From NCBI GenBank assembly GCA_019262145.1, contig CP076745.1, forward strand, positions 307,093 through 371,092: a stretch of 64,000 bases of DNA, in the 5' to 3' direction. This DNA comes from Candidatus Methanogranum gryphiswaldense. Lineage in GTDB: Archaea > Thermoplasmatota > Thermoplasmata > Methanomassiliicoccales > Methanomethylophilaceae. This document shows, piece by piece, positions 1 to 64,000 of this stretch. Below the pieces are notes generated by a model. It had not been told where the DNA came from. It saw only the letters and a list, made by a program, of their open reading frames with translations, and made no database searches. Made by a program: the position numbers and the translations under genes. The first letter of the stretch is position 1, and each line of letters begins with the position of its first letter.

Positions 1-178
1 CATATACTTCTCCGTGTTCAAAGGGGTTCATAGTTCCCGCATCGATGTTGAGATACGGGTCGATCTTTATTGCGGACACGTTGAGCCCGCGTGCCTTAAG
101 AAGGCGTCCAATAGAGGATGCAGTGATCCCTTTACCTAGTCCCGATATAACTCCACCGCTGACAAAAATTAGTTTCAT
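1..178 (-). CDS. pyrG: CTP synthase, N-terminal fragment
   Basis: CTP synthase makes CTP from UTP with ATP and glutamine, the last step of pyrimidine nucleotide synthesis. The complement reads from an ATG at 178 into the left window edge, about 59 residues. The start [17 protein letters not shown] carries the glycine-rich nucleotide loop of the synthetase domain, followed by [21 protein letters not shown], which is nearly invariant in PyrG. The glutaminase half lies outside the window. The gene is divergent from the ribosomal operon. Identification rests on this very conserved N-terminus. Confidence 0.95.
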
Positions 179-516
179 ACAAATCAACGGGAATAATCCT
201 ATTGGTTGAATGTTAATAAACCTGTTGATTCAACGAAAAAGATGTACTATTGTTGTATTTGATGACTGTCCATCACATAATATACCTGGGTGCATTCTTC
301 GTCGCAGAAAAGGCTATGGGAAGGATTTAATAATCCTAGCTCTTCTGTGTCACCGTTAATGCCTGTTGGTTACCAGTCACATTCTGACGTGTCCGGTAAA
401 AGGTGTTAAATATGAAGTTAGGATAGACCACATTAGCGTGAAGCTATTGCTATAAGCATGTGCTTTAAATACGATAATTAGTATCGTGTCGAAATACTTC
501 AAACGAAGGTGAAAAT
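179..516. promoter_or_regulatory. Intergenic region with the rps12 operon promoter
   Basis: This 338-base gap separates divergent pyrG and rps12. The best promoter is TTTAAATA at 464-471, which puts transcription start near 495 and leaves about 20 bases of leader before the rps12 start. Two further TATA-like elements are visible, TTTAATAA near 326-333 and TTAAATAT near 405-412. The first sits about 25 bases before an ATG that opens only 16 codons. I see no convincing gene or RNA here. Confidence 0.6.
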
Positions 517-945
517 TTGGGTAGAGGTCTAAATACCGCAAGAAAAATGAAGTCTGACCGCCAGAAATTCCGCTGGCTGGACAGGGGTTACAAGAAAAGA
601 GTACTGAGACTTAGGGAGAAATCCGATCCATTAGAGGGATCGGCACAGGCACGTGGAATAGTGTTGGAGAAAGTCGGAATCGAGGCTAAACAGCCCAACT
701 CTGCAATCCGTAAGTGCGTAAAGGTACAGTTGATCAAGAACGGACGTCAGATCACAGCATTCGCTGTCGGTGACGGTGCCATCAATTTCATAGATGAGCA
801 CGATGAGGTTCTCGTCGAAGGTATCGGCGGAAGGATGGGACGTTCATATGGTGACATTCCCGGAGTCCGTTACAAAGTTATCAAGGTAAACAATGTCTCT
901 CTGAACGAAATGGTCAGGGGAAGGACAGATAAGCCAATAAGGTGA
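517..945 (+). CDS. rps12: 30S ribosomal protein S12 (uS12)
   Basis: S12 lines the decoding centre of the small subunit. The 142-residue length and the start [19 protein letters not shown] are typical of archaeal S12, and the conserved decoding loop PNSAIRKC is present near residue 61. The start codon is TTG at 517, preceded by AAGGTGA at 506-512. It is first in the order rps12-rps7-fusA-tuf-rps10, the archaeal equivalent of the bacterial str operon. The upstream part of the usual archaeal cluster (RNA polymerase subunits, L30e, NusA) is absent here. Confidence 0.97.
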
Positions 946-950
946 ATTAA

Positions 951-1535
951 ATGTCAGATGAGATCGTTACGCAGAAAGCGCTCATATTCGGAAAATATGA
1001 TACGTCCGAGGTTATCGTCAATGATGGCGGATTGGCAAAATACATAGACCTCACACCCACGAATGTGCCTCACTCGGGCGGTAAGCATGCAAACAGGTGG
1101 TTCGGAAAGTCCAAGCTCAGCATCGTTGAGAGGCTGATCAACAATATAATGAGGACCGAGAAGTACACCGGAAAGAAGATGAAGGCCTATAAGACAGTCA
1201 GTCAGGCCTTTGATATCATTGCAGCTAAGACCAAGAAGAACCCAGTACAGGTACTTGTCGAAGCTCTTGAGAACGCAGCACCACGTGAAGAGGTCACAAG
1301 ACTTCAGTTCGGTGGAATCTCCGTTCCCAAAGCAGTAGATATCTCTCCTCAGAGAAGGTTAGATATCGCCCTCCGCAACCTCTCCACGGGAGTAGTTGCC
1401 GCATCTTCGAAGAATAAGAAGGCTATTTACGATTGTCTCGCAGACGAGATCCTTCTTGCCGCCAAAGGGGATATGACATCATATTCGGTTGCTAAGAAAG
1501 AAGAGATCGAGCGTGTTGCGCAGTCGGCCAGATGA
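951..1535 (+). CDS. rps7: 30S ribosomal protein S7 (uS7)
   Basis: S7 is a primary assembly protein of the 30S head and contacts the E-site tRNA. The 194-residue product has the archaeal N-terminal extension and the conserved RNA-binding regions: SIVERLINNIM near residue 62, KKNPVQVLVEALENAAPREE near 100 and VDISPQRRLDIALRNL near 133. It starts 5 bases after rps12 and is clearly cotranscribed with it. Confidence 0.97.
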   Translation: MSDEIVTQKALIFGKYDTSEVIVNDGGLAKYIDLTPTNVPHSGGKHANRWFGKSKLSIVERLINNIMRTEKYTGKKMKAYKTVSQAFDIIAAKTKKNPVQVLVEALENAAPREEVTRLQFGGISVPKAVDISPQRRLDIALRNLSTGVVAASSKNKKAIYDCLADEILLAAKGDMTSYSVAKKEEIERVAQSAR

Positions 1536-1557
1536 AACTAACAATGGGTGAGTGATT

Positions 1558-3762
1558 ATGGGCCGTAAAGAAGACAACATGAAAAAAGCGCAGGAAATCA
1601 TGAAAACTCCTGAGTACATCAGGAATCTTGGTACCGCAGCGCATATCGATCACGGGAAGACAACATTCTCTGATAACCTGATCGCAGGTGCAGGAATGAT
1701 GTCCTCTGAGCTCGCAGGAGAGCAGCGTGTTCTAGACTACGATGAGCAGGAAGCAGCGAGAGGTATAACCATCAATGCCGCATGTGCATCAATGGTCCAT
1801 CACATCGACAATAAAGATTATCTTATCAATCTTATTGATACGCCAGGTCACGTTGACTTCGGCGGAGATGTTACAAGAGCAATGAGGGCTCTGGACGGAG
1901 TATATATTCTCTGTTGTGCGGTCGAAGGCATCATGCCTCAGACCGAGACCGTCATCAGGCAGGCGCTCAAAGAGCGTGTAAGGCCTATGCTGTTCATCAA
2001 CAAGGTTGACAGGATGATAGTCGAGCAACAGGTGACCAAAGAGATGATGATCGAGAAGTTCTCGAAGCTTGTACATGAATTCAATGTGAAGATCATGAAC
2101 ATACTTCCTGCACCACTCAACAAACAGTGGCAGGTCAGCATCCAGGGCGGAACCGTTGCATTCGGATCCGCTTACAACAATTGGGCCATATCTGCACCAT
2201 ACATGCAGAAACACGGGATATCGTTCAGCGATATATTCGAGTACTGCTCCAGAGAGGGCGGCCAGAAAGAGCTCGCCAAGAAGATCCCGTTGCACGAGGT
2301 CGTTCTTGAGATGGCAATCCGTCATGTTCCGAACCCTGTCGATGCGCAGAAACTCCGTATACCAGTCATATGGAAGGGGGATCTCGACTCGAAGATAGGA
2401 AAACAGATGCTTTCATGTGACCCTAAGGGAGATGTCGCAATGATGATCACAAAGATCATCATGGACCCTCACGCAGGAGAGGTTGCCATTGGAAGACTGT
2501 TCTCTGGTGCAATCAAGAAGGGACAGACACTTTACATAGCTGGATTCCCAACACCACAGAGGGTACAGACCGTCGCGATGATGGTTGGAGCAGATAGAAT
2601 AACGATCGAAGAGGCCGAAGCAGGAAACATTGTTGCGGTCACAGGATTGAAGGATGCAATCTCAGGATCAACTGTATCGTCGCTTCAAGACATGGAGCCA
2701 TTCGAGAGAATGACCCACTATTCTGAGCCTGTAGTCACAAAAGCTATTGAGGCCAAGAATATGAAGGACCTTCCCAAATTGGTAGAGGTTCTCAGGACAA
2801 TTGCAAAAGCAGACCCTTCGTTGAACATTGAGATCAACAATGAGACTGGTGAGCACTTGCTTTCAGGAATGGGAGAGCTTCACCTTGAGATCACTGAATA
2901 TCGTATCATCAACGAACAAAAGGTGGATATAATCTCATCACCTCCGATCGTGGTGTATCAAGAGTCCATAAAGGGAAAGAACCCATCTGAGTTTGAAGGT
3001 AAATCACCTAACAAACACAACAAGTTCTATTTCCTTGTTGAGCCTCTTGAGAGCTCAATAAGAGCAGCCATTAGCAAAGGGGAGATCGATCCAGATGCAA
3101 AAATCAAGGATCCAAAAGCACTCGCAAAGCATCTTTTCGAGTTGGGTCTTCCTGTTGATGAGGGAAAAGTCGTTGCATTCAAGAACACCAATGTCCTTAT
3201 CGACTGCACAAAGGGTATCCAGTATCTTCACGAGACAATGGAACTCATAAAGCAGTCCTTTGAAGAGGCAATGATGAAAGGACCTCTTGCAGGTGAAAAA
3301 GTAGCAGGGGTCAAGGTCAAACTCATGGATGCTAAGCTTCACGAGGATACGATCCACAGGGGTCCCGCACAGGTGATTCCCGCAGTGAGGGACGGTATAT
3401 ATGGAGCCATGTGCCTGGCAGGAAGAGTAATTCTTGAGCCTATGCAGCATGTTTTCATCAGTGTACCTCCTGATTTTATGGGATCGGCGGTCAATATGAT
3501 CAACCAGCGCCGCGGAACCATCCTTGAGATGGGCCAGGACGGAGCGGACTCTACGGTTTCCGCCGAGTGTCCTGTAGCGGACATGTTCGGATTTGCATCT
3601 GATATACGTGGATCAACACAGGGTCGTGCACTCTGGTCCACTGAGAACGCTGGATTCAAGCAGGTCCCGCCTGAGTTGCAGAAGAAAATCGTTGCGGACA
3701 TTAGGACCCGTAAGGGATTGAACCCTGAACCGTACGATGCAGGCTACTACTCAGGTCTGTAA
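1558..3762 (+). CDS. fusA: Translation elongation factor 2 (aEF-2)
   Basis: aEF-2 is the GTPase that drives ribosomal translocation. GTPase motifs are visible: G1 AHIDHGKTT near residue 30, G3 DTPGHVDF near 100 and G4 NKVD near 153. Near residue 600 the sequence HEDTIHRGPAQ carries the histidine that archaea convert to diphthamide, and a Dph2 gene lies at 53370 in this window. I prefer the ATG at 1558 to the GTG at 1552 because GGGTGAG at 1546-1552 is then a well-spaced ribosome site. The product is 734 residues, normal for the family. Confidence 0.97.
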   Translation: MGRKEDNMKKAQEIMKTPEYIRNLGTAAHIDHGKTTFSDNLIAGAGMMSSELAGEQRVLDYDEQEAARGITINAACASMVHHIDNKDYLINLIDTPGHVDFGGDVTRAMRALDGVYILCCAVEGIMPQTETVIRQALKERVRPMLFINKVDRMIVEQQVTKEMMIEKFSKLVHEFNVKIMNILPAPLNKQWQVSIQGGTVAFGSAYNNWAISAPYMQKHGISFSDIFEYCSREGGQKELAKKIPLHEVVLEMAIRHVPNPVDAQKLRIPVIWKGDLDSKIGKQMLSCDPKGDVAMMITKIIMDPHAGEVAIGRLFSGAIKKGQTLYIAGFPTPQRVQTVAMMVGADRITIEEAEAGNIVAVTGLKDAISGSTVSSLQDMEPFERMTHYSEPVVTKAIEAKNMKDLPKLVEVLRTIAKADPSLNIEINNETGEHLLSGMGELHLEITEYRIINEQKVDIISSPPIVVYQESIKGKNPSEFEGKSPNKHNKFYFLVEPLESSIRAAISKGEIDPDAKIKDPKALAKHLFELGLPVDEGKVVAFKNTNVLIDCTKGIQYLHETMELIKQSFEEAMMKGPLAGEKVAGVKVKLMDAKLHEDTIHRGPAQVIPAVRDGIYGAMCLAGRVILEPMQHVFISVPPDFMGSAVNMINQRRGTILEMGQDGADSTVSAECPVADMFGFASDIRGSTQGRALWSTENAGFKQVPPELQKKIVADIRTRKGLNPEPYDAGYYSGL

Positions 3763-3763
3763 A

Positions 3764-3831
3764 CTTTTTATACAAACACTTTAATCGGCTAACAAGCACC
3801 TATATAAACAAAATCATAGGAGGAAAGAAAT
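3764..3831 (+). promoter_or_regulatory. Two TATA boxes and strong ribosome site before tuf
   Basis: The 69-base gap after fusA holds TTTTTATAC at 3765-3773 and TATATAAA at 3801-3808, then AGGAGG at 3818-3823 and the tuf ATG at 3832. The first box would give a short leader that includes the ribosome site. The second would start transcription almost at the ATG, giving a nearly leaderless message. Extra tuf output beyond read-through from fusA would fit the high demand for EF-1A. The start sites are inferred from usual archaeal spacing. Confidence 0.6.
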
Positions 3832-5100
3832 ATGGCAGAGAAAGAGCACATGAATCTGGTCATCATCGGACACGTCGATCACGGAAAATCCACCCTTACT
3901 GGAAGGATTTTGCTCGAGACCGGTGCAATTGACCCACACGTAGTTGAAAAATACAAGAAAGAGGCAGAAGAGAAAGGAAAAGGATCCTTCTACTTTGCAT
4001 GGGTCATGGACGGACTCAAAGAAGAAAGGGAGAGAGGAGTTACTATCGATGTTGCACACAAAAAGTTCTACACCGACAAATACTACTTCACCGTCATCGA
4101 CGCACCTGGACACCGTGATTTCGTCAAGAACATGATCACTGGAACATCCCAGGCAGATGCAGCAGTCATTACCTGCTCCGCAATCGAGGGACCCCAGGCT
4201 CAGACAAAAGAGCACGTCTTCCTTGCAACTACACTCGGTGTAAAGCAGATCATCGTCGCCATCAACAAGATGGATGCAGTCAAATACGACGAGACCAAAT
4301 ACAAAGAGGCAAAAGAAGCGATGGTAAAACTCATGAAGATGGTCGGAGTCAAGACCGATGAGGTTCCATTCGTCCCTGTTTCCGCATTCGAGGGAGACAA
4401 CATCAAAGTACTGTCCCCCAAGATGCCTTGGTACAAGGGCCCAACCCTTCTAGCCGCATTCGACAGCCTCAAGGTTCCCGAGAAGCACACAGAGAAGCCC
4501 CTCAGGCTTCCTATCCAGGATGTTTACACAATCACTGGTATCGGAACAGTCCCTGTCGGACGTATCGAGACCGGTGTCTTGAAGCCCAACATGAAGATCA
4601 TGTTCGAGCCTTCCCACGTAACCGGAGAGGTAAAATCCATTGAGATGCACCACGAGCAGATGCCCAGTGCAGGCCCTGGAGACAACGTCGGATTCAACGT
4701 CCGTGGAGTTGCCAAGAACGATGTTAAGAGAGGAGATGTCGCTGGACCAGTTGATAACCCTCCCTCCGTTGCGAAGTCATTCACAGCGCAGATCGTTGTA
4801 TTGAACCACCCCTCCGTCATCACGATCGGATACACCCCGGTGTTCCACTGTCACACATCCCAGACCGCATGCAGGTTCGTTGAGCTTATCAAGACAATCG
4901 ACCCTAAGACTGGTCTAGCAAAGGCAGAGCACCCTGACTTCCTCAAGACAGGAGACATCGCACTCGTTAAGGTCGAGCCCACAAAGCCCCTCGTTATCGA
5001 GACAGCTAAAGAGTACCCTCCGCTCGGAAGGTTTGCAATCCGCGATATGGGACAAACTGTAGCTGCAGGTATGTGCATCTCCGTCGAGAAAGCCAACTGA
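3832..5100 (+). CDS. tuf: Translation elongation factor 1-alpha (aEF-1A)
   Basis: aEF-1A delivers aminoacyl-tRNA to the ribosome as a GTP complex. The 422-residue product has G1 GHVDHGKST at residue 13, G3 DAPGHRDF near 91, G4 NKMD near 147 and the three-domain archaeal layout. Codon choice is strongly biased to C- and G-ending codons, as expected of one of the most expressed genes. It lies between fusA and rps10 and has promoter elements of its own. Confidence 0.98.
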
Positions 5101-5112
5101 AGGTAATCTCAT

Positions 5113-5427
5113 ATGTCACAGCGTGCAAGAATATCTCTCAGCGGAACCGACCCAGAAAAGGTCGACAGTGTCTGCGCACAGATCAAGGGAATATCCCAGA
5201 GAACCGGCGTGGACATCCGCGGACCTGTACCGCTTCCTACAAAGAAGCTGAAGGTTCCATGCAGGAAAAGTCCTGATGGAGAGGGAAGTGAAACATGGGA
5301 TCGCTGGGAGATGCGTATCCACAAGAGACTCATCGATCTCGATGCTGATGAGCGTGCCCTTAGGCAGCTCATGAGGATCGAGGTTCCCGATGGTGTCAAT
5401 ATCGAGATCGTACTCCGCAGTACCTGA
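5113..5427 (+). CDS. rps10: 30S ribosomal protein S10 (uS10)
   Basis: S10 is a head protein of the 30S subunit. The 104-residue product starts [18 protein letters not shown] and contains [20 protein letters not shown] and the closing [13 protein letters not shown], all standard for archaeal S10. It begins 12 bases after tuf and closes the operon, with a hairpin and T-rich terminator right behind it. Confidence 0.97.
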
Positions 5428-5441
5428 AATCTTTTTCATCC

Positions 5442-5475
5442 AGGGGGCTCCGGCCCCTTGAACTTAATTTTTAAA
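5442..5475 (+). terminator. Terminator after rps10
   Basis: An AGGGG/CCCCT stem around GCTCCGG lies 14 bases after the rps10 stop at 5442-5459, followed by the T-rich run TTAATTTTTAAATTT. This is a plausible end for the translation operon transcript. Confidence 0.6.
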
Positions 5476-5489
5476 TTTATTTTGAGATA

Positions 5490-5499
5490 ATTATATACT
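5490..5499 (+). promoter_or_regulatory. TATA box of ilvD
   Basis: TTATATACT at 5491-5499 follows an A/T-rich stretch. Usual spacing puts transcription start at about 5517-5522, so the ilvD message would be leaderless or have a very short leader. Confidence 0.55.
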
Positions 5500-5535
5500 G
5501 TTTACTACGTTCACATGGTCATTGGAATGATGATC

Positions 5536-7182
5536 ATGAAAAGTGATGCCGTCAAAAAAGGAATGAATGCCGCTCCAGCCAGGAGTCTTCTCAGGGCTGA
5601 CGGACTGACAGATGAGGATTTCGATAAACCCTTTATTGGTATTGCGAACTCCTGGAACGATATTGTTCCTGGCCACATACATCTTAATGAGATCGTTCAG
5701 GCAGTAAAGGAAGGTATAATCGAGGCCGGAGGAAAGCCATTCACATTTGGAGTTCCTGCGATCTGCGATGGTATCGCTATGGGCCACCAGGGAATGCGGT
5801 ATTCTCTTATTTCGAGAGAGGTAATCTCCGATTGTTGTGAAGTGATGGTAATAGGTCATGCTTTTGATGGTTGGGTAGGTGTAACCAATTGTGATAAGGT
5901 AACTCCAGGTATGCTGATGGCCGCTGGAAGAATGAATCTTCCTGCACTCATGGTCACTGGTGGTGCGATGGAAGCAGGAAAAAAAGATGGAGAAACACTC
6001 GATCTACAGTCTGTTTTCGAGGCATTAGGTTCTTATTCAGCGGGAAAGGTCGACGAAGAGTACGTTAGGTCCATTGAATGTGCCGCGTGTCCCGGGAGAG
6101 GCAGTTGTTCTGGATTGTTTACTGCCAACACAATGGCATGTCTCACCGAAACACTTGGAATGAGTCTCACAGGATGTGGAACTTCTTTAGCGATTGATAA
6201 TAAAAAGTTAGAGATAGCAAGAGAAACTGGAAAGCGGATCGTTGAAATGGTCCTTAAAGACATAAAACCCCGTGATATCGTCAACACAGATTCATTCCGT
6301 AATGCCATCTGCGTCGATATGGCGATCGGAGGTTCGACAAATACTGTTCTCCATATTCCTGCCATCTCAAAGGATTTCGGATGTCCCGTCACACTTGATA
6401 CATTTGATGAGATCTCAAGGGTCGTCCCTCATATTACTAGTCTGAGACCTGCAGGACCATTTACCATTCGTGATCTGGACAACGCAGGAGGAATTCCTGC
6501 AGTATTGAACAGATTGCAGAAATATCTGAAGGACAGGCCTACGGCGAGCGGGAAGAACATATTGAGCATTGCTAAAGAGTCTAAGGTCTTAGACGATAAT
6601 GTTCTCAGGCCACTCGACAATCCGTACCATAAGCAGGGAGGGATCGCCATTCTCAAAGGAAACATTGCACCGTTGGGATCTGTGGTCAAGCAAGCCGCTG
6701 TAGATCCCAAGATGATGAGATTTACAGGTAAAGCCAAGGTCTTTGATTCTGAAGATAATGCAAAAGACGCAATCATTTCTGGAAAGATCGTTTCCGGAGA
6801 CGTGGTCGTCATAAGATACGAAGGGCCGAAGGGAGCACCCGGGATGCCTGAGATGTTATCACCTACCAGTTTGATCGTTGGAAGAGGATTGGGAGATTCG
6901 GTGGCATTGATAACCGATGGAAGATTCTCAGGAGCATCCAGAGGCGGAGCCATTGGTCATGTCTCGCCTGAGGCATATGAGAAGGGACCGATATCGATCG
7001 TTGAGAATGGAGACATCATCGATATCGACATTCCTGCAAGATCCCTCAATGTTAGACTTTCAGATCAGGAGATCAAAACACGGCTCACGAAGGTCAAGAT
7101 CGTCGATCGTCCAGTGACCGGTGTTCAGAAGAAATACAGGGCACTTGTCACGAACGGGGCCAATGGTGCGTATCTCGAGTAA
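5536..7182 (+). CDS. ilvD: Dihydroxy-acid dehydratase
   Basis: IlvD dehydrates 2,3-dihydroxy-isovalerate and 2,3-dihydroxy-3-methylvalerate, the third common step of valine and isoleucine synthesis, using an iron-sulfur cluster. The sequence matches the family throughout: KPFIGIANSWNDIVPGHIHL, then NCDKVTPGM and CPGRGSCSGLFTANTMAC with cluster cysteines, and GRFSGASRGG near the C-terminus. Four in-frame ATGs (5515, 5527, 5530, 5536) compete. I chose 5536 because MKSDAVKKG matches the usual family start, but the TATA position would also suit 5515 or 5527. The gene stands alone, convergent with the shikimate operon. Confidence 0.95.
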   Translation: MKSDAVKKGMNAAPARSLLRADGLTDEDFDKPFIGIANSWNDIVPGHIHLNEIVQAVKEGIIEAGGKPFTFGVPAICDGIAMGHQGMRYSLISREVISDCCEVMVIGHAFDGWVGVTNCDKVTPGMLMAAGRMNLPALMVTGGAMEAGKKDGETLDLQSVFEALGSYSAGKVDEEYVRSIECAACPGRGSCSGLFTANTMACLTETLGMSLTGCGTSLAIDNKKLEIARETGKRIVEMVLKDIKPRDIVNTDSFRNAICVDMAIGGSTNTVLHIPAISKDFGCPVTLDTFDEISRVVPHITSLRPAGPFTIRDLDNAGGIPAVLNRLQKYLKDRPTASGKNILSIAKESKVLDDNVLRPLDNPYHKQGGIAILKGNIAPLGSVVKQAAVDPKMMRFTGKAKVFDSEDNAKDAIISGKIVSGDVVVIRYEGPKGAPGMPEMLSPTSLIVGRGLGDSVALITDGRFSGASRGGAIGHVSPEAYEKGPISIVENGDIIDIDIPARSLNVRLSDQEIKTRLTKVKIVDRPVTGVQKKYRALVTNGANGAYLE

Positions 7183-7187
7183 AACTT

Positions 7188-7222
7188 AAAGGGGATTTTT
7201 TCCCCATTTAATTATTTTTTAG
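7188..7222. terminator. Hairpin between convergent ilvD and aroC
   Basis: GGGG at 7191-7194 and CCCC at 7202-7205 enclose a T-rich loop and are followed by a TTATTTTTT run. The hairpin could end transcription from either side. Confidence 0.45.
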
Positions 7223-7230
7223 ACAACTTT

Positions 7231-8292
7231 TCAATCGGTCTCGCAGATTATCTGATCGGCTATGATAATGGCCGTCATCATTTCCACGACAATTACGGCT
7301 CTGGGCACTATGCAGGGGTCATGTCTTCCGGTAACTGTGACTTTGTCATTGTGCATCTCATCAAGATTCACTGTATCCTGTTCTCTTGCTATTGACGGTG
7401 TGGGTTTGAATACCGTGCGGAAGATAAGCGGCGCTCCGTCACTCATTCCTCCCAGAATTCCACCCATGTTATTTGTTCTGACCTTTACTCCATTATCAAA
7501 GTAGAACGGATCGTTACTTTGTGATCCCCTCATCTCAGATAGTTCGAAGCCTTTTCCGAATTCAATACCTTTGCATGCGGGAATACCGAACATAGCTTTT
7601 GCGATAAGAGCGTCCAGCGCATCGAACCAAATATCTCCGAATCCGATCGGAAGGCCCTCTGTTATGCATTCTACTGTACCCCCTACGCTATCTTTTTCTT
7701 GACCTGCGGCGGTGATCTCCTCGAACATTTCCCTATCGAGGGTTTCTGTACATGCTCTTGTTGGGAATTTACGAGAGTCTATTGACGATTTAAGGTCCCT
7801 GGTCTCCGTATCTTTCACTCTCCCTATCGAAGAGGTATGAGCTGAGGTGAATATACCATAACTTTCATTGAATTGTTGACATATGCTACCTGCTGCCACG
7901 ATCGCAACGGTAAGTCTCCCTGAGAATTGTCCTCCTCCGCGTATGTCATGTTTTGGATATTTTATCAATGCAGGAAGGTCAGCATGACCGGGCCTAGGCG
8001 TTACACCGAATTTGAGATATTTTGAACCGTCGGTATTCTTGTTCCTTATTATTATGAGGATAGGGTTGCCATCCGTTACGTTGTTCACTATTCCTTGGGC
8101 GATATCGATCTCATCGTCTTCGGCTCTGGGAGTTCCTATTCCATGCGTTGGTTTTCTTAGTTCTATTGCTTGAACGATCCTACTGCGATCGATCTTGAAC
8201 CCCGCAGGCAACCCTTCAAGTATACAACCTACACATTCTGCATGGCTTTTTCCGAAAAGGTCAAATTTAACCCTTCTTCCAGTTTGGTACAT
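7231..8292 (-). CDS. aroC: Chorismate synthase
   Basis: AroC converts EPSP to chorismate, the branch point to aromatic amino acids, using reduced flavin. The 353-residue product has the family landmarks LFGKSHAECVG near the start, ELRKPTHGIGTPRAEDDE, PRPGHADLPALIKYPKHDIRGGGQFSGRLTV and the closing GRHDPCIVPRAVIVVEMM. It is the last gene of the six-gene shikimate operon, 4 bases after aroA. Length and motifs are normal. Confidence 0.97.
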   Translation of the reverse strand: MYQTGRRVKFDLFGKSHAECVGCILEGLPAGFKIDRSRIVQAIELRKPTHGIGTPRAEDDEIDIAQGIVNNVTDGNPILIIIRNKNTDGSKYLKFGVTPRPGHADLPALIKYPKHDIRGGGQFSGRLTVAIVAAGSICQQFNESYGIFTSAHTSSIGRVKDTETRDLKSSIDSRKFPTRACTETLDREMFEEITAAGQEKDSVGGTVECITEGLPIGFGDIWFDALDALIAKAMFGIPACKGIEFGKGFELSEMRGSQSNDPFYFDNGVKVRTNNMGGILGGMSDGAPLIFRTVFKPTPSIAREQDTVNLDEMHNDKVTVTGRHDPCIVPRAVIVVEMMTAIIIADQIICETD

Positions 8293-8296
8293 CGAT

Positions 8297-9577
8297 TCAC
8301 CTTTCGAATATCAAACCGATTTTGGACATATCCTCTGGGAAATTGGGGTATGATACTGCATAGCAATCATCGTTATCGACAATAACAGGATTTTCGCAGA
8401 TCAATGAGGCTATTGCAGCGGACATTAGTATCCTGTGGTCATCCAATGTTTGTACTTTTCCTCCAGTGAGTCTCTTTTTTCCACGGATTATGCATCCATC
8501 TGCGGTTTCTTCTGCATCTGCACCTATGGCTTTTAACATTGCGACCGTCGATTTGATGCGATCGCTCTCTTTATGTCTCAATTGAGGCGCACCGTACAAT
8601 TTACTTGTCCCATCCGCAGTGCTTAGAAGCACGGCAACTACAGGGAATAGGTCTGGGGTATTTCCCATGTCAATATCCACTGCCTTGAGTTTGCCTTTGG
8701 ATATGCTTATGTTTTTTCCGGATACGTTCACGACGGCTCCGCAAAGCTTTAGGATATCAAGGATGCGGCGGTCACCTTGAGGATCTGAAAGATCCATATC
8801 GGTCACGGTGACGTTATCCCCGTTGAGTGCGGCACCTACCATGGGAAATGCAGCAGAGGAGAAATCTGCAGGTACATGATAATTGAATGCCTTGTATCCG
8901 CTCTTGCCTTTAACTTGAAAATGATTTTTTTCTCTTGTGCTCTGGGCACCTGCGATCCTCATCATGTTCTGCGTGATATCGAGATATGGGTCGGACAATA
9001 TCTGTCCGTTAACTGTCAGCTCGGTGTCATTGGGTAGCATGGGTGCAGTGATCAACAGCGATGTAATGAATTGTGAACTTACGGTGCCATCAATCTCAAC
9101 ATGTCCACCGGCGTTAGGTCCTTTTACTGTGACAGGAGGTCTGCCGTTCTCCGATGTACAGGTGACTCCGGTCATTCTGAGAGCATCCAGTAATGGTGCC
9201 ATTGGTCTTTTTTTCAATGATTCGTCACCGGTTATAGTGACCTTTTCATCGAATATGGAAACAATGCCTGTCAAAAGACGCATCGTAGTCCCGGAATTGG
9301 CGGTATCGACAGTATCAATAGGAGCATGGAGGCTACCGCCTTCGATAATTACTCTTTTACTGTTCAGAGCGTCTTTTTCATTCTCGACCTTTATTCTAGC
9401 GCCCATTGCTTCACACGATTTGAGTGTCGCTTTGGTGTCTTCGGAGAGCAGAACGTTGTCTATTTCGCTTTTTCCATCAGCCATTGCGGCCAAAAAGAAA
9501 GCACGGTGCGTATGACTTTTTGAGGGAGGTGTTGATATCGTTCCATCTAGTTTTCCGCCTTTGAATATCATATTCAT
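8297..9577 (-). CDS. aroA: 3-phosphoshikimate 1-carboxyvinyltransferase (EPSP synthase)
   Basis: EPSP synthase joins phosphoenolpyruvate to shikimate 3-phosphate. The 426-residue product shows the substrate signature near the N-terminus (PPSKSHTHRAFFLAAMADG), the NSGTTMRLLTG motif near residue 95 and the late LRHKESDRI motif. It overlaps the shikimate kinase gene by 4 bases, so the two are translationally coupled. Confidence 0.97.
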   Translation of the reverse strand: MNMIFKGGKLDGTISTPPSKSHTHRAFFLAAMADGKSEIDNVLLSEDTKATLKSCEAMGARIKVENEKDALNSKRVIIEGGSLHAPIDTVDTANSGTTMRLLTGIVSIFDEKVTITGDESLKKRPMAPLLDALRMTGVTCTSENGRPPVTVKGPNAGGHVEIDGTVSSQFITSLLITAPMLPNDTELTVNGQILSDPYLDITQNMMRIAGAQSTREKNHFQVKGKSGYKAFNYHVPADFSSAAFPMVGAALNGDNVTVTDMDLSDPQGDRRILDILKLCGAVVNVSGKNISISKGKLKAVDIDMGNTPDLFPVVAVLLSTADGTSKLYGAPQLRHKESDRIKSTVAMLKAIGADAEETADGCIIRGKKRLTGGKVQTLDDHRILMSAAIASLICENPVIVDNDDCYAVSYPNFPEDMSKIGLIFER

Positions 9578-10410
9578 TCAGGTATCCCCCTTGTTTTTGT
9601 AAGTATCGTATTTTTAAGACCTGTTCTCTCAATGAAGGCCTGACCTCTTCCGTTCTCGAGTACGATGGCTATTGCCGGTCCTGAACCAGACATACCAGCC
9701 CCTAGTGCACCGTTGTTCAAAGCCATCTCCGCTACAGAATTATCCACTTCAGACACTTTTGAGATTATGCGCCCATTCATGGTCATGGCGCTGAAAGGAT
9801 AGAATTCGGTGATGCCAAGAGCGGCATTGATCTCCGTGCCTACTTTTTGGAGCTCTTCCAGGTTGAGAGTGTTCTTTCTGATCTTTTTATCTGGAATGTA
9901 GAGGACGACATCGTATGTCTCTATGTCCCTGTGGAGTATGATCTGATTTTCGCTATTATTGGTAATAACAAGACCTCCAAGTTCGCATCCGCAGGCATCA
10001 TCGAACGATCCAGTTACTGTCACCTTTGCTCTTTTTGCACATGACACGCCGTGGTCGACGAGCACCACAGGATTGATATGGAAATTATATTCGTTGAATA
10101 CGGCATGTAGTATTGCATTACACGCTGAGCTCGAGCTCTTCAATCCTCTTGAGACCGGTATCTCAGAATTTACAATGAGCGCCCATCCTGTAGGTTCTTG
10201 TCTGTTCATGACCTTGTATGCCTTTTCGACACAATACCTGGCCATTGTTGTATCCTCATCGGGATCATTAACAATGCTAACTGTTCTTTTTTCTCCACCA
10301 GGTATGAATTCGGCCTGTGTTTTGAGCTCTATTCCGATGGTTGCACCTATTCCCATAGGCATTGCATTGATAACGGTGATCGCACCATGTGATACTCCCT
10401 TTCCGGTCAT
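9574..10410 (-). CDS. aroK: Archaeal-type (GHMP) shikimate kinase
   Basis: This enzyme phosphorylates shikimate at the 3-OH. It belongs to the GHMP kinase superfamily used by archaea and is unrelated to bacterial AroK. The 278-residue product has SRGLKSSSSACNAILHAV as the ATP-binding GHMP motif near residue 90 and GAGMSGSGPAIAIV near the C-terminus. It overlaps aroA and the aroDE fusion by 4 bases each. The genomic context settles the substrate better than the sequence does. Confidence 0.93.
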   Translation of the reverse strand: MTGKGVSHGAITVINAMPMGIGATIGIELKTQAEFIPGGEKRTVSIVNDPDEDTTMARYCVEKAYKVMNRQEPTGWALIVNSEIPVSRGLKSSSSACNAILHAVFNEYNFHINPVVLVDHGVSCAKRAKVTVTGSFDDACGCELGGLVITNNSENQIILHRDIETYDVVLYIPDKKIRKNTLNLEELQKVGTEINAALGITEFYPFSAMTMNGRIISKVSEVDNSVAEMALNNGALGAGMSGSGPAIAIVLENGRGQAFIERTGLKNTILTKTRGIPE

Positions 10411-11723
10411 TGTAGTACACTCCTCATTGTCTCGAATTGATCATAGTCGCCGGTCCAGAGTCCGAACGATGCGGCCCCTTGTCCTGCAAGCATGTCGGCT
10501 CCGGAGACAGTTCTTGCACCTACAGAAATAGCTCTGGATATTATAGGGGTATCCCTTCCATAGACCATATCGAAGACCGTATGGTCCTTGTTGAGTTGTT
10601 TAAGATTCAATGGATATTCTCCTTCTCCGTACATTCCGACAGGAGTACTGTTCACAATGAGGTCATTCATTTGAACAGGAACGGAATCTTTTTGTTTGTA
10701 TTCGCAGCCCATATCTGATGCCAGACTTTTTGCTGTGGATTCGTTCCTTCCGGTTATCGTAACATGACATCCCTTTTCCAATAGTATGTATGCGCAGGCT
10801 CTGGCTGCTCCCCCGGAACCCATTATGACAGCTTTTTTTCCTTTGGGTTCGAATTTTCCCTTTTTAAGAGCTGTTTCTATACCGATTATATCTGTATTGT
10901 ACCCTTTCAGTTTGCTGTTCTCGTTTACGACAGTGTTAACGGCTCCAATATCCTGGGCAGTTTTATCCATGCAATCTAATTGTTGTATTATGTTTTGTTT
11001 GTGAGGTATAGTGACATTGATACCCTTTATGTTATATTCCCGTATAATGTCAGCACAATGTTCCAGGTCCCCTGTTTCGAACTTGAGGTATATACCGTTC
11101 AACCCCTTTATTTCCATTGCAACTTCATGCATGATGGGAGATTTTGATTTGGATAGAGGGCAACCGACTATACCAGTTATCATGCAGTCATCACCGAGTT
11201 TTCTCATATCCTTTATACTCAGTTGTCCGGGGGCTGTTGGTTCTCCAACGTATCCGAATGAGAATTCGTTTTTTAGAAGTGTTTTTCTGATCCTTGTGAT
11301 CTTTCCAAATTCGCCCATACCCAGCAGAACATGTCTACTATCAATTTTTTCAGAGGACACGAATATATTGTGAAGGTCAGCGAATCCTTTTACTGCAAAG
11401 GCACCTTTGTGTATGTCTCCGTCCATGGACATGAGTTTGTTGACAATAGCATCATACGACGGGGTCAGATCATAATTATGGTATGAGGATACAACTGTAA
11501 GATGAGTGTTCGGTCTGGGGGTTTCCCCCACATCGATCATCCCGTTGAATCCGCTGGGCAGCAATGACAGATCCACGTTCCCGCGATAAGTGACCAGAAG
11601 TTCTTTATTCGGTATGTGGGGCACTTGACCCAGCAGATCAAGTCTGATCTCGACCATATCGGCATCTGAAAGGTCATCCTTTTCCGAATATGAGCTCAGA
11701 GAGGCGCAGATCCTGCCGATCAT
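10407..11723 (-). CDS. aroDE: Bifunctional 3-dehydroquinate dehydratase/shikimate dehydrogenase
   Basis: One 438-residue chain covers two consecutive shikimate steps. Residues about 1-170 are a type I dehydroquinase with VEIRLDLL (E25, R27), the catalytic His82 in SSYHNYD and the Schiff-base Lys112 in FAVKGFADL. From about residue 180 follows an AroE domain: GIVGCPLSKSKSPIMHE, the catalytic lysine in NVTIPHKQN, GYNTDIIG, the NADP loop GSGGAARA and the final GQGAASFGLWTG. The dehydroquinase half is short compared with free-standing enzymes. The fusion would pass dehydroshikimate between sites on one chain. Confidence 0.93.
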   Translation of the reverse strand: MIGRICASLSSYSEKDDLSDADMVEIRLDLLGQVPHIPNKELLVTYRGNVDLSLLPSGFNGMIDVGETPRPNTHLTVVSSYHNYDLTPSYDAIVNKLMSMDGDIHKGAFAVKGFADLHNIFVSSEKIDSRHVLLGMGEFGKITRIRKTLLKNEFSFGYVGEPTAPGQLSIKDMRKLGDDCMITGIVGCPLSKSKSPIMHEVAMEIKGLNGIYLKFETGDLEHCADIIREYNIKGINVTIPHKQNIIQQLDCMDKTAQDIGAVNTVVNENSKLKGYNTDIIGIETALKKGKFEPKGKKAVIMGSGGAARACAYILLEKGCHVTITGRNESTAKSLASDMGCEYKQKDSVPVQMNDLIVNSTPVGMYGEGEYPLNLKQLNKDHTVFDMVYGRDTPIISRAISVGARTVSGADMLAGQGAASFGLWTGDYDQFETMRSVLQ

Positions 11724-12733
11724 AATTCCCTGATCGTCTCATCGATCTTCATACCAAAGTGGCGTCCACCAGATTCCAGTCTGGCATATACCTCATCGCC
11801 TGTTTTTATCTTGGATACGGAGATTGATCCTTTTGGTCCGACCAATTTGACCGTTTCTGCATTTTGTAAGATGGTGGTATATTTTTCCTTTCCATCAGTG
11901 GCCTCAAGTATGAGCATGGGTCTCTGTTCGATCTTACATCTACCTACGCTGGATATTCTGGTTTTTCCACCTTTATCGACGAGAAGTATGGTTTCTCCGG
12001 ATTTGAGCTCAGAAAGATATCTGGTCTTTCCTTCAGGTCCGAGTACATAGGCATGCACGGCTCCTGCATTCACTCTGAAAGGCCTCGCGTTGACATAGCC
12101 GTTGTCCTCGCTTTCTGATTGTATAAGGAAGAGGCAGGATGCGGTCGAACCAATCAGCATACCTTCTCCTGGACGCATCATCGATACAGTGTCTACGCAA
12201 ACTCTGTCGCCCATCTCTATTTTCTTCACATCCAATACCTTTAAAGGTACTAGATTTACGTCGGAAGATTCCATGCTGAGGTCCGCAAATTGCCTGACCT
12301 CATTACCTGTGGACACATCTATCACAATGCCATCTACACCTTTTTCCAAAGTAGTCAGATATGTTTTCGCCTTTTCAACACTGGATGCGCATGCAAAGAT
12401 GCGGGTATCTGTTTTATGGAATTTGGCGATCATATTCTCAAGGGGAATGATGGTCCAGTCTGACGTTCCTAGAACTACGGTCTTACATTTTCCGGCAAGT
12501 GCCATGGCTCCTTCTTGATCGGCAGGTTTTTTCAGTTCTACATATACTGAATCATCTGAGAGTTTTCCATTGTCGTTGAAGATAAGTTTGACATTTCCGA
12601 AGGAGGTAAAATCTTTGTCTTCAGGTCTTACGATGGCAACTGTCACACCACACTCTAGAGCGCTTATCACCAATTCTTTTCTTTTTTCCTTTTTATCAGG
12701 AGTATCCGCTTTGACCCAGATTTCTTTTGACAT
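11720..12733 (-). CDS. aroB': 3-dehydroquinate synthase II
   Basis: This enzyme forms 3-dehydroquinate from the amino sugar made by the upstream gene, in the archaeal route that bypasses DAHP. The sequence matches the archaeal AroB' family: an N-terminal IWVKAD, a mid-region DGIVIDVSTGNEVRQFADL and a C-terminal SVGRCKIEQRPMLILEA. I chose the ATG at 12733. It has GGAG five bases upstream, whereas the GTG at 12739 overlaps that site. The product is 337 residues. It overlaps aroDE by 4 bases. Confidence 0.93.
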   Translation of the reverse strand: MSKEIWVKADTPDKKEKRKELVISALECGVTVAIVRPEDKDFTSFGNVKLIFNDNGKLSDDSVYVELKKPADQEGAMALAGKCKTVVLGTSDWTIIPLENMIAKFHKTDTRIFACASSVEKAKTYLTTLEKGVDGIVIDVSTGNEVRQFADLSMESSDVNLVPLKVLDVKKIEMGDRVCVDTVSMMRPGEGMLIGSTASCLFLIQSESEDNGYVNARPFRVNAGAVHAYVLGPEGKTRYLSELKSGETILLVDKGGKTRISSVGRCKIEQRPMLILEATDGKEKYTTILQNAETVKLVGPKGSISVSKIKTGDEVYARLESGGRHFGMKIDETIREL

Positions 12734-12735
12734 GT

Positions 12736-13527
12736 TCACTCCAAATTCTGGTATGCTTCTTTGACAGTTGCTCCATGTAGAACTATATCAGAGATGGCTT
12801 TGGTCATTGCTTCGACATTTTGGTGTTGGAACACATTACGCCCAATAGAAACACCTTTTCCTCCGGCCTGAAGTGAATCATATACCATGTTGAGGATATC
12901 CATATCGGATTTCATCTTCGGTCCGCCTGCGATCACTACTGGCGCAAGTGCTCCGTCGACCACTTTTTCGAAAGTTTTCACATCGCCAGTATAGCTGCAT
13001 TTGACCAGGTCTGCGCCGAGTTCGGTTGCTACTCTTGCTGCGTGTGCAACAACGGCTGGATCATACGAATCAGATATCTTAGGTCCGCGAGGGTAGGCCA
13101 TAACTAGAAGAGGCATACCCCAATCTGCGCATTCTTCGGAGATCATTCCGAGGTCAGATAGCATTATGGTTTCTGTTTCAGCACCTACGTTGACATGCAT
13201 CGATACGGCATCCGCACCGATCTTAAGTGCTTCCTCGACGGTTGCTACGAGGGTCTTGCTGGTAGATGTCACTCCAATGTCAGTGGATGCTGATAGGTGC
13301 AGTATGAGTCCGATATCACGGCCGCTTGTACGGTGACTAAAGCGGATAAGACCCTTGTGCATGAGTACAGCAGTTGCACCGCCGTTTGCCACATCATCTA
13401 CGGTCTTTTTCATGTCGATAAGACCCTCTACTGGACCTATGGAAACTCCATGGTCCATAGGTACGATAACACAGTTTCCTGTGTTCCTATCGACTATCCT
13501 CTCCATTCTTATGCTTTTTCCGTACAT
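12736..13527 (-). CDS. aroA': 2-amino-3,7-dideoxy-D-threo-hept-6-ulosonate synthase
   Basis: ADTH synthase starts the archaeal aromatic route by an aldolase/transaldolase-type reaction that yields the precursor of dehydroquinate. The fold is class I aldolase-like, with CVIVPMDHGVSIGP near the start and the Schiff-base lysine in GADLVKCSYTGD. The ATG at 13527 has GGGAG nine bases upstream and gives MYGKSIRMERIV, a better start than one further upstream, which would run through the leader hairpin. The product is 263 residues. It is the first gene of the shikimate operon. Confidence 0.92.
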   Translation of the reverse strand: MYGKSIRMERIVDRNTGNCVIVPMDHGVSIGPVEGLIDMKKTVDDVANGGATAVLMHKGLIRFSHRTSGRDIGLILHLSASTDIGVTSTSKTLVATVEEALKIGADAVSMHVNVGAETETIMLSDLGMISEECADWGMPLLVMAYPRGPKISDSYDPAVVAHAARVATELGADLVKCSYTGDVKTFEKVVDGALAPVVIAGGPKMKSDMDILNMVYDSLQAGGKGVSIGRNVFQHQNVEAMTKAISDIVLHGATVKEAYQNLE

Positions 13528-13540
13528 TTGTATCAACTCC

Positions 13541-13562
13541 CGGATCGTTTGATGACGATCCG
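13541..13562 (-). promoter_or_regulatory. Leader hairpin of the shikimate operon
   Basis: CGGATCG (13541-13547) and CGATCCG (13556-13562) form a perfect 7-bp stem with an 8-base loop in the 5' leader, directly before the ribosome site of the first gene. As DNA it is a dyad that could bind a repressor. As RNA it could mask translation. No regulator is recognisable nearby. Confidence 0.5.
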
Positions 13563-13593
13563 ATCCCGTGATCAATATCCTCATTCTAGCGAA

Positions 13594-13608
13594 ACATATA
13601 TATTTATT
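13594..13608. promoter_or_regulatory. Shared bidirectional TATA box
   Basis: ACATATATATTTATT lies in the 46 or so bases between the divergent aro operon and tRNA-Ala. Its ATATATAT core reads the same on both strands. Transcription start would fall about 25 bases away on either side, near 13575 (minus) for aro and near 13628 (plus) for the tRNA. Confidence 0.55.
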
Positions 13609-13630
13609 GCCAGGTTCATGGAAGGATAGT

Positions 13631-13706
13631 GGGCTGGTAGATCAGCTGGAAGATCGCTTGCTTTGCAAGCAAGAAGTCGCGTGTTCAAATCACGCCCAGT
13701 CCACCA
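13631..13706 (+). tRNA. tRNA-Ala (anticodon TGC)
   Basis: A full cloverleaf folds: acceptor GGGCTGG/CCAGTCC, a D arm closed by GATC pairs, anticodon stem CTTGC/GCAAG around TTTGCAA, and T arm GCGTG/CACGC with loop TTCAAAT. The anticodon is TGC. The acceptor contains the G3-U70 pair that marks alanine tRNAs. CCA is encoded at 13704-13706. There is no intron. Confidence 0.96.
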
Positions 13707-13786
13707 CTCGTATGATTGTTTTGAAGCCTTTTCATAGTATAATTCGTTAATTTGTTTGATCGTAGTATAACATTTCTAGAATTCTA

Positions 13787-14059
13787 TTAACAGGATTTTT
13801 GATCGTTTTCACATTCGTGCAATGCATTTTCAGCTATTTTGTACACTCTTTCATATTGTGATTGATAGACAATTCTATCTGCATCTCTGATATTTCCGCC
13901 GGACCCTGGTACGCTATTGAATTTTAGATATTCTTTGACCAAATAATCCAGAGGTATCGGTTGTGATTTGATCATTTTTTTGAATGTTGATAGATATACG
14001 GTGAATCCCATTTTTTTCAGCACACACAGAAGCTCATCTTCATTCTGAATTTGATCCAT
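13787..14059 (-). CDS. Small hypothetical protein, 90 residues
   Basis: I do not recognise this protein. It is acidic at the start and then mixed, with predicted helix (NEDELLCVLKKMGF, KIAENALHECEND), a glycine-rich turn SVPGSGGNIRDAD in the middle and cysteines at both ends. A TATA-like ACTTATATTA lies upstream on the minus strand near 14075-14085, so a near-leaderless message is possible. It stands alone between tRNA-Ala and a ferritin-like gene. Codon use is less biased than in its neighbours. Coding is probable but not certain. Confidence 0.55.
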   Translation of the reverse strand: MDQIQNEDELLCVLKKMGFTVYLSTFKKMIKSQPIPLDYLVKEYLKFNSVPGSGGNIRDADRIVYQSQYERVYKIAENALHECENDQKSC

Positions 14060-14231
14060 GATTTGAAATTAACATACATAATATAAGTATAATTTGCAAA
14101 AAATTCGAGGATCCTTAAGATCATTTGTTCTTATACAGGAAGAATCATCACAATTCAGTTGCAGTTATTATTAACGGGTCCATCCGCCAGTTACTTATAT
14201 GCACAATACTGTCCGATTTTTGGTGAACTGA

Positions 14232-14552
14232 ATGCCAAGTTTTGCTGATCCGTTTGTAGGAAATGTAAATAAAAAAATGTCAAAAGAGGAATTGGCACAG
14301 GCTCTAAGACTGGACATCGCTGGTGAGTTAGAAGCTATAACTGTTTACGAGTCGCATATACTCGCTACGGACGACCCCGTTGCAAAGGCTGTCCTGTCAG
14401 ATATAAGGGATGAGGAAAAGGTCCACATGGGGGAGTTGATAACGCTCATGCGTTATCTTGACCCAATGGAGACCGAGCATTTTCTTTCCGGAGAGGAAGA
14501 AGTAAAAGAGATGCTTGACAAACTCAGAGCGCAGGGTAAGATCAAAAAATGA
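14232..14552 (+). CDS. Ferritin-like diiron protein, EncFtn-like
   Basis: This 106-residue helical protein has the ferritin-like metal ligands on two helices: E32 (with E34) in AGELEAITVYE, and E62 and H65 in RDEEKVHM. The spacing and the following LMRYLDP resemble encapsulated ferritins, half-ferritins that oxidise and store iron after dimerising. No C-terminal encapsulin-targeting tail is evident (it ends GKIKK) and no shell gene lies in the window. TTATATG near 14197-14203 is a TATA box and GGTGA precedes the ATG. It could instead be another small rubrerythrin-family protein. Confidence 0.75.
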   Translation: MPSFADPFVGNVNKKMSKEELAQALRLDIAGELEAITVYESHILATDDPVAKAVLSDIRDEEKVHMGELITLMRYLDPMETEHFLSGEEEVKEMLDKLRAQGKIKK

Positions 14553-14624
14553 TCCGATCTAAAACAGTTTAACTCTATTTCTCATTTATTAAAGATATAA
14601 ATTTTAAAGTGTTTGAAATGATAT

Positions 14625-16394
14625 TCAATCGAATTTACCGACCGTCGCTTTTATGCGCCTTACCCCTGCAGCACAACTTTCTTCTTTCTGTATCTTGAAG
14701 CCTTGAAGTTCTCCAGTTTGTGCGACATGCGGTCCACCGCAAAGTTCTGAGGAAACATCGCCTATGACGTAAACTTTGACAAATTGTCCATATTTGTTGT
14801 CAAATACGCCGATCGCACCAGATGCTTTTGCGTCATCTAGGGGCATCTCCTTGCATACGACGGGAATGTCCGCTTTTATGGCCTCATTGACATATTTCTC
14901 GATAGCTGTGAGTTCTTCTGGAGTGAGTTTTCTGTCAAAATTAAAATCGAATCTTAGTCTTTCCGCAGTGATGTTGCTTCCTTTCTGTCTTATATCGGGG
15001 TCGACCAGATCCCTAAGTGCAGCGTTAAGAAGATGTGTTGCAGTATGCAGTTTCGTGGTTTCTTCGGTATGGTCCGCCAACCCTCCTTTGAAAACTTGGT
15101 CCGAACCAGCTCTGGATTTATCCTGATGGTCTTTGAATCTGTTGTTAAAGTCGTCTATATTGACAGTAAGTCCTTTTTCAGCTGCAAGTTCTTGTGTCAA
15201 TTCTACTGGGAATCCATAGGTATCATAGAGTTTGAAAACAAGTTCTCCATTCAATTCTTTGGAATCTCCGTTCTCGACAAGCATCTCTTCGAACCTTCTG
15301 AGTCCCTTGGTGAGTGTTTTATGGAACTTTTCTTCTTCCGCAGTTAATTTTTCATAAATGTCCGTCTTATTATTTTCAAGTTCAGGATATGCCGCAGAAT
15401 AATCGCGAACAATGACCTCAGCGATCCTTTGCATGTATGTTCCATCATAACCTAATTTAGACATGTATCTGCTAGCTCTTCTGATGAGTCTTCTTAAAAT
15501 GTAGCCTTGTCCCATCTTGGACGGTACCACACCGTCACCAAGCATGAATGTTGCAGCTCTTAGGTGATCGGCTATAATTCTGAATGATATTATGTCATCT
15601 TCGTATTTTTTACCGGAAATTTCTTCTATTGTCCTTATTATCGGTTGGAAAAGTTCCGTGTCGTAGACGGTATCTTTTCCATTCATTATGCGGAGTGCTC
15701 TTTCAAGACCCATTCCAGTATCTACGTTCTTTTGACCAAGCGGGGTGAATTTACCATCTTTGTCTTTGAAATATTGCATGAACACATTGTTCCATATTTC
15801 AGTGTATTTTCCGCAGTGGCAGGAGGGTCCGCAATTCGGACCGCATTTTTGTCTGCCATCGTCATAGAATATCTCTGTATCGGGCCCGCACGGTCCTGTT
15901 TGTCCAGCAGGTCCCCACCAGTTGTCCTTTCTTCCGTAGAAGAAGATCTGGTCGTCTTTCATACCGTGGCTTTTCCAATATTTCTCTGTGTCTGTATCGC
16001 GTGGTATATCGCCCTCGCCTTCAAAGGCGGTCACCGCTAGATGATCAATAGGTATCTTAAGAACTGTCTGGAGAAGATCAAAACTGAATTGTATGGATTC
16101 TTTTTTAAAATAATCTCCGAGAGACCAATTTCCAAGCATTTCAAAGAAGGTCAGGTGACTTGCGTCTCCGACCTCTTCGATATCTCCTGTTCTTATGCAT
16201 TTTTGGAAATTTACCAGTCTTTTTCCCTCGGGATGTTTTTCGCCGAGCAGATATGGTACCAGGGGGTGCATCCCTGCTGTTGTGAATAATACCGTTGGGT
16301 CGTTTTCAGGGATGAGCGATGCAGATCTTATGTATGCATGGCCTCTGTCCTTGAAGAAATTAACATATGCTTCTCTGAGTTCTTGAGCGTCCAT
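14625..16394 (-). CDS. alaS: Alanyl-tRNA synthetase, short bacterial-type form
   Basis: AlaRS charges tRNA-Ala. The 589-residue chain has the class II catalytic core (FTTAGMHPLVPYLLG, FFEMLGNWSLGDYF, GMGLERALRI), the tRNA-binding region and an editing domain with HTATH and CGGPH zinc/active-site motifs. It ends just after the editing domain and lacks the usual C-terminal domain. Most archaeal AlaRS are near 900 residues with a different N-terminus. The sequence style here is bacterial, suggesting transfer. The ATG at 16394 has GGAG eight bases upstream and is preferred to the GTG at 16403. A tRNA-Ala gene lies 1 kb away. Confidence 0.93.
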   Translation of the reverse strand: MDAQELREAYVNFFKDRGHAYIRSASLIPENDPTVLFTTAGMHPLVPYLLGEKHPEGKRLVNFQKCIRTGDIEEVGDASHLTFFEMLGNWSLGDYFKKESIQFSFDLLQTVLKIPIDHLAVTAFEGEGDIPRDTDTEKYWKSHGMKDDQIFFYGRKDNWWGPAGQTGPCGPDTEIFYDDGRQKCGPNCGPSCHCGKYTEIWNNVFMQYFKDKDGKFTPLGQKNVDTGMGLERALRIMNGKDTVYDTELFQPIIRTIEEISGKKYEDDIISFRIIADHLRAATFMLGDGVVPSKMGQGYILRRLIRRASRYMSKLGYDGTYMQRIAEVIVRDYSAAYPELENNKTDIYEKLTAEEEKFHKTLTKGLRRFEEMLVENGDSKELNGELVFKLYDTYGFPVELTQELAAEKGLTVNIDDFNNRFKDHQDKSRAGSDQVFKGGLADHTEETTKLHTATHLLNAALRDLVDPDIRQKGSNITAERLRFDFNFDRKLTPEELTAIEKYVNEAIKADIPVVCKEMPLDDAKASGAIGVFDNKYGQFVKVYVIGDVSSELCGGPHVAQTGELQGFKIQKEESCAAGVRRIKATVGKFD

Positions 16395-16459
16395 TTTGTA
16401 CACTCCAAATGATTCGTGTGATACCCTTATCGTTTAAATAGACTGTGAGTAAATGGTTT

Positions 16460-17692
16460 TCAAAGGGTATTCAGGATATCGTAGACGTCTCCTTCAGCGA
16501 TTATTATCTTCTTTTTTGCATTTTTCAAGATCTTTTCAGGAAGTGCTCCGATCTCTTTGACGATGACCGTATCGCACTCATCAAGTTTCCTTACTATGCC
16601 TTCAAGATGTTCCCGGTGGCCTTTTCCAGCGACTTCAAAATTCGTATCGATAATGAGTGTTTTGCAGAGGATGAATTTTCCATCTTTTTTATCATAAATG
16701 TTAAATTTCACACTGCTACCGAAACCAGAATCAATAGTCCTTCCATCGGATGTGGCCACAGCTATCTTGTTTCCATTGTTAAAGAACTCTGTTCGTATCG
16801 GGATTTCATGCAACGGTCCGCAGCCAGGTTTACAGGATCCCATGTGAACGAATTCACCTGAACGATCATTGTCCAACATCCCTATGGCATCTGCGCGACA
16901 TTGTCTGCAATGGCGCATCATCTTAGCATCAATTGAACATTTGTCCATTAGTTCTTTTCTTTCTCCTGCCGTGGGTGCACGTCTGTTTGCAAATTTTGTG
17001 TCATCAACGGGGATCAGAGGTAGAATATTCACTATATAGGCACCGAGTTCTTTTACTTTTTTTACTAATTCCGGAATGTGCGTATCGTTGATACCGGGTA
17101 TCATTACAATGTTTGCTTTTACGACAATTCCCATTTTGGCACAATTTTTTATTCCTTCGAATTGTCTCTCCATGAGGACCTTTGCACCGTCTTTTCCGTT
17201 GTATTTTTTACCGTTCCATAGGACGGAATCGTAGATCTCTGCACCTATGTCTGGATCGCAGGCATTCACAGTGACTGTAACAAATCTTACGCCAAGATCA
17301 AAAAGTCTTTTTTCATTGCCTGGAAGCATCAGTCCGTTAGTGGATATGCACAGTGTGAGATCTGGAAAATTTTCTTTGATGAGTGCTAATGTTTTGAATG
17401 TAGCATCATTGGCAAGAGGATCTCCTGGTCCCGCAATGCCAATTACTTTTAAATTTGGGATTTTTTCTTTTACAAAACGGACCTTCTCTACAGCCTGTTC
17501 CGGTGAAAGAATTTCGCTTGTAACTCCAGGGCGAGACTCATTGCTGCAGTCAAATTTTCTGTTGCAATAGTTACACTGTATATTACAATGCGGTGCAACC
17601 GGTAGATGCATTCTAGCGAATTGGTGATGAGCCTGTTCGTCGTAACAAGGGTGCGTTCTTATCGCTTCCTTTAGTTCATCTTCCGAGGTCAT
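16460..17692 (-). CDS. nifB: Radical SAM NifB with C-terminal NifX-type domain
   Basis: NifB uses SAM radicals to fuse [4Fe-4S] units and insert carbide, giving NifB-co, the core of nitrogenase cofactor. The N-terminal part has APHCNIQCNYCNRKFDC with the CX3CX2C cluster motif, SRPGVTSEILSPEQA and IAGPGDPLAN, all diagnostic of NifB. From about residue 300, NKIAVATSDGRTIDSGFG begins a NifX/NafY-like cofactor-binding domain, so the two are fused in 410 residues. No nitrogenase structural gene is in the window. Promoter-like AATATAATATAAG lies near 17712-17724. Confidence 0.92.
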   Translation of the reverse strand: MTSEDELKEAIRTHPCYDEQAHHQFARMHLPVAPHCNIQCNYCNRKFDCSNESRPGVTSEILSPEQAVEKVRFVKEKIPNLKVIGIAGPGDPLANDATFKTLALIKENFPDLTLCISTNGLMLPGNEKRLFDLGVRFVTVTVNACDPDIGAEIYDSVLWNGKKYNGKDGAKVLMERQFEGIKNCAKMGIVVKANIVMIPGINDTHIPELVKKVKELGAYIVNILPLIPVDDTKFANRRAPTAGERKELMDKCSIDAKMMRHCRQCRADAIGMLDNDRSGEFVHMGSCKPGCGPLHEIPIRTEFFNNGNKIAVATSDGRTIDSGFGSSVKFNIYDKKDGKFILCKTLIIDTNFEVAGKGHREHLEGIVRKLDECDTVIVKEIGALPEKILKNAKKKIIIAEGDVYDILNTL

Positions 17693-17801
17693 AGTCCTTA
17701 ATCCTCTTACTTATATTATATTATAATTGAAGGTAAATCGAAAATAAAAAAGAGAAATTTAAAATAAATATGTCGACAGGATATGGTAGTCCGTGAATTA
17801 A

Positions 17802-18200
17802 ATGTCCGATCCAATCGATGTAGAGCGTATTGTATCCGAAATGAATAATAATATGCCAATAAATCGTAGAACTTTACTGGATTATTTAGAGAATGGCGAT
17901 TATACATATCAAACGCGTAGCGGTATAAAAGGTACTTTTGGTCCAGTAGAATTAGAATATCTTTCTTCGATATGTACAGAGATCGAAAAAATGAGACTTC
18001 GGTTGCCTATTTTTATCGGTACAGATGTTATTTCTGAAACAGGCGCTTGGAAAGTAGAGGGTAAGATAGAATCATCGGTTGTGTCAAAGATGTTAGGCAA
18101 GAATCGTCACTGTGAGGATTATATACAACTATGCTATCCTGACCTCTTGGAAGTAAGAAGACTATTGCCAGAGCTGGCTGTAGTAATATTTCTTCCCTGA
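17802..18200 (+). CDS. DUF61 (UPF0216) family protein
   Basis: This 132-residue archaeal protein belongs to a family of unknown function. It matches the pattern RRTLLDYLENGDYTYQTRSG followed by ELEYLSSICTE and KMRLRLPIFIGTD. Conservation in archaea suggests a housekeeping role, but none is established from the sequence. Transcription probably starts from an A/T-rich box near 17759-17770. It lies directly before the rRNA promoter, in the same direction. Confidence 0.8.
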   Translation: MSDPIDVERIVSEMNNNMPINRRTLLDYLENGDYTYQTRSGIKGTFGPVELEYLSSICTEIEKMRLRLPIFIGTDVISETGAWKVEGKIESSVVSKMLGKNRHCEDYIQLCYPDLLEVRRLLPELAVVIFLP

Positions 18201-18220
18201 TTATGGAATGTAATCGGAAA

Positions 18221-18540
18221 AATATAAATACTAATCCTGACTACAGGGATTTGCGCGATGTGTGGCATCGTGTGGTTCCTGTCAAAAATGGCAGTGAATT
18301 GGTGCGATGCGAACATCGTTCGTAAAGCTAAATCTCGATCACAGGCGAGTAATTATATACTACCTGCGCATCGGGAGTATTCGCCAGGTTTGGTAACAAA
18401 CCAGGCAAATTAAAATCATGCACCCGAACAGAGGTCCTGCTTCGGGGAAGAGGTGTAGGGCTCCAATAATGGAGGATGAGATTGGAATCCGCCCGATGAT
18501 CACCGATCATACGCAACCTGGACGTGTGCTAGATCATACG
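18221..18540 (+). promoter_or_regulatory. 23S rRNA promoters and structured leader
   Basis: AATATAAATA at 18221-18230 and TTATATAC at 18353-18360 are two TATA boxes for the rRNA. Between them, 18244-18281 folds into a compound hairpin (CAGGGA/TTCCTG outside, GCGCGATG/CATCGTGT inside). After the second box, 18383-18406 forms a 10-bp stem with one A-A mismatch and a GTAA (GNRA) loop. The 3' part pairs with sequence beyond the 23S gene. I see no separate gene in this 340-base stretch. Confidence 0.65.

Positions 18541-18546
<6 letters not shown>
18470..18546 (+). repeat. 5' half of the pre-23S processing stem
   Basis: Three segments pair with sequence after the gene: 18470-18481 with 21489-21500 (12 bp), 18509-18520 with 21470-21481 (12 bp), and 18528-18546 with 21445-21462 (two helices). 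Between the last two, GTG (18524-18526) and AAA (21467-21469) bulge on opposite strands around a short GAC/GTC helix. This resembles the bulge-helix-bulge cut by archaeal splicing endonuclease. A direct repeat GATCATACGC occurs at 18505 and 18532, giving a second possible pairing register. Confidence 0.75.
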
Positions 18547-21444
<2,898 letters not shown>

Positions 21445-21450
<6 letters not shown>

Positions 21451-21500
21451 ATGTGGTCTAGCAGTCAAACAGGTTGCGTATAAAAAATTCTCATCCTCCA
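21445..21500 (+). repeat. 3' half of the pre-23S processing stem
   Basis: This strand contains the complements of the upstream segments: CGCTGG with CCAGCG, TCTAGC with GCTAGA, 21470-21481 with 18509-18520, and 21489-21500 with 18470-18481. The AAA bulge at 21467-21469 marks the probable 3' cut. An A/T-rich stretch follows, suitable for termination. Confidence 0.75.
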
Positions 21501-21592
21501 AATAGTATTTTATTTGGTTTTAATTTAATTTAGTTGTACTTCTCATCCAGTACACCTTATTTGTTAAATATTACAATCTCAGTCTGTTTTTT

Positions 21593-22234
21593 ATGGCAGT
21601 TACAAGGATATCGTCAAAAATTTCATTTGATTCCAATATTTATCTTGTTCAAGGCAGGATCAACGTCCTGATCGATACTGGAACAGGTCTTGGTTCCCAA
21701 GAGGTCTTGAAGAATATAAGACGTATTTTGGGTGATTCAAAACTTGATATGGTCATTCTTACTCACTGCCATGCAGATCATATCGGTGGTTTGACCGATA
21801 TAATTGAATCCTTTTCGTGTCCTGCATTTGCAGGTAAGGATGCCGAATACATTCGAAGTGCAAGTCCTGTAACTTTGGCAGAGGAAGTATTGGGTATCTG
21901 TCTTCAACCGGTGGACGTTACAGAGGTATCCGATGGAGAGATAATTGATATGGGAGATCACAGGTTGCGCATTATCGATACGCCAGGACATACAATTGGA
22001 AGCATTTCGTTGTATGATGAGGTAACGCACTCGCTTTTTTCCGGAGATACTTTGTTCACAATGGGAGTGGGTCGTACTGATTTTCCAACGGGTTCATTTA
22101 AATATCTCACCGAATCTCTATTAAAACTTAGTAAGATAGAAATAAAATCATTGTATCCTGGGCATGGTAATGTTTCGGATCAAGGTAATCAAATGGTAAG
22201 ATACGGGTTGAATATGTTGGGGGTGTCAGTATGA
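21593..22234 (+). CDS. Metallo-beta-lactamase-fold hydrolase
   Basis: A 213-residue hydrolase of the glyoxalase II-like MBL branch. Metal ligands are visible: THCHADH (HxHxDH) near residue 58, a His in DTPGHTIGS, an Asp in LFSGDTLF and a late His in YPGHG. The substrate cannot be told; hydroxyacyl-thioesters are typical for such short forms. A TTAAATATT box lies near 21563-21571, so the message should have little or no leader. It overlaps the next gene by 4 bases and starts the MBL-sua5-map operon. Confidence 0.88.
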   Translation: MAVTRISSKISFDSNIYLVQGRINVLIDTGTGLGSQEVLKNIRRILGDSKLDMVILTHCHADHIGGLTDIIESFSCPAFAGKDAEYIRSASPVTLAEEVLGICLQPVDVTEVSDGEIIDMGDHRLRIIDTPGHTIGSISLYDEVTHSLFSGDTLFTMGVGRTDFPTGSFKYLTESLLKLSKIEIKSLYPGHGNVSDQGNQMVRYGLNMLGVSV

Positions 22235-22869
22235 GAATAATAAAATGCGATTGTTCAAACGGTGTCAATGCTCACTGTGTAGAGGCAGCTTTGAATGCTG
22301 CAGAGGATATCAGCGAAGGAAGGTTAATTGTGTACCCGACAGAGACTGTTTATGGTGTCGGGGCCGATATATATAATCAGGTTGCGTTGAAGAATCTCTA
22401 TCTTGCAAAAAAGAGGCCATTCGATATGGCGTTATCTGTTGCCGTCAGTGATAGGAATATGATGGAACAGGTTGCGATACTGGATGATAATGCGGATAAA
22501 TTGATCAAGGCATTCCTTCCAGGGCCGCTCACACTCATCATGCCGAAACAACCTGACGTTCCTGATTTGTTGACCGCGATGTCACAGAAAGTAGGCATAC
22601 GCATCCCAGATCACCCTATTGCGCAAGAGATAATAAGGCGTACGGGGCCTATTGTAGCGACTTCGGCAAATGTACATTCTAGACCAGATGCTACCACTGT
22701 TTCAGAGGCCATCAATGATTTCGGTGATGCGATCAGTACGTACATAGATGCAGGAAAATCACCTACAGGAAAGCCATCAACTATTGTTTGGCTTGCTGAC
22801 GGTGAGGTGGAGATTGTACGTCAGGGTATCATCACAATACATCAGATAGAGGAAGTCTTAAGATGCTGA
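22231..22869 (+). CDS. sua5: Threonylcarbamoyl-AMP synthase (Sua5/YrdC)
   Basis: This enzyme makes threonylcarbamoyl-AMP from threonine, bicarbonate and ATP for the t6A modification at tRNA position 37. The 212-residue chain is a single YrdC domain with LIVYPTETVYGVGADI near residue 35, KKRPFDMALSVAV and the later GIRIPDHPIAQEI and GPIVATSANVHSRPD. The Sua5 C-terminal domain is absent, so it is the short YrdC-like type. It overlaps both neighbours. Confidence 0.93.
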   Translation: MRIIKCDCSNGVNAHCVEAALNAAEDISEGRLIVYPTETVYGVGADIYNQVALKNLYLAKKRPFDMALSVAVSDRNMMEQVAILDDNADKLIKAFLPGPLTLIMPKQPDVPDLLTAMSQKVGIRIPDHPIAQEIIRRTGPIVATSANVHSRPDATTVSEAINDFGDAISTYIDAGKSPTGKPSTIVWLADGEVEIVRQGIITIHQIEEVLRC

Positions 22870-23753
22870 CAAGCGAACAATTAGAAAAACTTCGTAAAGC
22901 TGGTCAGGTGGCAGGAGCTGCCAGAGAAATGGGCATGGGCCTTGTTAAAGCGGGCGGTAAACTCTATGATGTCGCACAGGAAGTCGAGGGATACATAAGA
23001 GAACATGGTTGTGGTCTTGCATTTCCATGTAACATAAGCAGAAACGAAGTTGCTGCCCACTACACACCATGTATCAATGACCCCACGGTTTTCGAGCTGG
23101 GGGACGTTGTTAAGATCGATTGCGGTGCTGAGATAGATGGCTATGTGGGTGACACTGCAGGCACAGTGGAAGTCGGTACCAGGAGATATACCGAATTGAT
23201 TGACGTATCAAAACGTGCGAGAAATACCGTGGCAGAATTTATTGGTGAAGGTACACCGCTCGGAGAGATCGGACGTGCAGTTGAGATGGTGATAAACCAG
23301 GCTGGATTCAAACCCATTGATAATTTAAATGGGCATCAGATTGAGCCATACAATTTACATGCTGGACTTTCGGTTCCGAGTTATGCAAGCGGCGACACGA
23401 CTACATTGAAGGCAGGCATGGTAATTGCTATTGAGCCCTTTGCTACCAATGGGGGAGGGTCTGTTGTAAATGGCCCTCAGGGCAATATCGTTCGTCTTGT
23501 CAGAGACCGTAAGGTCGATGATCCGAAGGCACAGGATTTCTTGGAATATGTAAAAGGTGAATTCAAGACGTTCCCGTTCTGTGCGAGAAGCTGTGATTTT
23601 CCAGATGCAGAGAAACATGTGAAATATCTTATGCATCGCGGGGTCCTGTCAGGATACGCACAGCTTGTGGAGGTAAAGGGAGGGATGGTGTCTCAACATG
23701 AGTACACGTTCTATATTGCCGGCCCAAGGGCAGAGGTCACAACTTTGCCTTGA
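22863..23753 (+). CDS. map: Methionine aminopeptidase, type II
   Basis: Map removes the N-terminal methionine from nascent proteins. The 296-residue archaeal type II form shows metal ligands in KIDCGAEIDGYVGDTAGTVE (two Asp), a His in NLNGHQIEPY, a Glu in AIEPFA and a final Glu in SQHEYTFYI. The helical insert of type II enzymes lies between about residues 150 and 260. It overlaps sua5 by 7 bases. A GGGGC/GCCCC hairpin follows. Confidence 0.95.
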   Translation: MLTSEQLEKLRKAGQVAGAAREMGMGLVKAGGKLYDVAQEVEGYIREHGCGLAFPCNISRNEVAAHYTPCINDPTVFELGDVVKIDCGAEIDGYVGDTAGTVEVGTRRYTELIDVSKRARNTVAEFIGEGTPLGEIGRAVEMVINQAGFKPIDNLNGHQIEPYNLHAGLSVPSYASGDTTTLKAGMVIAIEPFATNGGGSVVNGPQGNIVRLVRDRKVDDPKAQDFLEYVKGEFKTFPFCARSCDFPDAEKHVKYLMHRGVLSGYAQLVEVKGGMVSQHEYTFYIAGPRAEVTTLP

Positions 23754-23764
23754 ATGGTGTGGAC

Positions 23765-23777
23765 GGGGCTTTGCCCC
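23765..23777 (+). terminator. Hairpin after map
   Basis: GGGGC and GCCCC enclose a TTT loop 12 bases after the map stop. The following sequence is only weakly T-rich, so termination here is tentative. Confidence 0.4.
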
Positions 23778-23852
23778 ATCTTACACTCACATTTGGAACC
23801 TATTGAAGTAATTTGTTAATGTAAGAATAATAAAAAATAATTTAAAATGTTT

Positions 23853-24890
23853 TCAAATAGAAAACGTGATGTTCTCAATATCCTGTTGTTTCATCCTATC
23901 CAATGGTTGTGATTTGTAATCTTTATTTGGAGAAAGGTCCACTTTGCTTAGGTCCAGGCAACGTAGACGACGATTGTATTGTGTATGATAATAGTAACGA
24001 AGGTTCTTCGTATCGCTTATTGTCGTCCATGTGGTGGAGCTGACTAGGCCTTTCTGCATATCTTTTTCTTTGGGAGTGAAGACACGTTCTAATGGCACAT
24101 TGAATGAATCCATTATCCTATTCATTTCTAGGACAGTATCATAGGCGTCGACGGTAGGTCTGGCGGTGTTTGTTAGTGCAGCAGCTCTCACAAAACGTGA
24201 CGGCGGCGTATAATCGCCAGGCATCCCTACCAGTCCAGCTCCATGGCCTATGGGTATCATCTCAACGCCCATGTAATTTGCTTTTTCCTCTCCATCAGCA
24301 CGGAAATTTAGATAGTTGCGTAGATTGGTCATATGCCAATCGAAAGAAGGTGAATTTGTGATTATGCCTACGGGGTTATCGAATATTGTTGTTTGACCGT
24401 TTAGGAATTCAATAGTGATGGCTTTTCCACTTCTGTCTGCGACCATGTAATGACACGGGACCTCTATGTTGGTACCAGGTAGGGGTATCCCTACCAAGTG
24501 TATGCCTTCTATACCATTTTTTATTTCATCTATGGTAGCGAACATGCTCAATATGTAGGTTCCAAGATCTGTTGCCGCCATACTTTTTTCTGCAAGTGCC
24601 GGATCATATTTTTCATATTTTGCAGTCCCTGTATGATAGAAAAGTCCTGCGACCAATCCTTTTTCATTCATACCATCAGAAGCAAAATATTGACCAAAGG
24701 CATCTATCCCGACAAATCCATATTTTGCATTCCAAGTGAATCCGGTGTTGCCATCTGGTAGTGTACCAGTTATCTTTTTCTCTCTGGGCGCGATGAATAT
24801 TCTGGAAAATATGTCCATGGTCCCCCATTCCATACTTCTCCCTTTGATCACAGCTCCATCTTGAGCTTTTAGTATGATGCCTGTACACAT
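23853..24890 (-). CDS. bsh: Choloylglycine hydrolase family protein (bile salt hydrolase/penicillin V acylase type)
   Basis: Family members are N-terminal nucleophile hydrolases that cleave amide bonds, such as the glycine or taurine conjugate of bile salts. Cys2 follows the initiator Met and would be the nucleophile. Arg18 is present, with Glu21 where many members have Asp. TNSPSFDWHMTNLRNYL and PGDYTPPSRFVRAAAL match the rest of the active site. The 345-residue length is normal, and with no signal peptide the protein should be cytoplasmic. It is divergent from an MFS exporter. Whether bile salts or another amide is the substrate cannot be decided from sequence. Confidence 0.88.
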   Translation of the reverse strand: MCTGIILKAQDGAVIKGRSMEWGTMDIFSRIFIAPREKKITGTLPDGNTGFTWNAKYGFVGIDAFGQYFASDGMNEKGLVAGLFYHTGTAKYEKYDPALAEKSMAATDLGTYILSMFATIDEIKNGIEGIHLVGIPLPGTNIEVPCHYMVADRSGKAITIEFLNGQTTIFDNPVGIITNSPSFDWHMTNLRNYLNFRADGEEKANYMGVEMIPIGHGAGLVGMPGDYTPPSRFVRAAALTNTARPTVDAYDTVLEMNRIMDSFNVPLERVFTPKEKDMQKGLVSSTTWTTISDTKNLRYYYHTQYNRRLRCLDLSKVDLSPNKDYKSQPLDRMKQQDIENITFSI

Positions 24891-24902
24891 GTTATCTTAC
24901 TC

Positions 24903-24949
24903 TGGTCCTTAAGGGCCATTCTATCATTTCTTCGTGTAGCTTTAATACT
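24903..24949 (-). promoter_or_regulatory. Promoter and palindrome of the choloylglycine hydrolase gene
   Basis: On the minus strand AAGTATTAAAGC is the best TATA match, at about 24939-24950, predicting a start near 24920. Directly downstream, TGGTCCTTAAGGGCCA (24903-24918) is a 16-bp palindrome with one mismatched pair, ending 13 bases before the ATG. It would suit a repressor that blocks elongation or start. Confidence 0.45.
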
Positions 24950-25099
24950 TTTGGGTATTTTTTTATTATTTTTGGCTATTTGTACAGGACTTATTAACAA
25001 TATGTAGTTTTTGAACATTTGAAAAAAAATAACATTGGATTATTTGAATGCGCAACGGCAGTTTATATATACCATCAAGGTAAGTTTTCATAAGGTAAA

Positions 25100-26521
25100 A
25101 TGTCTGAAGTCAGTTTTAAAAATAGTAAACTGGTCATAGTTGTGGCATTATTAGCAACCTTTATGGTCATGTTAGATCTGAGTTTGGTCAATATATCCTT
25201 GCCTACGATCCTTAAGGATTGGCATCTCAAAACCTCAATGGTGATGTGGGTATTGTTGGCTTATACGGTCTCACTTTCGGCATTCATGCTGCTGTTCGGT
25301 AAACTCGGTGAAAGGTACGGGTTCAAGATCATAATGTCAGTTGGATTTGTTATATTCATATGTGGTACATTATTGTCTTTCTTCTCACCAAACATTGACA
25401 CACTCATAGTATGTAGATTTGCGCAAGGTATAGGTGCGGCGATGATAACCGCTTTGGCATTTGCAGCCATAACCCGGTTTGTAAGTCCAGATCTACGTGG
25501 AAAAGGTCTTGGAATAGTGGCTGCTGCAGGTTCTCTCGGCACTGTGATAGGTCCTACATTGGGCGGATATCTTGCAGGTACTTTTGGTTTTCATACGGTC
25601 TTCCTTGTTAATATTCCAGTTGGAATCGTTGCACTTTTCTTGTCATTGAAGGTCATTCCAGGTGACAGATTGCCAGTAAAGGGTCGTTTCGACGTTATAG
25701 GTGCTGTATCGATATTCATCGGAATATTCGGCATAATATATGCATTGAATATGGGAGAGCAATTAGGTTGGACATCGATAACGATAATAAGTACGATCTT
25801 GGCTGCGGTCATATTCATACCATTGTTTGTATTCTGGGAGAGTAAGAGGGCAAGCGATCCCCTACTGAATATAAAGGCAGTATCTTCTAGGAATGTGTTA
25901 TTGCCTTCGATAGGCTCGATGATGATCATGGCCGCGTTCGCAGGAGCATTCGTCATATTGCCGTTCTATTTCGAGCTCATGCACGGTATGACCTCAACGC
26001 AATCCGGTCAGATGTTCTTGTGGGCCACGGTCACAATGGTCGTTGCAGGCATTGTCGCAGGTACTATTGCTAATAAAGTATCTGTCCGCTCCCTATCTAT
26101 CGTATCTCTGATAATTGCAGCAGCAGCATTCTTCATAATGTCCACTATAGTCGCTAATACAGGCCTGTTAATCATAGGCCTCATGTTATTGATTCTGGGT
26201 ATTGGTAACGGTCTGTTCTACCCTCCTTCGAACAGGATGATCCTGACAAGTGCCCCGCCTGAGGTGCAGGGGGAAGCATCAGGATTGTTGAGGACCATGC
26301 AACAAGTGGGTTGTGCTATCGGCGTGGCAATATTTACCACCATAATCACGACCTATGTTGATTTCAAAGGATACCTGGATGGATCAGAGACATTACAAGA
26401 TCTAGAAAGTAATTTCATCAGCGGTATGTCGGTCTGTATGATAATCGGTGGCATAATGGTCATTATCGGAGTTGTTGCATTATTATTTACCAGAAAGATG
26501 GCATCCGTAAAAAAGGAGTGA
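25100..26521 (+). CDS. MFS drug/H+ antiporter, 14-helix DHA2 family
   Basis: A 473-residue polytopic membrane protein of the EmrB/QacA type. The family loop motif appears as GKLGERYGFK between helices 2 and 3, and the antiporter motif C as GTVIGPTLGGYLAG in helix 5. The hydrophobic profile fits 14 helices. Such proteins export amphipathic compounds, including drugs and bile acids, using the proton or sodium gradient. TATATA near 25061-25069 is the promoter. It is transcribed away from the choloylglycine hydrolase gene and towards marC. Confidence 0.9.
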   Translation: MSEVSFKNSKLVIVVALLATFMVMLDLSLVNISLPTILKDWHLKTSMVMWVLLAYTVSLSAFMLLFGKLGERYGFKIIMSVGFVIFICGTLLSFFSPNIDTLIVCRFAQGIGAAMITALAFAAITRFVSPDLRGKGLGIVAAAGSLGTVIGPTLGGYLAGTFGFHTVFLVNIPVGIVALFLSLKVIPGDRLPVKGRFDVIGAVSIFIGIFGIIYALNMGEQLGWTSITIISTILAAVIFIPLFVFWESKRASDPLLNIKAVSSRNVLLPSIGSMMIMAAFAGAFVILPFYFELMHGMTSTQSGQMFLWATVTMVVAGIVAGTIANKVSVRSLSIVSLIIAAAAFFIMSTIVANTGLLIIGLMLLILGIGNGLFYPPSNRMILTSAPPEVQGEASGLLRTMQQVGCAIGVAIFTTIITTYVDFKGYLDGSETLQDLESNFISGMSVCMIIGGIMVIIGVVALLFTRKMASVKKE

Positions 26522-26526
26522 CTTCG

Positions 26527-26580
26527 ATGATACATGAACATATTACAATATTGTTGAATACGTGGATGGAGGCGCGATAA
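26527..26580 (+). CDS. Possible 17-residue peptide between the MFS gene and marC
   Basis: An ATG at 26527 opens 17 codons (MIHEHITILLNTWMEAR) and ends in TAA two bases before marC. GGAGTG lies six bases upstream of the ATG, and the GGAGG of marC lies inside the frame. Translation of the peptide could couple marC to the MFS gene. No homology can be judged at this length, so it may be chance. Confidence 0.3.
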   Translation: MIHEHITILLNTWMEAR

Positions 26581-26581
26581 T

Positions 26582-27214
26582 ATGATTAGCATACAAGAGG
26601 CCGTAATATTTGCGATCGGTCTAGCTGTTTTGTTCAGTCCTCCTGCGACTATTGGGCCATATCTCTCGATAACAAGTGCATTTGATGAAAAGACACAGAA
26701 AAAGATTGCAAGGACCGCGGCTTTGTATTATTTCATCTTTGTTATAGCAATAGCTTGGATAGGTCAGTATGCGTTGGAAGTACTGGGTATCAGTGTCAAT
26801 GCATTGATGGCAACAGGAGGTATAATCTTGCTGGTATCGTCGATACCTATGGTCTTGGGAAAGAACTACGGAGGTATCGATTCAGAACAAATAAAGCACA
26901 GTAACTGGAAGACGGTGGCTGCTGTGCCGATAGTATTCCCATTGGCATGTGGCGGAGGATCAATCGCATTGATCATAAGTAATGCAATGGAATACAGTGA
27001 AGTAAGTTCTCTTATTTTGATATCGGCTATGTTATTGCTAGTGTCATTGGTTGTTTTCTTGACATTCATTTTTGCTGAACCATTGGCGAAGAAAGCAGGT
27101 AACAGCGGTCTGGAAGTGATGTCCAGGGCAGGAGGTATAATCTTGGCTACCATAGCATTGCAGATGTTAGTCAAAGGTCTTGTACCAATGATATATGGTT
27201 ATTGGCCCGGCTAA
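26582..27214 (+). CDS. MarC family integral membrane protein
   Basis: A 210-residue protein with six predicted membrane helices in two repeats, each opening with a polar-proline motif (LFSPPATIGPYLS near residue 17 and PIVFPLACGGGSIALI near 117), as in the MarC/UPF0056 family. The function is unknown, and the old link to multiple antibiotic resistance is not supported for the family. GGAGG lies nine bases before the ATG. It is probably cotranscribed with the MFS gene. Confidence 0.87.
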   Translation: MISIQEAVIFAIGLAVLFSPPATIGPYLSITSAFDEKTQKKIARTAALYYFIFVIAIAWIGQYALEVLGISVNALMATGGIILLVSSIPMVLGKNYGGIDSEQIKHSNWKTVAAVPIVFPLACGGGSIALIISNAMEYSEVSSLILISAMLLLVSLVVFLTFIFAEPLAKKAGNSGLEVMSRAGGIILATIALQMLVKGLVPMIYGYWPG

Positions 27215-27380
27215 AATCAGAAAAAAATATTTTGATATTTAATGCAGGACCTTCGGGTTCTGCATATTTTTTTTATAATATCGGTTCAATTGATCAATTA
27301 TTCCTATTGTATTTTTTTTTAAAAACGAAAATTCATCGTAAAGGTTTATTTACCATTTACGTTTACGACCTAATACAGAA

Positions 27381-27465
27381 GCCGATGTAGCCAAGCCTGG
27401 TTAAAGGCGATGGACTCAAGATCCATTCTTGCAGGAGTTCGCCGGTTCGAATCCGGCCGTCGGCA
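27381..27465 (+). tRNA. tRNA-Leu (anticodon CAA)
   Basis: A class II cloverleaf folds with acceptor GCCGATG/CGTCGGC, D stem GCC/GGC, anticodon stem ATGGA/TCCAT with loop CTCAAGA, a long variable arm (TCTTGCAGGAG) and T arm GCCGG/CCGGC around TTCGAAT. The anticodon CAA reads UUG. Discriminator A is at 27465. CCA is not encoded, unlike the tRNA-Ala and tRNA-His genes of this window. TTTATTTA near 27345 could be its TATA box. Confidence 0.95.
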
Positions 27466-27807
27466 CTCATATTTCTCTTTAGCAGAGAGAGGGTTGTTTT
27501 GAACTCGAATTATTTTTCTGAACTTTTCTTGAGTATGCGTGGTTTTAAACATCATATTCTTTAAAAATATTGTATTTTAAATTATTATTAATGTAGTATT
27601 AATATATTAAAAAAATTCTCATGTTAACTAGTTCAATTCATAAAATCGATTAACACAATGTGATGTACGATACTTAATAATGAAAACATCGTTAGTACTG
27701 AGTTAATTTTGATTTAATTGTTAATATTACTTATTAAAATAATTAGATATTATAATGATTTTTTAATAACATATCAATTAGATTTTAATAATAAATATCA
27801 CAATCCC
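27466..27807 (+). promoter_or_regulatory. A/T-rich region upstream of the metal transporter operon
   Basis: This 342-base gap is very A/T-rich with several TATA-like runs. The one nearest the gene, AATAATAAATATC at 27787-27799, ends 8 bases before the start codon, so a start from an earlier box is also possible. ACACAATGT at 27653-27661 matches 8 of 9 bases of the half-site flanking the NikR-like gene promoter downstream. I see no gene or RNA in it. Confidence 0.45.
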
Positions 27808-28716
27808 ATGCTGATGAAAACAATATCGATAGTAGCAATAGTGATTGCAATCGTTTTGGTCGCAGGAGCGGCAGCGGTCGTGGTCATGCACAATAATTCG
27901 AATGATGATGATCGTCAGACCATTACTGTAACAATGGCATGGGAAGAAGACATAGTCGAAGAGATCGCAGGTGATGAGTATAACGTAGTGTCTATGATGC
28001 CGTCAAATGTAAGTCCTCATACAACTTATTCACAGCCTAGTACCGTGGCGGAGCTTTATTCTTCTACGGTTTACTTTATGGTGGGATCTGGCATAGAATG
28101 GGAGACTGCGTTCATGGACGATGTCATCTCGCAGATCCCAGATTCAGTGGAGATCGTGAAATTAGCGGATGAGATCGAGTACACTCCCCTATATTCAGTA
28201 GAAACGAGTGAATCTGGTGAGTATGATGTTCATATCTGGACATCTCCTGATAATTTGGCAAAGATGGCAGAGGTCATTATGGATAAGCTCATAGAGCTGA
28301 ATCCAGACAATGCATCTGTCTATGAGGCAAATTATGAAGCATACATGGACAAGGTCGATGCTGTTAACGATAAGATGACAGAACTTGCAGACCTTGTAGG
28401 CGATGAAGAGATCAATATCCTCGTTTGGCATCCCGCCTGGCAATATTTCATCGAGCAGTATGGAGCTGAGATGGGATTGAATGCCAATATGATCGGGGTC
28501 GAGAGCCAAGGCGAAGTGTCGATAGAGGATGCTGTGACCTTGTACAAAGATTATGACGTCATCTATGTGTCCGTAACAGATGAAGGATACGAGTATAGAG
28601 ATGTACTTGAAGAAAATGGGATAAATGTAGAAGTTGTCAATCCGACACCTGATGATATGCTCGAGTCCCTTTCTGATTTCATAGACCTTCTTATGCAGGA
28701 ATATGCTGAGTCGTGA
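27808..28716 (+). CDS. znuA: Metal ABC transporter, TroA/ZnuA-type binding protein
   Basis: A cluster A-1 solute-binding protein that captures a divalent metal outside the membrane. Residues about 3-27 form one hydrophobic segment (TISIVAIVIAIVLVAGAAAV) without a lipobox Cys, so it is probably an uncleaved anchor. Likely metal ligands are His in SNVSPHTTYS and DVHIWTSPDN, a third His in WHPAWQYF and an acidic residue in VTDEGYEY. The usual His-rich loop is missing. ATG at 27808 or 27814 fits the membrane segment best; the open frame further upstream looks non-coding. It heads an operon with ATPase and permease. Confidence 0.88.
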   Translation: MLMKTISIVAIVIAIVLVAGAAAVVVMHNNSNDDDRQTITVTMAWEEDIVEEIAGDEYNVVSMMPSNVSPHTTYSQPSTVAELYSSTVYFMVGSGIEWETAFMDDVISQIPDSVEIVKLADEIEYTPLYSVETSESGEYDVHIWTSPDNLAKMAEVIMDKLIELNPDNASVYEANYEAYMDKVDAVNDKMTELADLVGDEEINILVWHPAWQYFIEQYGAEMGLNANMIGVESQGEVSIEDAVTLYKDYDVIYVSVTDEGYEYRDVLEENGINVEVVNPTPDDMLESLSDFIDLLMQEYAES

Positions 28717-28725
28717 GGTAGAGCA

Positions 28726-29502
28726 ATGACAGGTGAACCCCCCATATCGATCAAGGATCTCTCCGCAGGTTACGGGAACGAATTGATACTCAAAGGGATC
28801 TCTCTCGAACTCAAAGAGAATGATTTCCTTGCGGTCATCGGTCCCAATGGCGGCGGAAAGACGACATTGTTCCGTTCAATATTGGGCTTGCTCCGCCCAA
28901 TGAGCGGCACAGTGGAGGTCTATGGGGAGCCACCTGTTACAGGTGTAAGGCATATCGGTTATGTGCCTCAGCGTGGAGTCTTCGATTCCAACTATCCAAT
29001 ATGCGCTGAAGAAGTCGTGTTGATGGGATTGAGGGTACGTAAAGGTCTTAGGCCGTTCTATTCCAAAGAAGAGAAAGAGATGGCAGAGGTTGCAATGGAA
29101 TATTCAGAAATGTTAGATTTCCGTGATAAGCGCATCAGCGATCTCTCAGGGGGACAGTTGCAGAGGGTCTTTCTAGCAAGGGCCCTCGCACCCAAACCTA
29201 AGATACTTTTATTGGATGAGCCAACATCCAGTCTTGACCCGTCCATGAGGGATTGTACGTACGATGTTCTTAAGAAGGTCAATAAGGACGGTGTGGCGAT
29301 AATGATCATAACACATGATATGACCAGCATATCACATGATGTGAAGAGATTGGCATGTATGAACAGGAGATTGATCTGCAATGATCGTCCGGAGATCACT
29401 GAAGAGATGGTGGAATTGGGATTCCACTGTCCGCCAGAGTTCTTGAGGGTATCAGGTAATGTCAAAGGTAAGTGCTGCTGCCATGAAGGTGATTCTGACT
29501 AA
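28726..29502 (+). CDS. znuC: Metal ABC transporter ATP-binding protein
   Basis: The ATPase of the transporter. The 258-residue chain has Walker A GPNGGGKTT near residue 37, signature LSGGQLQRV near 141, Walker B KILLLDEPTSSLD near 160 and the switch His in ITHDM. Its C-terminus ends in a Cys/His-rich GKCCCHEGD, which could bind metal. It starts 10 bases after znuA and overlaps znuB by one base. Confidence 0.93.
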   Translation: MTGEPPISIKDLSAGYGNELILKGISLELKENDFLAVIGPNGGGKTTLFRSILGLLRPMSGTVEVYGEPPVTGVRHIGYVPQRGVFDSNYPICAEEVVLMGLRVRKGLRPFYSKEEKEMAEVAMEYSEMLDFRDKRISDLSGGQLQRVFLARALAPKPKILLLDEPTSSLDPSMRDCTYDVLKKVNKDGVAIMIITHDMTSISHDVKRLACMNRRLICNDRPEITEEMVELGFHCPPEFLRVSGNVKGKCCCHEGDSD

Positions 29503-30452
29503 TGGATATATGGGATTATCTTTCAATTTCTTTGATACAGAACATGTTCATGGCAACGGTATGTGCCTGTATCTTGTGCGGAGTCATAGGCACATACGTG
29601 GTCGTCAATAGAATGGTAGCTGTGACAGGGGGTATAGCTCATACGACCTTCGGAGGTATAGGTTTTTCATATTATGTGATGTCTGTATTTTTGGTCGGAT
29701 GGTTCACACCAATGCTCGGTGCATTGCTTTTTGGAGTTGTTTCTGCAATAATAATGACATTCTGTAAAAAGATCTCTGATCTTAGGCAGGATACGTTGAT
29801 CGGCGCTCTATGGGCTGTCGGTATGGCCATGGGAGTAATATTCTTGTGTTTCATGGATCGCAGTGTTATAACTCCGTCCTCGTACGAATCCATTCTTTTT
29901 GGTAATGTGCTGTTCGTTAGCAATCTGACACTAATGATAATTGCCGCGGTTACAGTGGTTATATTGACAGCAGTGGCATTGTTGTTCAGGGACCTTCAGA
30001 TCCTGACATTCGACGAGACCCACGCGAAGATATCAGGCATCAATGTGTTTTGGTTGAACATGGTACTCTATGTCATGGTCGCAGTTACTTGTGTGATGGT
30101 AGCCAATGTGGTCGGTATAATAATGATAATCGCTCTTATGACAATACCCGTGGCGATATCTAATTTCTATACTTACAATCTGAAGGGTATGATGATAGTC
30201 GGCACCGTAATTTCCATGGTATTATCAATTCTGGGTCTATTCCTAGCCATTGGTTTTGACTCCCCTCCAGGGGCGACAGTTGTTCTTATCATTGGAATCG
30301 CGCTTATCGTAGCTCTGTGCATCAATTATTTATCGAAAAGAAGTTCCAAAAAGTTGGAAAAGCGTTCAAGATCAGAAATGCCAGTTGTCAAAGAGACAAA
30401 TTCAAATGTTGTCAACGAATCCAATGTGAAATTTTCTTCGAATAAAAAATAA
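29502..30452 (+). CDS. znuB: Metal ABC transporter permease
   Basis: A 316-residue ABC-3 family membrane subunit with about eight or nine helices. GGIAHTTFGGIGFSYY near residue 43 and the later GIIMIIALMTIPVAIS are typical of zinc/manganese permeases. The last 45 residues are a charged, serine- and asparagine-rich tail that should be cytoplasmic. Zinc is the default guess, but manganese, cobalt or nickel are not excluded, and the neighbouring NikR-like regulator raises the nickel option. Confidence 0.9.
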   Translation: MDIWDYLSISLIQNMFMATVCACILCGVIGTYVVVNRMVAVTGGIAHTTFGGIGFSYYVMSVFLVGWFTPMLGALLFGVVSAIIMTFCKKISDLRQDTLIGALWAVGMAMGVIFLCFMDRSVITPSSYESILFGNVLFVSNLTLMIIAAVTVVILTAVALLFRDLQILTFDETHAKISGINVFWLNMVLYVMVAVTCVMVANVVGIIMIIALMTIPVAISNFYTYNLKGMMIVGTVISMVLSILGLFLAIGFDSPPGATVVLIIGIALIVALCINYLSKRSSKKLEKRSRSEMPVVKETNSNVVNESNVKFSSNKK

Positions 30453-30539
30453 ATTTCATCGAATGTAAATACACGAATTTGGGTTTCTCTTTTTAGTTTT
30501 TTAGGTATTTTTTGATGCAGTTTATACTATTTTGCATCT

Positions 30540-30578
30540 ACATTGTGCGTTAAAATAGGGGATCAAAAGGCACAATGT
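30540..30578 (+). promoter_or_regulatory. Inverted repeat flanking the TATA box of the nikR-like gene
   Basis: ACATTGTGC (30540-30548) and GCACAATGT (30570-30578) are perfect complements separated by 21 bases. The spacer holds the TATA-like TTAAAATA (30550-30557), and transcription would begin at about the right-hand half-site. Binding of a ribbon-helix-helix dimer pair here would block TBP, so this looks like an autorepression operator. Confidence 0.6.
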
Positions 30579-30626
30579 TAATAACTTTTCACGGTATACG
30601 GTCGTTTTGTTAATAAGGGCGAGACA

Positions 30627-31010
30627 ATGGGCATTGTAAGCATATCACTCAACGAAAAGAATTTAGAAGCACTCGATGACATCCGTTCAGCATTCGGCCT
30701 CAATGGTAGAAGTGAAGCCATGCGTACTGCGATCAACATTGCAATGAGCGATATACAAGAGATGAAAGATCTGGCTGGGTCTATAGAAGGAGTATTGATC
30801 GTGGTCAGGAGAGATCATGCTGACCCCTGGATGGGATCGATACAGGCGGAATATGAGACCGAGATTAAAACTCAGATGCATTCCCATCTCAAGGACCATA
30901 AATGTCTTGAGGTGATGGTGATATCTGGAAATGCCGAGAATCTCTCATCCATGTTGAAAGAGATATATGCTACGAATAAGGCCGATTATGTGAAATTCAT
31001 AAGAAGTTAA
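30627..31010 (+). CDS. NikR-like metal-responsive regulator
   Basis: A 127-residue repressor with an N-terminal ribbon-helix-helix (VSISLNEKNLEALDDIRSAF, then RSEAMRTAINIA) and a C-terminal ACT-like domain. H85, H87 and C93 in MHSHLKDHKCLEV line up with three of the four nickel ligands of E. coli NikR (H87, H89, C95). The fourth, H76, corresponds to A74 here, so the metal site differs. It lies 174 bases after the metal transporter operon, with its own operator-like promoter, and probably controls that transporter. Confidence 0.85.
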   Translation: MGIVSISLNEKNLEALDDIRSAFGLNGRSEAMRTAINIAMSDIQEMKDLAGSIEGVLIVVRRDHADPWMGSIQAEYETEIKTQMHSHLKDHKCLEVMVISGNAENLSSMLKEIYATNKADYVKFIRS

Positions 31011-31171
31011 GCATGCATCCGTTGTCTAAGTTCCTTAGAGATCATATGATTTACGCGTTAATGTTACTGTTAATACGGCGTCTCTGTAACAATACGAAGT
31101 GGCACTATATATTTCAATGAAGTCATGTCGTGTAAAAATCATTTAAATTATTCTCAAACGGTGCACTAACC

Positions 31172-31312
31172 TTTATAAATAGTGAGCACATCAGCAGCTT
31201 TACGTAAACTCAGGACCCGTCTAATAAACGAAAACTGAGAGCACATCCCATTGGGATTTTGTGCTTGATTACTTCCCCCGAAAGGGCGGAACATTTGCGG
31301 AGGATTGAAAAT
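31172..31312 (+). promoter_or_regulatory. Promoter and three-hairpin leader of the rps13 operon
   Basis: TTTATAAATA at 31172-31181 predicts a start near 31203. The leader then folds into three consecutive hairpins: 31209-31239 (CTCAG/CTGAG with inner CGT/ACG), 31240-31265 (AGCACA/TGTGCT with inner ATCCC/GGGAT) and 31273-31290 (CCC/GGG closed by a GAAA loop). GGAGG at 31299-31303 follows. This is a candidate site for autogenous control by a ribosomal protein. The 160 bases before the promoter hold no clear gene. Confidence 0.55.
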
Positions 31313-31792
31313 ATGGCAAAGGCAAAGAAAGAAGCGCCTAAGACCGAAGATGAAAATTTTAATTTCATCGTTCGTATCGCAAGCAGTGATATAGATGGTC
31401 AGAAGAGGGTCGTCATCGGCCTTCAGAGCATCAAGGGAGTTGGAAAAAGAGTTGCTGAGATCGTAGTCAGAAAGGCTGACATCGACCCAACAGTGAAGAT
31501 CGGATCCATCTCGGACGAAAAGGTCAAGCAGCTTGAGCAGTGCATAATGACGTATGTCGAATACGCACCCAACTGGGTCGTTAACAGGCAGGTCGACTAT
31601 GAGTCAGGTGCAGACATGCACCTTATCGGAAACGACCTTGATATGGTCCAGAAGGACGACATCAACAGAATGAAGATGATCCGCTGTTACCGCGGAATTA
31701 GACATGAGACACACCACAAGGTAAGAGGCCAGAGAACCCGTTCGAACGGAAGGAAAGGACTCACAATGGGTGTCCAGAAGAAGACGTCTTGA
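31313..31792 (+). CDS. rps13: 30S ribosomal protein S13 (uS13)
   Basis: S13 sits in the 30S head and contacts the P-site tRNA and the L5 bridge. The product has the archaeal features IVRIASSDIDGQKRVVIGLQSIKGVGKRVAEIV with the helix-hairpin-helix GVGKR motif, RCYRGIRHETHHKVRGQRT and the basic tail. I chose the ATG at 31313, nine bases after GGAGG, giving 159 residues. The open frame further upstream runs through the hairpin leader and is not coding. Order: rps13-rps4-rps11-rpoD. Confidence 0.96.
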   Translation: MAKAKKEAPKTEDENFNFIVRIASSDIDGQKRVVIGLQSIKGVGKRVAEIVVRKADIDPTVKIGSISDEKVKQLEQCIMTYVEYAPNWVVNRQVDYESGADMHLIGNDLDMVQKDDINRMKMIRCYRGIRHETHHKVRGQRTRSNGRKGLTMGVQKKTS

Positions 31793-31802
31793 GGTGTTAT
31801 AA

Positions 31803-32453
31803 ATGGGAGATCCTAAATTTTCACGTAAGTCTTACGACACACCTTCTCACCCATGGCAGGGCGAGAGGATAAAGGCAGAGGCCGAGATCGTCCGCCAGTT
31901 CGGACTTAAGAACAAGACAGAAGTCTGGAAGGCACAGACAACACTCAGGAACTTCAGGAAGCAGTCAAGGGAGCTTCAGGCACTCTTGAGGACCGGAGAT
32001 GCACAGGCGAAGGTCGAGGCAGATGCACTTATCAACAAGTGTGCCCGCATCGGTGTTCTGCCCGTTACCGGTGGAACGCTCAATGAGGTTCTTCTGCTGA
32101 CAGATTCAGAGATACTCTCTCGTCGTCTTCAGACCGTTGTTTTCGAGAAAGGACTTTCTACAACGATCAAACAGGCAAGGCAGATGATCACGCACGGACA
32201 TATTTTCATAAATGGTCACAGAGTGACCGTTCCTGGATATATTGTCAACAGGGATGAGGAAGCCTCAGTGGAGTATAATGTAGCATCGCCGTTCACAGAT
32301 GAGATGCACCCGATGAGGATTCCATCGGAGAAACTTATAGTAAAGGAAGCAGTCAAAGAACAGACTCGTTCAAAATTCGAGGCAAAGACTGCAGCAGTAG
32401 CCAGGGCAGATGCTCAGGAAGCCGGAATCACAGCAAAGGATGGTGAGATCTGA
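31803..32453 (+). CDS. rps4: 30S ribosomal protein S4 (uS4)
   Basis: S4 nucleates 30S body assembly and in bacteria represses its own operon. The 216-residue archaeal form starts [20 protein letters not shown], has [42 protein letters not shown] as the S4 RNA-binding domain and a charged alanine-rich tail. It starts 10 bases after rps13 and overlaps rps11 by one base. Confidence 0.97.
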
Positions 32454-32845
32454 TGGCAGCAACACAGAAATGGGGAATCGCTAACATCTACGCCAGTTAC
32501 AACAACGTCATGATCACCTTGACCGACATAACGGGAGCAGAGACTCTCGCTAAAGTTACCGGTGGTATGGTTGTTAAACAGGCCAAGGATGAGTCTTCGC
32601 CTTACGCAGCTCAGAGAGCAGCAGAGAAGATCGCAGAGGTCGCAGGAGAGAAGGAGATCATCGGAGTTCACGTCAGGGTACGTGCACCCGGAGGAAACAA
32701 ATCCACATCTCCAGGACCCGGAGCTCAGGCTGCAATTCGTGCACTGGCAAGGGCCGGTCTTAAGATAGGCCGCATCGAGGATGTTACACCTATTCCGCAT
32801 GACGGAACCAAGAAGAAAGGCGGACGCAGAGGACGCAGGGTCTGA
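32453..32845 (+). CDS. rps11: 30S ribosomal protein S11 (uS11)
   Basis: S11 forms part of the mRNA exit site on the platform. The 130-residue product contains [20 protein letters not shown], then [41 protein letters not shown] and the C-terminal [21 protein letters not shown], all standard for archaeal S11. Confidence 0.97.
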
Positions 32846-32856
32846 GGAGGCCTCTT

Positions 32857-33687
32857 ATGGACATTGAAATACTCGAAATGGCAGAGAGGAAGGGAAAATT
32901 CATCCTTAAAAATTCCTCTCCTGCCATGGCGAACGCACTCAGGAGGACAATGTTGTCCGACATTCCAAAGATGGCCATCGACAAGGTCGAGTTCCACCTC
33001 GGACCAATCATGGTTGATGACAAGGAGTACGAGAGCGTAACGCCCTTGTTCGATGAGATCATCGCTCACAGGCTTGGAATGATTCCAGTGCCCACGGATT
33101 ATGAGCTCTTCACATACCAGGATAAATGTGTCTGTGGAGGGGATGGTTGCCCAAGCTGTACTTTAATGTACAGTTTGAATAAGATAGGTCCGTGCACGGT
33201 ATTGTCCGGTGACATGGTACCGCTCGGCAATCCAGATCTTAAGGTCAAGGACGAGAACATTCCCATAGTCGAATTGACGGATGGACAGGCCGTGCTCATA
33301 TATGCGACAGCAGTGATGGGCACGTGCAATAAGCACGTCAAGTGGCAAGCAGCATTTGGTGTAGGATACAAGTATCTCCCAGTGATCAGCATTAACTCGG
33401 AGAAGGCCAACGATCCCGACGTTCTAAATGTGATCAAACATTGTCCAAGACATGTTTTCGGGGAGAAGAACAAGAAATTGGTGGTTGTTAACCCACATGC
33501 ATGTTCATTGTGTGATACATGTAAAGAGATTACAAACGGTGCCGTCCACGTAAAAGGAGACGACAAGAATTTCTTGTTCACATTCGAGACCGATGGTTCG
33601 CTTACTGCAAAGCAGGTTCTTGAAAAGGCAGTTGAGATCCTCAGTGAAGAAGCCAAAGAGCTTGCAATGCAGGCTGATTCGCTCTAA
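32857..33687 (+). CDS. rpoD: DNA-directed RNA polymerase subunit D (Rpo3)
   Basis: Subunit D is the archaeal counterpart of the alpha subunit and scaffolds polymerase assembly with subunit L. NALRRTMLSDIPKMAIDKVEFH near residue 27 is the conserved assembly region. The insert has cysteines in CVCGGDGCPSC, and a ferredoxin-like domain near residues 190-235 carries CPRHVF and CSLCDTC, which in related archaea binds an iron-sulfur cluster. The 276-residue length is normal for cluster-bearing forms. It is last in the rps13 operon, followed by a strong hairpin. Confidence 0.96.
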   Translation: MDIEILEMAERKGKFILKNSSPAMANALRRTMLSDIPKMAIDKVEFHLGPIMVDDKEYESVTPLFDEIIAHRLGMIPVPTDYELFTYQDKCVCGGDGCPSCTLMYSLNKIGPCTVLSGDMVPLGNPDLKVKDENIPIVELTDGQAVLIYATAVMGTCNKHVKWQAAFGVGYKYLPVISINSEKANDPDVLNVIKHCPRHVFGEKNKKLVVVNPHACSLCDTCKEITNGAVHVKGDDKNFLFTFETDGSLTAKQVLEKAVEILSEEAKELAMQADSL

Positions 33688-33704
33688 ACAAATTCCAGAT
33701 CATT

Positions 33705-33742
33705 CCGGGCCCGTATATCGGGTCCGGTAATTTTTAATTTTA
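33705..33742. terminator. Hairpin terminator between rpoD and polC
   Basis: CCGGGCCCG (33705-33713) and CGGGTCCGG (33719-33727) form a 9-bp stem with one G-T pair and a TATAT loop, followed by TAATTTTTAATTTT. It separates convergent rpoD and polC and fits termination in the plus direction. Confidence 0.65.
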
Positions 33743-33750
33743 TAAAATCA

Positions 33751-36700
33751 TTAGTAGAAATCGGATAACTTGCATTTTTTGATCTTATCATTGTTGAATA
33801 AGGAATTCATGCTCATCTCGAGGATCTCGATCCTGTCTTTGGTATAATCATCAAGACCGTATTTCTCGCTTATCTCTTTTGACACTTCAAGATATTTTCT
33901 TACGCTGGCCTCATGGACAGTAAGATTGAGGGTATGTCCGCATTTCATGCATACTCCGCTGAGAGGCACTCTTCTGTATTTCTCTCCGCACTTGGTACAT
34001 CTGACAGTCTGTGCTGCAAAGCTTCTCAGATTTCCGATCATATCTGGCATGAAGTGTTTATTGATGACCTTTGTAGCGACATCCCTTTCATCGACTGCGC
34101 GGATCATCTTCCCTAGTTTGAGTTGTGCATTCATCTTATCCATCATGGATTCCAACGTGGTGTATGCCGAATATTTTGGTCCTTCGGCAATATCATGTGT
34201 ATCATGGGTGAACCCAAATCCCTCATATTGTCTGGGAGTTCCGATACGTCCTGCTACAAGATCCATGATCTTATCGATCTCCCTTGGATCCTTCATCTCC
34301 ATGGCGGCGTTATAGAATTCCAATGGGTATTCCCTCAGGCAATCTACATTATGGGCTTCTTTGTCAATTTCATTTGGATCCAATCTCGTTGTAAGAACCA
34401 AAGGTGCATCCATAAGCCCGCCACGTCTGTTGGGAAGGAATGTCCTGGAGAAATTAAGAAGACCATCCATCGCAAGTATTACACAATCTTCGTCACCATC
34501 GCAGTTCCTTCTTTTAGCAGCATGGAAGAAAGGATGTCCATAGCATCCCCTTACGTCAGAGTATCCTATTATGCGACTTAGTATACATCCTGATGTGTGA
34601 GGAGCAAGTGCATATGTCAGATGACCAATGAGATCACTTCTGTTACTGACGTTATAGTAACTTTTCATATCATAGAGTTCAGTCAATTCATCATCAATAA
34701 ATTTGGCAACTTTCACCATATAGTTTCCACAATCTTGTGAAGGTACTATGTCCTGAACTTTGAGTTCGACTATTTGTTCAGGGTCTGTCAGAGGAGCGTT
34801 ATTCCAATCGTGTGTATATCCTAACTCGTGTGCCTTTTCTATGGAGAGTCCGATCTCCCTTGGTTTGAAATGTGTAAGCGGTATGTCTGTCATGTCAAAA
34901 CGAATGGTCCCTTCTTTGAACATGGAGACATCATTTTTCGATCTTAGTATGCCTTTTTCAAGCGTTTCTGGGACCTTTATCTTTGAGATCAGTTTTTCCA
35001 TGCATTTGAGGTCTACCGGTCTTTCACGGAGATTTGCCAGTGCATCGTTGAATTCTTTCTCAATGTTCAATTTGGTCATCGGAGGAGCACCGGTTGGGCC
35101 ACGCGGTTCTTGAACACTCATATTGAGAGTGTGACATCTGCACTCTCTGCACCAAGTACGGAATGTGATCTGACCGCATTCCGAGCATCTTCTTTTACTT
35201 ACTTCTATCTCAATATATGGTGCTGAGTCAGACCTTAGGCTGGAATTATTGGCCCTTGCGGTTTTCATGGCGCATTCGATGTCTTTTCTGGGCTGGGTGT
35301 CAGAGCCGACAGGGAAGATAGATTGTAATTTGGGAGAAAGCTCACGTTCTTTTGCTTTTTCAGGACGGCCCATTCTTGTTCCGATACGGGTCATGGCCCG
35401 GGCACGGACCATATATCCTGCAGCATTGCTTATCGCGGGCAGAACATCCGTTCCTTCTAATTCTATGAGAGAAACGATCTTCTTTTCTTTGATTCTGAGA
35501 CCGAGACATTCTATGATCGGAAGAGAATATCTTTGATCAATAATGGATCTTCCTTCACGGAATATGTGTACGGCGCAGAGGTCCTCTAATGTCCTTTTTG
35601 TGGAGGCATTAGTCGGAATACTGAGGGTCACCCCATCGTACATGCCCGATATGAGTATTGCATCTCTTAGTTCGATCAGTTTTTCCATCTTTACATCGGA
35701 CCACATCAAGTTGAATTTTGGATGAAGTGCGAGGCCCAACTGATCGGACATCTCTTTGGAACGTTCATATGTGGGATCATTCCAATCATCTGGTAGTTCT
35801 CCTTTTGCAAGGATCTCTTTTTTGTGCCACTCGATAGAATATCCGCAGGGGACCAGTAAGTGGTTGTTCTCGCAGAATTCACCGAATGGGATTAGGATCT
35901 CACCATTGTCCACGATCTCTGATATTTGATCCCTGATTTTCAGGACCTCTTCTTTGGTTTGACAGTATATCAGGTCACCATTCATGAGGAGAAGATGCGG
36001 GCCTTCTAAGATGTCGCACGGTGTGACGACACACGCTTTTCCAGGCCTTTCGATCTTCAGTTGTGTTCCCAGGGCCATGAACTCATCCATTGCGTACATC
36101 GTTGCGGGGCTATAGGCAAGGGATGCAAGTCCAGAGGTCCTAGCCCTTCCATATCTGAGTCTGAATCCTCCAATCGCACAGGGGTGTCCAAATATAGGAC
36201 GTCCTGCGACCAGATCATTAAGGTATTTGTAAGATGGCTCGACCTTTTTTTCTCCTGTTTCCATAACTTCTGTCGTTTTATGGGCATCAAGATATTTTCC
36301 AATGAAATCCCATCCTTCGATATTGAGCTTGTCTACGTGTTTCTTTAGTTTTGCGGCTTTAAGACACATACCCTCGGATATAACCAGGCACGCTCCACCC
36401 CTGACCTTGTTCGTTTCTATTCTTGGCAAGTCCCTGAATCCAGAGATCTCGATCTGTTCTGTGCCTTCTCCATCTATGCAGATCGGACAGTTGTTGACGA
36501 TCAGTGCGATCTCTGATGAGGATGGTGTGAACTGAAGATGCTGGCATTGCTTGTATAAGGGTATCTCCTCGTCAAATCTTGCTGCTTCTTGAGGAGTAGG
36601 GATATATTTTCCGATTCCAAGGGTTTGTCTGACCATGTCAGCAATAAGCACGCTCATGGCTTGCCCTGTTCCTCCTGCAGCACGTATCGGACCGGCAAAG

Positions 36701-37134
36701 ATGAGGTCGATATAGTTTGTACCGTCAGAATTTGTCTTTATTTTAGTATCGGCGATGCCTTCCAGAGGAGCAACGAGGATACCTTCAGTGAGTACGGCAA
36801 GGCCCACCCTTACGGCTCTGTCGACGGCTTTTTCCAGGCTTTCTGCAGGTCTGTTCGCGATCTCTTTCGCGATCATCAGTGCGACGATCTCACGGTTGCC
36901 GTGTTCTGTCGTTAATCTTCTGATCTCTTCAGCGACACCTTCTACATTATAATCACTTAGAAGTTTCTCAACACGGGAGGCAAGGTCCTCTGCTTGCGGG
37001 ATCTCAACATGGTCCTCAGGGTCGAACCCTTTTTTCCTTGCTGCTTCTGCGATCTCATAGCATTTATCGTTTATCTTGGAAAGATTTGAAAAGTAGTCCG
37101 CCATCTCATCGCTGACGGCAACCTTTGATGGCAT
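33751..37134 (-). CDS. polC: DNA polymerase II (PolD) large subunit DP2
   Basis: DP2 is the catalytic subunit of the archaeal replicative polymerase PolD. The 1127-residue chain has AGPIRAAGGTGQAMSVLIADM near residue 150, NCPICIDGEGTEQIEISGFRDL, GGFRLRYGRARTSG and a zinc-binding CSECG...WCRECRCH region near 650. The active-site acidic cluster lies in NCDGDEDCVILAMDGLLNFSR near 880, and a C-terminal zinc motif in CTKCGEKYRRVPLSGVCMKCG. No intein interrupts it, although this gene often carries one. It starts 12 bases after the NOG1-type gene and is cotranscribed with it. The exonuclease subunit DP1 is not in the window. Confidence 0.96.
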   Translation of the reverse strand: MPSKVAVSDEMADYFSNLSKINDKCYEIAEAARKKGFDPEDHVEIPQAEDLASRVEKLLSDYNVEGVAEEIRRLTTEHGNREIVALMIAKEIANRPAESLEKAVDRAVRVGLAVLTEGILVAPLEGIADTKIKTNSDGTNYIDLIFAGPIRAAGGTGQAMSVLIADMVRQTLGIGKYIPTPQEAARFDEEIPLYKQCQHLQFTPSSSEIALIVNNCPICIDGEGTEQIEISGFRDLPRIETNKVRGGACLVISEGMCLKAAKLKKHVDKLNIEGWDFIGKYLDAHKTTEVMETGEKKVEPSYKYLNDLVAGRPIFGHPCAIGGFRLRYGRARTSGLASLAYSPATMYAMDEFMALGTQLKIERPGKACVVTPCDILEGPHLLLMNGDLIYCQTKEEVLKIRDQISEIVDNGEILIPFGEFCENNHLLVPCGYSIEWHKKEILAKGELPDDWNDPTYERSKEMSDQLGLALHPKFNLMWSDVKMEKLIELRDAILISGMYDGVTLSIPTNASTKRTLEDLCAVHIFREGRSIIDQRYSLPIIECLGLRIKEKKIVSLIELEGTDVLPAISNAAGYMVRARAMTRIGTRMGRPEKAKERELSPKLQSIFPVGSDTQPRKDIECAMKTARANNSSLRSDSAPYIEIEVSKRRCSECGQITFRTWCRECRCHTLNMSVQEPRGPTGAPPMTKLNIEKEFNDALANLRERPVDLKCMEKLISKIKVPETLEKGILRSKNDVSMFKEGTIRFDMTDIPLTHFKPREIGLSIEKAHELGYTHDWNNAPLTDPEQIVELKVQDIVPSQDCGNYMVKVAKFIDDELTELYDMKSYYNVSNRSDLIGHLTYALAPHTSGCILSRIIGYSDVRGCYGHPFFHAAKRRNCDGDEDCVILAMDGLLNFSRTFLPNRRGGLMDAPLVLTTRLDPNEIDKEAHNVDCLREYPLEFYNAAMEMKDPREIDKIMDLVAGRIGTPRQYEGFGFTHDTHDIAEGPKYSAYTTLESMMDKMNAQLKLGKMIRAVDERDVATKVINKHFMPDMIGNLRSFAAQTVRCTKCGEKYRRVPLSGVCMKCGHTLNLTVHEASVRKYLEVSKEISEKYGLDDYTKDRIEILEMSMNSLFNNDKIKKCKLSDFY

Positions 37135-37146
37135 ATCTTCTGCCTC

Positions 37147-38163
37147 TCAGATCTCCGCAGCAATGGACCTTTCGCGGAATATCTCTCTTAATTGCTTTAT
37201 TAGCATGGACCTTAATTCATCCATTCCTTCTCCAGTCTGTGCTGAGAAATGGATATTGTCGCTATTGGTACGTATTATGTCGAGCTTGCTTTCGGCTACG
37301 ATTATTGGGACACCGACAAATCCTTTTTGCACGGATTCGAGCAATGCCATTTGTTTCGTCATCGAATATCCGCAGGTTTCCGAGGGGTCTATGATGAAAA
37401 TCATTATGTCTGTGAGGTAACGAAGGGCGAGGACCGCCTGTTTCTCTATATCGTTCCTGTCTTCGAAACTGCGGTCGAGAAGGCCAGGGGTATCGATTAC
37501 CTGGAATTTTCTCCATTCATCCTCTATGTGACCGACGATAATTCCTTTTGTAGTGAACGGATATGGTGCTATCTGAGGGGTAGCTGTGCTCAGTTCCGTT
37601 ACAAGTTTGCTCTTTCCTACATTTGGAAATCCAGCAACTACCAGGGTAGGAACACTCGGGTCTATCGAGGGCAGAGCTCTGAACTTATTTTTAGCATCCT
37701 GTAGGAAAAGGAGATCCTTAGAGATCTGATGGATGTAGGATGAAAGACGTCCGTAGAAGCTGTTCCTAATGCTGTCCAAGAGCTGAGGGTCCTTGGTACG
37801 TCTGACCTCTCTAAGGGATTCATTCTTGAGTTTTTCTGTTCTATTGGATGCCCAGTTCAAAGCTCCAAGTGATTTTTTATATTGATCAATACCGATCACG
37901 AGGTCCACAAGTTCAGGCTGGAAGTCCTCTTCCTTTTCCATTCTTGGGAATCTTTGGATGTACCCGCCAAGGGTTGTTACAACGATATCTCCAGAAGCTG
38001 TGATCTTGGCCAGGATCGTTTTCTTCTTCGTATCAAGCGCATCAGATCCGTTCTTGGTAATTTTCGACGCCCTATGGAATGTCTTCTCTATGAGTTCCTC
38101 AGCAGTGAGGACCGTTGGTATGTTATAGTTCATTCCGGCCATATTGGGAGATAGGGTTCCCAT
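37147..38163 (-). CDS. NOG1-type GTPase
   Basis: Nog1-family GTPases take part in large-subunit ribosome assembly. The 338-residue chain has an N-terminal helical domain (LTAEELIEKTFHRASKI) followed by the G domain: G1 GFPNVGKSKLVTEL near residue 175, G3 VIDTPGLLDRSFEDRNDIEKQAV near 218 and the conserved IDPSETCGYSM. The C-terminus is shorter than in eukaryotic Nog1. On the minus strand CTTTAAAG near 38176-38183 is a TATA box, making the ATG at 38163 leaderless or nearly so. Confidence 0.9.
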   Translation of the reverse strand: MGTLSPNMAGMNYNIPTVLTAEELIEKTFHRASKITKNGSDALDTKKKTILAKITASGDIVVTTLGGYIQRFPRMEKEEDFQPELVDLVIGIDQYKKSLGALNWASNRTEKLKNESLREVRRTKDPQLLDSIRNSFYGRLSSYIHQISKDLLFLQDAKNKFRALPSIDPSVPTLVVAGFPNVGKSKLVTELSTATPQIAPYPFTTKGIIVGHIEDEWRKFQVIDTPGLLDRSFEDRNDIEKQAVLALRYLTDIMIFIIDPSETCGYSMTKQMALLESVQKGFVGVPIIVAESKLDIIRTNSDNIHFSAQTGEGMDELRSMLIKQLREIFRERSIAAEI

Positions 38164-38200
38164 ATTAATAAAAATCTTTAAAGAAGTTTGCTAGATCGGG

Positions 38201-41200
38201 TCATGATGACTGTTTAAATGTCGCTTTTATCAACCATATGTCATTATGTGTGTTTTTGTCCGCTCCTAACGATGAAGGGATCAGTGCATATGGGCAATCA
38301 AGAATCTGAACTCCTGCGATAACCTTCCAAGATCCGGCATCTCCACCTATTACTCTGTCCAAACTCGATAAATTGGCTCTTATGTTCACACATATTTGGA
38401 CATCGGGGTATTTGTCAGCGTCGTCAAGGAATTTTGGAGTCTTTATGCCAGTATATACTTTGATCCCGAGGTAGGTATTATTGTAAACAACCTCTTTAGG
38501 ATCGATACCGTACGGGTTTCCGATATTGAATAAAAGGTCCTCCATTTCACCTATCAGGCATTTCAATCCATCTTCTGCGAAATTCGAATCTATCAATAGT
38601 GAGGCCTCGAATCCAATGCATCCTGCTGAAGCGACGTCAGTTACTTCCACCGATACGTAGATAGACGCCTCCACCAAACATTCCGATAACATCTCAATTG
38701 CAGAGGTTATAGCATTCTGAACAGCAACCTGGAAAAATTTCGTTAAATCCTCAGTATTCGTAAGGTCGCCCATGTCCGATAATGTCGATGTTGCGGATTC
38801 TTTGATTATGTTGTACAGCTGTGTCCTTATCATCTGCCCTGTCAGAATTCCGCCACAATTCTTTGTATCACGAGTACCTTCTTCGAATATCCATTCGGTG
38901 GAGGCGTCCGCCACTCTTTGCCAAGTATAATTATCATTGGCAGTATCTTTTTTAGTGGGTGTCTTATCTACAGTATTGCCGTCACAATCCATTAGCATTA
39001 CATACTCTCCACCCTTTAGATTTGAGGAACCAGAGTTATTCAGGAATGATCCTGGGAGATCTATGATGAGCCTTCCACCAGGTTGTAGTTCTGTCGAGGA
39101 GATCGTATACGTCTTGGTTTTGTTGGTGCCTGCACGTAACGAATATCCAGAGATATCAATGGTCTCAGAGGATGCATTATACAGTTCCACCCATTCGCAA
39201 TTAGTGTCAGTTCCTTCTGGATTGGATTCGAATTCATTAACGACAAGTCCATTTTTGAAGGGAGCATTATATTTCAGATTCAGTCCCAGATCTATCGAGA
39301 CCTTTGCCGCCCCCATAGGTATATTTGAAAGAATCGTACCCAATCCAGGTATGTCTTGAAGTGAGAAATCTATTTCGTTGTATGAGATAACTTCAGGCAT
39401 AACTATATCGAAATCTGTTCCTTTGACGTTTCCAGATACACATATGAGGTATTTTGTCGTCTTCATTGTAGGGTCTATGTCTGCTTTTACATCCCAGTCA
39501 TCACCGACTATGGATGCCGATCCTGTTATGATGAGTTCCTTGGAGCTGTCTTCTCCTTTTTGCTTTATGGTTATTGACCCAGATACGTCTAGATCGGATA
39601 CGGTAGTACTCAATTTTATTGTTAAAAGTGTCTTTGTGTTCTTGATAAGAGATGCTAGATTCAAGGTTATTGTCAGTGTGAAACCCATGTATGAGAATCC
39701 GGCCGTTTGTTTTGATGCATTGACGTTCAAGATCCATTCAAGAGACCCTACAAGATTTTCTGCGGCCTCAGTGAACCAAGCTTCTATCTTATTTTCAATC
39801 ATTTCCTTCAGTTCTTCCAAAGGTTCCATTAAGGCGTTATAGAGTTTTTGTACGATGTCTGTCACGAATTTACTTATCTCGATAAGTGCGGAATTAAGAA
39901 TTGTCAAGGCGTCCATTATCATCGAAAGGATCTTTTTAAGAGGTTCTAAAAGAGGAGACAGTAGATTGACAAGAGAATTCCAAGCATCAGACAATACTGT
40001 ATTGCTGGCACAGTAATTATTAACACCTTGTAAAGCCCAAGCACTAACAACTGTGATCTTCAATACGAGGTCTATTTGACAGCTATCTTTGATCTCTGAG
40101 TCAGAGATTCCCATGTAATTTTCCAGTGAACCTTTGCTAGAGACCTTATATGAAATATCGTCTTTTATGGAAACAGAAAAAACGGTTGAGTATGACGCCC
40201 CTGAGTTTTGTAGGAATCCTACATAATGAATACAGTCAGACAGATTGGAATTCGGGCCATATACTTCTACAGCGGGGTTGGAGGTCAGATCCATAGACAT
40301 CTTTTCGATGGACGAATTACCAGCGTTATCTGTAATCACGAAACTATCGGTTCCAGGAAGTTGTATTGGGTCGCAGTATGAGTTGATGGCAATGTTCTCG
40401 CGCATCTCCCTGCATAATGATACAATGCGTTCTGGAACATTCGTCGTCTTATCCATGAATCCGAGTCCCTTCTCCAAGACAGATCTGCATATTTTTTTCA
40501 TCAGATTATCCTGTTCACCATTTACATTTTTCAATGTGGTGAATCCGTTCATAAGGGAGTCCACTTCATTTGAATATGTATCAAGGATGTTCTTGATCTC
40601 AGGCCCGTCAATTAAAGAATTGACGATCTTTTCAAGCGTATTTGTATTTAACACCGTTCCGTAGTTTTCATCTATCATCTGGGTCAATTTTGTAAAGAGA
40701 ATATCATGTATGTTCTCCTTGAATGTTGAAACACCATATATGTTCACTACATTGTCGTTTATTGTATCGTATATGCTGTTGTAGAATGGGTCAATGATAT
40801 TCTGTTCACCGATCGATTCGCTTATTATTTTTTCAAAGGCCGCATCGCCGTTGTTCAATGCGGATTCTACGGTTTTGGAAATGGTCTCTAAAAATGATTC
40901 ACCATCTGTGGAATCGACCTTGAATCTTATCGTGCCAAAACAGTTTTCAGACCCTACTTTCAGCGCTGCAGAGTTGATGATATTGGTGAACCATTCTCTG
41001 ATCTCACAGTTGTCTTCCCTGTAATGCTGTTTGAAATTAGATATGCCCTCCCAGGACATCAGATCGACTGTTGGGTATTCGAGCGTAACGATATAATCTG
41101 AACTTTCTTTTCCGATAGATTCGGATATACTCTCGCCTGGAACAATTATCTGAAAGGTCTTATTAGAGTGGAGATATCTGTATTTCTCGATGTCCAGCCC

Positions 41201-42268
41201 ATTTTCCGAAAGGACGCTTTCGATGTAAGGTGCAGCGGAGAATTCGTTGTTGTTTGTGAAAAAGCCTTTAAGGGAATCCCAAGCGTTCTTTAGTTTATCG
41301 TTTGCCAGATCTACTGTGTCAATAATGCTGTTACCATAAAGGTAATCTATCCACTGCAGCGCGATATCATCGGCGATCGACATCAATGCTTGAGAATATA
41401 CGATCGAGAGATCTATTTCGACGTATCCATCAGATACAATGTAATAATCTGCAAGGTCCACAGATGTTGATGAACCGTCAATTCTTTCAGGCAAAATGCG
41501 GAAATATGTAAGACCCAGGATCTTGATCGAGTTTGAATACGCCAGTGTAACATCCTTTGTGGTAAGTATGTTGTTTGTTCCCATATCTCCGAATTCATTA
41601 ATGGCTCCATAGCCGTTCATCACCCTGTATTGTGCCAGACAGGTCAGTTGATAGTTTATCATTTGGGATATCAATGAGCCGGGTCCGCTTATTGCGTTTT
41701 TGAATAGGGAACCTTGTTCTGCTACGAGAGGAAGAGCACAGGACGCATCGGTCTCAAAGTCTATTGTCTTTACAGTTTCACCCGAGTCACTGGAATATTT
41801 TGCTGTGAAGGAGCCCTCGCCAACTAGATAAGAAGGAGCACATCCTTCAGTTAGGTCGTTTTCAGAATATTTGAGAGATTCAGCTGAGAGTTCTGTTGAG
41901 AATGATTGTAGTTCTACGGTGACACCATTGTCTAAAATTGGAAACTGAAAATCCATCCAGTTCTTTGCCCGTTCTTCGTATTTTTCAGCGCGTTGTTCAA
42001 TAGTGCCTTCTACTGACGCTATGCTAAGTGAGAAGATTATTTCCCCAAGGCCCTTCTCAACAAAGTATTCAGTACTATCGATCACAGTTTCAATGTTCTC
42101 TAATTCCTCAGAGATATCTTCAGTATTTTCAGAGCTTTTTTCTGTTTGTGCTGCAACGACAGCATAAGCAGAGCCCGATATTAGAAGAACTGCGATTATA
42201 GCAAATGGCATATTGCCGCGTTGGGATCTTTTCAATCCTGATATCGAACGATGTTTTATCGGTCTCAT
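38201..42268 (-). CDS. Large surface protein candidate with lamin-tail domain
   Basis: At 1355 residues this is the largest gene in the window. A basic N-terminus (SISGLKRSQRGN) precedes one hydrophobic segment at about residues 20-40, a layout like type IV pilin-related or signal-anchored proteins. The rest is rich in Ser, Asn, Asp and Glu, with many Asn-x-Ser/Thr sites and few cysteines. Around residues 1003-1125 lies a lamin-tail-like beta domain (VVNEFESNPEG, EWVELYNASSETIDISGYSL, LQPGGRLIIDLPG). Helical coiled segments occur near residues 750-850. It is probably exported and exposed to the outside. No enzymatic motif is seen and the role is unknown. Confidence 0.8.
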   Translation of the reverse strand: MRPIKHRSISGLKRSQRGNMPFAIIAVLLISGSAYAVVAAQTEKSSENTEDISEELENIETVIDSTEYFVEKGLGEIIFSLSIASVEGTIEQRAEKYEERAKNWMDFQFPILDNGVTVELQSFSTELSAESLKYSENDLTEGCAPSYLVGEGSFTAKYSSDSGETVKTIDFETDASCALPLVAEQGSLFKNAISGPGSLISQMINYQLTCLAQYRVMNGYGAINEFGDMGTNNILTTKDVTLAYSNSIKILGLTYFRILPERIDGSSTSVDLADYYIVSDGYVEIDLSIVYSQALMSIADDIALQWIDYLYGNSIIDTVDLANDKLKNAWDSLKGFFTNNNEFSAAPYIESVLSENGLDIEKYRYLHSNKTFQIIVPGESISESIGKESSDYIVTLEYPTVDLMSWEGISNFKQHYREDNCEIREWFTNIINSAALKVGSENCFGTIRFKVDSTDGESFLETISKTVESALNNGDAAFEKIISESIGEQNIIDPFYNSIYDTINDNVVNIYGVSTFKENIHDILFTKLTQMIDENYGTVLNTNTLEKIVNSLIDGPEIKNILDTYSNEVDSLMNGFTTLKNVNGEQDNLMKKICRSVLEKGLGFMDKTTNVPERIVSLCREMRENIAINSYCDPIQLPGTDSFVITDNAGNSSIEKMSMDLTSNPAVEVYGPNSNLSDCIHYVGFLQNSGASYSTVFSVSIKDDISYKVSSKGSLENYMGISDSEIKDSCQIDLVLKITVVSAWALQGVNNYCASNTVLSDAWNSLVNLLSPLLEPLKKILSMIMDALTILNSALIEISKFVTDIVQKLYNALMEPLEELKEMIENKIEAWFTEAAENLVGSLEWILNVNASKQTAGFSYMGFTLTITLNLASLIKNTKTLLTIKLSTTVSDLDVSGSITIKQKGEDSSKELIITGSASIVGDDWDVKADIDPTMKTTKYLICVSGNVKGTDFDIVMPEVISYNEIDFSLQDIPGLGTILSNIPMGAAKVSIDLGLNLKYNAPFKNGLVVNEFESNPEGTDTNCEWVELYNASSETIDISGYSLRAGTNKTKTYTISSTELQPGGRLIIDLPGSFLNNSGSSNLKGGEYVMLMDCDGNTVDKTPTKKDTANDNYTWQRVADASTEWIFEEGTRDTKNCGGILTGQMIRTQLYNIIKESATSTLSDMGDLTNTEDLTKFFQVAVQNAITSAIEMLSECLVEASIYVSVEVTDVASAGCIGFEASLLIDSNFAEDGLKCLIGEMEDLLFNIGNPYGIDPKEVVYNNTYLGIKVYTGIKTPKFLDDADKYPDVQICVNIRANLSSLDRVIGGDAGSWKVIAGVQILDCPYALIPSSLGADKNTHNDIWLIKATFKQSS

Positions 42269-42343
42269 GTGACCGGTTTTGTTGTTCGTTCTGTTATATG
42301 GGGGACGATACAGTTAGTGTACGCAATCGGACTTTCCCCGCGC

Positions 42344-42377
42344 TCTTTGTACAAAGAATATCAAAGAAGTATTATAA
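42344..42377 (+). promoter_or_regulatory. Palindrome and TATA box of the tes operon
   Basis: TCTTTGTACAAAGA at 42344-42357 is a perfect 14-bp palindrome. ATTATAA at 42371-42377 is the TATA box, predicting a start at about 42400 and a leader of only a few bases before the tes ATG at 42405. The palindrome lies 13 bases upstream of the TATA box, where an activator or repressor could touch TBP/TFB. Confidence 0.6.
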
Positions 42378-42404
42378 GACGTCATTCGATTCCCCTTTGT
42401 TACC

Positions 42405-44027
42405 ATGAGTGCAACTATCAAAGAATATGCAATCCAACCGGGTCTTCCCAAGAAAACGGAATCTATCTGTCCAGAGTGTGGAAAGATTATAGAGGCCACC
42501 CTTTTTGAGAAGGACGGTAAGGTCTACATGGAAAAAGAATGCCCTCAGCATGGAAAGTTCAAGGACGTCTATTGGTCAGATGTCAATATGTATCTGAAAG
42601 CTGAGAAATACGCTCACGACGGTATAGGAATATTCAATCCAATGGATAAGAATCTGAAAGAGGGCGAGAATGCAAATTTCATCATCGATGGTAGAAGGGT
42701 GGATATGCTAAGCACTACGGCGCTGGCCAATATCGATCTTACGAACAGATGTAATATGAATTGCCCTATCTGTTTCGCGGTAGCAAATCAGGCAGGGTAT
42801 GTTTTCGAGCCTGACTACGATACAGTGGTCAAGATGCTTCAGACCCTGAGGAATGAGAAACCGATCAAATGTACGGCCGTTCAATTTGCTGGAGGAGAGC
42901 CAACGGTTTATCCTCAGTTCGTTGAGGTTGTAAAAAAGGCAAAAGAGCTTAAATTTGCACAGGTACAAGTTGCGACGAATGGTATAAAGTTCGCAAAGGA
43001 TTATGAGTTTTTGAAAGCCTCCTCTTTGGCAGGACTCAATACGATATATCTGTCGTTTGATGGAGTGACAGATGACATTTATCTAAAGGCCAGGGACAGA
43101 AAGATGTTCCAGATCAAATTAGATGTAATTGCCAATTGCAGAAAGTTGAAGGAAGATATAGGAAAATCCCCATCGATAGTCCTAGTGCCTACAATCGTAA
43201 AGGGGATGAACGATCACCAGATCGGAGACATTGTTAAATTTGCGATCGAGCACTCTGATGTTATCAGAGGTGTCAATTTCCAGCCAGTCGCCTTCACAGG
43301 AAGGATAGACCACGAGGAGCTTGAGAAGGGTAGATTCACCCTTCCCGATCTGGCCAGGGAGTTGAGCGATCAGACAGGCTATACGACCGTGGATGATTGG
43401 TATCCAGTTCCTATCGTTGCACCCATCTCTAGCTTCGCATCCATTATATTGGGTGAGAACAAGGTGACGTTCACGACACATCCTCACTGCGGTATTGCAA
43501 CATACCTCTTTATCAATGAGAAAGGAGAAGTAACTCCTTTCCCCCGTTTCATTGATGTCGATAAGTTCTCCAAAGGTATGGTGGAGATCGGTGCAAAGGC
43601 CGAAAAAGCAACATTTAAGAAATTGACTGCATTGAAGTTATTGAAGCTTCTCAACAACTGCATCATCGAGGATAAAATGCCAGAGGGTCTCGATAAGAAG
43701 AAATTCATAATGATGATAAAGAGCGTTATGAGCAACAAATCCAAGAGTACCCTTGCCGCTTTCTCTTGGAAGATGATGATGATCGGCGGTATGCACTTCC
43801 AGGATGACAGTAATTACGATATTGAGAGGGTCAAGCGTTGTGGGGTTCATTACGTAACTCCAGATTGTCAGGTCATTCCGTTCTGTGCGTACAACGGAGG
43901 GCCGAATTATCGCAAGATCACCGAGCAGAAATATTCCACGCCTCTTGCGGAGTGGAAGGCTGCACATAAAAAGGAAGCAAAAGAACTCGAACAAGCTTTG
44001 ATCGTACCCGAGGATCAAAAAGCATGA
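42405..44027 (+). CDS. tes: Radical SAM tetraether lipid synthase
   Basis: Tes joins the phytanyl chain ends of two archaeol lipids to form membrane-spanning tetraethers. The 540-residue chain has an N-terminal metal motif (C22, C25 and C46 in CPECGK and ECPQHG), the radical SAM cluster C116/C120/C123 in NRCNMNCPIC and the SAM-binding FAGGEPTVYP. Extra cysteines in HPHCGIATYL and, near the C-terminus, CGVHYVTPDC and FCAYNGG suit the additional iron-sulfur clusters of Tes. The neighbouring ferredoxin and geranylgeranyl reductase strongly support the lipid role. Identification is by overall resemblance to the Methanocaldococcus enzyme (MJ0619) family. Confidence 0.88.
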   Translation: MSATIKEYAIQPGLPKKTESICPECGKIIEATLFEKDGKVYMEKECPQHGKFKDVYWSDVNMYLKAEKYAHDGIGIFNPMDKNLKEGENANFIIDGRRVDMLSTTALANIDLTNRCNMNCPICFAVANQAGYVFEPDYDTVVKMLQTLRNEKPIKCTAVQFAGGEPTVYPQFVEVVKKAKELKFAQVQVATNGIKFAKDYEFLKASSLAGLNTIYLSFDGVTDDIYLKARDRKMFQIKLDVIANCRKLKEDIGKSPSIVLVPTIVKGMNDHQIGDIVKFAIEHSDVIRGVNFQPVAFTGRIDHEELEKGRFTLPDLARELSDQTGYTTVDDWYPVPIVAPISSFASIILGENKVTFTTHPHCGIATYLFINEKGEVTPFPRFIDVDKFSKGMVEIGAKAEKATFKKLTALKLLKLLNNCIIEDKMPEGLDKKKFIMMIKSVMSNKSKSTLAAFSWKMMMIGGMHFQDDSNYDIERVKRCGVHYVTPDCQVIPFCAYNGGPNYRKITEQKYSTPLAEWKAAHKKEAKELEQALIVPEDQKA

Positions 44028-44036
44028 GGTGTAAAG

Positions 44037-44210
44037 ATGATAGTTAATTTCGATAAATGTCTCCACTGTGGTGGATGTGTTGGATCCTGTCCACAGAATG
44101 CGATCTTCCTGAATGACTATATTTTGGAGTTCAATGATAAATGCAACAGGTGTGGAAGATGTGTCAGGCTATGTCCAGTACAGGCACTTAAACTGGAGGC
44201 GAAGGTATGA
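44037..44210 (+). CDS. Small 2[4Fe-4S] ferredoxin
   Basis: A 57-residue ferredoxin with two CX2CX2CX3CP motifs: CLHCGGCVGSCP near residue 8 and CNRCGRCVRLCP near 36. It lies 9 bases after tes and overlaps the geranylgeranyl reductase start by 4 bases (ATGA). It is the natural electron donor for one or both flanking enzymes. In Methanosarcina a ferredoxin beside geranylgeranyl reductase is needed for full lipid saturation. Confidence 0.93.
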   Translation: MIVNFDKCLHCGGCVGSCPQNAIFLNDYILEFNDKCNRCGRCVRLCPVQALKLEAKV

Positions 44211-45397
44211 AGACATACAAATGCGATGTTATAATTGTCGGCGCCGGCCCCGGTGGGAGCATGGCAGCAAAGTTCTGTGCGCAAGGCGGATTGAACACAA
44301 TACTCATAGAGAAGAAGGCCGAGATCGGGGCCCCTCTGAGATGTGCCGAAGGCGTATCCAAGAAATGGTTACAGGAAGTAGGTATAGAACCAGATCCGAC
44401 CTGGATCTGCGCAGACATGAAAGGAGCAATCATCAGATCACCTAGTGGATATCAGTTCAAATTGGATGAGAGCAAAGCAGGTTCCGAGGTTGGATATGTT
44501 CTTGAGAGACACCTTTTCGATAAAGCACTTTCAAGGGATGCTGTAGAAGCTGGTGCGAAGATAATGTTGCGCACATCTTGTACAGATGTCATTAGGAAGA
44601 ATGGAAAGTTGATCGGGATCAAGGCAAAATCCATGGGAGAGGACATCGAGATCCACGCCGATGTCATAATTGCTGCCGATGGATATGAGTCACAGGTAGG
44701 CAGATGGGCAGGTATCGATACGAACCTTGAATTGAATGACCTGTGTTCCTGTCTTCAGTATAGAATGGTGAATTGCGATGCTGACATGGAATATTGTGAG
44801 TTCGTGATAGGACGTTCTGTTGCACCGGGTGGATATCTTTGGATATTCCCCAAAGGCAACGGTGTTGCCAATGTAGGGATCGGTATAATGGGTACAATGG
44901 CCAAGAAAGGAGAGGCCAAGACATATCTCGATAAGTTCATAGGATCGGATCCCCGTTTCAAGAACAGTCAGCCTGTAGAGATAATGGGGGGATTCGTTTC
45001 CACATGTCCAGGTATGGATTGTGCCGTGGATGACAACATAATACTTGTCGGAGATGCGGCAAGGATAATCGATCCAATTACTGGTGGAGGAATCTGTCAT
45101 GCGTGTAGGACCGGTATGTACGCCGGAAAGGTAATAGTCGAAGCATCGAAGAACGGAGATTTCTCGAAAGCGGCGCTTATGCCTTATGAGAAGATGTGGC
45201 GTGACAGGATGGAGGACAAACTCTATAGGAATTGGATGGCCAAAGAAAGGTTGGCCGAGCTCGATGATGAGACCATCGATGAGCTTGTGAAACTAATATC
45301 TGATTCGGACATCAAAGAGGTCAATGTCTACAACCTTCTCAAGGTTATCAAAGAGAAGTTCCCTAAGGTCGTTGAAGGTTTCGAAGACCTGATTTAA
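44207..45397 (+). CDS. Geranylgeranyl reductase (digeranylgeranylglycerophospholipid reductase)
   Basis: This flavoenzyme saturates the isoprenoid chains of archaeal lipids. The 396-residue chain has the FAD dinucleotide fold VIIVGAGPGGSMAAKFCA at the N-terminus, GAPLRCAEGVSKKWL with the conserved Cys, the YLWIFPKGNGVANVGIGIMG block near residue 210 and GDAARIIDPITGGGICHACRTG near 285. Coupled translation with the ferredoxin and cotranscription with tes place chain saturation and chain joining under one promoter. A hairpin terminator follows. Confidence 0.94.
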   Translation: MKTYKCDVIIVGAGPGGSMAAKFCAQGGLNTILIEKKAEIGAPLRCAEGVSKKWLQEVGIEPDPTWICADMKGAIIRSPSGYQFKLDESKAGSEVGYVLERHLFDKALSRDAVEAGAKIMLRTSCTDVIRKNGKLIGIKAKSMGEDIEIHADVIIAADGYESQVGRWAGIDTNLELNDLCSCLQYRMVNCDADMEYCEFVIGRSVAPGGYLWIFPKGNGVANVGIGIMGTMAKKGEAKTYLDKFIGSDPRFKNSQPVEIMGGFVSTCPGMDCAVDDNIILVGDAARIIDPITGGGICHACRTGMYAGKVIVEASKNGDFSKAALMPYEKMWRDRMEDKLYRNWMAKERLAELDDETIDELVKLISDSDIKEVNVYNLLKVIKEKFPKVVEGFEDLI

Positions 45398-45404
45398 ACT
45401 TTTT

Positions 45405-45436
45405 AGCGGCCTCTGGCCGTTATATTTTGTTTTTCA
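45405..45436 (+). terminator. Terminator after the geranylgeranyl reductase gene
   Basis: CGGCC/GGCCG with a TCT loop at 45407-45419, preceded by CTTTTTA and followed by TTATATTTTGTTTTT, lies directly after the stop codon and suits a terminator of the tes operon. Confidence 0.6.
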
Positions 45437-45511
45437 ATTCAAATTGGTGTATAGGTGTGACCTTTGGTCTGCAAGTTATAGTTTAATTGATAATAATTGA
45501 TTTGCAATCCT

Positions 45512-46444
45512 TTATCTGGTCACTTTTACGCCTTCTACTCTCGTGGATACTATGAATGGCATACCGCCTCTGGAGAGGATGGCATCTGCAACCTTATCAG
45601 GTTTATCAGTAAGGGCGACCATACAACCCCCTCCTCCGGATCCAGTCAGTTTTGCACCATAGGAATACGGTAGTGTTGCATCAACCAATTTGTTCAGTTC
45701 GTTACAGGATACACCTAATATGGACAGAAGTTTATGATCATATGTCATCAATTCTCCCAGACGCGTCCTGTCGTTCCTGTTTATTGCATTCATACCTTCA
45801 AGTGTGATATTTCCGATCTCATCCACGATATCTGATGCAAATTTGTTATTTTCTCTGTATTTTCTTACTTTTTCAACAAGAGGTCCCGTGGGTGCGCGTA
45901 TTCCGGTATAGCCGATCACAAATGTCATCTGTGGTATATCGATATCCGAGATCTCCCATTTGTTTCCGTTCTTTTCAATGGTCCAAAGGTGTTTTTTGGC
46001 ATTAGGCACATTTAATGCAATTCCATATCCATGAGTGGAAGTGGAGGTATCCATGGGGCTTCCTCTTCCTTGTGCATAATATTCTGCTTCGAATGCCTCT
46101 TTGGCCACTCCTTCCGGATCTATTCTCTTCCTATGAAGCTGACGCATTGCTGCAGCGAAGGCCACAGAAAGGGCCGCAGAAGACCCAAGACCAGACCCAG
46201 GTGGGATCTTGCTGTCCATGTATACTGATACGGGAGCAGAGTCGTATTTCATCAGTATATGCTTAATGTGAGGATTGGCATTAATATCAGCAGTTTCACC
46301 ATTGATCTTGAATTCTCTGTCGGCATGCACTTTAACGGTAAAACGCTTATCGATCGCCAGCGATATCGCCGGTTTTCCATATACCACAGCGTGTTCGCCA
46401 AGGATCACGAATTTACTTGGGGCGGAAACAACGGTCTCGATCAT
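45512..46444 (-). CDS. mvk: Mevalonate kinase
   Basis: Mevalonate kinase makes 5-phosphomevalonate for isoprenoid lipid synthesis. The 310-residue GHMP kinase has GEHAVVYGKPAISLAIDKR at the N-terminus, the ATP loop PPGSGLGSSAALSVAFAAAM near residue 85 and KLTGSGGGGCMVAL near 275. These fit mevalonate 5-kinase better than the 3-kinases of Thermoplasma. It overlaps the preceding unknown gene by one base, closes a three-gene operon, and faces the tes-ggr operon, so two parts of lipid synthesis meet here. Confidence 0.94.
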   Translation of the reverse strand: MIETVVSAPSKFVILGEHAVVYGKPAISLAIDKRFTVKVHADREFKINGETADINANPHIKHILMKYDSAPVSVYMDSKIPPGSGLGSSAALSVAFAAAMRQLHRKRIDPEGVAKEAFEAEYYAQGRGSPMDTSTSTHGYGIALNVPNAKKHLWTIEKNGNKWEISDIDIPQMTFVIGYTGIRAPTGPLVEKVRKYRENNKFASDIVDEIGNITLEGMNAINRNDRTRLGELMTYDHKLLSILGVSCNELNKLVDATLPYSYGAKLTGSGGGGCMVALTDKPDKVADAILSRGGMPFIVSTRVEGVKVTR

Positions 46445-46971
46445 CAGTCAGACAGTCCGTAGCGGTCCAGTAATTCTCTGATTGCATCATTAGGTGTTCT
46501 TTTTTCCAATATTGGCTGAGGTATGTCCCACCATCTTTCTTCGAAATCTTTAAGAGCGGATTGATAATCATTTTCAGAGTTGAATTTGGAAGGTTGGACC
46601 GTTGCGAGTGCCTTCTCATGTTCCTTGAAAAGGTCTACATTGTATTTTCTGTTGGTTAGCGCAACTCCAAGTAGCATATCGAACGAATATGACATCTCCA
46701 TCGCTATTTCGGAAGGTATGGCATCCATCATCATGTCCAGGACGCTGTTGGCGGTCATTTTGAAAAGCATCTGACGTTTTGTATCTTCGTCAAGGCCTTC
46801 TTGATTTTCAATGATATTGGTGATCTCTTCATACATCAGATCTCCAAGAGCATCGACCCGGACGGGATTCTTCTCATACATCTGTTCGTATGCTTTGTCT
46901 TCTTCACTCTTTTCCTCTTCATCATATCCGAAAAGGCTGGCATTGGGGTCGTTGTAATCCATATTCATCAT
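46444..46971 (-). CDS. Unknown acidic helical protein in the mvk operon
   Basis: I do not recognise this 175-residue protein. It opens with an acidic stretch (YDEEEKSEEDKAYEQMYEKN), followed by predicted helices including a methionine-rich one (MLFKMTANSVLDMMMDAIPS) and a C-terminal RTPNDAIRELLDRYGLSD. No signal, membrane segment or metal motif is seen, so it should be cytoplasmic. It overlaps the aminotransferase by 4 bases and mvk by one base, so it is surely translated with them. A link to isoprenoid synthesis is only guilt by association. Confidence 0.8.
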   Translation of the reverse strand: MMNMDYNDPNASLFGYDEEEKSEEDKAYEQMYEKNPVRVDALGDLMYEEITNIIENQEGLDEDTKRQMLFKMTANSVLDMMMDAIPSEIAMEMSYSFDMLLGVALTNRKYNVDLFKEHEKALATVQPSKFNSENDYQSALKDFEERWWDIPQPILEKRTPNDAIRELLDRYGLSD

Positions 46972-48095
46972 CTCTTAAGTTTTTTCATTGTATTTTCAAG
47001 AATATCCATTCCTGCATTGATCTTTTCCTCGCTGGTTGCATAGGAGAATCTGAGGTGGCCTTCCCCATATATTCCGAACGCGGAGCCAGGTGTGCATATA
47101 AGGCCGTTCTTTACTAGTTCTGCAGCAAGTTCTGCAGATCTCATATCGAGGTCATAGGTAGGGAATGCATAGAATGCCCCTTTAGGAGGTATCATATTCA
47201 TTCCGTCTATCTCGTTTATGCGTTTAGTTATGAGGTCTCTTCTCTTTTTATATATGCTTTTGGATTTTTCCAGATAAGGTTCTATATTCGGCATTGCAGC
47301 AAGTACACCATACTGTGATGGCATATTTGGATTCGCACATACATGATATTGCATCTTTATGAGGGCGTCCATATCCTCTGTGTCGGCACAAATGAATCCG
47401 AGTCTCCATCCTGTGACCGCCATCATTTTAGAGAAACCGCTTGCGATTATTGCTCTGTCCAAACGGTCCATGAAGGACACATGCTCGCCTTCATAGACGA
47501 ATGGTTCGTATACTTCATCCGCGAGTATGTAGATGTTATTGTCTTCTGCAATGTCCAGTAGCGCCTTTTTTGTCTTTTTGGTGATCACACCTCCGGTGGG
47601 ATTACTGGGAGTGTTAACGATCATCATCTTTGTCTTCTTAGTTATAAGTGACTGGATATTTTCGGTATCAGGTTGGAAGTCTCCTTCTGTGAGCTTATAT
47701 TCTTTATAGGATCCTCCTGAAAGGACGGCATGAGGTCCGTATATTACGAAACCCGGACTAGGTACAAGGACCTCATCACCAGGGTCAATGAACGATTGTG
47801 ATATCTCTAAAAGTGCAGTGGACCCACTCGGGGTGATCATGATATTGCCACCGTTGATATTTCCATATTTGGAGAACCTTTTGGCCACCGCATCCCTTAG
47901 TTCGGGGATTCCTGCAGTTGGACCGTATTTGTTCTTGTGATTCAGTGACGCCTGATACATTCCTTCGATGGCCTCCATGGGCGGATCCAGATCAGGTTCA
48001 CCAAGTCCCAGATTGATAGAATTGGGACCTGCGAGATCGAACATCTTCCTGATGCCTGACATTGGGATGCTGTCTAACCTCTTTGATACTTTCAT
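46968..48095 (-). CDS. Class I/II PLP-dependent aminotransferase
   Basis: A 375-residue fold-type I aminotransferase, probably of the aspartate type. NLGLGEPDLDPP near residue 30, NTPSNPTGGVI near 160, the Tyr/Asp region ILADEVYEPFVY, the PLP lysine in SGFSKMMAVTGWRLGFICA near 225 and a late RFSYA arginine motif are all present. Substrate choice cannot be read from the sequence. It is the first gene of the operon with the unknown 175-residue protein and mvk. Confidence 0.93.
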   Translation of the reverse strand: MKVSKRLDSIPMSGIRKMFDLAGPNSINLGLGEPDLDPPMEAIEGMYQASLNHKNKYGPTAGIPELRDAVAKRFSKYGNINGGNIMITPSGSTALLEISQSFIDPGDEVLVPSPGFVIYGPHAVLSGGSYKEYKLTEGDFQPDTENIQSLITKKTKMMIVNTPSNPTGGVITKKTKKALLDIAEDNNIYILADEVYEPFVYEGEHVSFMDRLDRAIIASGFSKMMAVTGWRLGFICADTEDMDALIKMQYHVCANPNMPSQYGVLAAMPNIEPYLEKSKSIYKKRRDLITKRINEIDGMNMIPPKGAFYAFPTYDLDMRSAELAAELVKNGLICTPGSAFGIYGEGHLRFSYATSEEKINAGMDILENTMKKLKR

Positions 48096-48185
48096 AAGAC
48101 GTAATTGTCAATCTTTGTTATATTCGTTGGGTTCGTATTTTGGAAATACGCCATATTATTAATCCTGGATTGTATTCTCGATTTC

Positions 48186-48551
48186 ATGGTTCAGATCAAC
48201 AGAAAAGCCTGGCTACTTTTCGATATCATCGGATTGGTGTTCGTGATATTCGGTGCGATGTCCTACGTAGGTCTATTGTTCCATACGGGGACATTCGTCG
48301 GATTATCTGCATTTTTAATGGGTCTGTTCTTTGTTGTATTGGGTTCTGCATTCGGATATCTTGAAGGTATTACCGTCAGAGACGAGATATCGGAATTGGT
48401 CAGATATAAAAATGTGGAAGAGGCCGTTGCCAAGTGCAATGACAGTGAGGGCACATACATACTCGATATCGATGAGGCAGAGAAGAAGACAATTCCAGAT
48501 GAGATAAATGTCAATGAACTCTTTGATGATAATGTCGATTCAAAGAAGTGA
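48186..48551 (+). CDS. Two-helix membrane protein of unknown function
   Basis: A 121-residue protein with two membrane helices (about residues 10-32 and 38-60) and an acidic soluble tail of about 60 residues (ISELVRYKNVEEAVAKC, then DEAEKKTIPDEIN). I chose the ATG at 48186: ATATTATTAA near 48151-48160 is a TATA box about 25-30 bases upstream, giving a leaderless message. An upstream alternative would add an implausible segment through the promoter. It lies 9 bases before the HD hydrolase gene. The family is unknown to me. Confidence 0.75.
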   Translation: MVQINRKAWLLFDIIGLVFVIFGAMSYVGLLFHTGTFVGLSAFLMGLFFVVLGSAFGYLEGITVRDEISELVRYKNVEEAVAKCNDSEGTYILDIDEAEKKTIPDEINVNELFDDNVDSKK

Positions 48552-48560
48552 GGGGAGATA

Positions 48561-49712
48561 ATGGCCAATCAGAAGGCATTGAACGCAGAAATGCTCTATT
48601 ACATGTTCGAGGCTGTGAATATGCACAGGTGGAACGATCACATGAGGACGATCGATCTCACAGAACTTGATAAACAGGCGCATAAGGCCTCCATAGCATG
48701 GATCCTAGGGAAGTATGAAGAGGATGCGGGACATGAACTAGATTGGGAGAAATTGATCTCTGGAAACCTTTATTCTTTCATTTCCAGATTAGTGCTGACC
48801 GATCTGAAGCCTCAATTATATCATCGTATGGAATCAGAGAAATCAGGTCAAGTAAATGATTACATATTGAAGGAGTTCAATCGTAAGGTTCCGGATGCGC
48901 CAGAAAACTTCAGGAATGAGTTGGAAGACTATCTGCATTCTAAAAAAACATCCAAAGAGGATGCTATATCCCGTGCTGCCCATTATTTGGCCACAAGATG
49001 GGAATTCAATATGATATATCCAGCGAACCAGTCCATGTATGGAATAGACCAGACACGGGTTGAGATAGACGAGCAGATCTTTCAACATATGGATCTTGCT
49101 GGTGTAAAGAAATTGATGATCGATAGGAGCACATTCAATATAGTGGATCTTATCGGGCAGTTAAGGTTTCAACAGAGGTGGGCTAGGACGCCCAGGATAC
49201 CTCAGACAACCGTTTTAGGGCATTCTCTTATTGTGGCCAATATGATATTTCTGAGCGATTATGATAAAAAAGTAAGTAATAAACAGAAATATTTTGATTT
49301 CCATACAGCATTATTCCATGACCTTCCAGAGGTCTTGACGAAAGACGTAATAACACCTGTTAAGACCAGTGTGGACGGTCTTCCAGATCTTTTGGAGAGT
49401 TATGAGCATGAGCTCATCGAATCAAAGATAATGCCTTTGATCCCGGAATCTTGGAGGGATGAGCTAAGGATGATGGTGTACGATCCATTCACAGATTTAG
49501 ATGATCCAGTATATGGTATACGTAGAGGAAGGGACCTCAAGACATGCGATCGTATGGCCGCTTTTATGGAAGCGCACATTTCGATCCGTTATGGTATTTC
49601 GTCTAAGACACTTAGGGAAGGGGAGAAGGAAATAAGGAAAAAACTTGAAAAAAGCGGTAAAGGAATAGATGCAAATGGTTTGTTAAAGAGTTTCGATCGG
49701 ATGGATATCTGA
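48561..49712 (+). CDS. HD-domain phosphohydrolase, YfbR-like
   Basis: A 383-residue protein whose second half is an HD domain: His in TTVLGHSLIVANMI near residue 222, the HD pair in FHTALFHDLPEVLTKDV near 255 and a late Asp in LKTCDRMAAFMEAH. The arrangement resembles YfbR-type 5'-deoxynucleotidases, which remove phosphate from dNMPs. The N-terminal half is helical and unassigned. It is cotranscribed with the small membrane protein and ends next to the convergent serS stop. Confidence 0.8.
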   Translation: MANQKALNAEMLYYMFEAVNMHRWNDHMRTIDLTELDKQAHKASIAWILGKYEEDAGHELDWEKLISGNLYSFISRLVLTDLKPQLYHRMESEKSGQVNDYILKEFNRKVPDAPENFRNELEDYLHSKKTSKEDAISRAAHYLATRWEFNMIYPANQSMYGIDQTRVEIDEQIFQHMDLAGVKKLMIDRSTFNIVDLIGQLRFQQRWARTPRIPQTTVLGHSLIVANMIFLSDYDKKVSNKQKYFDFHTALFHDLPEVLTKDVITPVKTSVDGLPDLLESYEHELIESKIMPLIPESWRDELRMMVYDPFTDLDDPVYGIRRGRDLKTCDRMAAFMEAHISIRYGISSKTLREGEKEIRKKLEKSGKGIDANGLLKSFDRMDI

Positions 49713-50987
49713 TCATTTTCTCTTTGAGATGACTTCTTGTCCCTTCATGTAAGGTCTAAGAACATCAGGAATTGTCACGGAACCGTCCTTATTTTGATAA
49801 TTCTCAAGTACAGCGACCATTGTTCTGGGTAGAGCAAGTCCGGAACCATTGAGAGTATTAATGAATTCACTTTTGAGGTGCGGTTCAGGCCTGTACTTTA
49901 TCCTGGCCCTGCGTGCTTGGAAGTCTGTGAAATTGGAACAAGATGAGGCCTCTAACCAAGCATCTTTTCCAGGGGCATAAAGTTCCAGATCGTAACATTT
50001 TGCACAAGAGAAGCTCATATCTCCAGTGCATAGTAACAGTACCCGGTATGGTAGATTAAGTCCCTTGATAAGGTCTTCAGCATCATTCCTTAGTTCCTCG
50101 AGGGCTGCCCATGAGGTCTCGGGTACTACGAAGCGTACCATTTCCACTTTGTTGAATTCATGTACACGGATGATACCTTTCGTATCAGCATGTTTTCCGA
50201 CCTCTCTTCTGAACGATGGGAGGTATGCAGTGTATTTTATCGGGAGGTCCTCTTTATTGAGGATCTCATCCTGGAACAAATTGGTCACAGGTACCTCTGC
50301 GGTCGGATTCAAGAACAAATCGTCCTTCTCAAGGTGATACATATCGTCTTTCAGATTCGGATATTGTCCAGTACCTATGAGCGCCTCTTTGTTCACGACC
50401 ACAGGGGGAAACACTTCTGTGTATCCCTGATCGTGATGTGTATCGAGGAAATAGGAGATGAGTGCGCGTTCAAGACGGGCTCCATCTCCCTTCAAGCAGT
50501 AAAATCCGCTTCCTGCGACTTTTACGGCTCTGTCGAAATCGATGATATCGAGATCTTCTGCGATCTCAAAATGCTCCTTGGGTTTGAAATCAAAGTGTCT
50601 CATTTTTCCCCATTCGTAGACTACCACATTGTCGTTGCTGTCTTTACCGAAAGGTACTGATTCATGAGGGATATTTGGGATGTTGAGTACACAGTCGTTG
50701 CGTATCTCTTCCAAGACTACCATCCTATCATCGTTGGCTTTGATCTGATCTCCTACTTCGCGCATCTTATCAATGATATCATCTTTCTCTTTTCCTTTGG
50801 GGAGTTTAGAGATCTTAAGTGATTCTTCATTTCTGGTCTTTCTCAGATCATTGTTTGTTTGTGTAAGTGCTCTCCATTCGGAGTCTGTTTCCAGGAATTT
50901 ATCGAGTACATCCGTGGATCTGTTTCTGTTGAGGATCATTGTCCTGATCATATCGGGATTTGATCTGATTATGTTTACATCCAACAT
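49713..50987 (-). CDS. serS: Seryl-tRNA synthetase
   Basis: SerRS charges tRNA-Ser, and with selenocysteine systems also tRNA-Sec. The 424-residue chain is the common type: an N-terminal two-helix coiled coil (about residues 30-105) that grips the tRNA long arm, motif 2 in LPSFRREVGKHADTKGIIRVHEF and motif 3 in NGSGLALPRTMVAVLENYQ. It is not the unusual zinc-dependent SerRS of some methanogens. The yhbY gene lies 9 bases upstream in the same operon. Confidence 0.95.
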   Translation of the reverse strand: MLDVNIIRSNPDMIRTMILNRNRSTDVLDKFLETDSEWRALTQTNNDLRKTRNEESLKISKLPKGKEKDDIIDKMREVGDQIKANDDRMVVLEEIRNDCVLNIPNIPHESVPFGKDSNDNVVVYEWGKMRHFDFKPKEHFEIAEDLDIIDFDRAVKVAGSGFYCLKGDGARLERALISYFLDTHHDQGYTEVFPPVVVNKEALIGTGQYPNLKDDMYHLEKDDLFLNPTAEVPVTNLFQDEILNKEDLPIKYTAYLPSFRREVGKHADTKGIIRVHEFNKVEMVRFVVPETSWAALEELRNDAEDLIKGLNLPYRVLLLCTGDMSFSCAKCYDLELYAPGKDAWLEASSCSNFTDFQARRARIKYRPEPHLKSEFINTLNGSGLALPRTMVAVLENYQNKDGSVTIPDVLRPYMKGQEVISKRK

Positions 50988-50996
50988 CCAAACACC

Positions 50997-51290
50997 TTAG
51001 AATTTCTTTTGGCACAGGGAGCTCCACGTTCTTTTGTCCGTGAAAATAATGACATTTCCGCGAACATCCACGACGACGGAATCCGTGGAGTCTGCGATGG
51101 TCTGAGCGGTCTCATCCGCTTCTTTTTCAGCATTGTCTAGGATCCTGACCTTAATGATACGGCGGCTCTTCAGCTGGGCCGTTATCTCGTCTTTGACTCC
51201 TTGATCAATTCCTTCTTTTCCGACGTGTACGGTAGGTTTGAGTTCTACAGCACGTCTCATTATCTCCTTTTTTGCTTCTTTTTCCGTCAT
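50997..51290 (-). CDS. YhbY/CRM-domain RNA-binding protein
   Basis: A 97-residue single CRM domain, in bacteria bound to pre-50S particles. The start KKEIMRRAVELKPTVHVGKEG has the GxxG-like RNA-binding loop, then IDQGVKDEITAQLKSRRIIKVRI. It overlaps rnp4 by 4 bases and precedes serS, so an RNA-processing operon rnp4-yhbY-serS is likely. Confidence 0.9.
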   Translation of the reverse strand: MTEKEAKKEIMRRAVELKPTVHVGKEGIDQGVKDEITAQLKSRRIIKVRILDNAEKEADETAQTIADSTDSVVVDVRGNVIIFTDKRTWSSLCQKKF

Positions 51291-51607
51291 TTAATCTGCT
51301 CCCTGAGGTATGGCATACGTTTGATCGTTCCACATTTGGCACATGTTGATACGATCTTATGTTCAGTAAGTCTCACTGTGCAATTGATGCCCGGTATCAT
51401 TGGTAATGAACATTCTTTACAGTATTTGAAATCTGAGGGGACATCTGTCCTGGTCTTCATTCCTATCCGTTTAGCTAATGTGACATACCTGGTTGCCCGG
51501 TCATCATTTCCTTCTCTAACTGCTTTATCGGCCAACTTGACCAGTATCCCGATCCTTTCGTTGCCTATCTGGGCCGCAGCGTTCTTTGGAAGGTGCCTTT
51601 TAGACAT
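51287..51607 (-). CDS. rnp4: RNase P protein component 4 (Rpp21/Rpr2)
   Basis: Rnp4 pairs with Rnp1 on the specificity domain of RNase P, which trims tRNA 5' ends. The 106-residue chain has two N-terminal helices (ILVKLADKAVREGNDDRATRYVTLAKRIG) and a zinc ribbon with CKECSLPMIPG and STCAKCG. The length is typical for archaea. Confidence 0.93.
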   Translation of the reverse strand: MSKRHLPKNAAAQIGNERIGILVKLADKAVREGNDDRATRYVTLAKRIGMKTRTDVPSDFKYCKECSLPMIPGINCTVRLTEHKIVSTCAKCGTIKRMPYLREQIK

Positions 51608-51670
51608 GTTATGCCTCTTTCACTGACAGGACGCTGAGATATAAATGTTTACCACGCATTAGGCATGCGA

Positions 51671-52669
51671 TCATCTATGCAACTGCGGTGCCAGAACTTT
51701 TATGTATTTGCATCCTGCGATCGATTTTCCTGCTTCATATTCATCCAGACGTTCCATGAATTTTTCATGGAAGATGCGGATGGTATCATCCCAACCATTA
51801 CCTGAAACAGAGACATCTAATTTCGAGTTCGTGAATGTCCATATTTTAGATCCTGGCATATGTGATATGTCTGCTGTTACGGGATTTGAAAGTTTCACAT
51901 CCCTGTCCTTTGATATTATCCTACTGAATGTGATGCTGGGTATCTTTTCTACAGATATGATCTCATCGATACCTATGAGGTTCCCGTTTCTTGCGAACGT
52001 CATGTGTCCTTTCACAGCGCAGGGCCCACAGTCACACAGTCCGAGTGCGGTTGTCCTCATCTCCTCATCATTGAAATTGAGGTTAACATCACCTTCGTCG
52101 CATGCAAAGCATGTTCTTCCTAATGGGTCTTTGTATAGTAGGCCCACGGCCATTCCCAAGTGGTCCTGTGGAAGAGGACATGACCATTCCGATATGACTT
52201 CCTTTGAAGCTCCTTTGAATATACCTGATACATCTGTTGCGGCGTATTGGATCGAATATCCCACAACATCACGTGAAAGTGAACTGAGGTCCCCTATGAC
52301 CCAGGATTTGTATTTTGGGTCAGGGAAAGTAGTCTCTATCATATCCGATAGACTATTGCTTTCTGACATGTTCATCATAAGTGTCATGACCTTCACCGTG
52401 TCATCCATCAGTGTACCGGTGAACCTGTCCGCCGCCTCTGTAGAAAGCGTCATGCTCCTTCCGTCCACTTCTGTGATGTGAAGGATGAACCTGTTGAGGT
52501 ACTCCTTAGGAACAGTGTATACGGTCATCATGTCCTTCTCGATGATCTGTGCCCCTATATGGACAATCAACGACTGGATGTCCATCATTATGCTCCCTGC
52601 TACCGATACAGGTATGTCGTCGCCTTCTTTATTCGATATGACCTTGAAACTTGGTGTGTTCGTCAGCAT
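51671..52669 (-). CDS. Unknown protein with cysteine cluster, 332 residues
   Basis: I do not recognise this protein. It is soluble-looking, with no signal or membrane helix. A short central region holds the cysteines: CFACDEG, then CDCGPC about 25 residues later, a possible metal or iron-sulfur site. The remainder is mixed alpha/beta. On the minus strand AATAATATAATG near 52693-52704 is a TATA box that would make the ATG at 52669 almost leaderless, and CCCTAGT/ACTAGGG repeats flank it. It stands alone, divergent from rpl10e. Confidence 0.75.
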   Translation of the reverse strand: MLTNTPSFKVISNKEGDDIPVSVAGSIMMDIQSLIVHIGAQIIEKDMMTVYTVPKEYLNRFILHITEVDGRSMTLSTEAADRFTGTLMDDTVKVMTLMMNMSESNSLSDMIETTFPDPKYKSWVIGDLSSLSRDVVGYSIQYAATDVSGIFKGASKEVISEWSCPLPQDHLGMAVGLLYKDPLGRTCFACDEGDVNLNFNDEEMRTTALGLCDCGPCAVKGHMTFARNGNLIGIDEIISVEKIPSITFSRIISKDRDVKLSNPVTADISHMPGSKIWTFTNSKLDVSVSGNGWDDTIRIFHEKFMERLDEYEAGKSIAGCKYIKVLAPQLHR

Positions 52670-52670
52670 C

Positions 52671-52793
52671 CCCTAGTGGAACATTTTCTTCGCATTATAT
52701 TATTGTTATTAGTCTAAACTAGGGAAATCCTTATATCTGATGTATGTCTCGTCGTGGATGGTCATGAATCGGCCAAGTAACAGTCTTTAAATA
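52671..52793. promoter_or_regulatory. Divergent promoter region of the unknown gene and rpl10e
   Basis: CCCTAGT (52671-52677) and ACTAGGG (52718-52724) are perfect complements around the minus-strand TATA box of the 332-residue gene. On the plus strand TTTAAATA at 52786-52793 is the rpl10e TATA box, predicting a start near 52817. Confidence 0.45.
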
Positions 52794-52841
52794 TGAATTT
52801 GGGATTGTCGCATTCATTAAGCCCGCACACAGGTGGTAAAG

Positions 52842-53360
52842 ATGGTAAGAAAGCCCGCATCGATGTATAGAAGAATCACAGGACAGGCGTACACACGCCG
52901 CGAATATATGGGAGGAGTCCCTGCAAGCAGGGTCAGCCAGTATGATATGGGTAACCTTCAGGCAGATTTCCCCGTAGTTCTCACACTTAAAGTGAAGAAT
53001 CGCGTCCAGGTGAGACACACATCCCTTGAAGCAGGCCGTATCGCCGCTAACAGGGTCTTGTCCAAAGACGCGGGAACTCAGAGCTATCACCTTATGGTAA
53101 GGGCGTATCCCCACATGGTTCTCAGAGAGAACAAGCTTGCTACTGGTGCAGGAGCAGACCGTGTGTCGAGTGGAATGCGTCGCGCTTTCGGAAAGACGGT
53201 TGGAACTGCAGCGAGGCTTGAACGCAATCAGGCGATCCTTACAGTAAAGGTCCCGGTAGACAAGGTCAGTGTTGCAAAGGATGCTCTTTGGAGAGCATCG
53301 ATGAAATTCCCCTCCCCATGCTACGTAGTAGTAGAAAAGGGACAGGAACTCATAAACTGA
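52842..53360 (+). CDS. rpl10e: 50S ribosomal protein L10e (uL16)
   Basis: L10e is the archaeal/eukaryotic counterpart of bacterial L16 near the A site. The 172-residue chain contains RKPASMYRRITGQAYTRREYMGG, KVKNRVQVRHTSLEAGRIAANR, RAYPHMVLRENKLATGAGADR and MRRAFGKTVGTAAR. The ATG at 52842, six bases after AGGTGG, is preferred to the GTG at 52833. Dph2 follows 9 bases later. Confidence 0.96.
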   Translation: MVRKPASMYRRITGQAYTRREYMGGVPASRVSQYDMGNLQADFPVVLTLKVKNRVQVRHTSLEAGRIAANRVLSKDAGTQSYHLMVRAYPHMVLRENKLATGAGADRVSSGMRRAFGKTVGTAARLERNQAILTVKVPVDKVSVAKDALWRASMKFPSPCYVVVEKGQELIN

Positions 53361-53369
53361 TAGATAGAC

Positions 53370-54350
53370 ATGTTCGACCTAGAAATAGGGAGAATTGTTG
53401 ATTGGGTTTGCGGCGGGGGGTTCTCCTCCGTCGCTCTCCAGTTGCCAGAGGGGCTTAAGTCCAAGGCAATTGATATTTCTGATATCATAACTCGCGAGAC
53501 AGGTGCATCTGTTTTCATTTTAGGTTATCCATGTTACGGTGCATGCGATCTTTTTGTAGATTATAGAAAATATGCTGAGGCATTGATACATTTCGGTCAT
53601 TCTCCGATACCTTCTATGGGTGAAGACCCCAATGTGATGTATGTTGAGGTCCACACATCCATAGACATTGTTCCGAAGTTGAATGCAGTGTTGAGCGAAC
53701 TTCCGCAGAGGATAGGTCTGCTGGCCACAGTACAATATGTAGAGATGCTGCCGAAGGTCAAATCTGTTTTGGAAACTTCTGGTAGAATCGCGACCATCGG
53801 CATGGGTGACACAAGAATATGTCATCCTGGTCAGGTACTTGGATGCAATTGCAGTTCAGCTATTTCCGTGCAGGACGAGGTAGATGGGTTCCTGTTCATA
53901 GGCGAGGGGGATTTCCATCCGCTCGCGACAGCATTCGGTGTGAAAAAATCCCTATTTGTACTAAATCCTGTCACCGGAGAACTAAGGGACGTCGTCGATA
54001 CCCGTGATCGGATATTAAGGAAGAGGTTCGCATCCATTGAAAATGCCAAGTCAGCGAAGGATTTTCTCGTTATTGTGTGTGGAAAAGTAGGTCAGAATCG
54101 CATGTCCACAGCTCAGATCATATGTTCAAAGTTAAGGAACAACGGCAGGAATGCACATATTGTGATCATGGATGAGATAACACCTAATTCGTTGCTTCCT
54201 TTCAAAGCAGATGCATATGTGTGTACAGGATGTCCTCGTATAGCAATGGACGATTCTGTACGGTACCAACATCCCATGCTTACCGTGACCGAGATTGATC
54301 ATGTACTCGGATTGCGTGATTGGGACGATTATAGATTCGACTCAATATGA
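53370..54350 (+). CDS. dph2: Diphthamide synthase, radical SAM-like Dph2
   Basis: Archaeal Dph2 is a homodimer that transfers the 3-amino-3-carboxypropyl group of SAM to the target histidine of EF-2, starting diphthamide. The 326-residue chain has the three cluster cysteines in separate domains: YPCYGACD near residue 55, CHPGQVLGCNC near 155 and CTGCPRIAMDD near 290. Its substrate, aEF-2, is encoded at 1558. Confidence 0.94.
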   Translation: MFDLEIGRIVDWVCGGGFSSVALQLPEGLKSKAIDISDIITRETGASVFILGYPCYGACDLFVDYRKYAEALIHFGHSPIPSMGEDPNVMYVEVHTSIDIVPKLNAVLSELPQRIGLLATVQYVEMLPKVKSVLETSGRIATIGMGDTRICHPGQVLGCNCSSAISVQDEVDGFLFIGEGDFHPLATAFGVKKSLFVLNPVTGELRDVVDTRDRILRKRFASIENAKSAKDFLVIVCGKVGQNRMSTAQIICSKLRNNGRNAHIVIMDEITPNSLLPFKADAYVCTGCPRIAMDDSVRYQHPMLTVTEIDHVLGLRDWDDYRFDSI

Positions 54351-54395
54351 GGATTTGTGCAAATCCTTAATACAAGTGAGGGATTAGCATATTTC

Positions 54396-55140
54396 ATGTT
54401 CACATCGCAATCTCTTCTTGAGGGAGATCTTCCAAAGGTTCGTGTCGGCATCGGTCGCGGGACAGAGAAAGGGAATGTAGAGAGAAGCGTACACACAATT
54501 GGTAAAGATAGAGCGATCATCTATGACGATCCAAAGGCACTTGTGGATGATTTGTTATCTGGCAAGATAGATGCTGCGGTCCGTGGGGATATGTCGTCTT
54601 CTAAACTTTTGCCAATACTCAAATCAGCCATGGGTGTAGATAATTTAGAAAGGATCGTTCTATTGGAGCCAAGGATGAGCAAATTGGTCTTTATGGCGCC
54701 CGTTGGTATTGATGAAGGGTGGACCGTTAAACAAAAATATGAAATGGTCGAAAAGTCGCTTAAACTTATGAATAAGTTAGGCGCAGGTCAGAAAGTGGCT
54801 GTCATGTCTGGCGGAAGAAACGAGGACCTCGGCAGATGTCCAGCCGTGGATAAGACGATCCAAAATGCCAATGAACTTGTGCAACTTTTGAAAAAAAGGT
54901 TATGATGCATACAATGCGCAGATCCTGATAGAGGATGCTCTGGAGGAGGCCGATCTGATAATCGCGCCTGATGGGATAACTGGGAATATCATATTCAGAG
55001 TACTTCACTTTGTAGGTGAGGCCAAGGCCCTCGGCGCTCCGGTCATAAATATCGATAAAGTGTTCATTGATACCTCAAGGGAAAAGACAGATTATACTGA
55101 TTCCATACAGTTGGCAATGAGACTCAAGGGGGAATATTGA
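54396..55140 (+). pseudogene. mtxX: Methanogenesis marker protein 4 (MtxX), split by a frameshift
   Basis: MtxX is a methanogen marker of unclear function, distantly related to phosphate acyltransferases. The first part (54396-54905) runs through VRVGIGRG and DAAVRGDMSSSKLLPILKS and stops at TGA after the A7 run at 54891-54897. In the next frame the protein continues without a gap (KGYDAYNAQILIEDALEEAD, then LIIAPDGITGNIIF and closing MRLKGEY) to 55140. Removing one A restores a normal length near 247 residues. The end overlaps the queD start (TGATG). This may be an assembly error, a true mutation or slippage. The start could instead be the GTG at 54357. Confidence 0.8.
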
Positions 55141-55613
55141 TGATACTAGAGATCGACGGCGGGTATTCAGGTATCAGATTCTCATCATGTCATTTTATCC
55201 CCAGGCATGAGAAATGTTCGAGATTACACGGACACGGTTACATCGTGCGTCTTCGTCTGGAAGGAGAAGTGGGGGAAGAAGGAATGATCATGGACTTCGT
55301 GGTCTTGAAGAAGAAACTTAAGGAGATGATCGACGAATTCGATCATCATGTCCTTCTTCCTGGAAGATCAAAAGATGCTAAGATCACTATGAACGGAGAT
55401 TCAGTAGAAGTCTCATGTTGTGGGAAAAAGTATGTGTTCCCCTCTGAGGATGTGGTCATACTCGATGTCCCTACGACGACAGCAGAGGAGATGGCAATAC
55501 TCATGACCGAAAGGATGGCAAGAGAGGTAAAGATACCTAGCAATGTGAAGAGTATATCTATCGGATTGGACGAGGAGCGTGGACAGACCGCATGGTCCAC
55601 GAAGGTGTTATGA
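55140..55613 (+). CDS. queD: 6-carboxy-tetrahydropterin synthase (QueD)
   Basis: QueD makes 6-carboxy-tetrahydropterin from dihydroneopterin triphosphate on the way to preQ0, the precursor of archaeosine in tRNA. The 157-residue chain has CHFIPRHEKCSRLHGHGY with zinc histidines and the catalytic Cys, MDFVVLKKKLKEMIDEFDHHVLL, and VPTTTAEEMA. The ATG at 55140 overlaps the mtxX stop and has GGGGGA upstream. It overlaps queC by 4 bases. Confidence 0.93.
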   Translation: MILEIDGGYSGIRFSSCHFIPRHEKCSRLHGHGYIVRLRLEGEVGEEGMIMDFVVLKKKLKEMIDEFDHHVLLPGRSKDAKITMNGDSVEVSCCGKKYVFPSEDVVILDVPTTTAEEMAILMTERMAREVKIPSNVKSISIGLDEERGQTAWSTKVL

Positions 55614-56278
55614 TGAAAGCGGTCGTCCTTCTCTCAGGCGGATTGGATTCTACGACCACACTCGCGCAGGCCATTGCAGATGGGTATGAGGTCACGGCCA
55701 TCAGTTTCAGATACGGCCAGAGACATACAAAGGAGTTGACATCTGCCAAAAATGTGTGCGATCACTATAATGTCAAGCATGTGGTCATCGATCTCAATCT
55801 CAGTTCTTTCCGTTCAGCACTTACAAGAAAGGATATTGACGTACCGATGGATCGTTCAGGGGAGTTGTCCAACGAGATACCGGTGACATATGTACCGGCG
55901 CGTAACATAGTGTTCCTCAGTATAGCTGCCGGTCTTTGCGAATCGATAGATGCAGATAGGATATACATCGGTGCTAACGCGGTGGATTATTCTGGTTATC
56001 CAGACTGTCGTCCTGAGTTCTTTGAGGCATACGAGAAGATGTTGGCCGCGGGAACGAAGACAGGCGTGGAAGGACATCCTGTAAAGATAATAACGCCGAT
56101 ATTGAGAAGTTCGAAGGCCGATATCGTCAGGCTTGGAAAGAAATTAAATGCACCTCTTGACCTTACATGGTCCTGTTATAACGGTGAGGATAAGGCTTGT
56201 GGTCATTGTGATTCGTGCAGACTTAGACTCAAGGGATTCGAAGAAGCAGGTTATAAAGATGAGATTGAATACAGGTGA
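55610..56278 (+). CDS. queC: 7-cyano-7-deazaguanine (preQ0) synthase QueC
   Basis: QueC converts 7-carboxy-7-deazaguanine to preQ0 with ATP and ammonia. The chain has the PP-loop VVLLSGGLDSTT at the start, FRYGQRHTKEL, YVPARNIVFLS and a C-terminal zinc site CYNGEDKACGHCDSCRLR with four cysteines. The start at 55610 overlaps queD by 4 bases. With queD and queE it forms a complete route from the pterin to preQ0. Confidence 0.95.
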   Translation: MMKAVVLLSGGLDSTTTLAQAIADGYEVTAISFRYGQRHTKELTSAKNVCDHYNVKHVVIDLNLSSFRSALTRKDIDVPMDRSGELSNEIPVTYVPARNIVFLSIAAGLCESIDADRIYIGANAVDYSGYPDCRPEFFEAYEKMLAAGTKTGVEGHPVKIITPILRSSKADIVRLGKKLNAPLDLTWSCYNGEDKACGHCDSCRLRLKGFEEAGYKDEIEYR

Positions 56279-56283
56279 TTGAT

Positions 56284-56910
56284 ATGAAAGTCTGTGAGTA
56301 TTTCAGATCTCTGCAGGGAGAAGGGATGATGATAGGCGTCCCTACATATTTTATCAGAACGGCAGGTTGCAATCTCCGTTGTAAGTGGTGTGATACCACT
56401 TATGCGCAGGAGGAGCCTGGTATGGAAGCGGATGTCGATGACATCATGGAGATCATCGGCGATGCGAAGAACGTTTGCATCACCGGAGGAGAGCCTCTTC
56501 TTCAGAAGGACATGCCTGAATTATTGAATAGGCTTGTTGATGAGGGTAAATACACGGTCCTTGAGACCAACGGGTCAGTGGACCTATCAAATGTTCCTGA
56601 CAGTTCGGATATCCTGATAAGTATGGATATAAAATGCCCATCCTCCGGAATGGAGAAGAAGATGTGTCTGTCAAATCTCAGGATCCTCACAAAGAAGGAC
56701 CAGTTGAAGTTCGTGATAGCAGATAAGAAGGATTTCTATTATGCTGTCAGATTCTTAGAGGAGCATCCAGTGGACACGAACGTTATTTTCAGTCCAGTTG
56801 GTGGGATGGACCTTCAGCCTATAGCGGATGAGGTCGTCATGAGAAAACTAGATGTCAGGGTTCTGCCCCAGCTCCATAAGATAATATGGGGCGATAAGAG
56901 ATCAGTCTGA
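56284..56910 (+). CDS. queE: 7-carboxy-7-deazaguanine synthase QueE
   Basis: QueE is a radical SAM enzyme that contracts carboxy-tetrahydropterin to 7-carboxy-7-deazaguanine. SLQGEGMMIGVPTYFIRTAGCNLRCKWCDT carries the CX3CX2C cluster motif, and ITGGEPLLQ binds SAM. The ATG at 56284 lies five bases after AGGTGA and is preferred to the GTG at 56275. The last bases overlap the convergent NifX-like gene by 9. Confidence 0.94.
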   Translation: MKVCEYFRSLQGEGMMIGVPTYFIRTAGCNLRCKWCDTTYAQEEPGMEADVDDIMEIIGDAKNVCITGGEPLLQKDMPELLNRLVDEGKYTVLETNGSVDLSNVPDSSDILISMDIKCPSSGMEKKMCLSNLRILTKKDQLKFVIADKKDFYYAVRFLEEHPVDTNVIFSPVGGMDLQPIADEVVMRKLDVRVLPQLHKIIWGDKRSV

Positions 56911-57252
56911 TCCCTTTTTTTCAAACCCTTTCATCCTTTCATATCTTTTGATGAAGTCAGTAACACAGTCTTCGACCGTACCTTCTTCATCATAGGATAC
57001 GAATATGTTTGCCTTGTTCAGTATATCCAGGCCATGGTTTCCTATGCCACCAGTTATCAATGCATCCACCTTAAGTTCGACTATGGCTTTGGCGACCAGC
57101 ATACCCGCTCCGTCCGAGCGGGCATATTCGTTTTTAACGACCTGATAATCCAATGTATCCGAGTCGACAATAAGGAAGAAGGGTGCGTGGCCGAAATCTT
57201 CGGCCACAAATGAATCTAGCGTTTCGCCCTCTGATATTACACCTATTTTCAT
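56902..57252 (-). CDS. NifX/NafY-type cofactor-binding domain protein
   Basis: A 116-residue single-domain protein of the dinitrogenase FeMo-cofactor family: MKIGVISEGETLDSFVAEDFGHAPFFLIVD, VDALITGGIGNHGLDILNKANI and a closing TVEDCVTDF. Outside nitrogen fixation such proteins often carry or scaffold iron-sulfur units. It overlaps the mrp gene by 4 bases, so a role with Mrp in cluster trafficking is likely. Confidence 0.88.
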   Translation of the reverse strand: MKIGVISEGETLDSFVAEDFGHAPFFLIVDSDTLDYQVVKNEYARSDGAGMLVAKAIVELKVDALITGGIGNHGLDILNKANIFVSYDEEGTVEDCVTDFIKRYERMKGFEKKGSD

Positions 57253-58079
57253 TTTTGTTCTACCGTTTCAATGATCTTGTTCGCTATCTTATTGAATGCT
57301 TTTGCGGATTCTGATTCTGGATTAGATATCACAATAGGCATTCCGGAATCTCCAGACAGTACGATGGCAGGTTCAATCGGGACGCGTCCAAGGAACTGTA
57401 TGTTCATGTCTTTGGCGGTGGCTTCCCCTCCGCCAGACTTGAAGATATCCGTGATCTCCCCGCAATGAGGACATACAAAGCCACTCATATTCTCGATGAG
57501 TCCTATTATCGGGATCTTAGTCTGTGTAGCGAAAGTAACTGATTTCCTGCTGTCAAGCAATGCGACATCCTGAGGTGTTGTAACTATGACAATACCGTCT
57601 GCTTTGGGGATGAGCTGTACGATCGACAAGGCTTCGTCACCAGTTCCAGGAGGCATGTCGATCACGAGGTAATCCAGATCTCCCCAATTCACGTCTTCGA
57701 TGAATTGTTTGACAGCACTCATCTTTACCGGTCCTCTCCACATGACCGCTGAATCCTTATCAGGAAGCAAAAACGCCATCGACATGATCTTGAGTGATGG
57801 TGGAATTGTTATCGGGATGAGTTTTTGGTTCTCTACCGTAAGCTTTTCATCTTCCACATGGAACATCTTCGGAAGATTGGGTCCTGTGATATCCATATCC
57901 ATTATTCCGGTCTGGTAACCTGCCACTGAAAGCGTCATTGCCAAATTGGATGAGACAGTGCTTTTCCCTACACCGCCTTTTCCGCTCATTACGATAATTA
58001 CATGTTTGATCCTGGAAAGACTGTCACTGAGTTTTGTCTGTTCTTCTATGTCCTCTCCGCTAAGCATTGGTTTCGACAT
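57249..58079 (-). CDS. Mrp/NBP35-type iron-sulfur carrier ATPase
   Basis: Mrp-family P-loop ATPases hold and deliver [4Fe-4S] clusters to client proteins. The 276-residue chain has the deviant Walker A MSGKGGVGKSTVSSNLA near residue 32, MDMDITGPNLPKMF, VIDMPPGTGDEALS and the cluster-binding CPHCGE near 220. It is the first gene of the mrp-nifX pair. Confidence 0.94.
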   Translation of the reverse strand: MSKPMLSGEDIEEQTKLSDSLSRIKHVIIVMSGKGGVGKSTVSSNLAMTLSVAGYQTGIMDMDITGPNLPKMFHVEDEKLTVENQKLIPITIPPSLKIMSMAFLLPDKDSAVMWRGPVKMSAVKQFIEDVNWGDLDYLVIDMPPGTGDEALSIVQLIPKADGIVIVTTPQDVALLDSRKSVTFATQTKIPIIGLIENMSGFVCPHCGEITDIFKSGGGEATAKDMNIQFLGRVPIEPAIVLSGDSGMPIVISNPESESAKAFNKIANKIIETVEQK

Positions 58080-58167
58080 TTATTACACCCTTAATGTACA
58101 TGAAATGAGTGACCAGCATTATAAACCTATCAAAACCACTATATCGGAATAGCGCTATGTGGAAGGT

Positions 58168-58569
58168 ATGCCATTAGGAGATCCTGGGGGAGGAAGTTTC
58201 GCATACACCATAGAGGGTCTGCCACAAAACATATTTGTCGCGGTGGTTCCTGTCAAAGATCCCGAAAAGAGTCTTTCTTTCTACAGAGATCTTCTGGGTA
58301 TGGAGGAGACCTATCGTTCCGATAATGAGATCGGAGTGATGAGGGATGGCGCGAGACTCATACTCCGTAGGTCGGACAGAGCAGGTGTGGATACGGGGAT
58401 ATACATAGGGGTCAGCAACCCTTTCGACCTTCATAGACGGTTGATAGACGAGGGAGTAGTATTCGTCGAGGACCCGAAGAGGGAACCATGGGGAGTCAGC
58501 ACATCCTTCAAGGATGATGACGGCAATATCATCAGGGCAATAGAGATGAATGCGGACATTCGTGCATAA
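58168..58569 (+). CDS. VOC (glyoxalase-fold) family protein
   Basis: A 133-residue VOC protein: FVAVVPVKDPEKSLSFYRDLLGM at the start, GARLILRR in the middle, and FKDDDGNIIRAIEM at the end, the usual position of a metal-ligand Glu. The substrate is unknown. CTATATCGG near 58138-58146 would put transcription start at or near the ATG at 58168, hence that choice over the GTG at 58159. Its last bases are followed closely by the flavoprotein gene. Confidence 0.82.
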   Translation: MPLGDPGGGSFAYTIEGLPQNIFVAVVPVKDPEKSLSFYRDLLGMEETYRSDNEIGVMRDGARLILRRSDRAGVDTGIYIGVSNPFDLHRRLIDEGVVFVEDPKREPWGVSTSFKDDDGNIIRAIEMNADIRA

Positions 58570-58600
58570 TGTTTTATCGGTCCCGGTTCATTCTGGCAGC

Positions 58601-59188
58601 ATGAAGGTCATAGCCCTTAATGGCAGCCCGCGCTTGGTCGGCAACACCAGCAACATCATCAACGACATCCTCGATGAGATCGAAAAAGAGGGAATAGAGG
58701 TAGAGCAGATACAGCTCTATGCACATGAGATCGAAGCTTGCAATGATTGCAGATCCTGTGAAATGAGAGGCGACAGCCGCTGTATAATTGAGGACGGCCT
58801 GAATGAGATCGTTGATCAGTTGCGCAAAGCCGACGGCATAATACTTGCGTCTCCCTGTTATTATGGTGCATGTTCCGGGCAGATGAAAATATTCTTGGAG
58901 AGGGTAGGATTGCCTCTCGAGATGGGTGATATGGGCCTGAAGAGGAAAGTGGGTGCGGCAGTGGTCGTCAATGCACATGATGGCGGATCATTGGCGTACA
59001 TGCAGATGGTGAACTGGATGCTTCGCAATGAGATGGTCGTGGTAGGAGGAAATCCATCACCAATCCTAACAGCGTTGAATTCTCCTCAATATATCGATGA
59101 CAGGATGGGCATGAAAGGGGTCATGAGCATGGCGCACGAGATGGCATGGTTGATCCTTCGCATCAATGGGCTGAATCTCGATGATTAA
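58601..59188 (+). CDS. NADPH-dependent FMN reductase-like flavoprotein
   Basis: A 195-residue flavodoxin-fold protein. ALNGSPRLVGNTSNIIND is the FMN phosphate loop and ASPCYYGACSGQMKIFLERVG the flavin-ring region. Between them ACNDCRSCEMRGDSRCIIED has the cysteine pattern of iron-sulfur flavoproteins, which pass electrons in methanogens. The ATG at 58601 begins exactly at the conserved start; the longer frame upstream runs into the VOC gene. A terminator hairpin follows. Confidence 0.87.
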   Translation: MKVIALNGSPRLVGNTSNIINDILDEIEKEGIEVEQIQLYAHEIEACNDCRSCEMRGDSRCIIEDGLNEIVDQLRKADGIILASPCYYGACSGQMKIFLERVGLPLEMGDMGLKRKVGAAVVVNAHDGGSLAYMQMVNWMLRNEMVVVGGNPSPILTALNSPQYIDDRMGMKGVMSMAHEMAWLILRINGLNLDD

Positions 59189-59193
59189 GTAGG

Positions 59194-59220
59194 TGACCGG
59201 GGTGTCCCGGTCATGTTTAT
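59194..59220. terminator. Hairpin between convergent flavoprotein and unknown gene
   Basis: TGACCGGG (59194-59201) and CCCGGTCA (59206-59213) form an 8-bp perfect stem with a GTGT loop, followed by TGTTTATT. Confidence 0.6.
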
Positions 59221-59225
59221 TACGG

Positions 59226-59963
59226 TCAGAAGAAGTAGAATCCGCATTTTTCAGAGGCGGATATCTTTGCGACTGCTTCAAGTCTTTCAAGAGGGCCAGA
59301 ATAGCGCCTCACCATGACCTTTCCCTCGTCGGGGAGTACAACGGTCAATCTCTCTGCCTCCGCCAACATTTTTTTGGCATCTTCAGGTGTGAAAATCTTT
59401 TTCGTTTTAGCTGATTCGGGTGCGGAAGCAATGATCGGGCAGCCATGTTTCTGTGCTATGCTTGGAAGCATGCTGTTATCTGGCCCGAAGGCTCCGATGC
59501 ACCCTCTGCCTTTGTCCCAAGAAAGCGGACATTTGGCGCACATTTCATTCATCTCATCGAAATCGACGAGATCCCAACCGGTCAAGCGATTTTCGGGTTT
59601 GGATGCAGCGATGACTTTTTCTTTCCTTTTTTCATCAAGTCCATCCAAAGGTATCCACCCTGTGTTGATCCTTTGGCAATTTTTCTTTAAAATTTCCAGA
59701 TCATCAGCGTTTTTGATCTTTTCGAGATAGATCGCATCGGCTTCGGCATTGAGTCTGTTTCTTTTCATGAAAGCTTCCCAATCAGGAAAAAGCACATTTG
59801 CCACCTTAAGAGATACGAACTCGTCGAATTCGACTATGTCTTCGAATCCTTTGTCGTTCTCTACTTTTACCTTGTGTATCTCCATCTTGAGTTTCCTGCA
59901 TAAGGCCCCTTCGGCCTCCAGCTCGCAAATTCCGATATTGATTCCCATATTGATCTCCGACAT
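59226..59963 (-). CDS. Unknown protein with Cys-rich motif, 245 residues
   Basis: I do not recognise this soluble protein. Its most striking part is EMCAKCPLSWDKGRGCIGAF at about residue 140, with CX2CX10C, and a further Cys in KHGCPIIASAP. The earlier part starts with GINIGICELEAEGALCRKL. The cysteines suggest metal or iron-sulfur binding. The C-terminal half contains helices rich in Lys and Glu. It ends close to the flavoprotein terminator and is transcribed alone. Confidence 0.75.
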   Translation of the reverse strand: MSEINMGINIGICELEAEGALCRKLKMEIHKVKVENDKGFEDIVEFDEFVSLKVANVLFPDWEAFMKRNRLNAEADAIYLEKIKNADDLEILKKNCQRINTGWIPLDGLDEKRKEKVIAASKPENRLTGWDLVDFDEMNEMCAKCPLSWDKGRGCIGAFGPDNSMLPSIAQKHGCPIIASAPESAKTKKIFTPEDAKKMLAEAERLTVVLPDEGKVMVRRYSGPLERLEAVAKISASEKCGFYFF

Positions 59964-60053
59964 TTCATGTCCTTGCGGTATTATAATCCTCTCTTTGTAT
60001 TATTTCAGAGCTTAACGCAAGTATGATTTATTCATAGTATGATTGAGGGGGCA

Positions 60054-60545
60054 ATGGCAGACATAATGATCCGTAAAAGGAAGAGGATGAGAACAAAGGA
60101 GATCAAGGTATTTTCCAAAGAACTTGAGGAAACATTACATGTTCCTGTATTCACCGAGGATGATCCGGTAGATATGGCTGAAAGTTCAGATTACAATCTT
60201 CTCTTCGTCGGAAATGATATTATTGGAATTGTATACGAAGATAAGCCCTTTTTGACCGTAAGAGGGGTCATGAAATACAGGCCAGAGAAAAAATTCGTAA
60301 CAATCGATATGGGTGCAGTGCCATTCATAATAAACGGCGCTGACTGCATGGGCCCCGGAATAGTGGATGCCGATGAGTCTATCCAACCTGGCGATTTCGT
60401 ATGGATGAGGGATGTGAAGAATCTGGTTCCGTTGGCCACCGGAATATCTGGGCGTTCAGGCGAGGAATTAAAGGCCAGAAAAAGTGGTAAGGCCGTAAGG
60501 TCATTGAATTATGTTGGCGATAAGCTTTGGAAGACCGGGGAATGA
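60054..60545 (+). CDS. PUA-domain RNA-binding protein
   Basis: A 163-residue protein with a basic N-terminus (MIRKRKRMRTKEIKVFSKE) and a C-terminal PUA domain: MGAVPFIINGADCMGPGIVDADESIQPGDFVWM. This layout is that of archaeal relatives of MCT-1/Tma20, which act on ribosomes or rRNA. The ATG at 60054 has GAGGGGG just upstream. The alternative at 60039 would add five residues. It precedes sepF by one base. Confidence 0.88.
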   Translation: MADIMIRKRKRMRTKEIKVFSKELEETLHVPVFTEDDPVDMAESSDYNLLFVGNDIIGIVYEDKPFLTVRGVMKYRPEKKFVTIDMGAVPFIINGADCMGPGIVDADESIQPGDFVWMRDVKNLVPLATGISGRSGEELKARKSGKAVRSLNYVGDKLWKTGE

Positions 60546-60546
60546 G

Positions 60547-60888
60547 ATGAAGGCAAAAGAGGTGGAGGATAAGGAGAAGGTCTTCGTGGACCTTAGCAGT
60601 TATCCAGTGAAGACGAAGGTCTCAACGGATGCCCATGTAAAGATGGTAGAGGTGACATCGTACAGTGATCTCAAGGTACTTGTGGATATGACCTACAGAG
60701 GCAATGTCGTCGTTATGGATTTCTCTCGTTTTGCGGATGGCGATGCACAGAAGAAAGAGATGGTAAAGGATTTTTTAAAGGTGGCATCGGATATAAACGG
60801 TGCCTTCATGGAGGCTTCTGATAGGATAATGATCCTAAGCGGCAATGGAATGCCGATAGACAGGACCCGCTTATCACATAGGAGCTGA
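60547..60888 (+). CDS. sepF: SepF-like cell division protein
   Basis: Archaeal SepF anchors FtsZ to the membrane at division. The 113-residue chain is almost only the core domain: KVFVDLSSYPVKTKV, MTYRGNVVVMDFSRFADGD and VASDINGAFMEASDRIMILSG. The amphipathic N-terminal helix that binds membrane in studied SepF proteins is not evident, since only about eight charged residues precede the core. GGGGAATGAG precedes the ATG. No ftsZ is in the window. It lies between the PUA and HD genes. Confidence 0.85.
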   Translation: MKAKEVEDKEKVFVDLSSYPVKTKVSTDAHVKMVEVTSYSDLKVLVDMTYRGNVVVMDFSRFADGDAQKKEMVKDFLKVASDINGAFMEASDRIMILSGNGMPIDRTRLSHRS

Positions 60889-62194
60889 TGTCACGTCCAA
60901 AGACCAAAAGACCATATTCGATCCGATACACGGAAGCATAAAGGTAGGAGGGGTCTATCTCAATATACTGGATAGGCATGAGATGCAAAGACTTCGTAAT
61001 GTGAAGCAACTTGACATGGGATACATGGTATTCCCAGGTGCTAACCATACAAGGTTCGAACATTGTCTCGGAGTGTATCATCTGGCTGGTCGCATGGCAG
61101 ATTCTTTGTGTCTGTCAGAGGATGATAAGCGTACAGTGATGGCAGCGGGGCTTCTGCACGATGTTGGTCATCCTCCATTCTCGCATACCTTGGAGGAGTT
61201 GATCTTCAATAGTACAGGGCTGGACCACATGGATATGGCAAGAAAGCTCATAATGGGGGAGATAAGGACATATCGTGAGAGAGACGAGGACCTGTTCGGC
61301 GGTAAATGTTCTATTGCCGAGGTGCTTAAGGATTCAGGGATAGATCCCAAGAAGGTCTGTGACCTCATCGCATATGCTGCATCTCAATCCAGTGGTGAGT
61401 TTGTCGATAAAAGGTCATATTTCCCTTCAGGTGATTATGTGCATCAAATCATCCATGGGCCGATCGATGCAGATCAAATGGATTATCTCATGAGGGACGC
61501 CCATTATACTGGTGTTACGTGGGGGGCCATAGATATTGAACGTGTGCTAAGCACGATTAGGGTCCACAATGATAGGATAGTTATGGAAAGAGGCGGGATA
61601 GTTGCTGCTGAGGGGTTGATGGTGGCCCGTTCTTTGATGTATTCTGCCGTTTACTACCACATGACTGTGAGAATACTCAAAATGATGCTTATAAAAGCCG
61701 TTGAATGTTCTAATCTGAATATCGACGAGATCCATACTTGGGATGATGCCGATCTAGTAAATGCATCGATATCCGACGGTGGAAAGGCATCGTATATTAC
61801 GCGTTCGGTGATCTCACGTAAACTTTACAAATCGGCACTTACAATTTACAGTGAGGATACAGACGAGGAGACCGCGGCCATGTTGGCTCAGTATTCCTCA
61901 TATCGTTCCAAGAAGGAGCTGGAGATGGAGATCGCGGACAAAGCGGGAGTCGACATCACAGAGGTCATAGTCGACATGCCTTCCAGATCCACGATGTTGT
62001 CGGAGGTTAAGATCGGTAAGACCGATGTCACAATATTGGATCCGAATGGAAAGGTAAGGTCGATAACCAAATTCTCACCAATAGCAAAAGGCCTTCAGGC
62101 AAGAGATCCTTTCGGATGGAAACTGATGGTAGCTACACCGAACGATCTGACTGAGAAGGTGGAGAAGGCGACCCGTAAGGTCCTCAGCCTTTGA
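60888..62194 (+). CDS. HD-domain dNTP triphosphohydrolase-like protein with 5' frameshift
   Basis: A SAMHD1/dGTPase-related hydrolase. HTRFEHCLGVYHLAG and LLHDVGHPPFSHTLEEL carry the H..HD residues, and GPIDADQMDYLMRDAHYTG the late Asp. An intact frame begins only at ATG 60983. In that frame the sequence upstream still reads KTIFDPIHGSIKVGGVYLNI, the conserved family start, but has no start codon. The ATG at 60888, which overlaps the sepF stop (TGATG), opens MSRPKTK in another frame. One extra A in the AAAA run near 60906-60909 would join them. About 435 residues are expected when joined. Confidence 0.85.
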
Positions 62195-63644
62195 CGACCC
62201 CGATAGGTGTCAATTTTGCCACTTTGCCCGTGAGCCCAGCGTCACATACGACCTTTATCACTTCATCGACGTCCTTGTATGCTCCGGGAGCTTCTTCAAG
62301 AAGTCCCTCGTCAGATCCGTTCCTGAGGTAGATGTTGTTAGCGGCCAGATCCTCTCTGATCGTTTTGAGGTCCATGCTTTCGATCGCTGTCTTACGGGAC
62401 ATCTGTCTTCCTGCCCCATGACATGTGGATCCGAAGGTATCTTTCATGGCGCCCTGTCTTCCGACAAGCACGTATGTGCCTACGCGCATGTCCCCTGGAA
62501 TAATGACAGGCTGTCCTGCATCACGATATTTCATTGTGATCTCTTTTCTTCCCGGTGCGAAGGCGCGAGTGGAGCCTTTTCTATGAACGAGAACATCTTC
62601 GTTGTGCTGTTCGACAGAATGGCGTTCTTTTTTCGCTATGTTGTGTGCGACATCGTATACAACATCCATTCCCATGTTCTCGGCTGAGTCACCCAGTACA
62701 TTCTCGAATGATTCCCTCGCCCAGTGCGTTATCATCTGTCTGTTTGCCCAGGCATAGTTGGCTCCGCAACACATCGCTTTATAGTAGTCGTCACCGAGCT
62801 TGGAATCCAACGGTGCACATGCAAGTTGTCTGTCAGGCAGGTCCACGGAATTCTTTCTTATGTACTGTTCCATGTCCTGCAGGTAATCGGTGGCTATCTG
62901 ATGTCCGCATCCTCTGGACCCGCAATGCACTGTTATGGTGACCGTTCCTTTTTTGAGTCCAAATATCTTAGCGGTCCGTTCATCGAATACATTGTCGACG
63001 ACATCCAATTCCAAGAAGTGGTTTCCAGAACCCAACGAACCCAATTGAGGTAAACCTCTTTTGCGGGCCTTATCACTTACCACAGAGGAGTCCGCATCTG
63101 TCATGTGACCTCTTTCTTCTGTGACATCCAGGTCCTTTTCCCACCCGTATCCGTTCTCTACGGCCCATTCTGAACCGTTGAGTAGAATATCATCCATTTC
63201 TTTGTTCCCTATCCTGGTAAGTCCTTTCGAACCCAATCCAGATGGGACGTTCTTGTAAAGTTCGTCAACCAAGAGGTTGATCTTACCGTCAAGGTCCTCT
63301 ACAGTGAGATCTGTTTTGATGAGGCGTACGCCACAGTTTATATCGAAGCCTATGCCGCCAGGAGATATGGAGCCGCTATCTGCATTGACAGCCGCCACGC
63401 CTCCGATCGGGAATCCATATCCCCAATGGATATCTGGCATGGCCATCGAGCTACCGACTATTCCTGGAAGGCATGCGACATTGGCAGCTTGTTGAGGAGC
63501 ATTATCACTGCGGATGTGTTCGATCATAGATTCATTGGCATAAATGATGGCGTTGGTCCTCATCCCAGGAAAATAGTCCGCAGGGATTTCCCATCTGTTA
63601 TCATCTATCTTGTTGAGTCTGCCGTTCCACGTCATCAGGATCAT
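62184..63644 (-). CDS. rtcB: RNA-splicing ligase RtcB
   Basis: RtcB joins tRNA exon halves after intron removal, and can mend broken RNA, using GTP and manganese. The 486-residue chain contains MPDIHWGYGFPIGGVAAV, GGIGFDINCGVRLI with the metal Cys, HCGSRGCGHQ and GSTCHGAGRQMSR with the guanylated His. It is not interrupted by an intein. CTTATAAC near 63666-63673 (minus) makes a leaderless ATG at 63644 likely. ATG 63635 is the alternative. Its 3' end overlaps the convergent HD gene by 11 bases. Confidence 0.95.
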   Translation of the reverse strand: MILMTWNGRLNKIDDNRWEIPADYFPGMRTNAIIYANESMIEHIRSDNAPQQAANVACLPGIVGSSMAMPDIHWGYGFPIGGVAAVNADSGSISPGGIGFDINCGVRLIKTDLTVEDLDGKINLLVDELYKNVPSGLGSKGLTRIGNKEMDDILLNGSEWAVENGYGWEKDLDVTEERGHMTDADSSVVSDKARKRGLPQLGSLGSGNHFLELDVVDNVFDERTAKIFGLKKGTVTITVHCGSRGCGHQIATDYLQDMEQYIRKNSVDLPDRQLACAPLDSKLGDDYYKAMCCGANYAWANRQMITHWARESFENVLGDSAENMGMDVVYDVAHNIAKKERHSVEQHNEDVLVHRKGSTRAFAPGRKEITMKYRDAGQPVIIPGDMRVGTYVLVGRQGAMKDTFGSTCHGAGRQMSRKTAIESMDLKTIREDLAANNIYLRNGSDEGLLEEAPGAYKDVDEVIKVVCDAGLTGKVAKLTPIGVVKG

Positions 63645-63672
63645 CCCTGTATTGCTTTCAAAAGTTATAAGG

Positions 63673-63751
63673 TGGGGCCCGAGCCGAGATTTGAACACGA
63701 GTCAAGGGATCCACAATCCCCTAGGATAAACCAAGCTACCCTACTCGGGCC
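63673..63751 (-). tRNA. tRNA-His (anticodon GTG)
   Basis: On the minus strand the cloverleaf has an encoded extra G at -1 (63751) facing discriminator C (63676), the mark of tRNA-His. The acceptor is GCCCGAG/CTCGGGC, the anticodon stem GGGGA/TCCCT with loop TTGTGGA, and the anticodon GTG. The T stem TCGTG/CTCGG has one T-T mismatch. CCA is encoded at 63673-63675. It lies upstream of rtcB in the same direction. Confidence 0.95.
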
Positions 63752-63819
63752 ATACGATAAGGCGCTGATTATATTGCCATTAATAAATGTTTCCTAATTC
63801 AAACCCGTCCTTGGGAATT

Positions 63820-64000
63820 TCACGTTCTTAGGATTGTTGAGGATTCGATCCATTTTTTGACAATATTTATCGGCGAATCCATTAATCTGGCAGTTTCTTC
63901 GATCGATCCGCATTCAGAGAATATACGCGCTGCCACCGCGGATATATTTTCGCCGACCTCAATTATGTGTTTATCAGGATCGTACAGTCTGATGACTCTC
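63820..64000 (-). CDS. VOC-family protein, C-terminal fragment
   Basis: The complement is open from the right window edge to a TGA at 63820, about 59 residues. VIRLYDPDKHIIEVGENISAV is the typical C-terminal strand of a glyoxalase-fold protein with the metal-ligand Glu, followed by a helical extension IEETARLMDSPINIVKKWIE as found in a subgroup of such proteins. The N-terminal part is outside the window. Confidence 0.75.
   Translation of the reverse strand, partial: RVIRLYDPDKHIIEVGENISAVAARIFSECGSIEETARLMDSPINIVKKWIESSTILRT

Follow-up and report, generated by a model that had tools for sequence, protein, structure and literature searches.

The locus analysed here raises the question of which metal is sensed by a NikR-like protein whose gene stands beside an ABC importer of the zinc/manganese class. 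The window, i.e., the whole stretch of 64,000 nucleotides, belongs to Candidatus Methanogranum gryphiswaldense, whose genome is a single contig (1.52 Mb, 99.9% complete) and whose relatives in the family include Methanoplasma and Methanomethylophilus. The regulator gene lies 3' of the ZnuA-ZnuC-ZnuB importer operon (window 27808-30452), and the positions of all features are collected in the table below. We propose that the protein is probably a zinc-responsive regulator of zinc uptake, most likely a repressor. Upstream of this set, a tRNA-Leu gene (anticodon CAA) is located at 27381-27466, between a MarC-family gene and znuA.

Table. Features of the regulator-importer locus (positions in the window; fractions give matches to GTTAWTAAC).
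Feature	Position	Strand	Remark
Third half-site of the initial annotation, ACACAATGT	27653..27661	+	1 of 19 near-matches in the window
Putative operator element CTTATTAAA (7/9), before znuA	27730..27738		pattern match
Putative operator element TTTAATAAC (8/9), 32 bp after CTTATTAAA	27762..27770		pattern match
Putative operator element TTTAATAAT (7/9), 22 bp after TTTAATAAC, ends 16 bp before znuA start	27784..27792		pattern match
znuA, cluster A-I metal-binding protein	27808..28716	+	zinc-type third ligand His (VWHPAW)
znuC, ABC ATPase	28726..29502	+	domain match
znuB, ABC-3 permease	29502..30452	+	domain match
Inverted repeat of the initial annotation, ACATTGTGC-N21-GCACAATGT	30540..30578		exact, unconserved, probably incidental
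Putative operator element GTTAATAAC (9/9), regulator promoter, at -50	30577..30585		same distance in orthologues
Putative operator element GTTAATAAG (8/9), 32 bp after GTTAATAAC, at -18	30609..30617		pattern match
NikR-like metalloregulator (RHH + NikR_C), 127 aa	30627..31010	+	A74 at H76 place, H64-x-D66, H85-S-H87, C93

The initial annotation had described the regulator as a NikR-like protein that keeps H85, H87 and C93 and has Ala in place of the fourth nickel ligand, and it was right on both points. The protein scores 47.5 bits with the Pfam model NikR_C (PF08753), whose cut-off is 22, its solved relatives are solely the NikR proteins of P. horikoshii, H. pylori and E. coli, and in the alignment with solved NikRs Ala74 falls on H76 of the E. 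coli protein and its P. horikoshii equivalent. The best 50 PDB fold matches of the AlphaFold model (pLDDT 93) were all NikR or its C-terminal domain, with TM values of at most 0.80. All NCBIfam NikR cut-offs were missed, the best score being 68.2 bits vs 111. Three NikR_C proteins are encoded in the genome. Besides the window protein, these are a canonical NikR near 1131762, in which the ligand set is complete, and, at 1251553, a paralogue that is 63% identical to the window regulator and divergent from a ZIP zinc-transporter gene. In the tree it is the paralogue (L035:7551-8811) that clusters with the copy from the other member of the genus. The window copy clusters with those of other genera and may therefore have been acquired or stem from an old duplication.

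NikR-like matches were present in 138 of the 147 genomes of the order, a count that takes in canonical NikR. Among the matches listed in the phylum search, a score gap separated the subfamily of the window regulator (at least 110 bits) from the rest (at most 86 bits). The tree split the 56 subfamily rows from the NikR rows with a support of 100/100; it includes only 8 NikR rows, and its inner branching order is unsure because of the small number of columns and two long branches. Sequence comparison gives good support to a distinct subfamily in archaea that stands apart from the true NikR encoded by the same genome. NikR-family paralogue is a better name for the regulator than NikR, given that the defining ligand tested is absent and the protein is positioned outside the NikR clade.

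The character of the importer was the next point bearing on the metal. The binding protein had been assigned to the zinc/manganese class and not to the nickel type, and the domain content agrees with this, the cluster A-I importer being complete with ZnuA, an ABC ATPase and an ABC-3 permease. The ZnuA ligand motifs SPH, VHIW and VWHP provide His/His/His as in zinc binders, with the third His corresponding to a Glu in the aligned Mn binder, and the alignment places the protein nearest to the zinc ZnuA of Synechocystis. The zinc specificity of ZnuA stays predicted, because the protein scores below the NCBIfam equivalog cut-offs. The sensing of manganese or another divalent metal by the regulator, with the transporters acting as Mn or broad-range importers, would agree with the Mn proteins found among the NCBIfam matches of ZnuA and with the composition of the ZnuA and ZIP families, which include Mn, Fe and broad-range transporters. 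It would also agree with a gene for a TerC-family membrane protein, a family tied to manganese, that is divergent from one His74-type homologue with neither importer nearby (L060:7446-8414). However, a site of one invariant cysteine and two histidines suits Zn(II) over Mn(II) on general chemical grounds, and ZnuA carries the third His of zinc binders, which makes manganese an unlikely effector.

Gene neighbours were tallied by hand for 56 non-redundant loci from a 112-locus listing in which many genomes appear twice (L035, the paralogue, was scored as ZIP). ZnuABC was found within 5 kb of the regulator homologue in 18 of these loci, and another 18 carried a divergent ZIP gene beside the homologue, usually about 90-130 bp away; the ZIP neighbour matched the Pfam ZIP model with 98 bits. 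Neither transporter was nearby in 20/56 loci, and in some of these, e.g., G047 (L128) and G072 (L126), the operator described below stands before a distant znuA or ZIP gene. Far homologues in Methanomethylicota and Nezhaarchaeota (L207-L209) also adjoin ZnuABC. A 216-aa membrane protein without a Pfam family, a candidate metal permease, is encoded divergently from the regulator gene in a different family of the phylum (L141:5464-6114, L144:1762-2412).

A nickel sensor whose nickel response extends to a ZnuABC-type importer, or whose importer itself carries nickel, would be compatible with the NikR_C domain, with the retention of H85, H87 and C93 in every subfamily row and with H74 in basal members. 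We consider this very unlikely, since ZnuABC of the zinc type and ZIP stand beside the gene, no nickel importer was found among the examined operator targets and neighbour loci, the NCBIfam NikR cut-offs are missed, and a canonical four-ligand NikR is present in the same genome and in five further genomes checked. The separate NikR also makes the suggested link to the nickel demand of F430 synthesis unlikely. The initial annotation had further suggested that the set may handle a metal other than expected, or nickel by an unusual route; the first half of this is supported, as the metal is probably not nickel and zinc is the best candidate, although the loss of the fourth ligand does not explain the change by itself.

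The ligand changes can be followed through the subfamily. Residues S5, S7, R28, R33, T82, H85, H87 and C93 are invariant in all 56 rows, and Ile or Val occupies the place of R3 in E. coli NikR. His stands at position 74 in 30 subfamily rows and all 8 NikR rows, whereas the other 26/56 have Ala, Gly, Ser, Val or Glu. The latter 26 rows form a single clade (support 99/94), throughout which position 61 is Arg or Lys (His in 27 of the 30 other rows) and H64-x-D66 is present; since all these changes belong to one lineage, the row counts are not independent tests. In the nearest outgroup rows (L060-L064) H64-x-D is already there together with both other histidines, and for this reason the sequences look as though H64-x-D was gained first and H61 and H74 were lost later. 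His74 is retained in basal subfamily members, and as these also adjoin ZnuABC, loss of the H76-type ligand was rejected as the sole cause of the metal change. The change of targets preceded the ligand loss, because the basal His74 members have the same targets. In E. coli NikR Zn(II) is bound in tetrahedral and Ni(II) in planar geometry (PMC7055735), and the absence of the fourth planar ligand is consistent with a site that is no longer maintained for nickel. We give about even chances to the more detailed proposal of a phylum-wide archaeal zinc sensor on a NikR scaffold, with its own operator, one clade of which gave up the nickel-defining ligand together with another histidine and now uses H64 or D66 to complete the site.

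The regulation of the locus was initially read from a perfect 9-bp inverted repeat upstream of the regulator gene, taken as good evidence for autorepression. The repeat is there, with ACATTGTGC at 30540-30548 and GCACAATGT at 30570-30578, both exact and 21 bases apart, but its occurrence is near chance: the probability of a perfect 9-bp inverted repeat (spacer 10-30) in this intergenic stretch is 0.016, and 13 such repeats were counted in the window vs 1-11 in shuffles. The third half-site, reported about 150 bases before the transporter operon, was located some 155 bp upstream of the start of znuA; half-sites with at most one mismatch number 19 in the 64 kb. A genome search for the pair, proposed earlier as a check, returned one occurrence in the own genome and 0/102 in the family genomes with a pattern of 7-bp cores and a spacer of 20-22, from which the window's own core spacer of 23 falls outside. 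The pair was also absent from the aligned orthologue promoters, and the weight against it rests on these promoters, the 102-genome pattern being a narrow test. The repeat was therefore rejected as an operator, being unconserved in the orthologue promoters, and is probably incidental. Autoregulation is likely, and the regulator and the transporter likely form a single regulated unit; however, the predicted operator is GTTAWTAAC, one copy of which, that at 30577, is overlapped at its start by the right arm GCACAATGT.

This 9-bp palindrome, derived from 51 elements, recurs upstream of the orthologues, with spacings of 21-22 and 32-33 bp between copies, and the fullest arrays contain four copies at 22-32-22 (G033, G034, G038). 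In a strict test, which counted exact-core pairs spaced by 21-23 or 31-33 bp within 180 bp upstream, pairs were found for 25 of the 41 order homologues (16/41 order loci had no upstream pair) and for 14 of the 15 phylum homologues. This amounts to 39/56 homologues, compared with 9 of 18387 (0.05%) AT-matched stretches of the order loci. In the 102 family genomes the 22-bp pair pattern gave 134 matches vs 26 for the reversed control, and the 32-bp pattern 107 vs 36. The operator is old, being kept in phylum homologues that share no more than about 32-45% identity with the window protein. When 20 sites were inspected, 13 lay directly upstream of znuA (6-42 bp, in other genomes) and 2 before ZIP, although, with multiple elements having partly guided the choice of sites, 15/20 should not be taken as an unbiased frequency.

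The znuA promoter and the regulator promoter hold the two best 32-22 matches anywhere in the 64 kb of the window. A Markov control of the intergenic stretch before znuA gave P = 0.003 for the trio there (27730, 27762, 27784), whose elements match at only 7-8 of 9 positions within a stretch of 79% AT. At the regulator promoter the 32-bp pair stands alone, the first element of the usual trio being missing. Sites in the own genome, where the regulon was searched by pattern only, include the promoters of znuA, the regulator and the paralogue/ZIP pair. It is improbable that the NikR-like protein is an activator, or that GTTAWTAAC is bound by another protein, e.g., one of the DtxR family, with the NikR-like gene as a mere target: the palindrome tracks this gene through the phylum (in 14/15 loci), and 22 bp is a spacing that agrees with a NikR tetramer. 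Nevertheless, the own genome does encode one DtxR-family protein, which could be the zinc sensor, and DtxR-like regulators have been predicted for znuABC in Methanosarcina (PMC2770081). No Fur/Zur-family (PF01475) match was obtained in the own genome; a control search matched the Fur model in some archaea.

For the NikR-like protein, the sequence analysis itself yielded the predicted fold, the subfamily, the linkage to transporter genes and the conservation and placing of the operator. Beyond these results, we infer that zinc is its effector, that it binds the operator, that it represses and does not activate, and that the lost ligand has a replacement. Under sufficient zinc the regulator tetramer would take up Zn(II) at the H85/H87/C93 site, which in the non-His74 clade is probably completed by H64 or D66, the H76-type ligand having been lost. 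The two ribbon-helix-helix dimers of the tetramer would then occupy palindromes 22 bp, or two helical turns, apart, and the 32-bp step could seat a second tetramer three turns on. Transcription from the occupied promoters, those of znuABC, ZIP and the regulator itself, would be blocked. When zinc is scarce, the regulator would release the DNA and zinc import would rise.

The regulator resembles E. coli NikR in its fold (RHH + NikR_C), in three ligands (H87/H89/C95 there, H85/H87/C93 here) and in elements 22 bp apart before znuA and many orthologues; the E. coli half-sites GTATGA-N16-TCATAC are likewise 22 bp apart from centre to centre (PMC7055735). In contrast to NikR, it is associated with GTTAWTAAC, lacks the Arg at the R3 place, is linked to znuABC and ZIP, and in the window's clade has lost H76, a ligand that in NikR comes from the neighbouring subunit. 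The likely role, repressing znuABC and other zinc importers, would be that of Zur, whereas Zur has the Fur-family fold, to which the NikR fold is unrelated. The ZntR of Methanosarcina is also a predicted archaeal regulator of znuABC, but it is DtxR/MntR-like and belongs to another archaeal lineage (PMC2770081). A literature search that covered subscription journals thinly found no paper joining NikR and archaeal zinc uptake, and an earlier description is possible. If our reading is true, the regulator is an archaeal stand-in for bacterial Zur built on a nickel-sensor frame, which would explain zinc control in these methanogens and add a second metal specificity to the ribbon-helix-helix class. 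The subfamily would also offer a natural series of proteins for testing how one fold encodes metal choice, and the label "nickel-responsive regulator" is probably wrong for the whole of it.

Similar elements were also seen at other places. In the own genome, a GTTAWTAAC pair at about 714 kb (L082:4947-6097) is flanked by two small Cys-rich proteins of 68 and 98 aa with repeated CxCxxC motifs, metallothionein-like and without a Pfam match, whose genes are possible further targets of the regulator. At about 1089 kb (L083:6441-6501), a trio with 22 and 32 bp spacing in AT-rich sequence lies at the start of a 204-219-aa open reading frame on the minus strand. In a Methanoplasma MAG, an operator-like pair occurs 22 bp before the gene for a 706-aa fused NifH/nitrogenase-component-like protein (L119:2815-5019). 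At L121:4530-4949, operator-like elements have a ChlI-like AAA gene on one side and the gene for a corrinoid-binding protein on the other.
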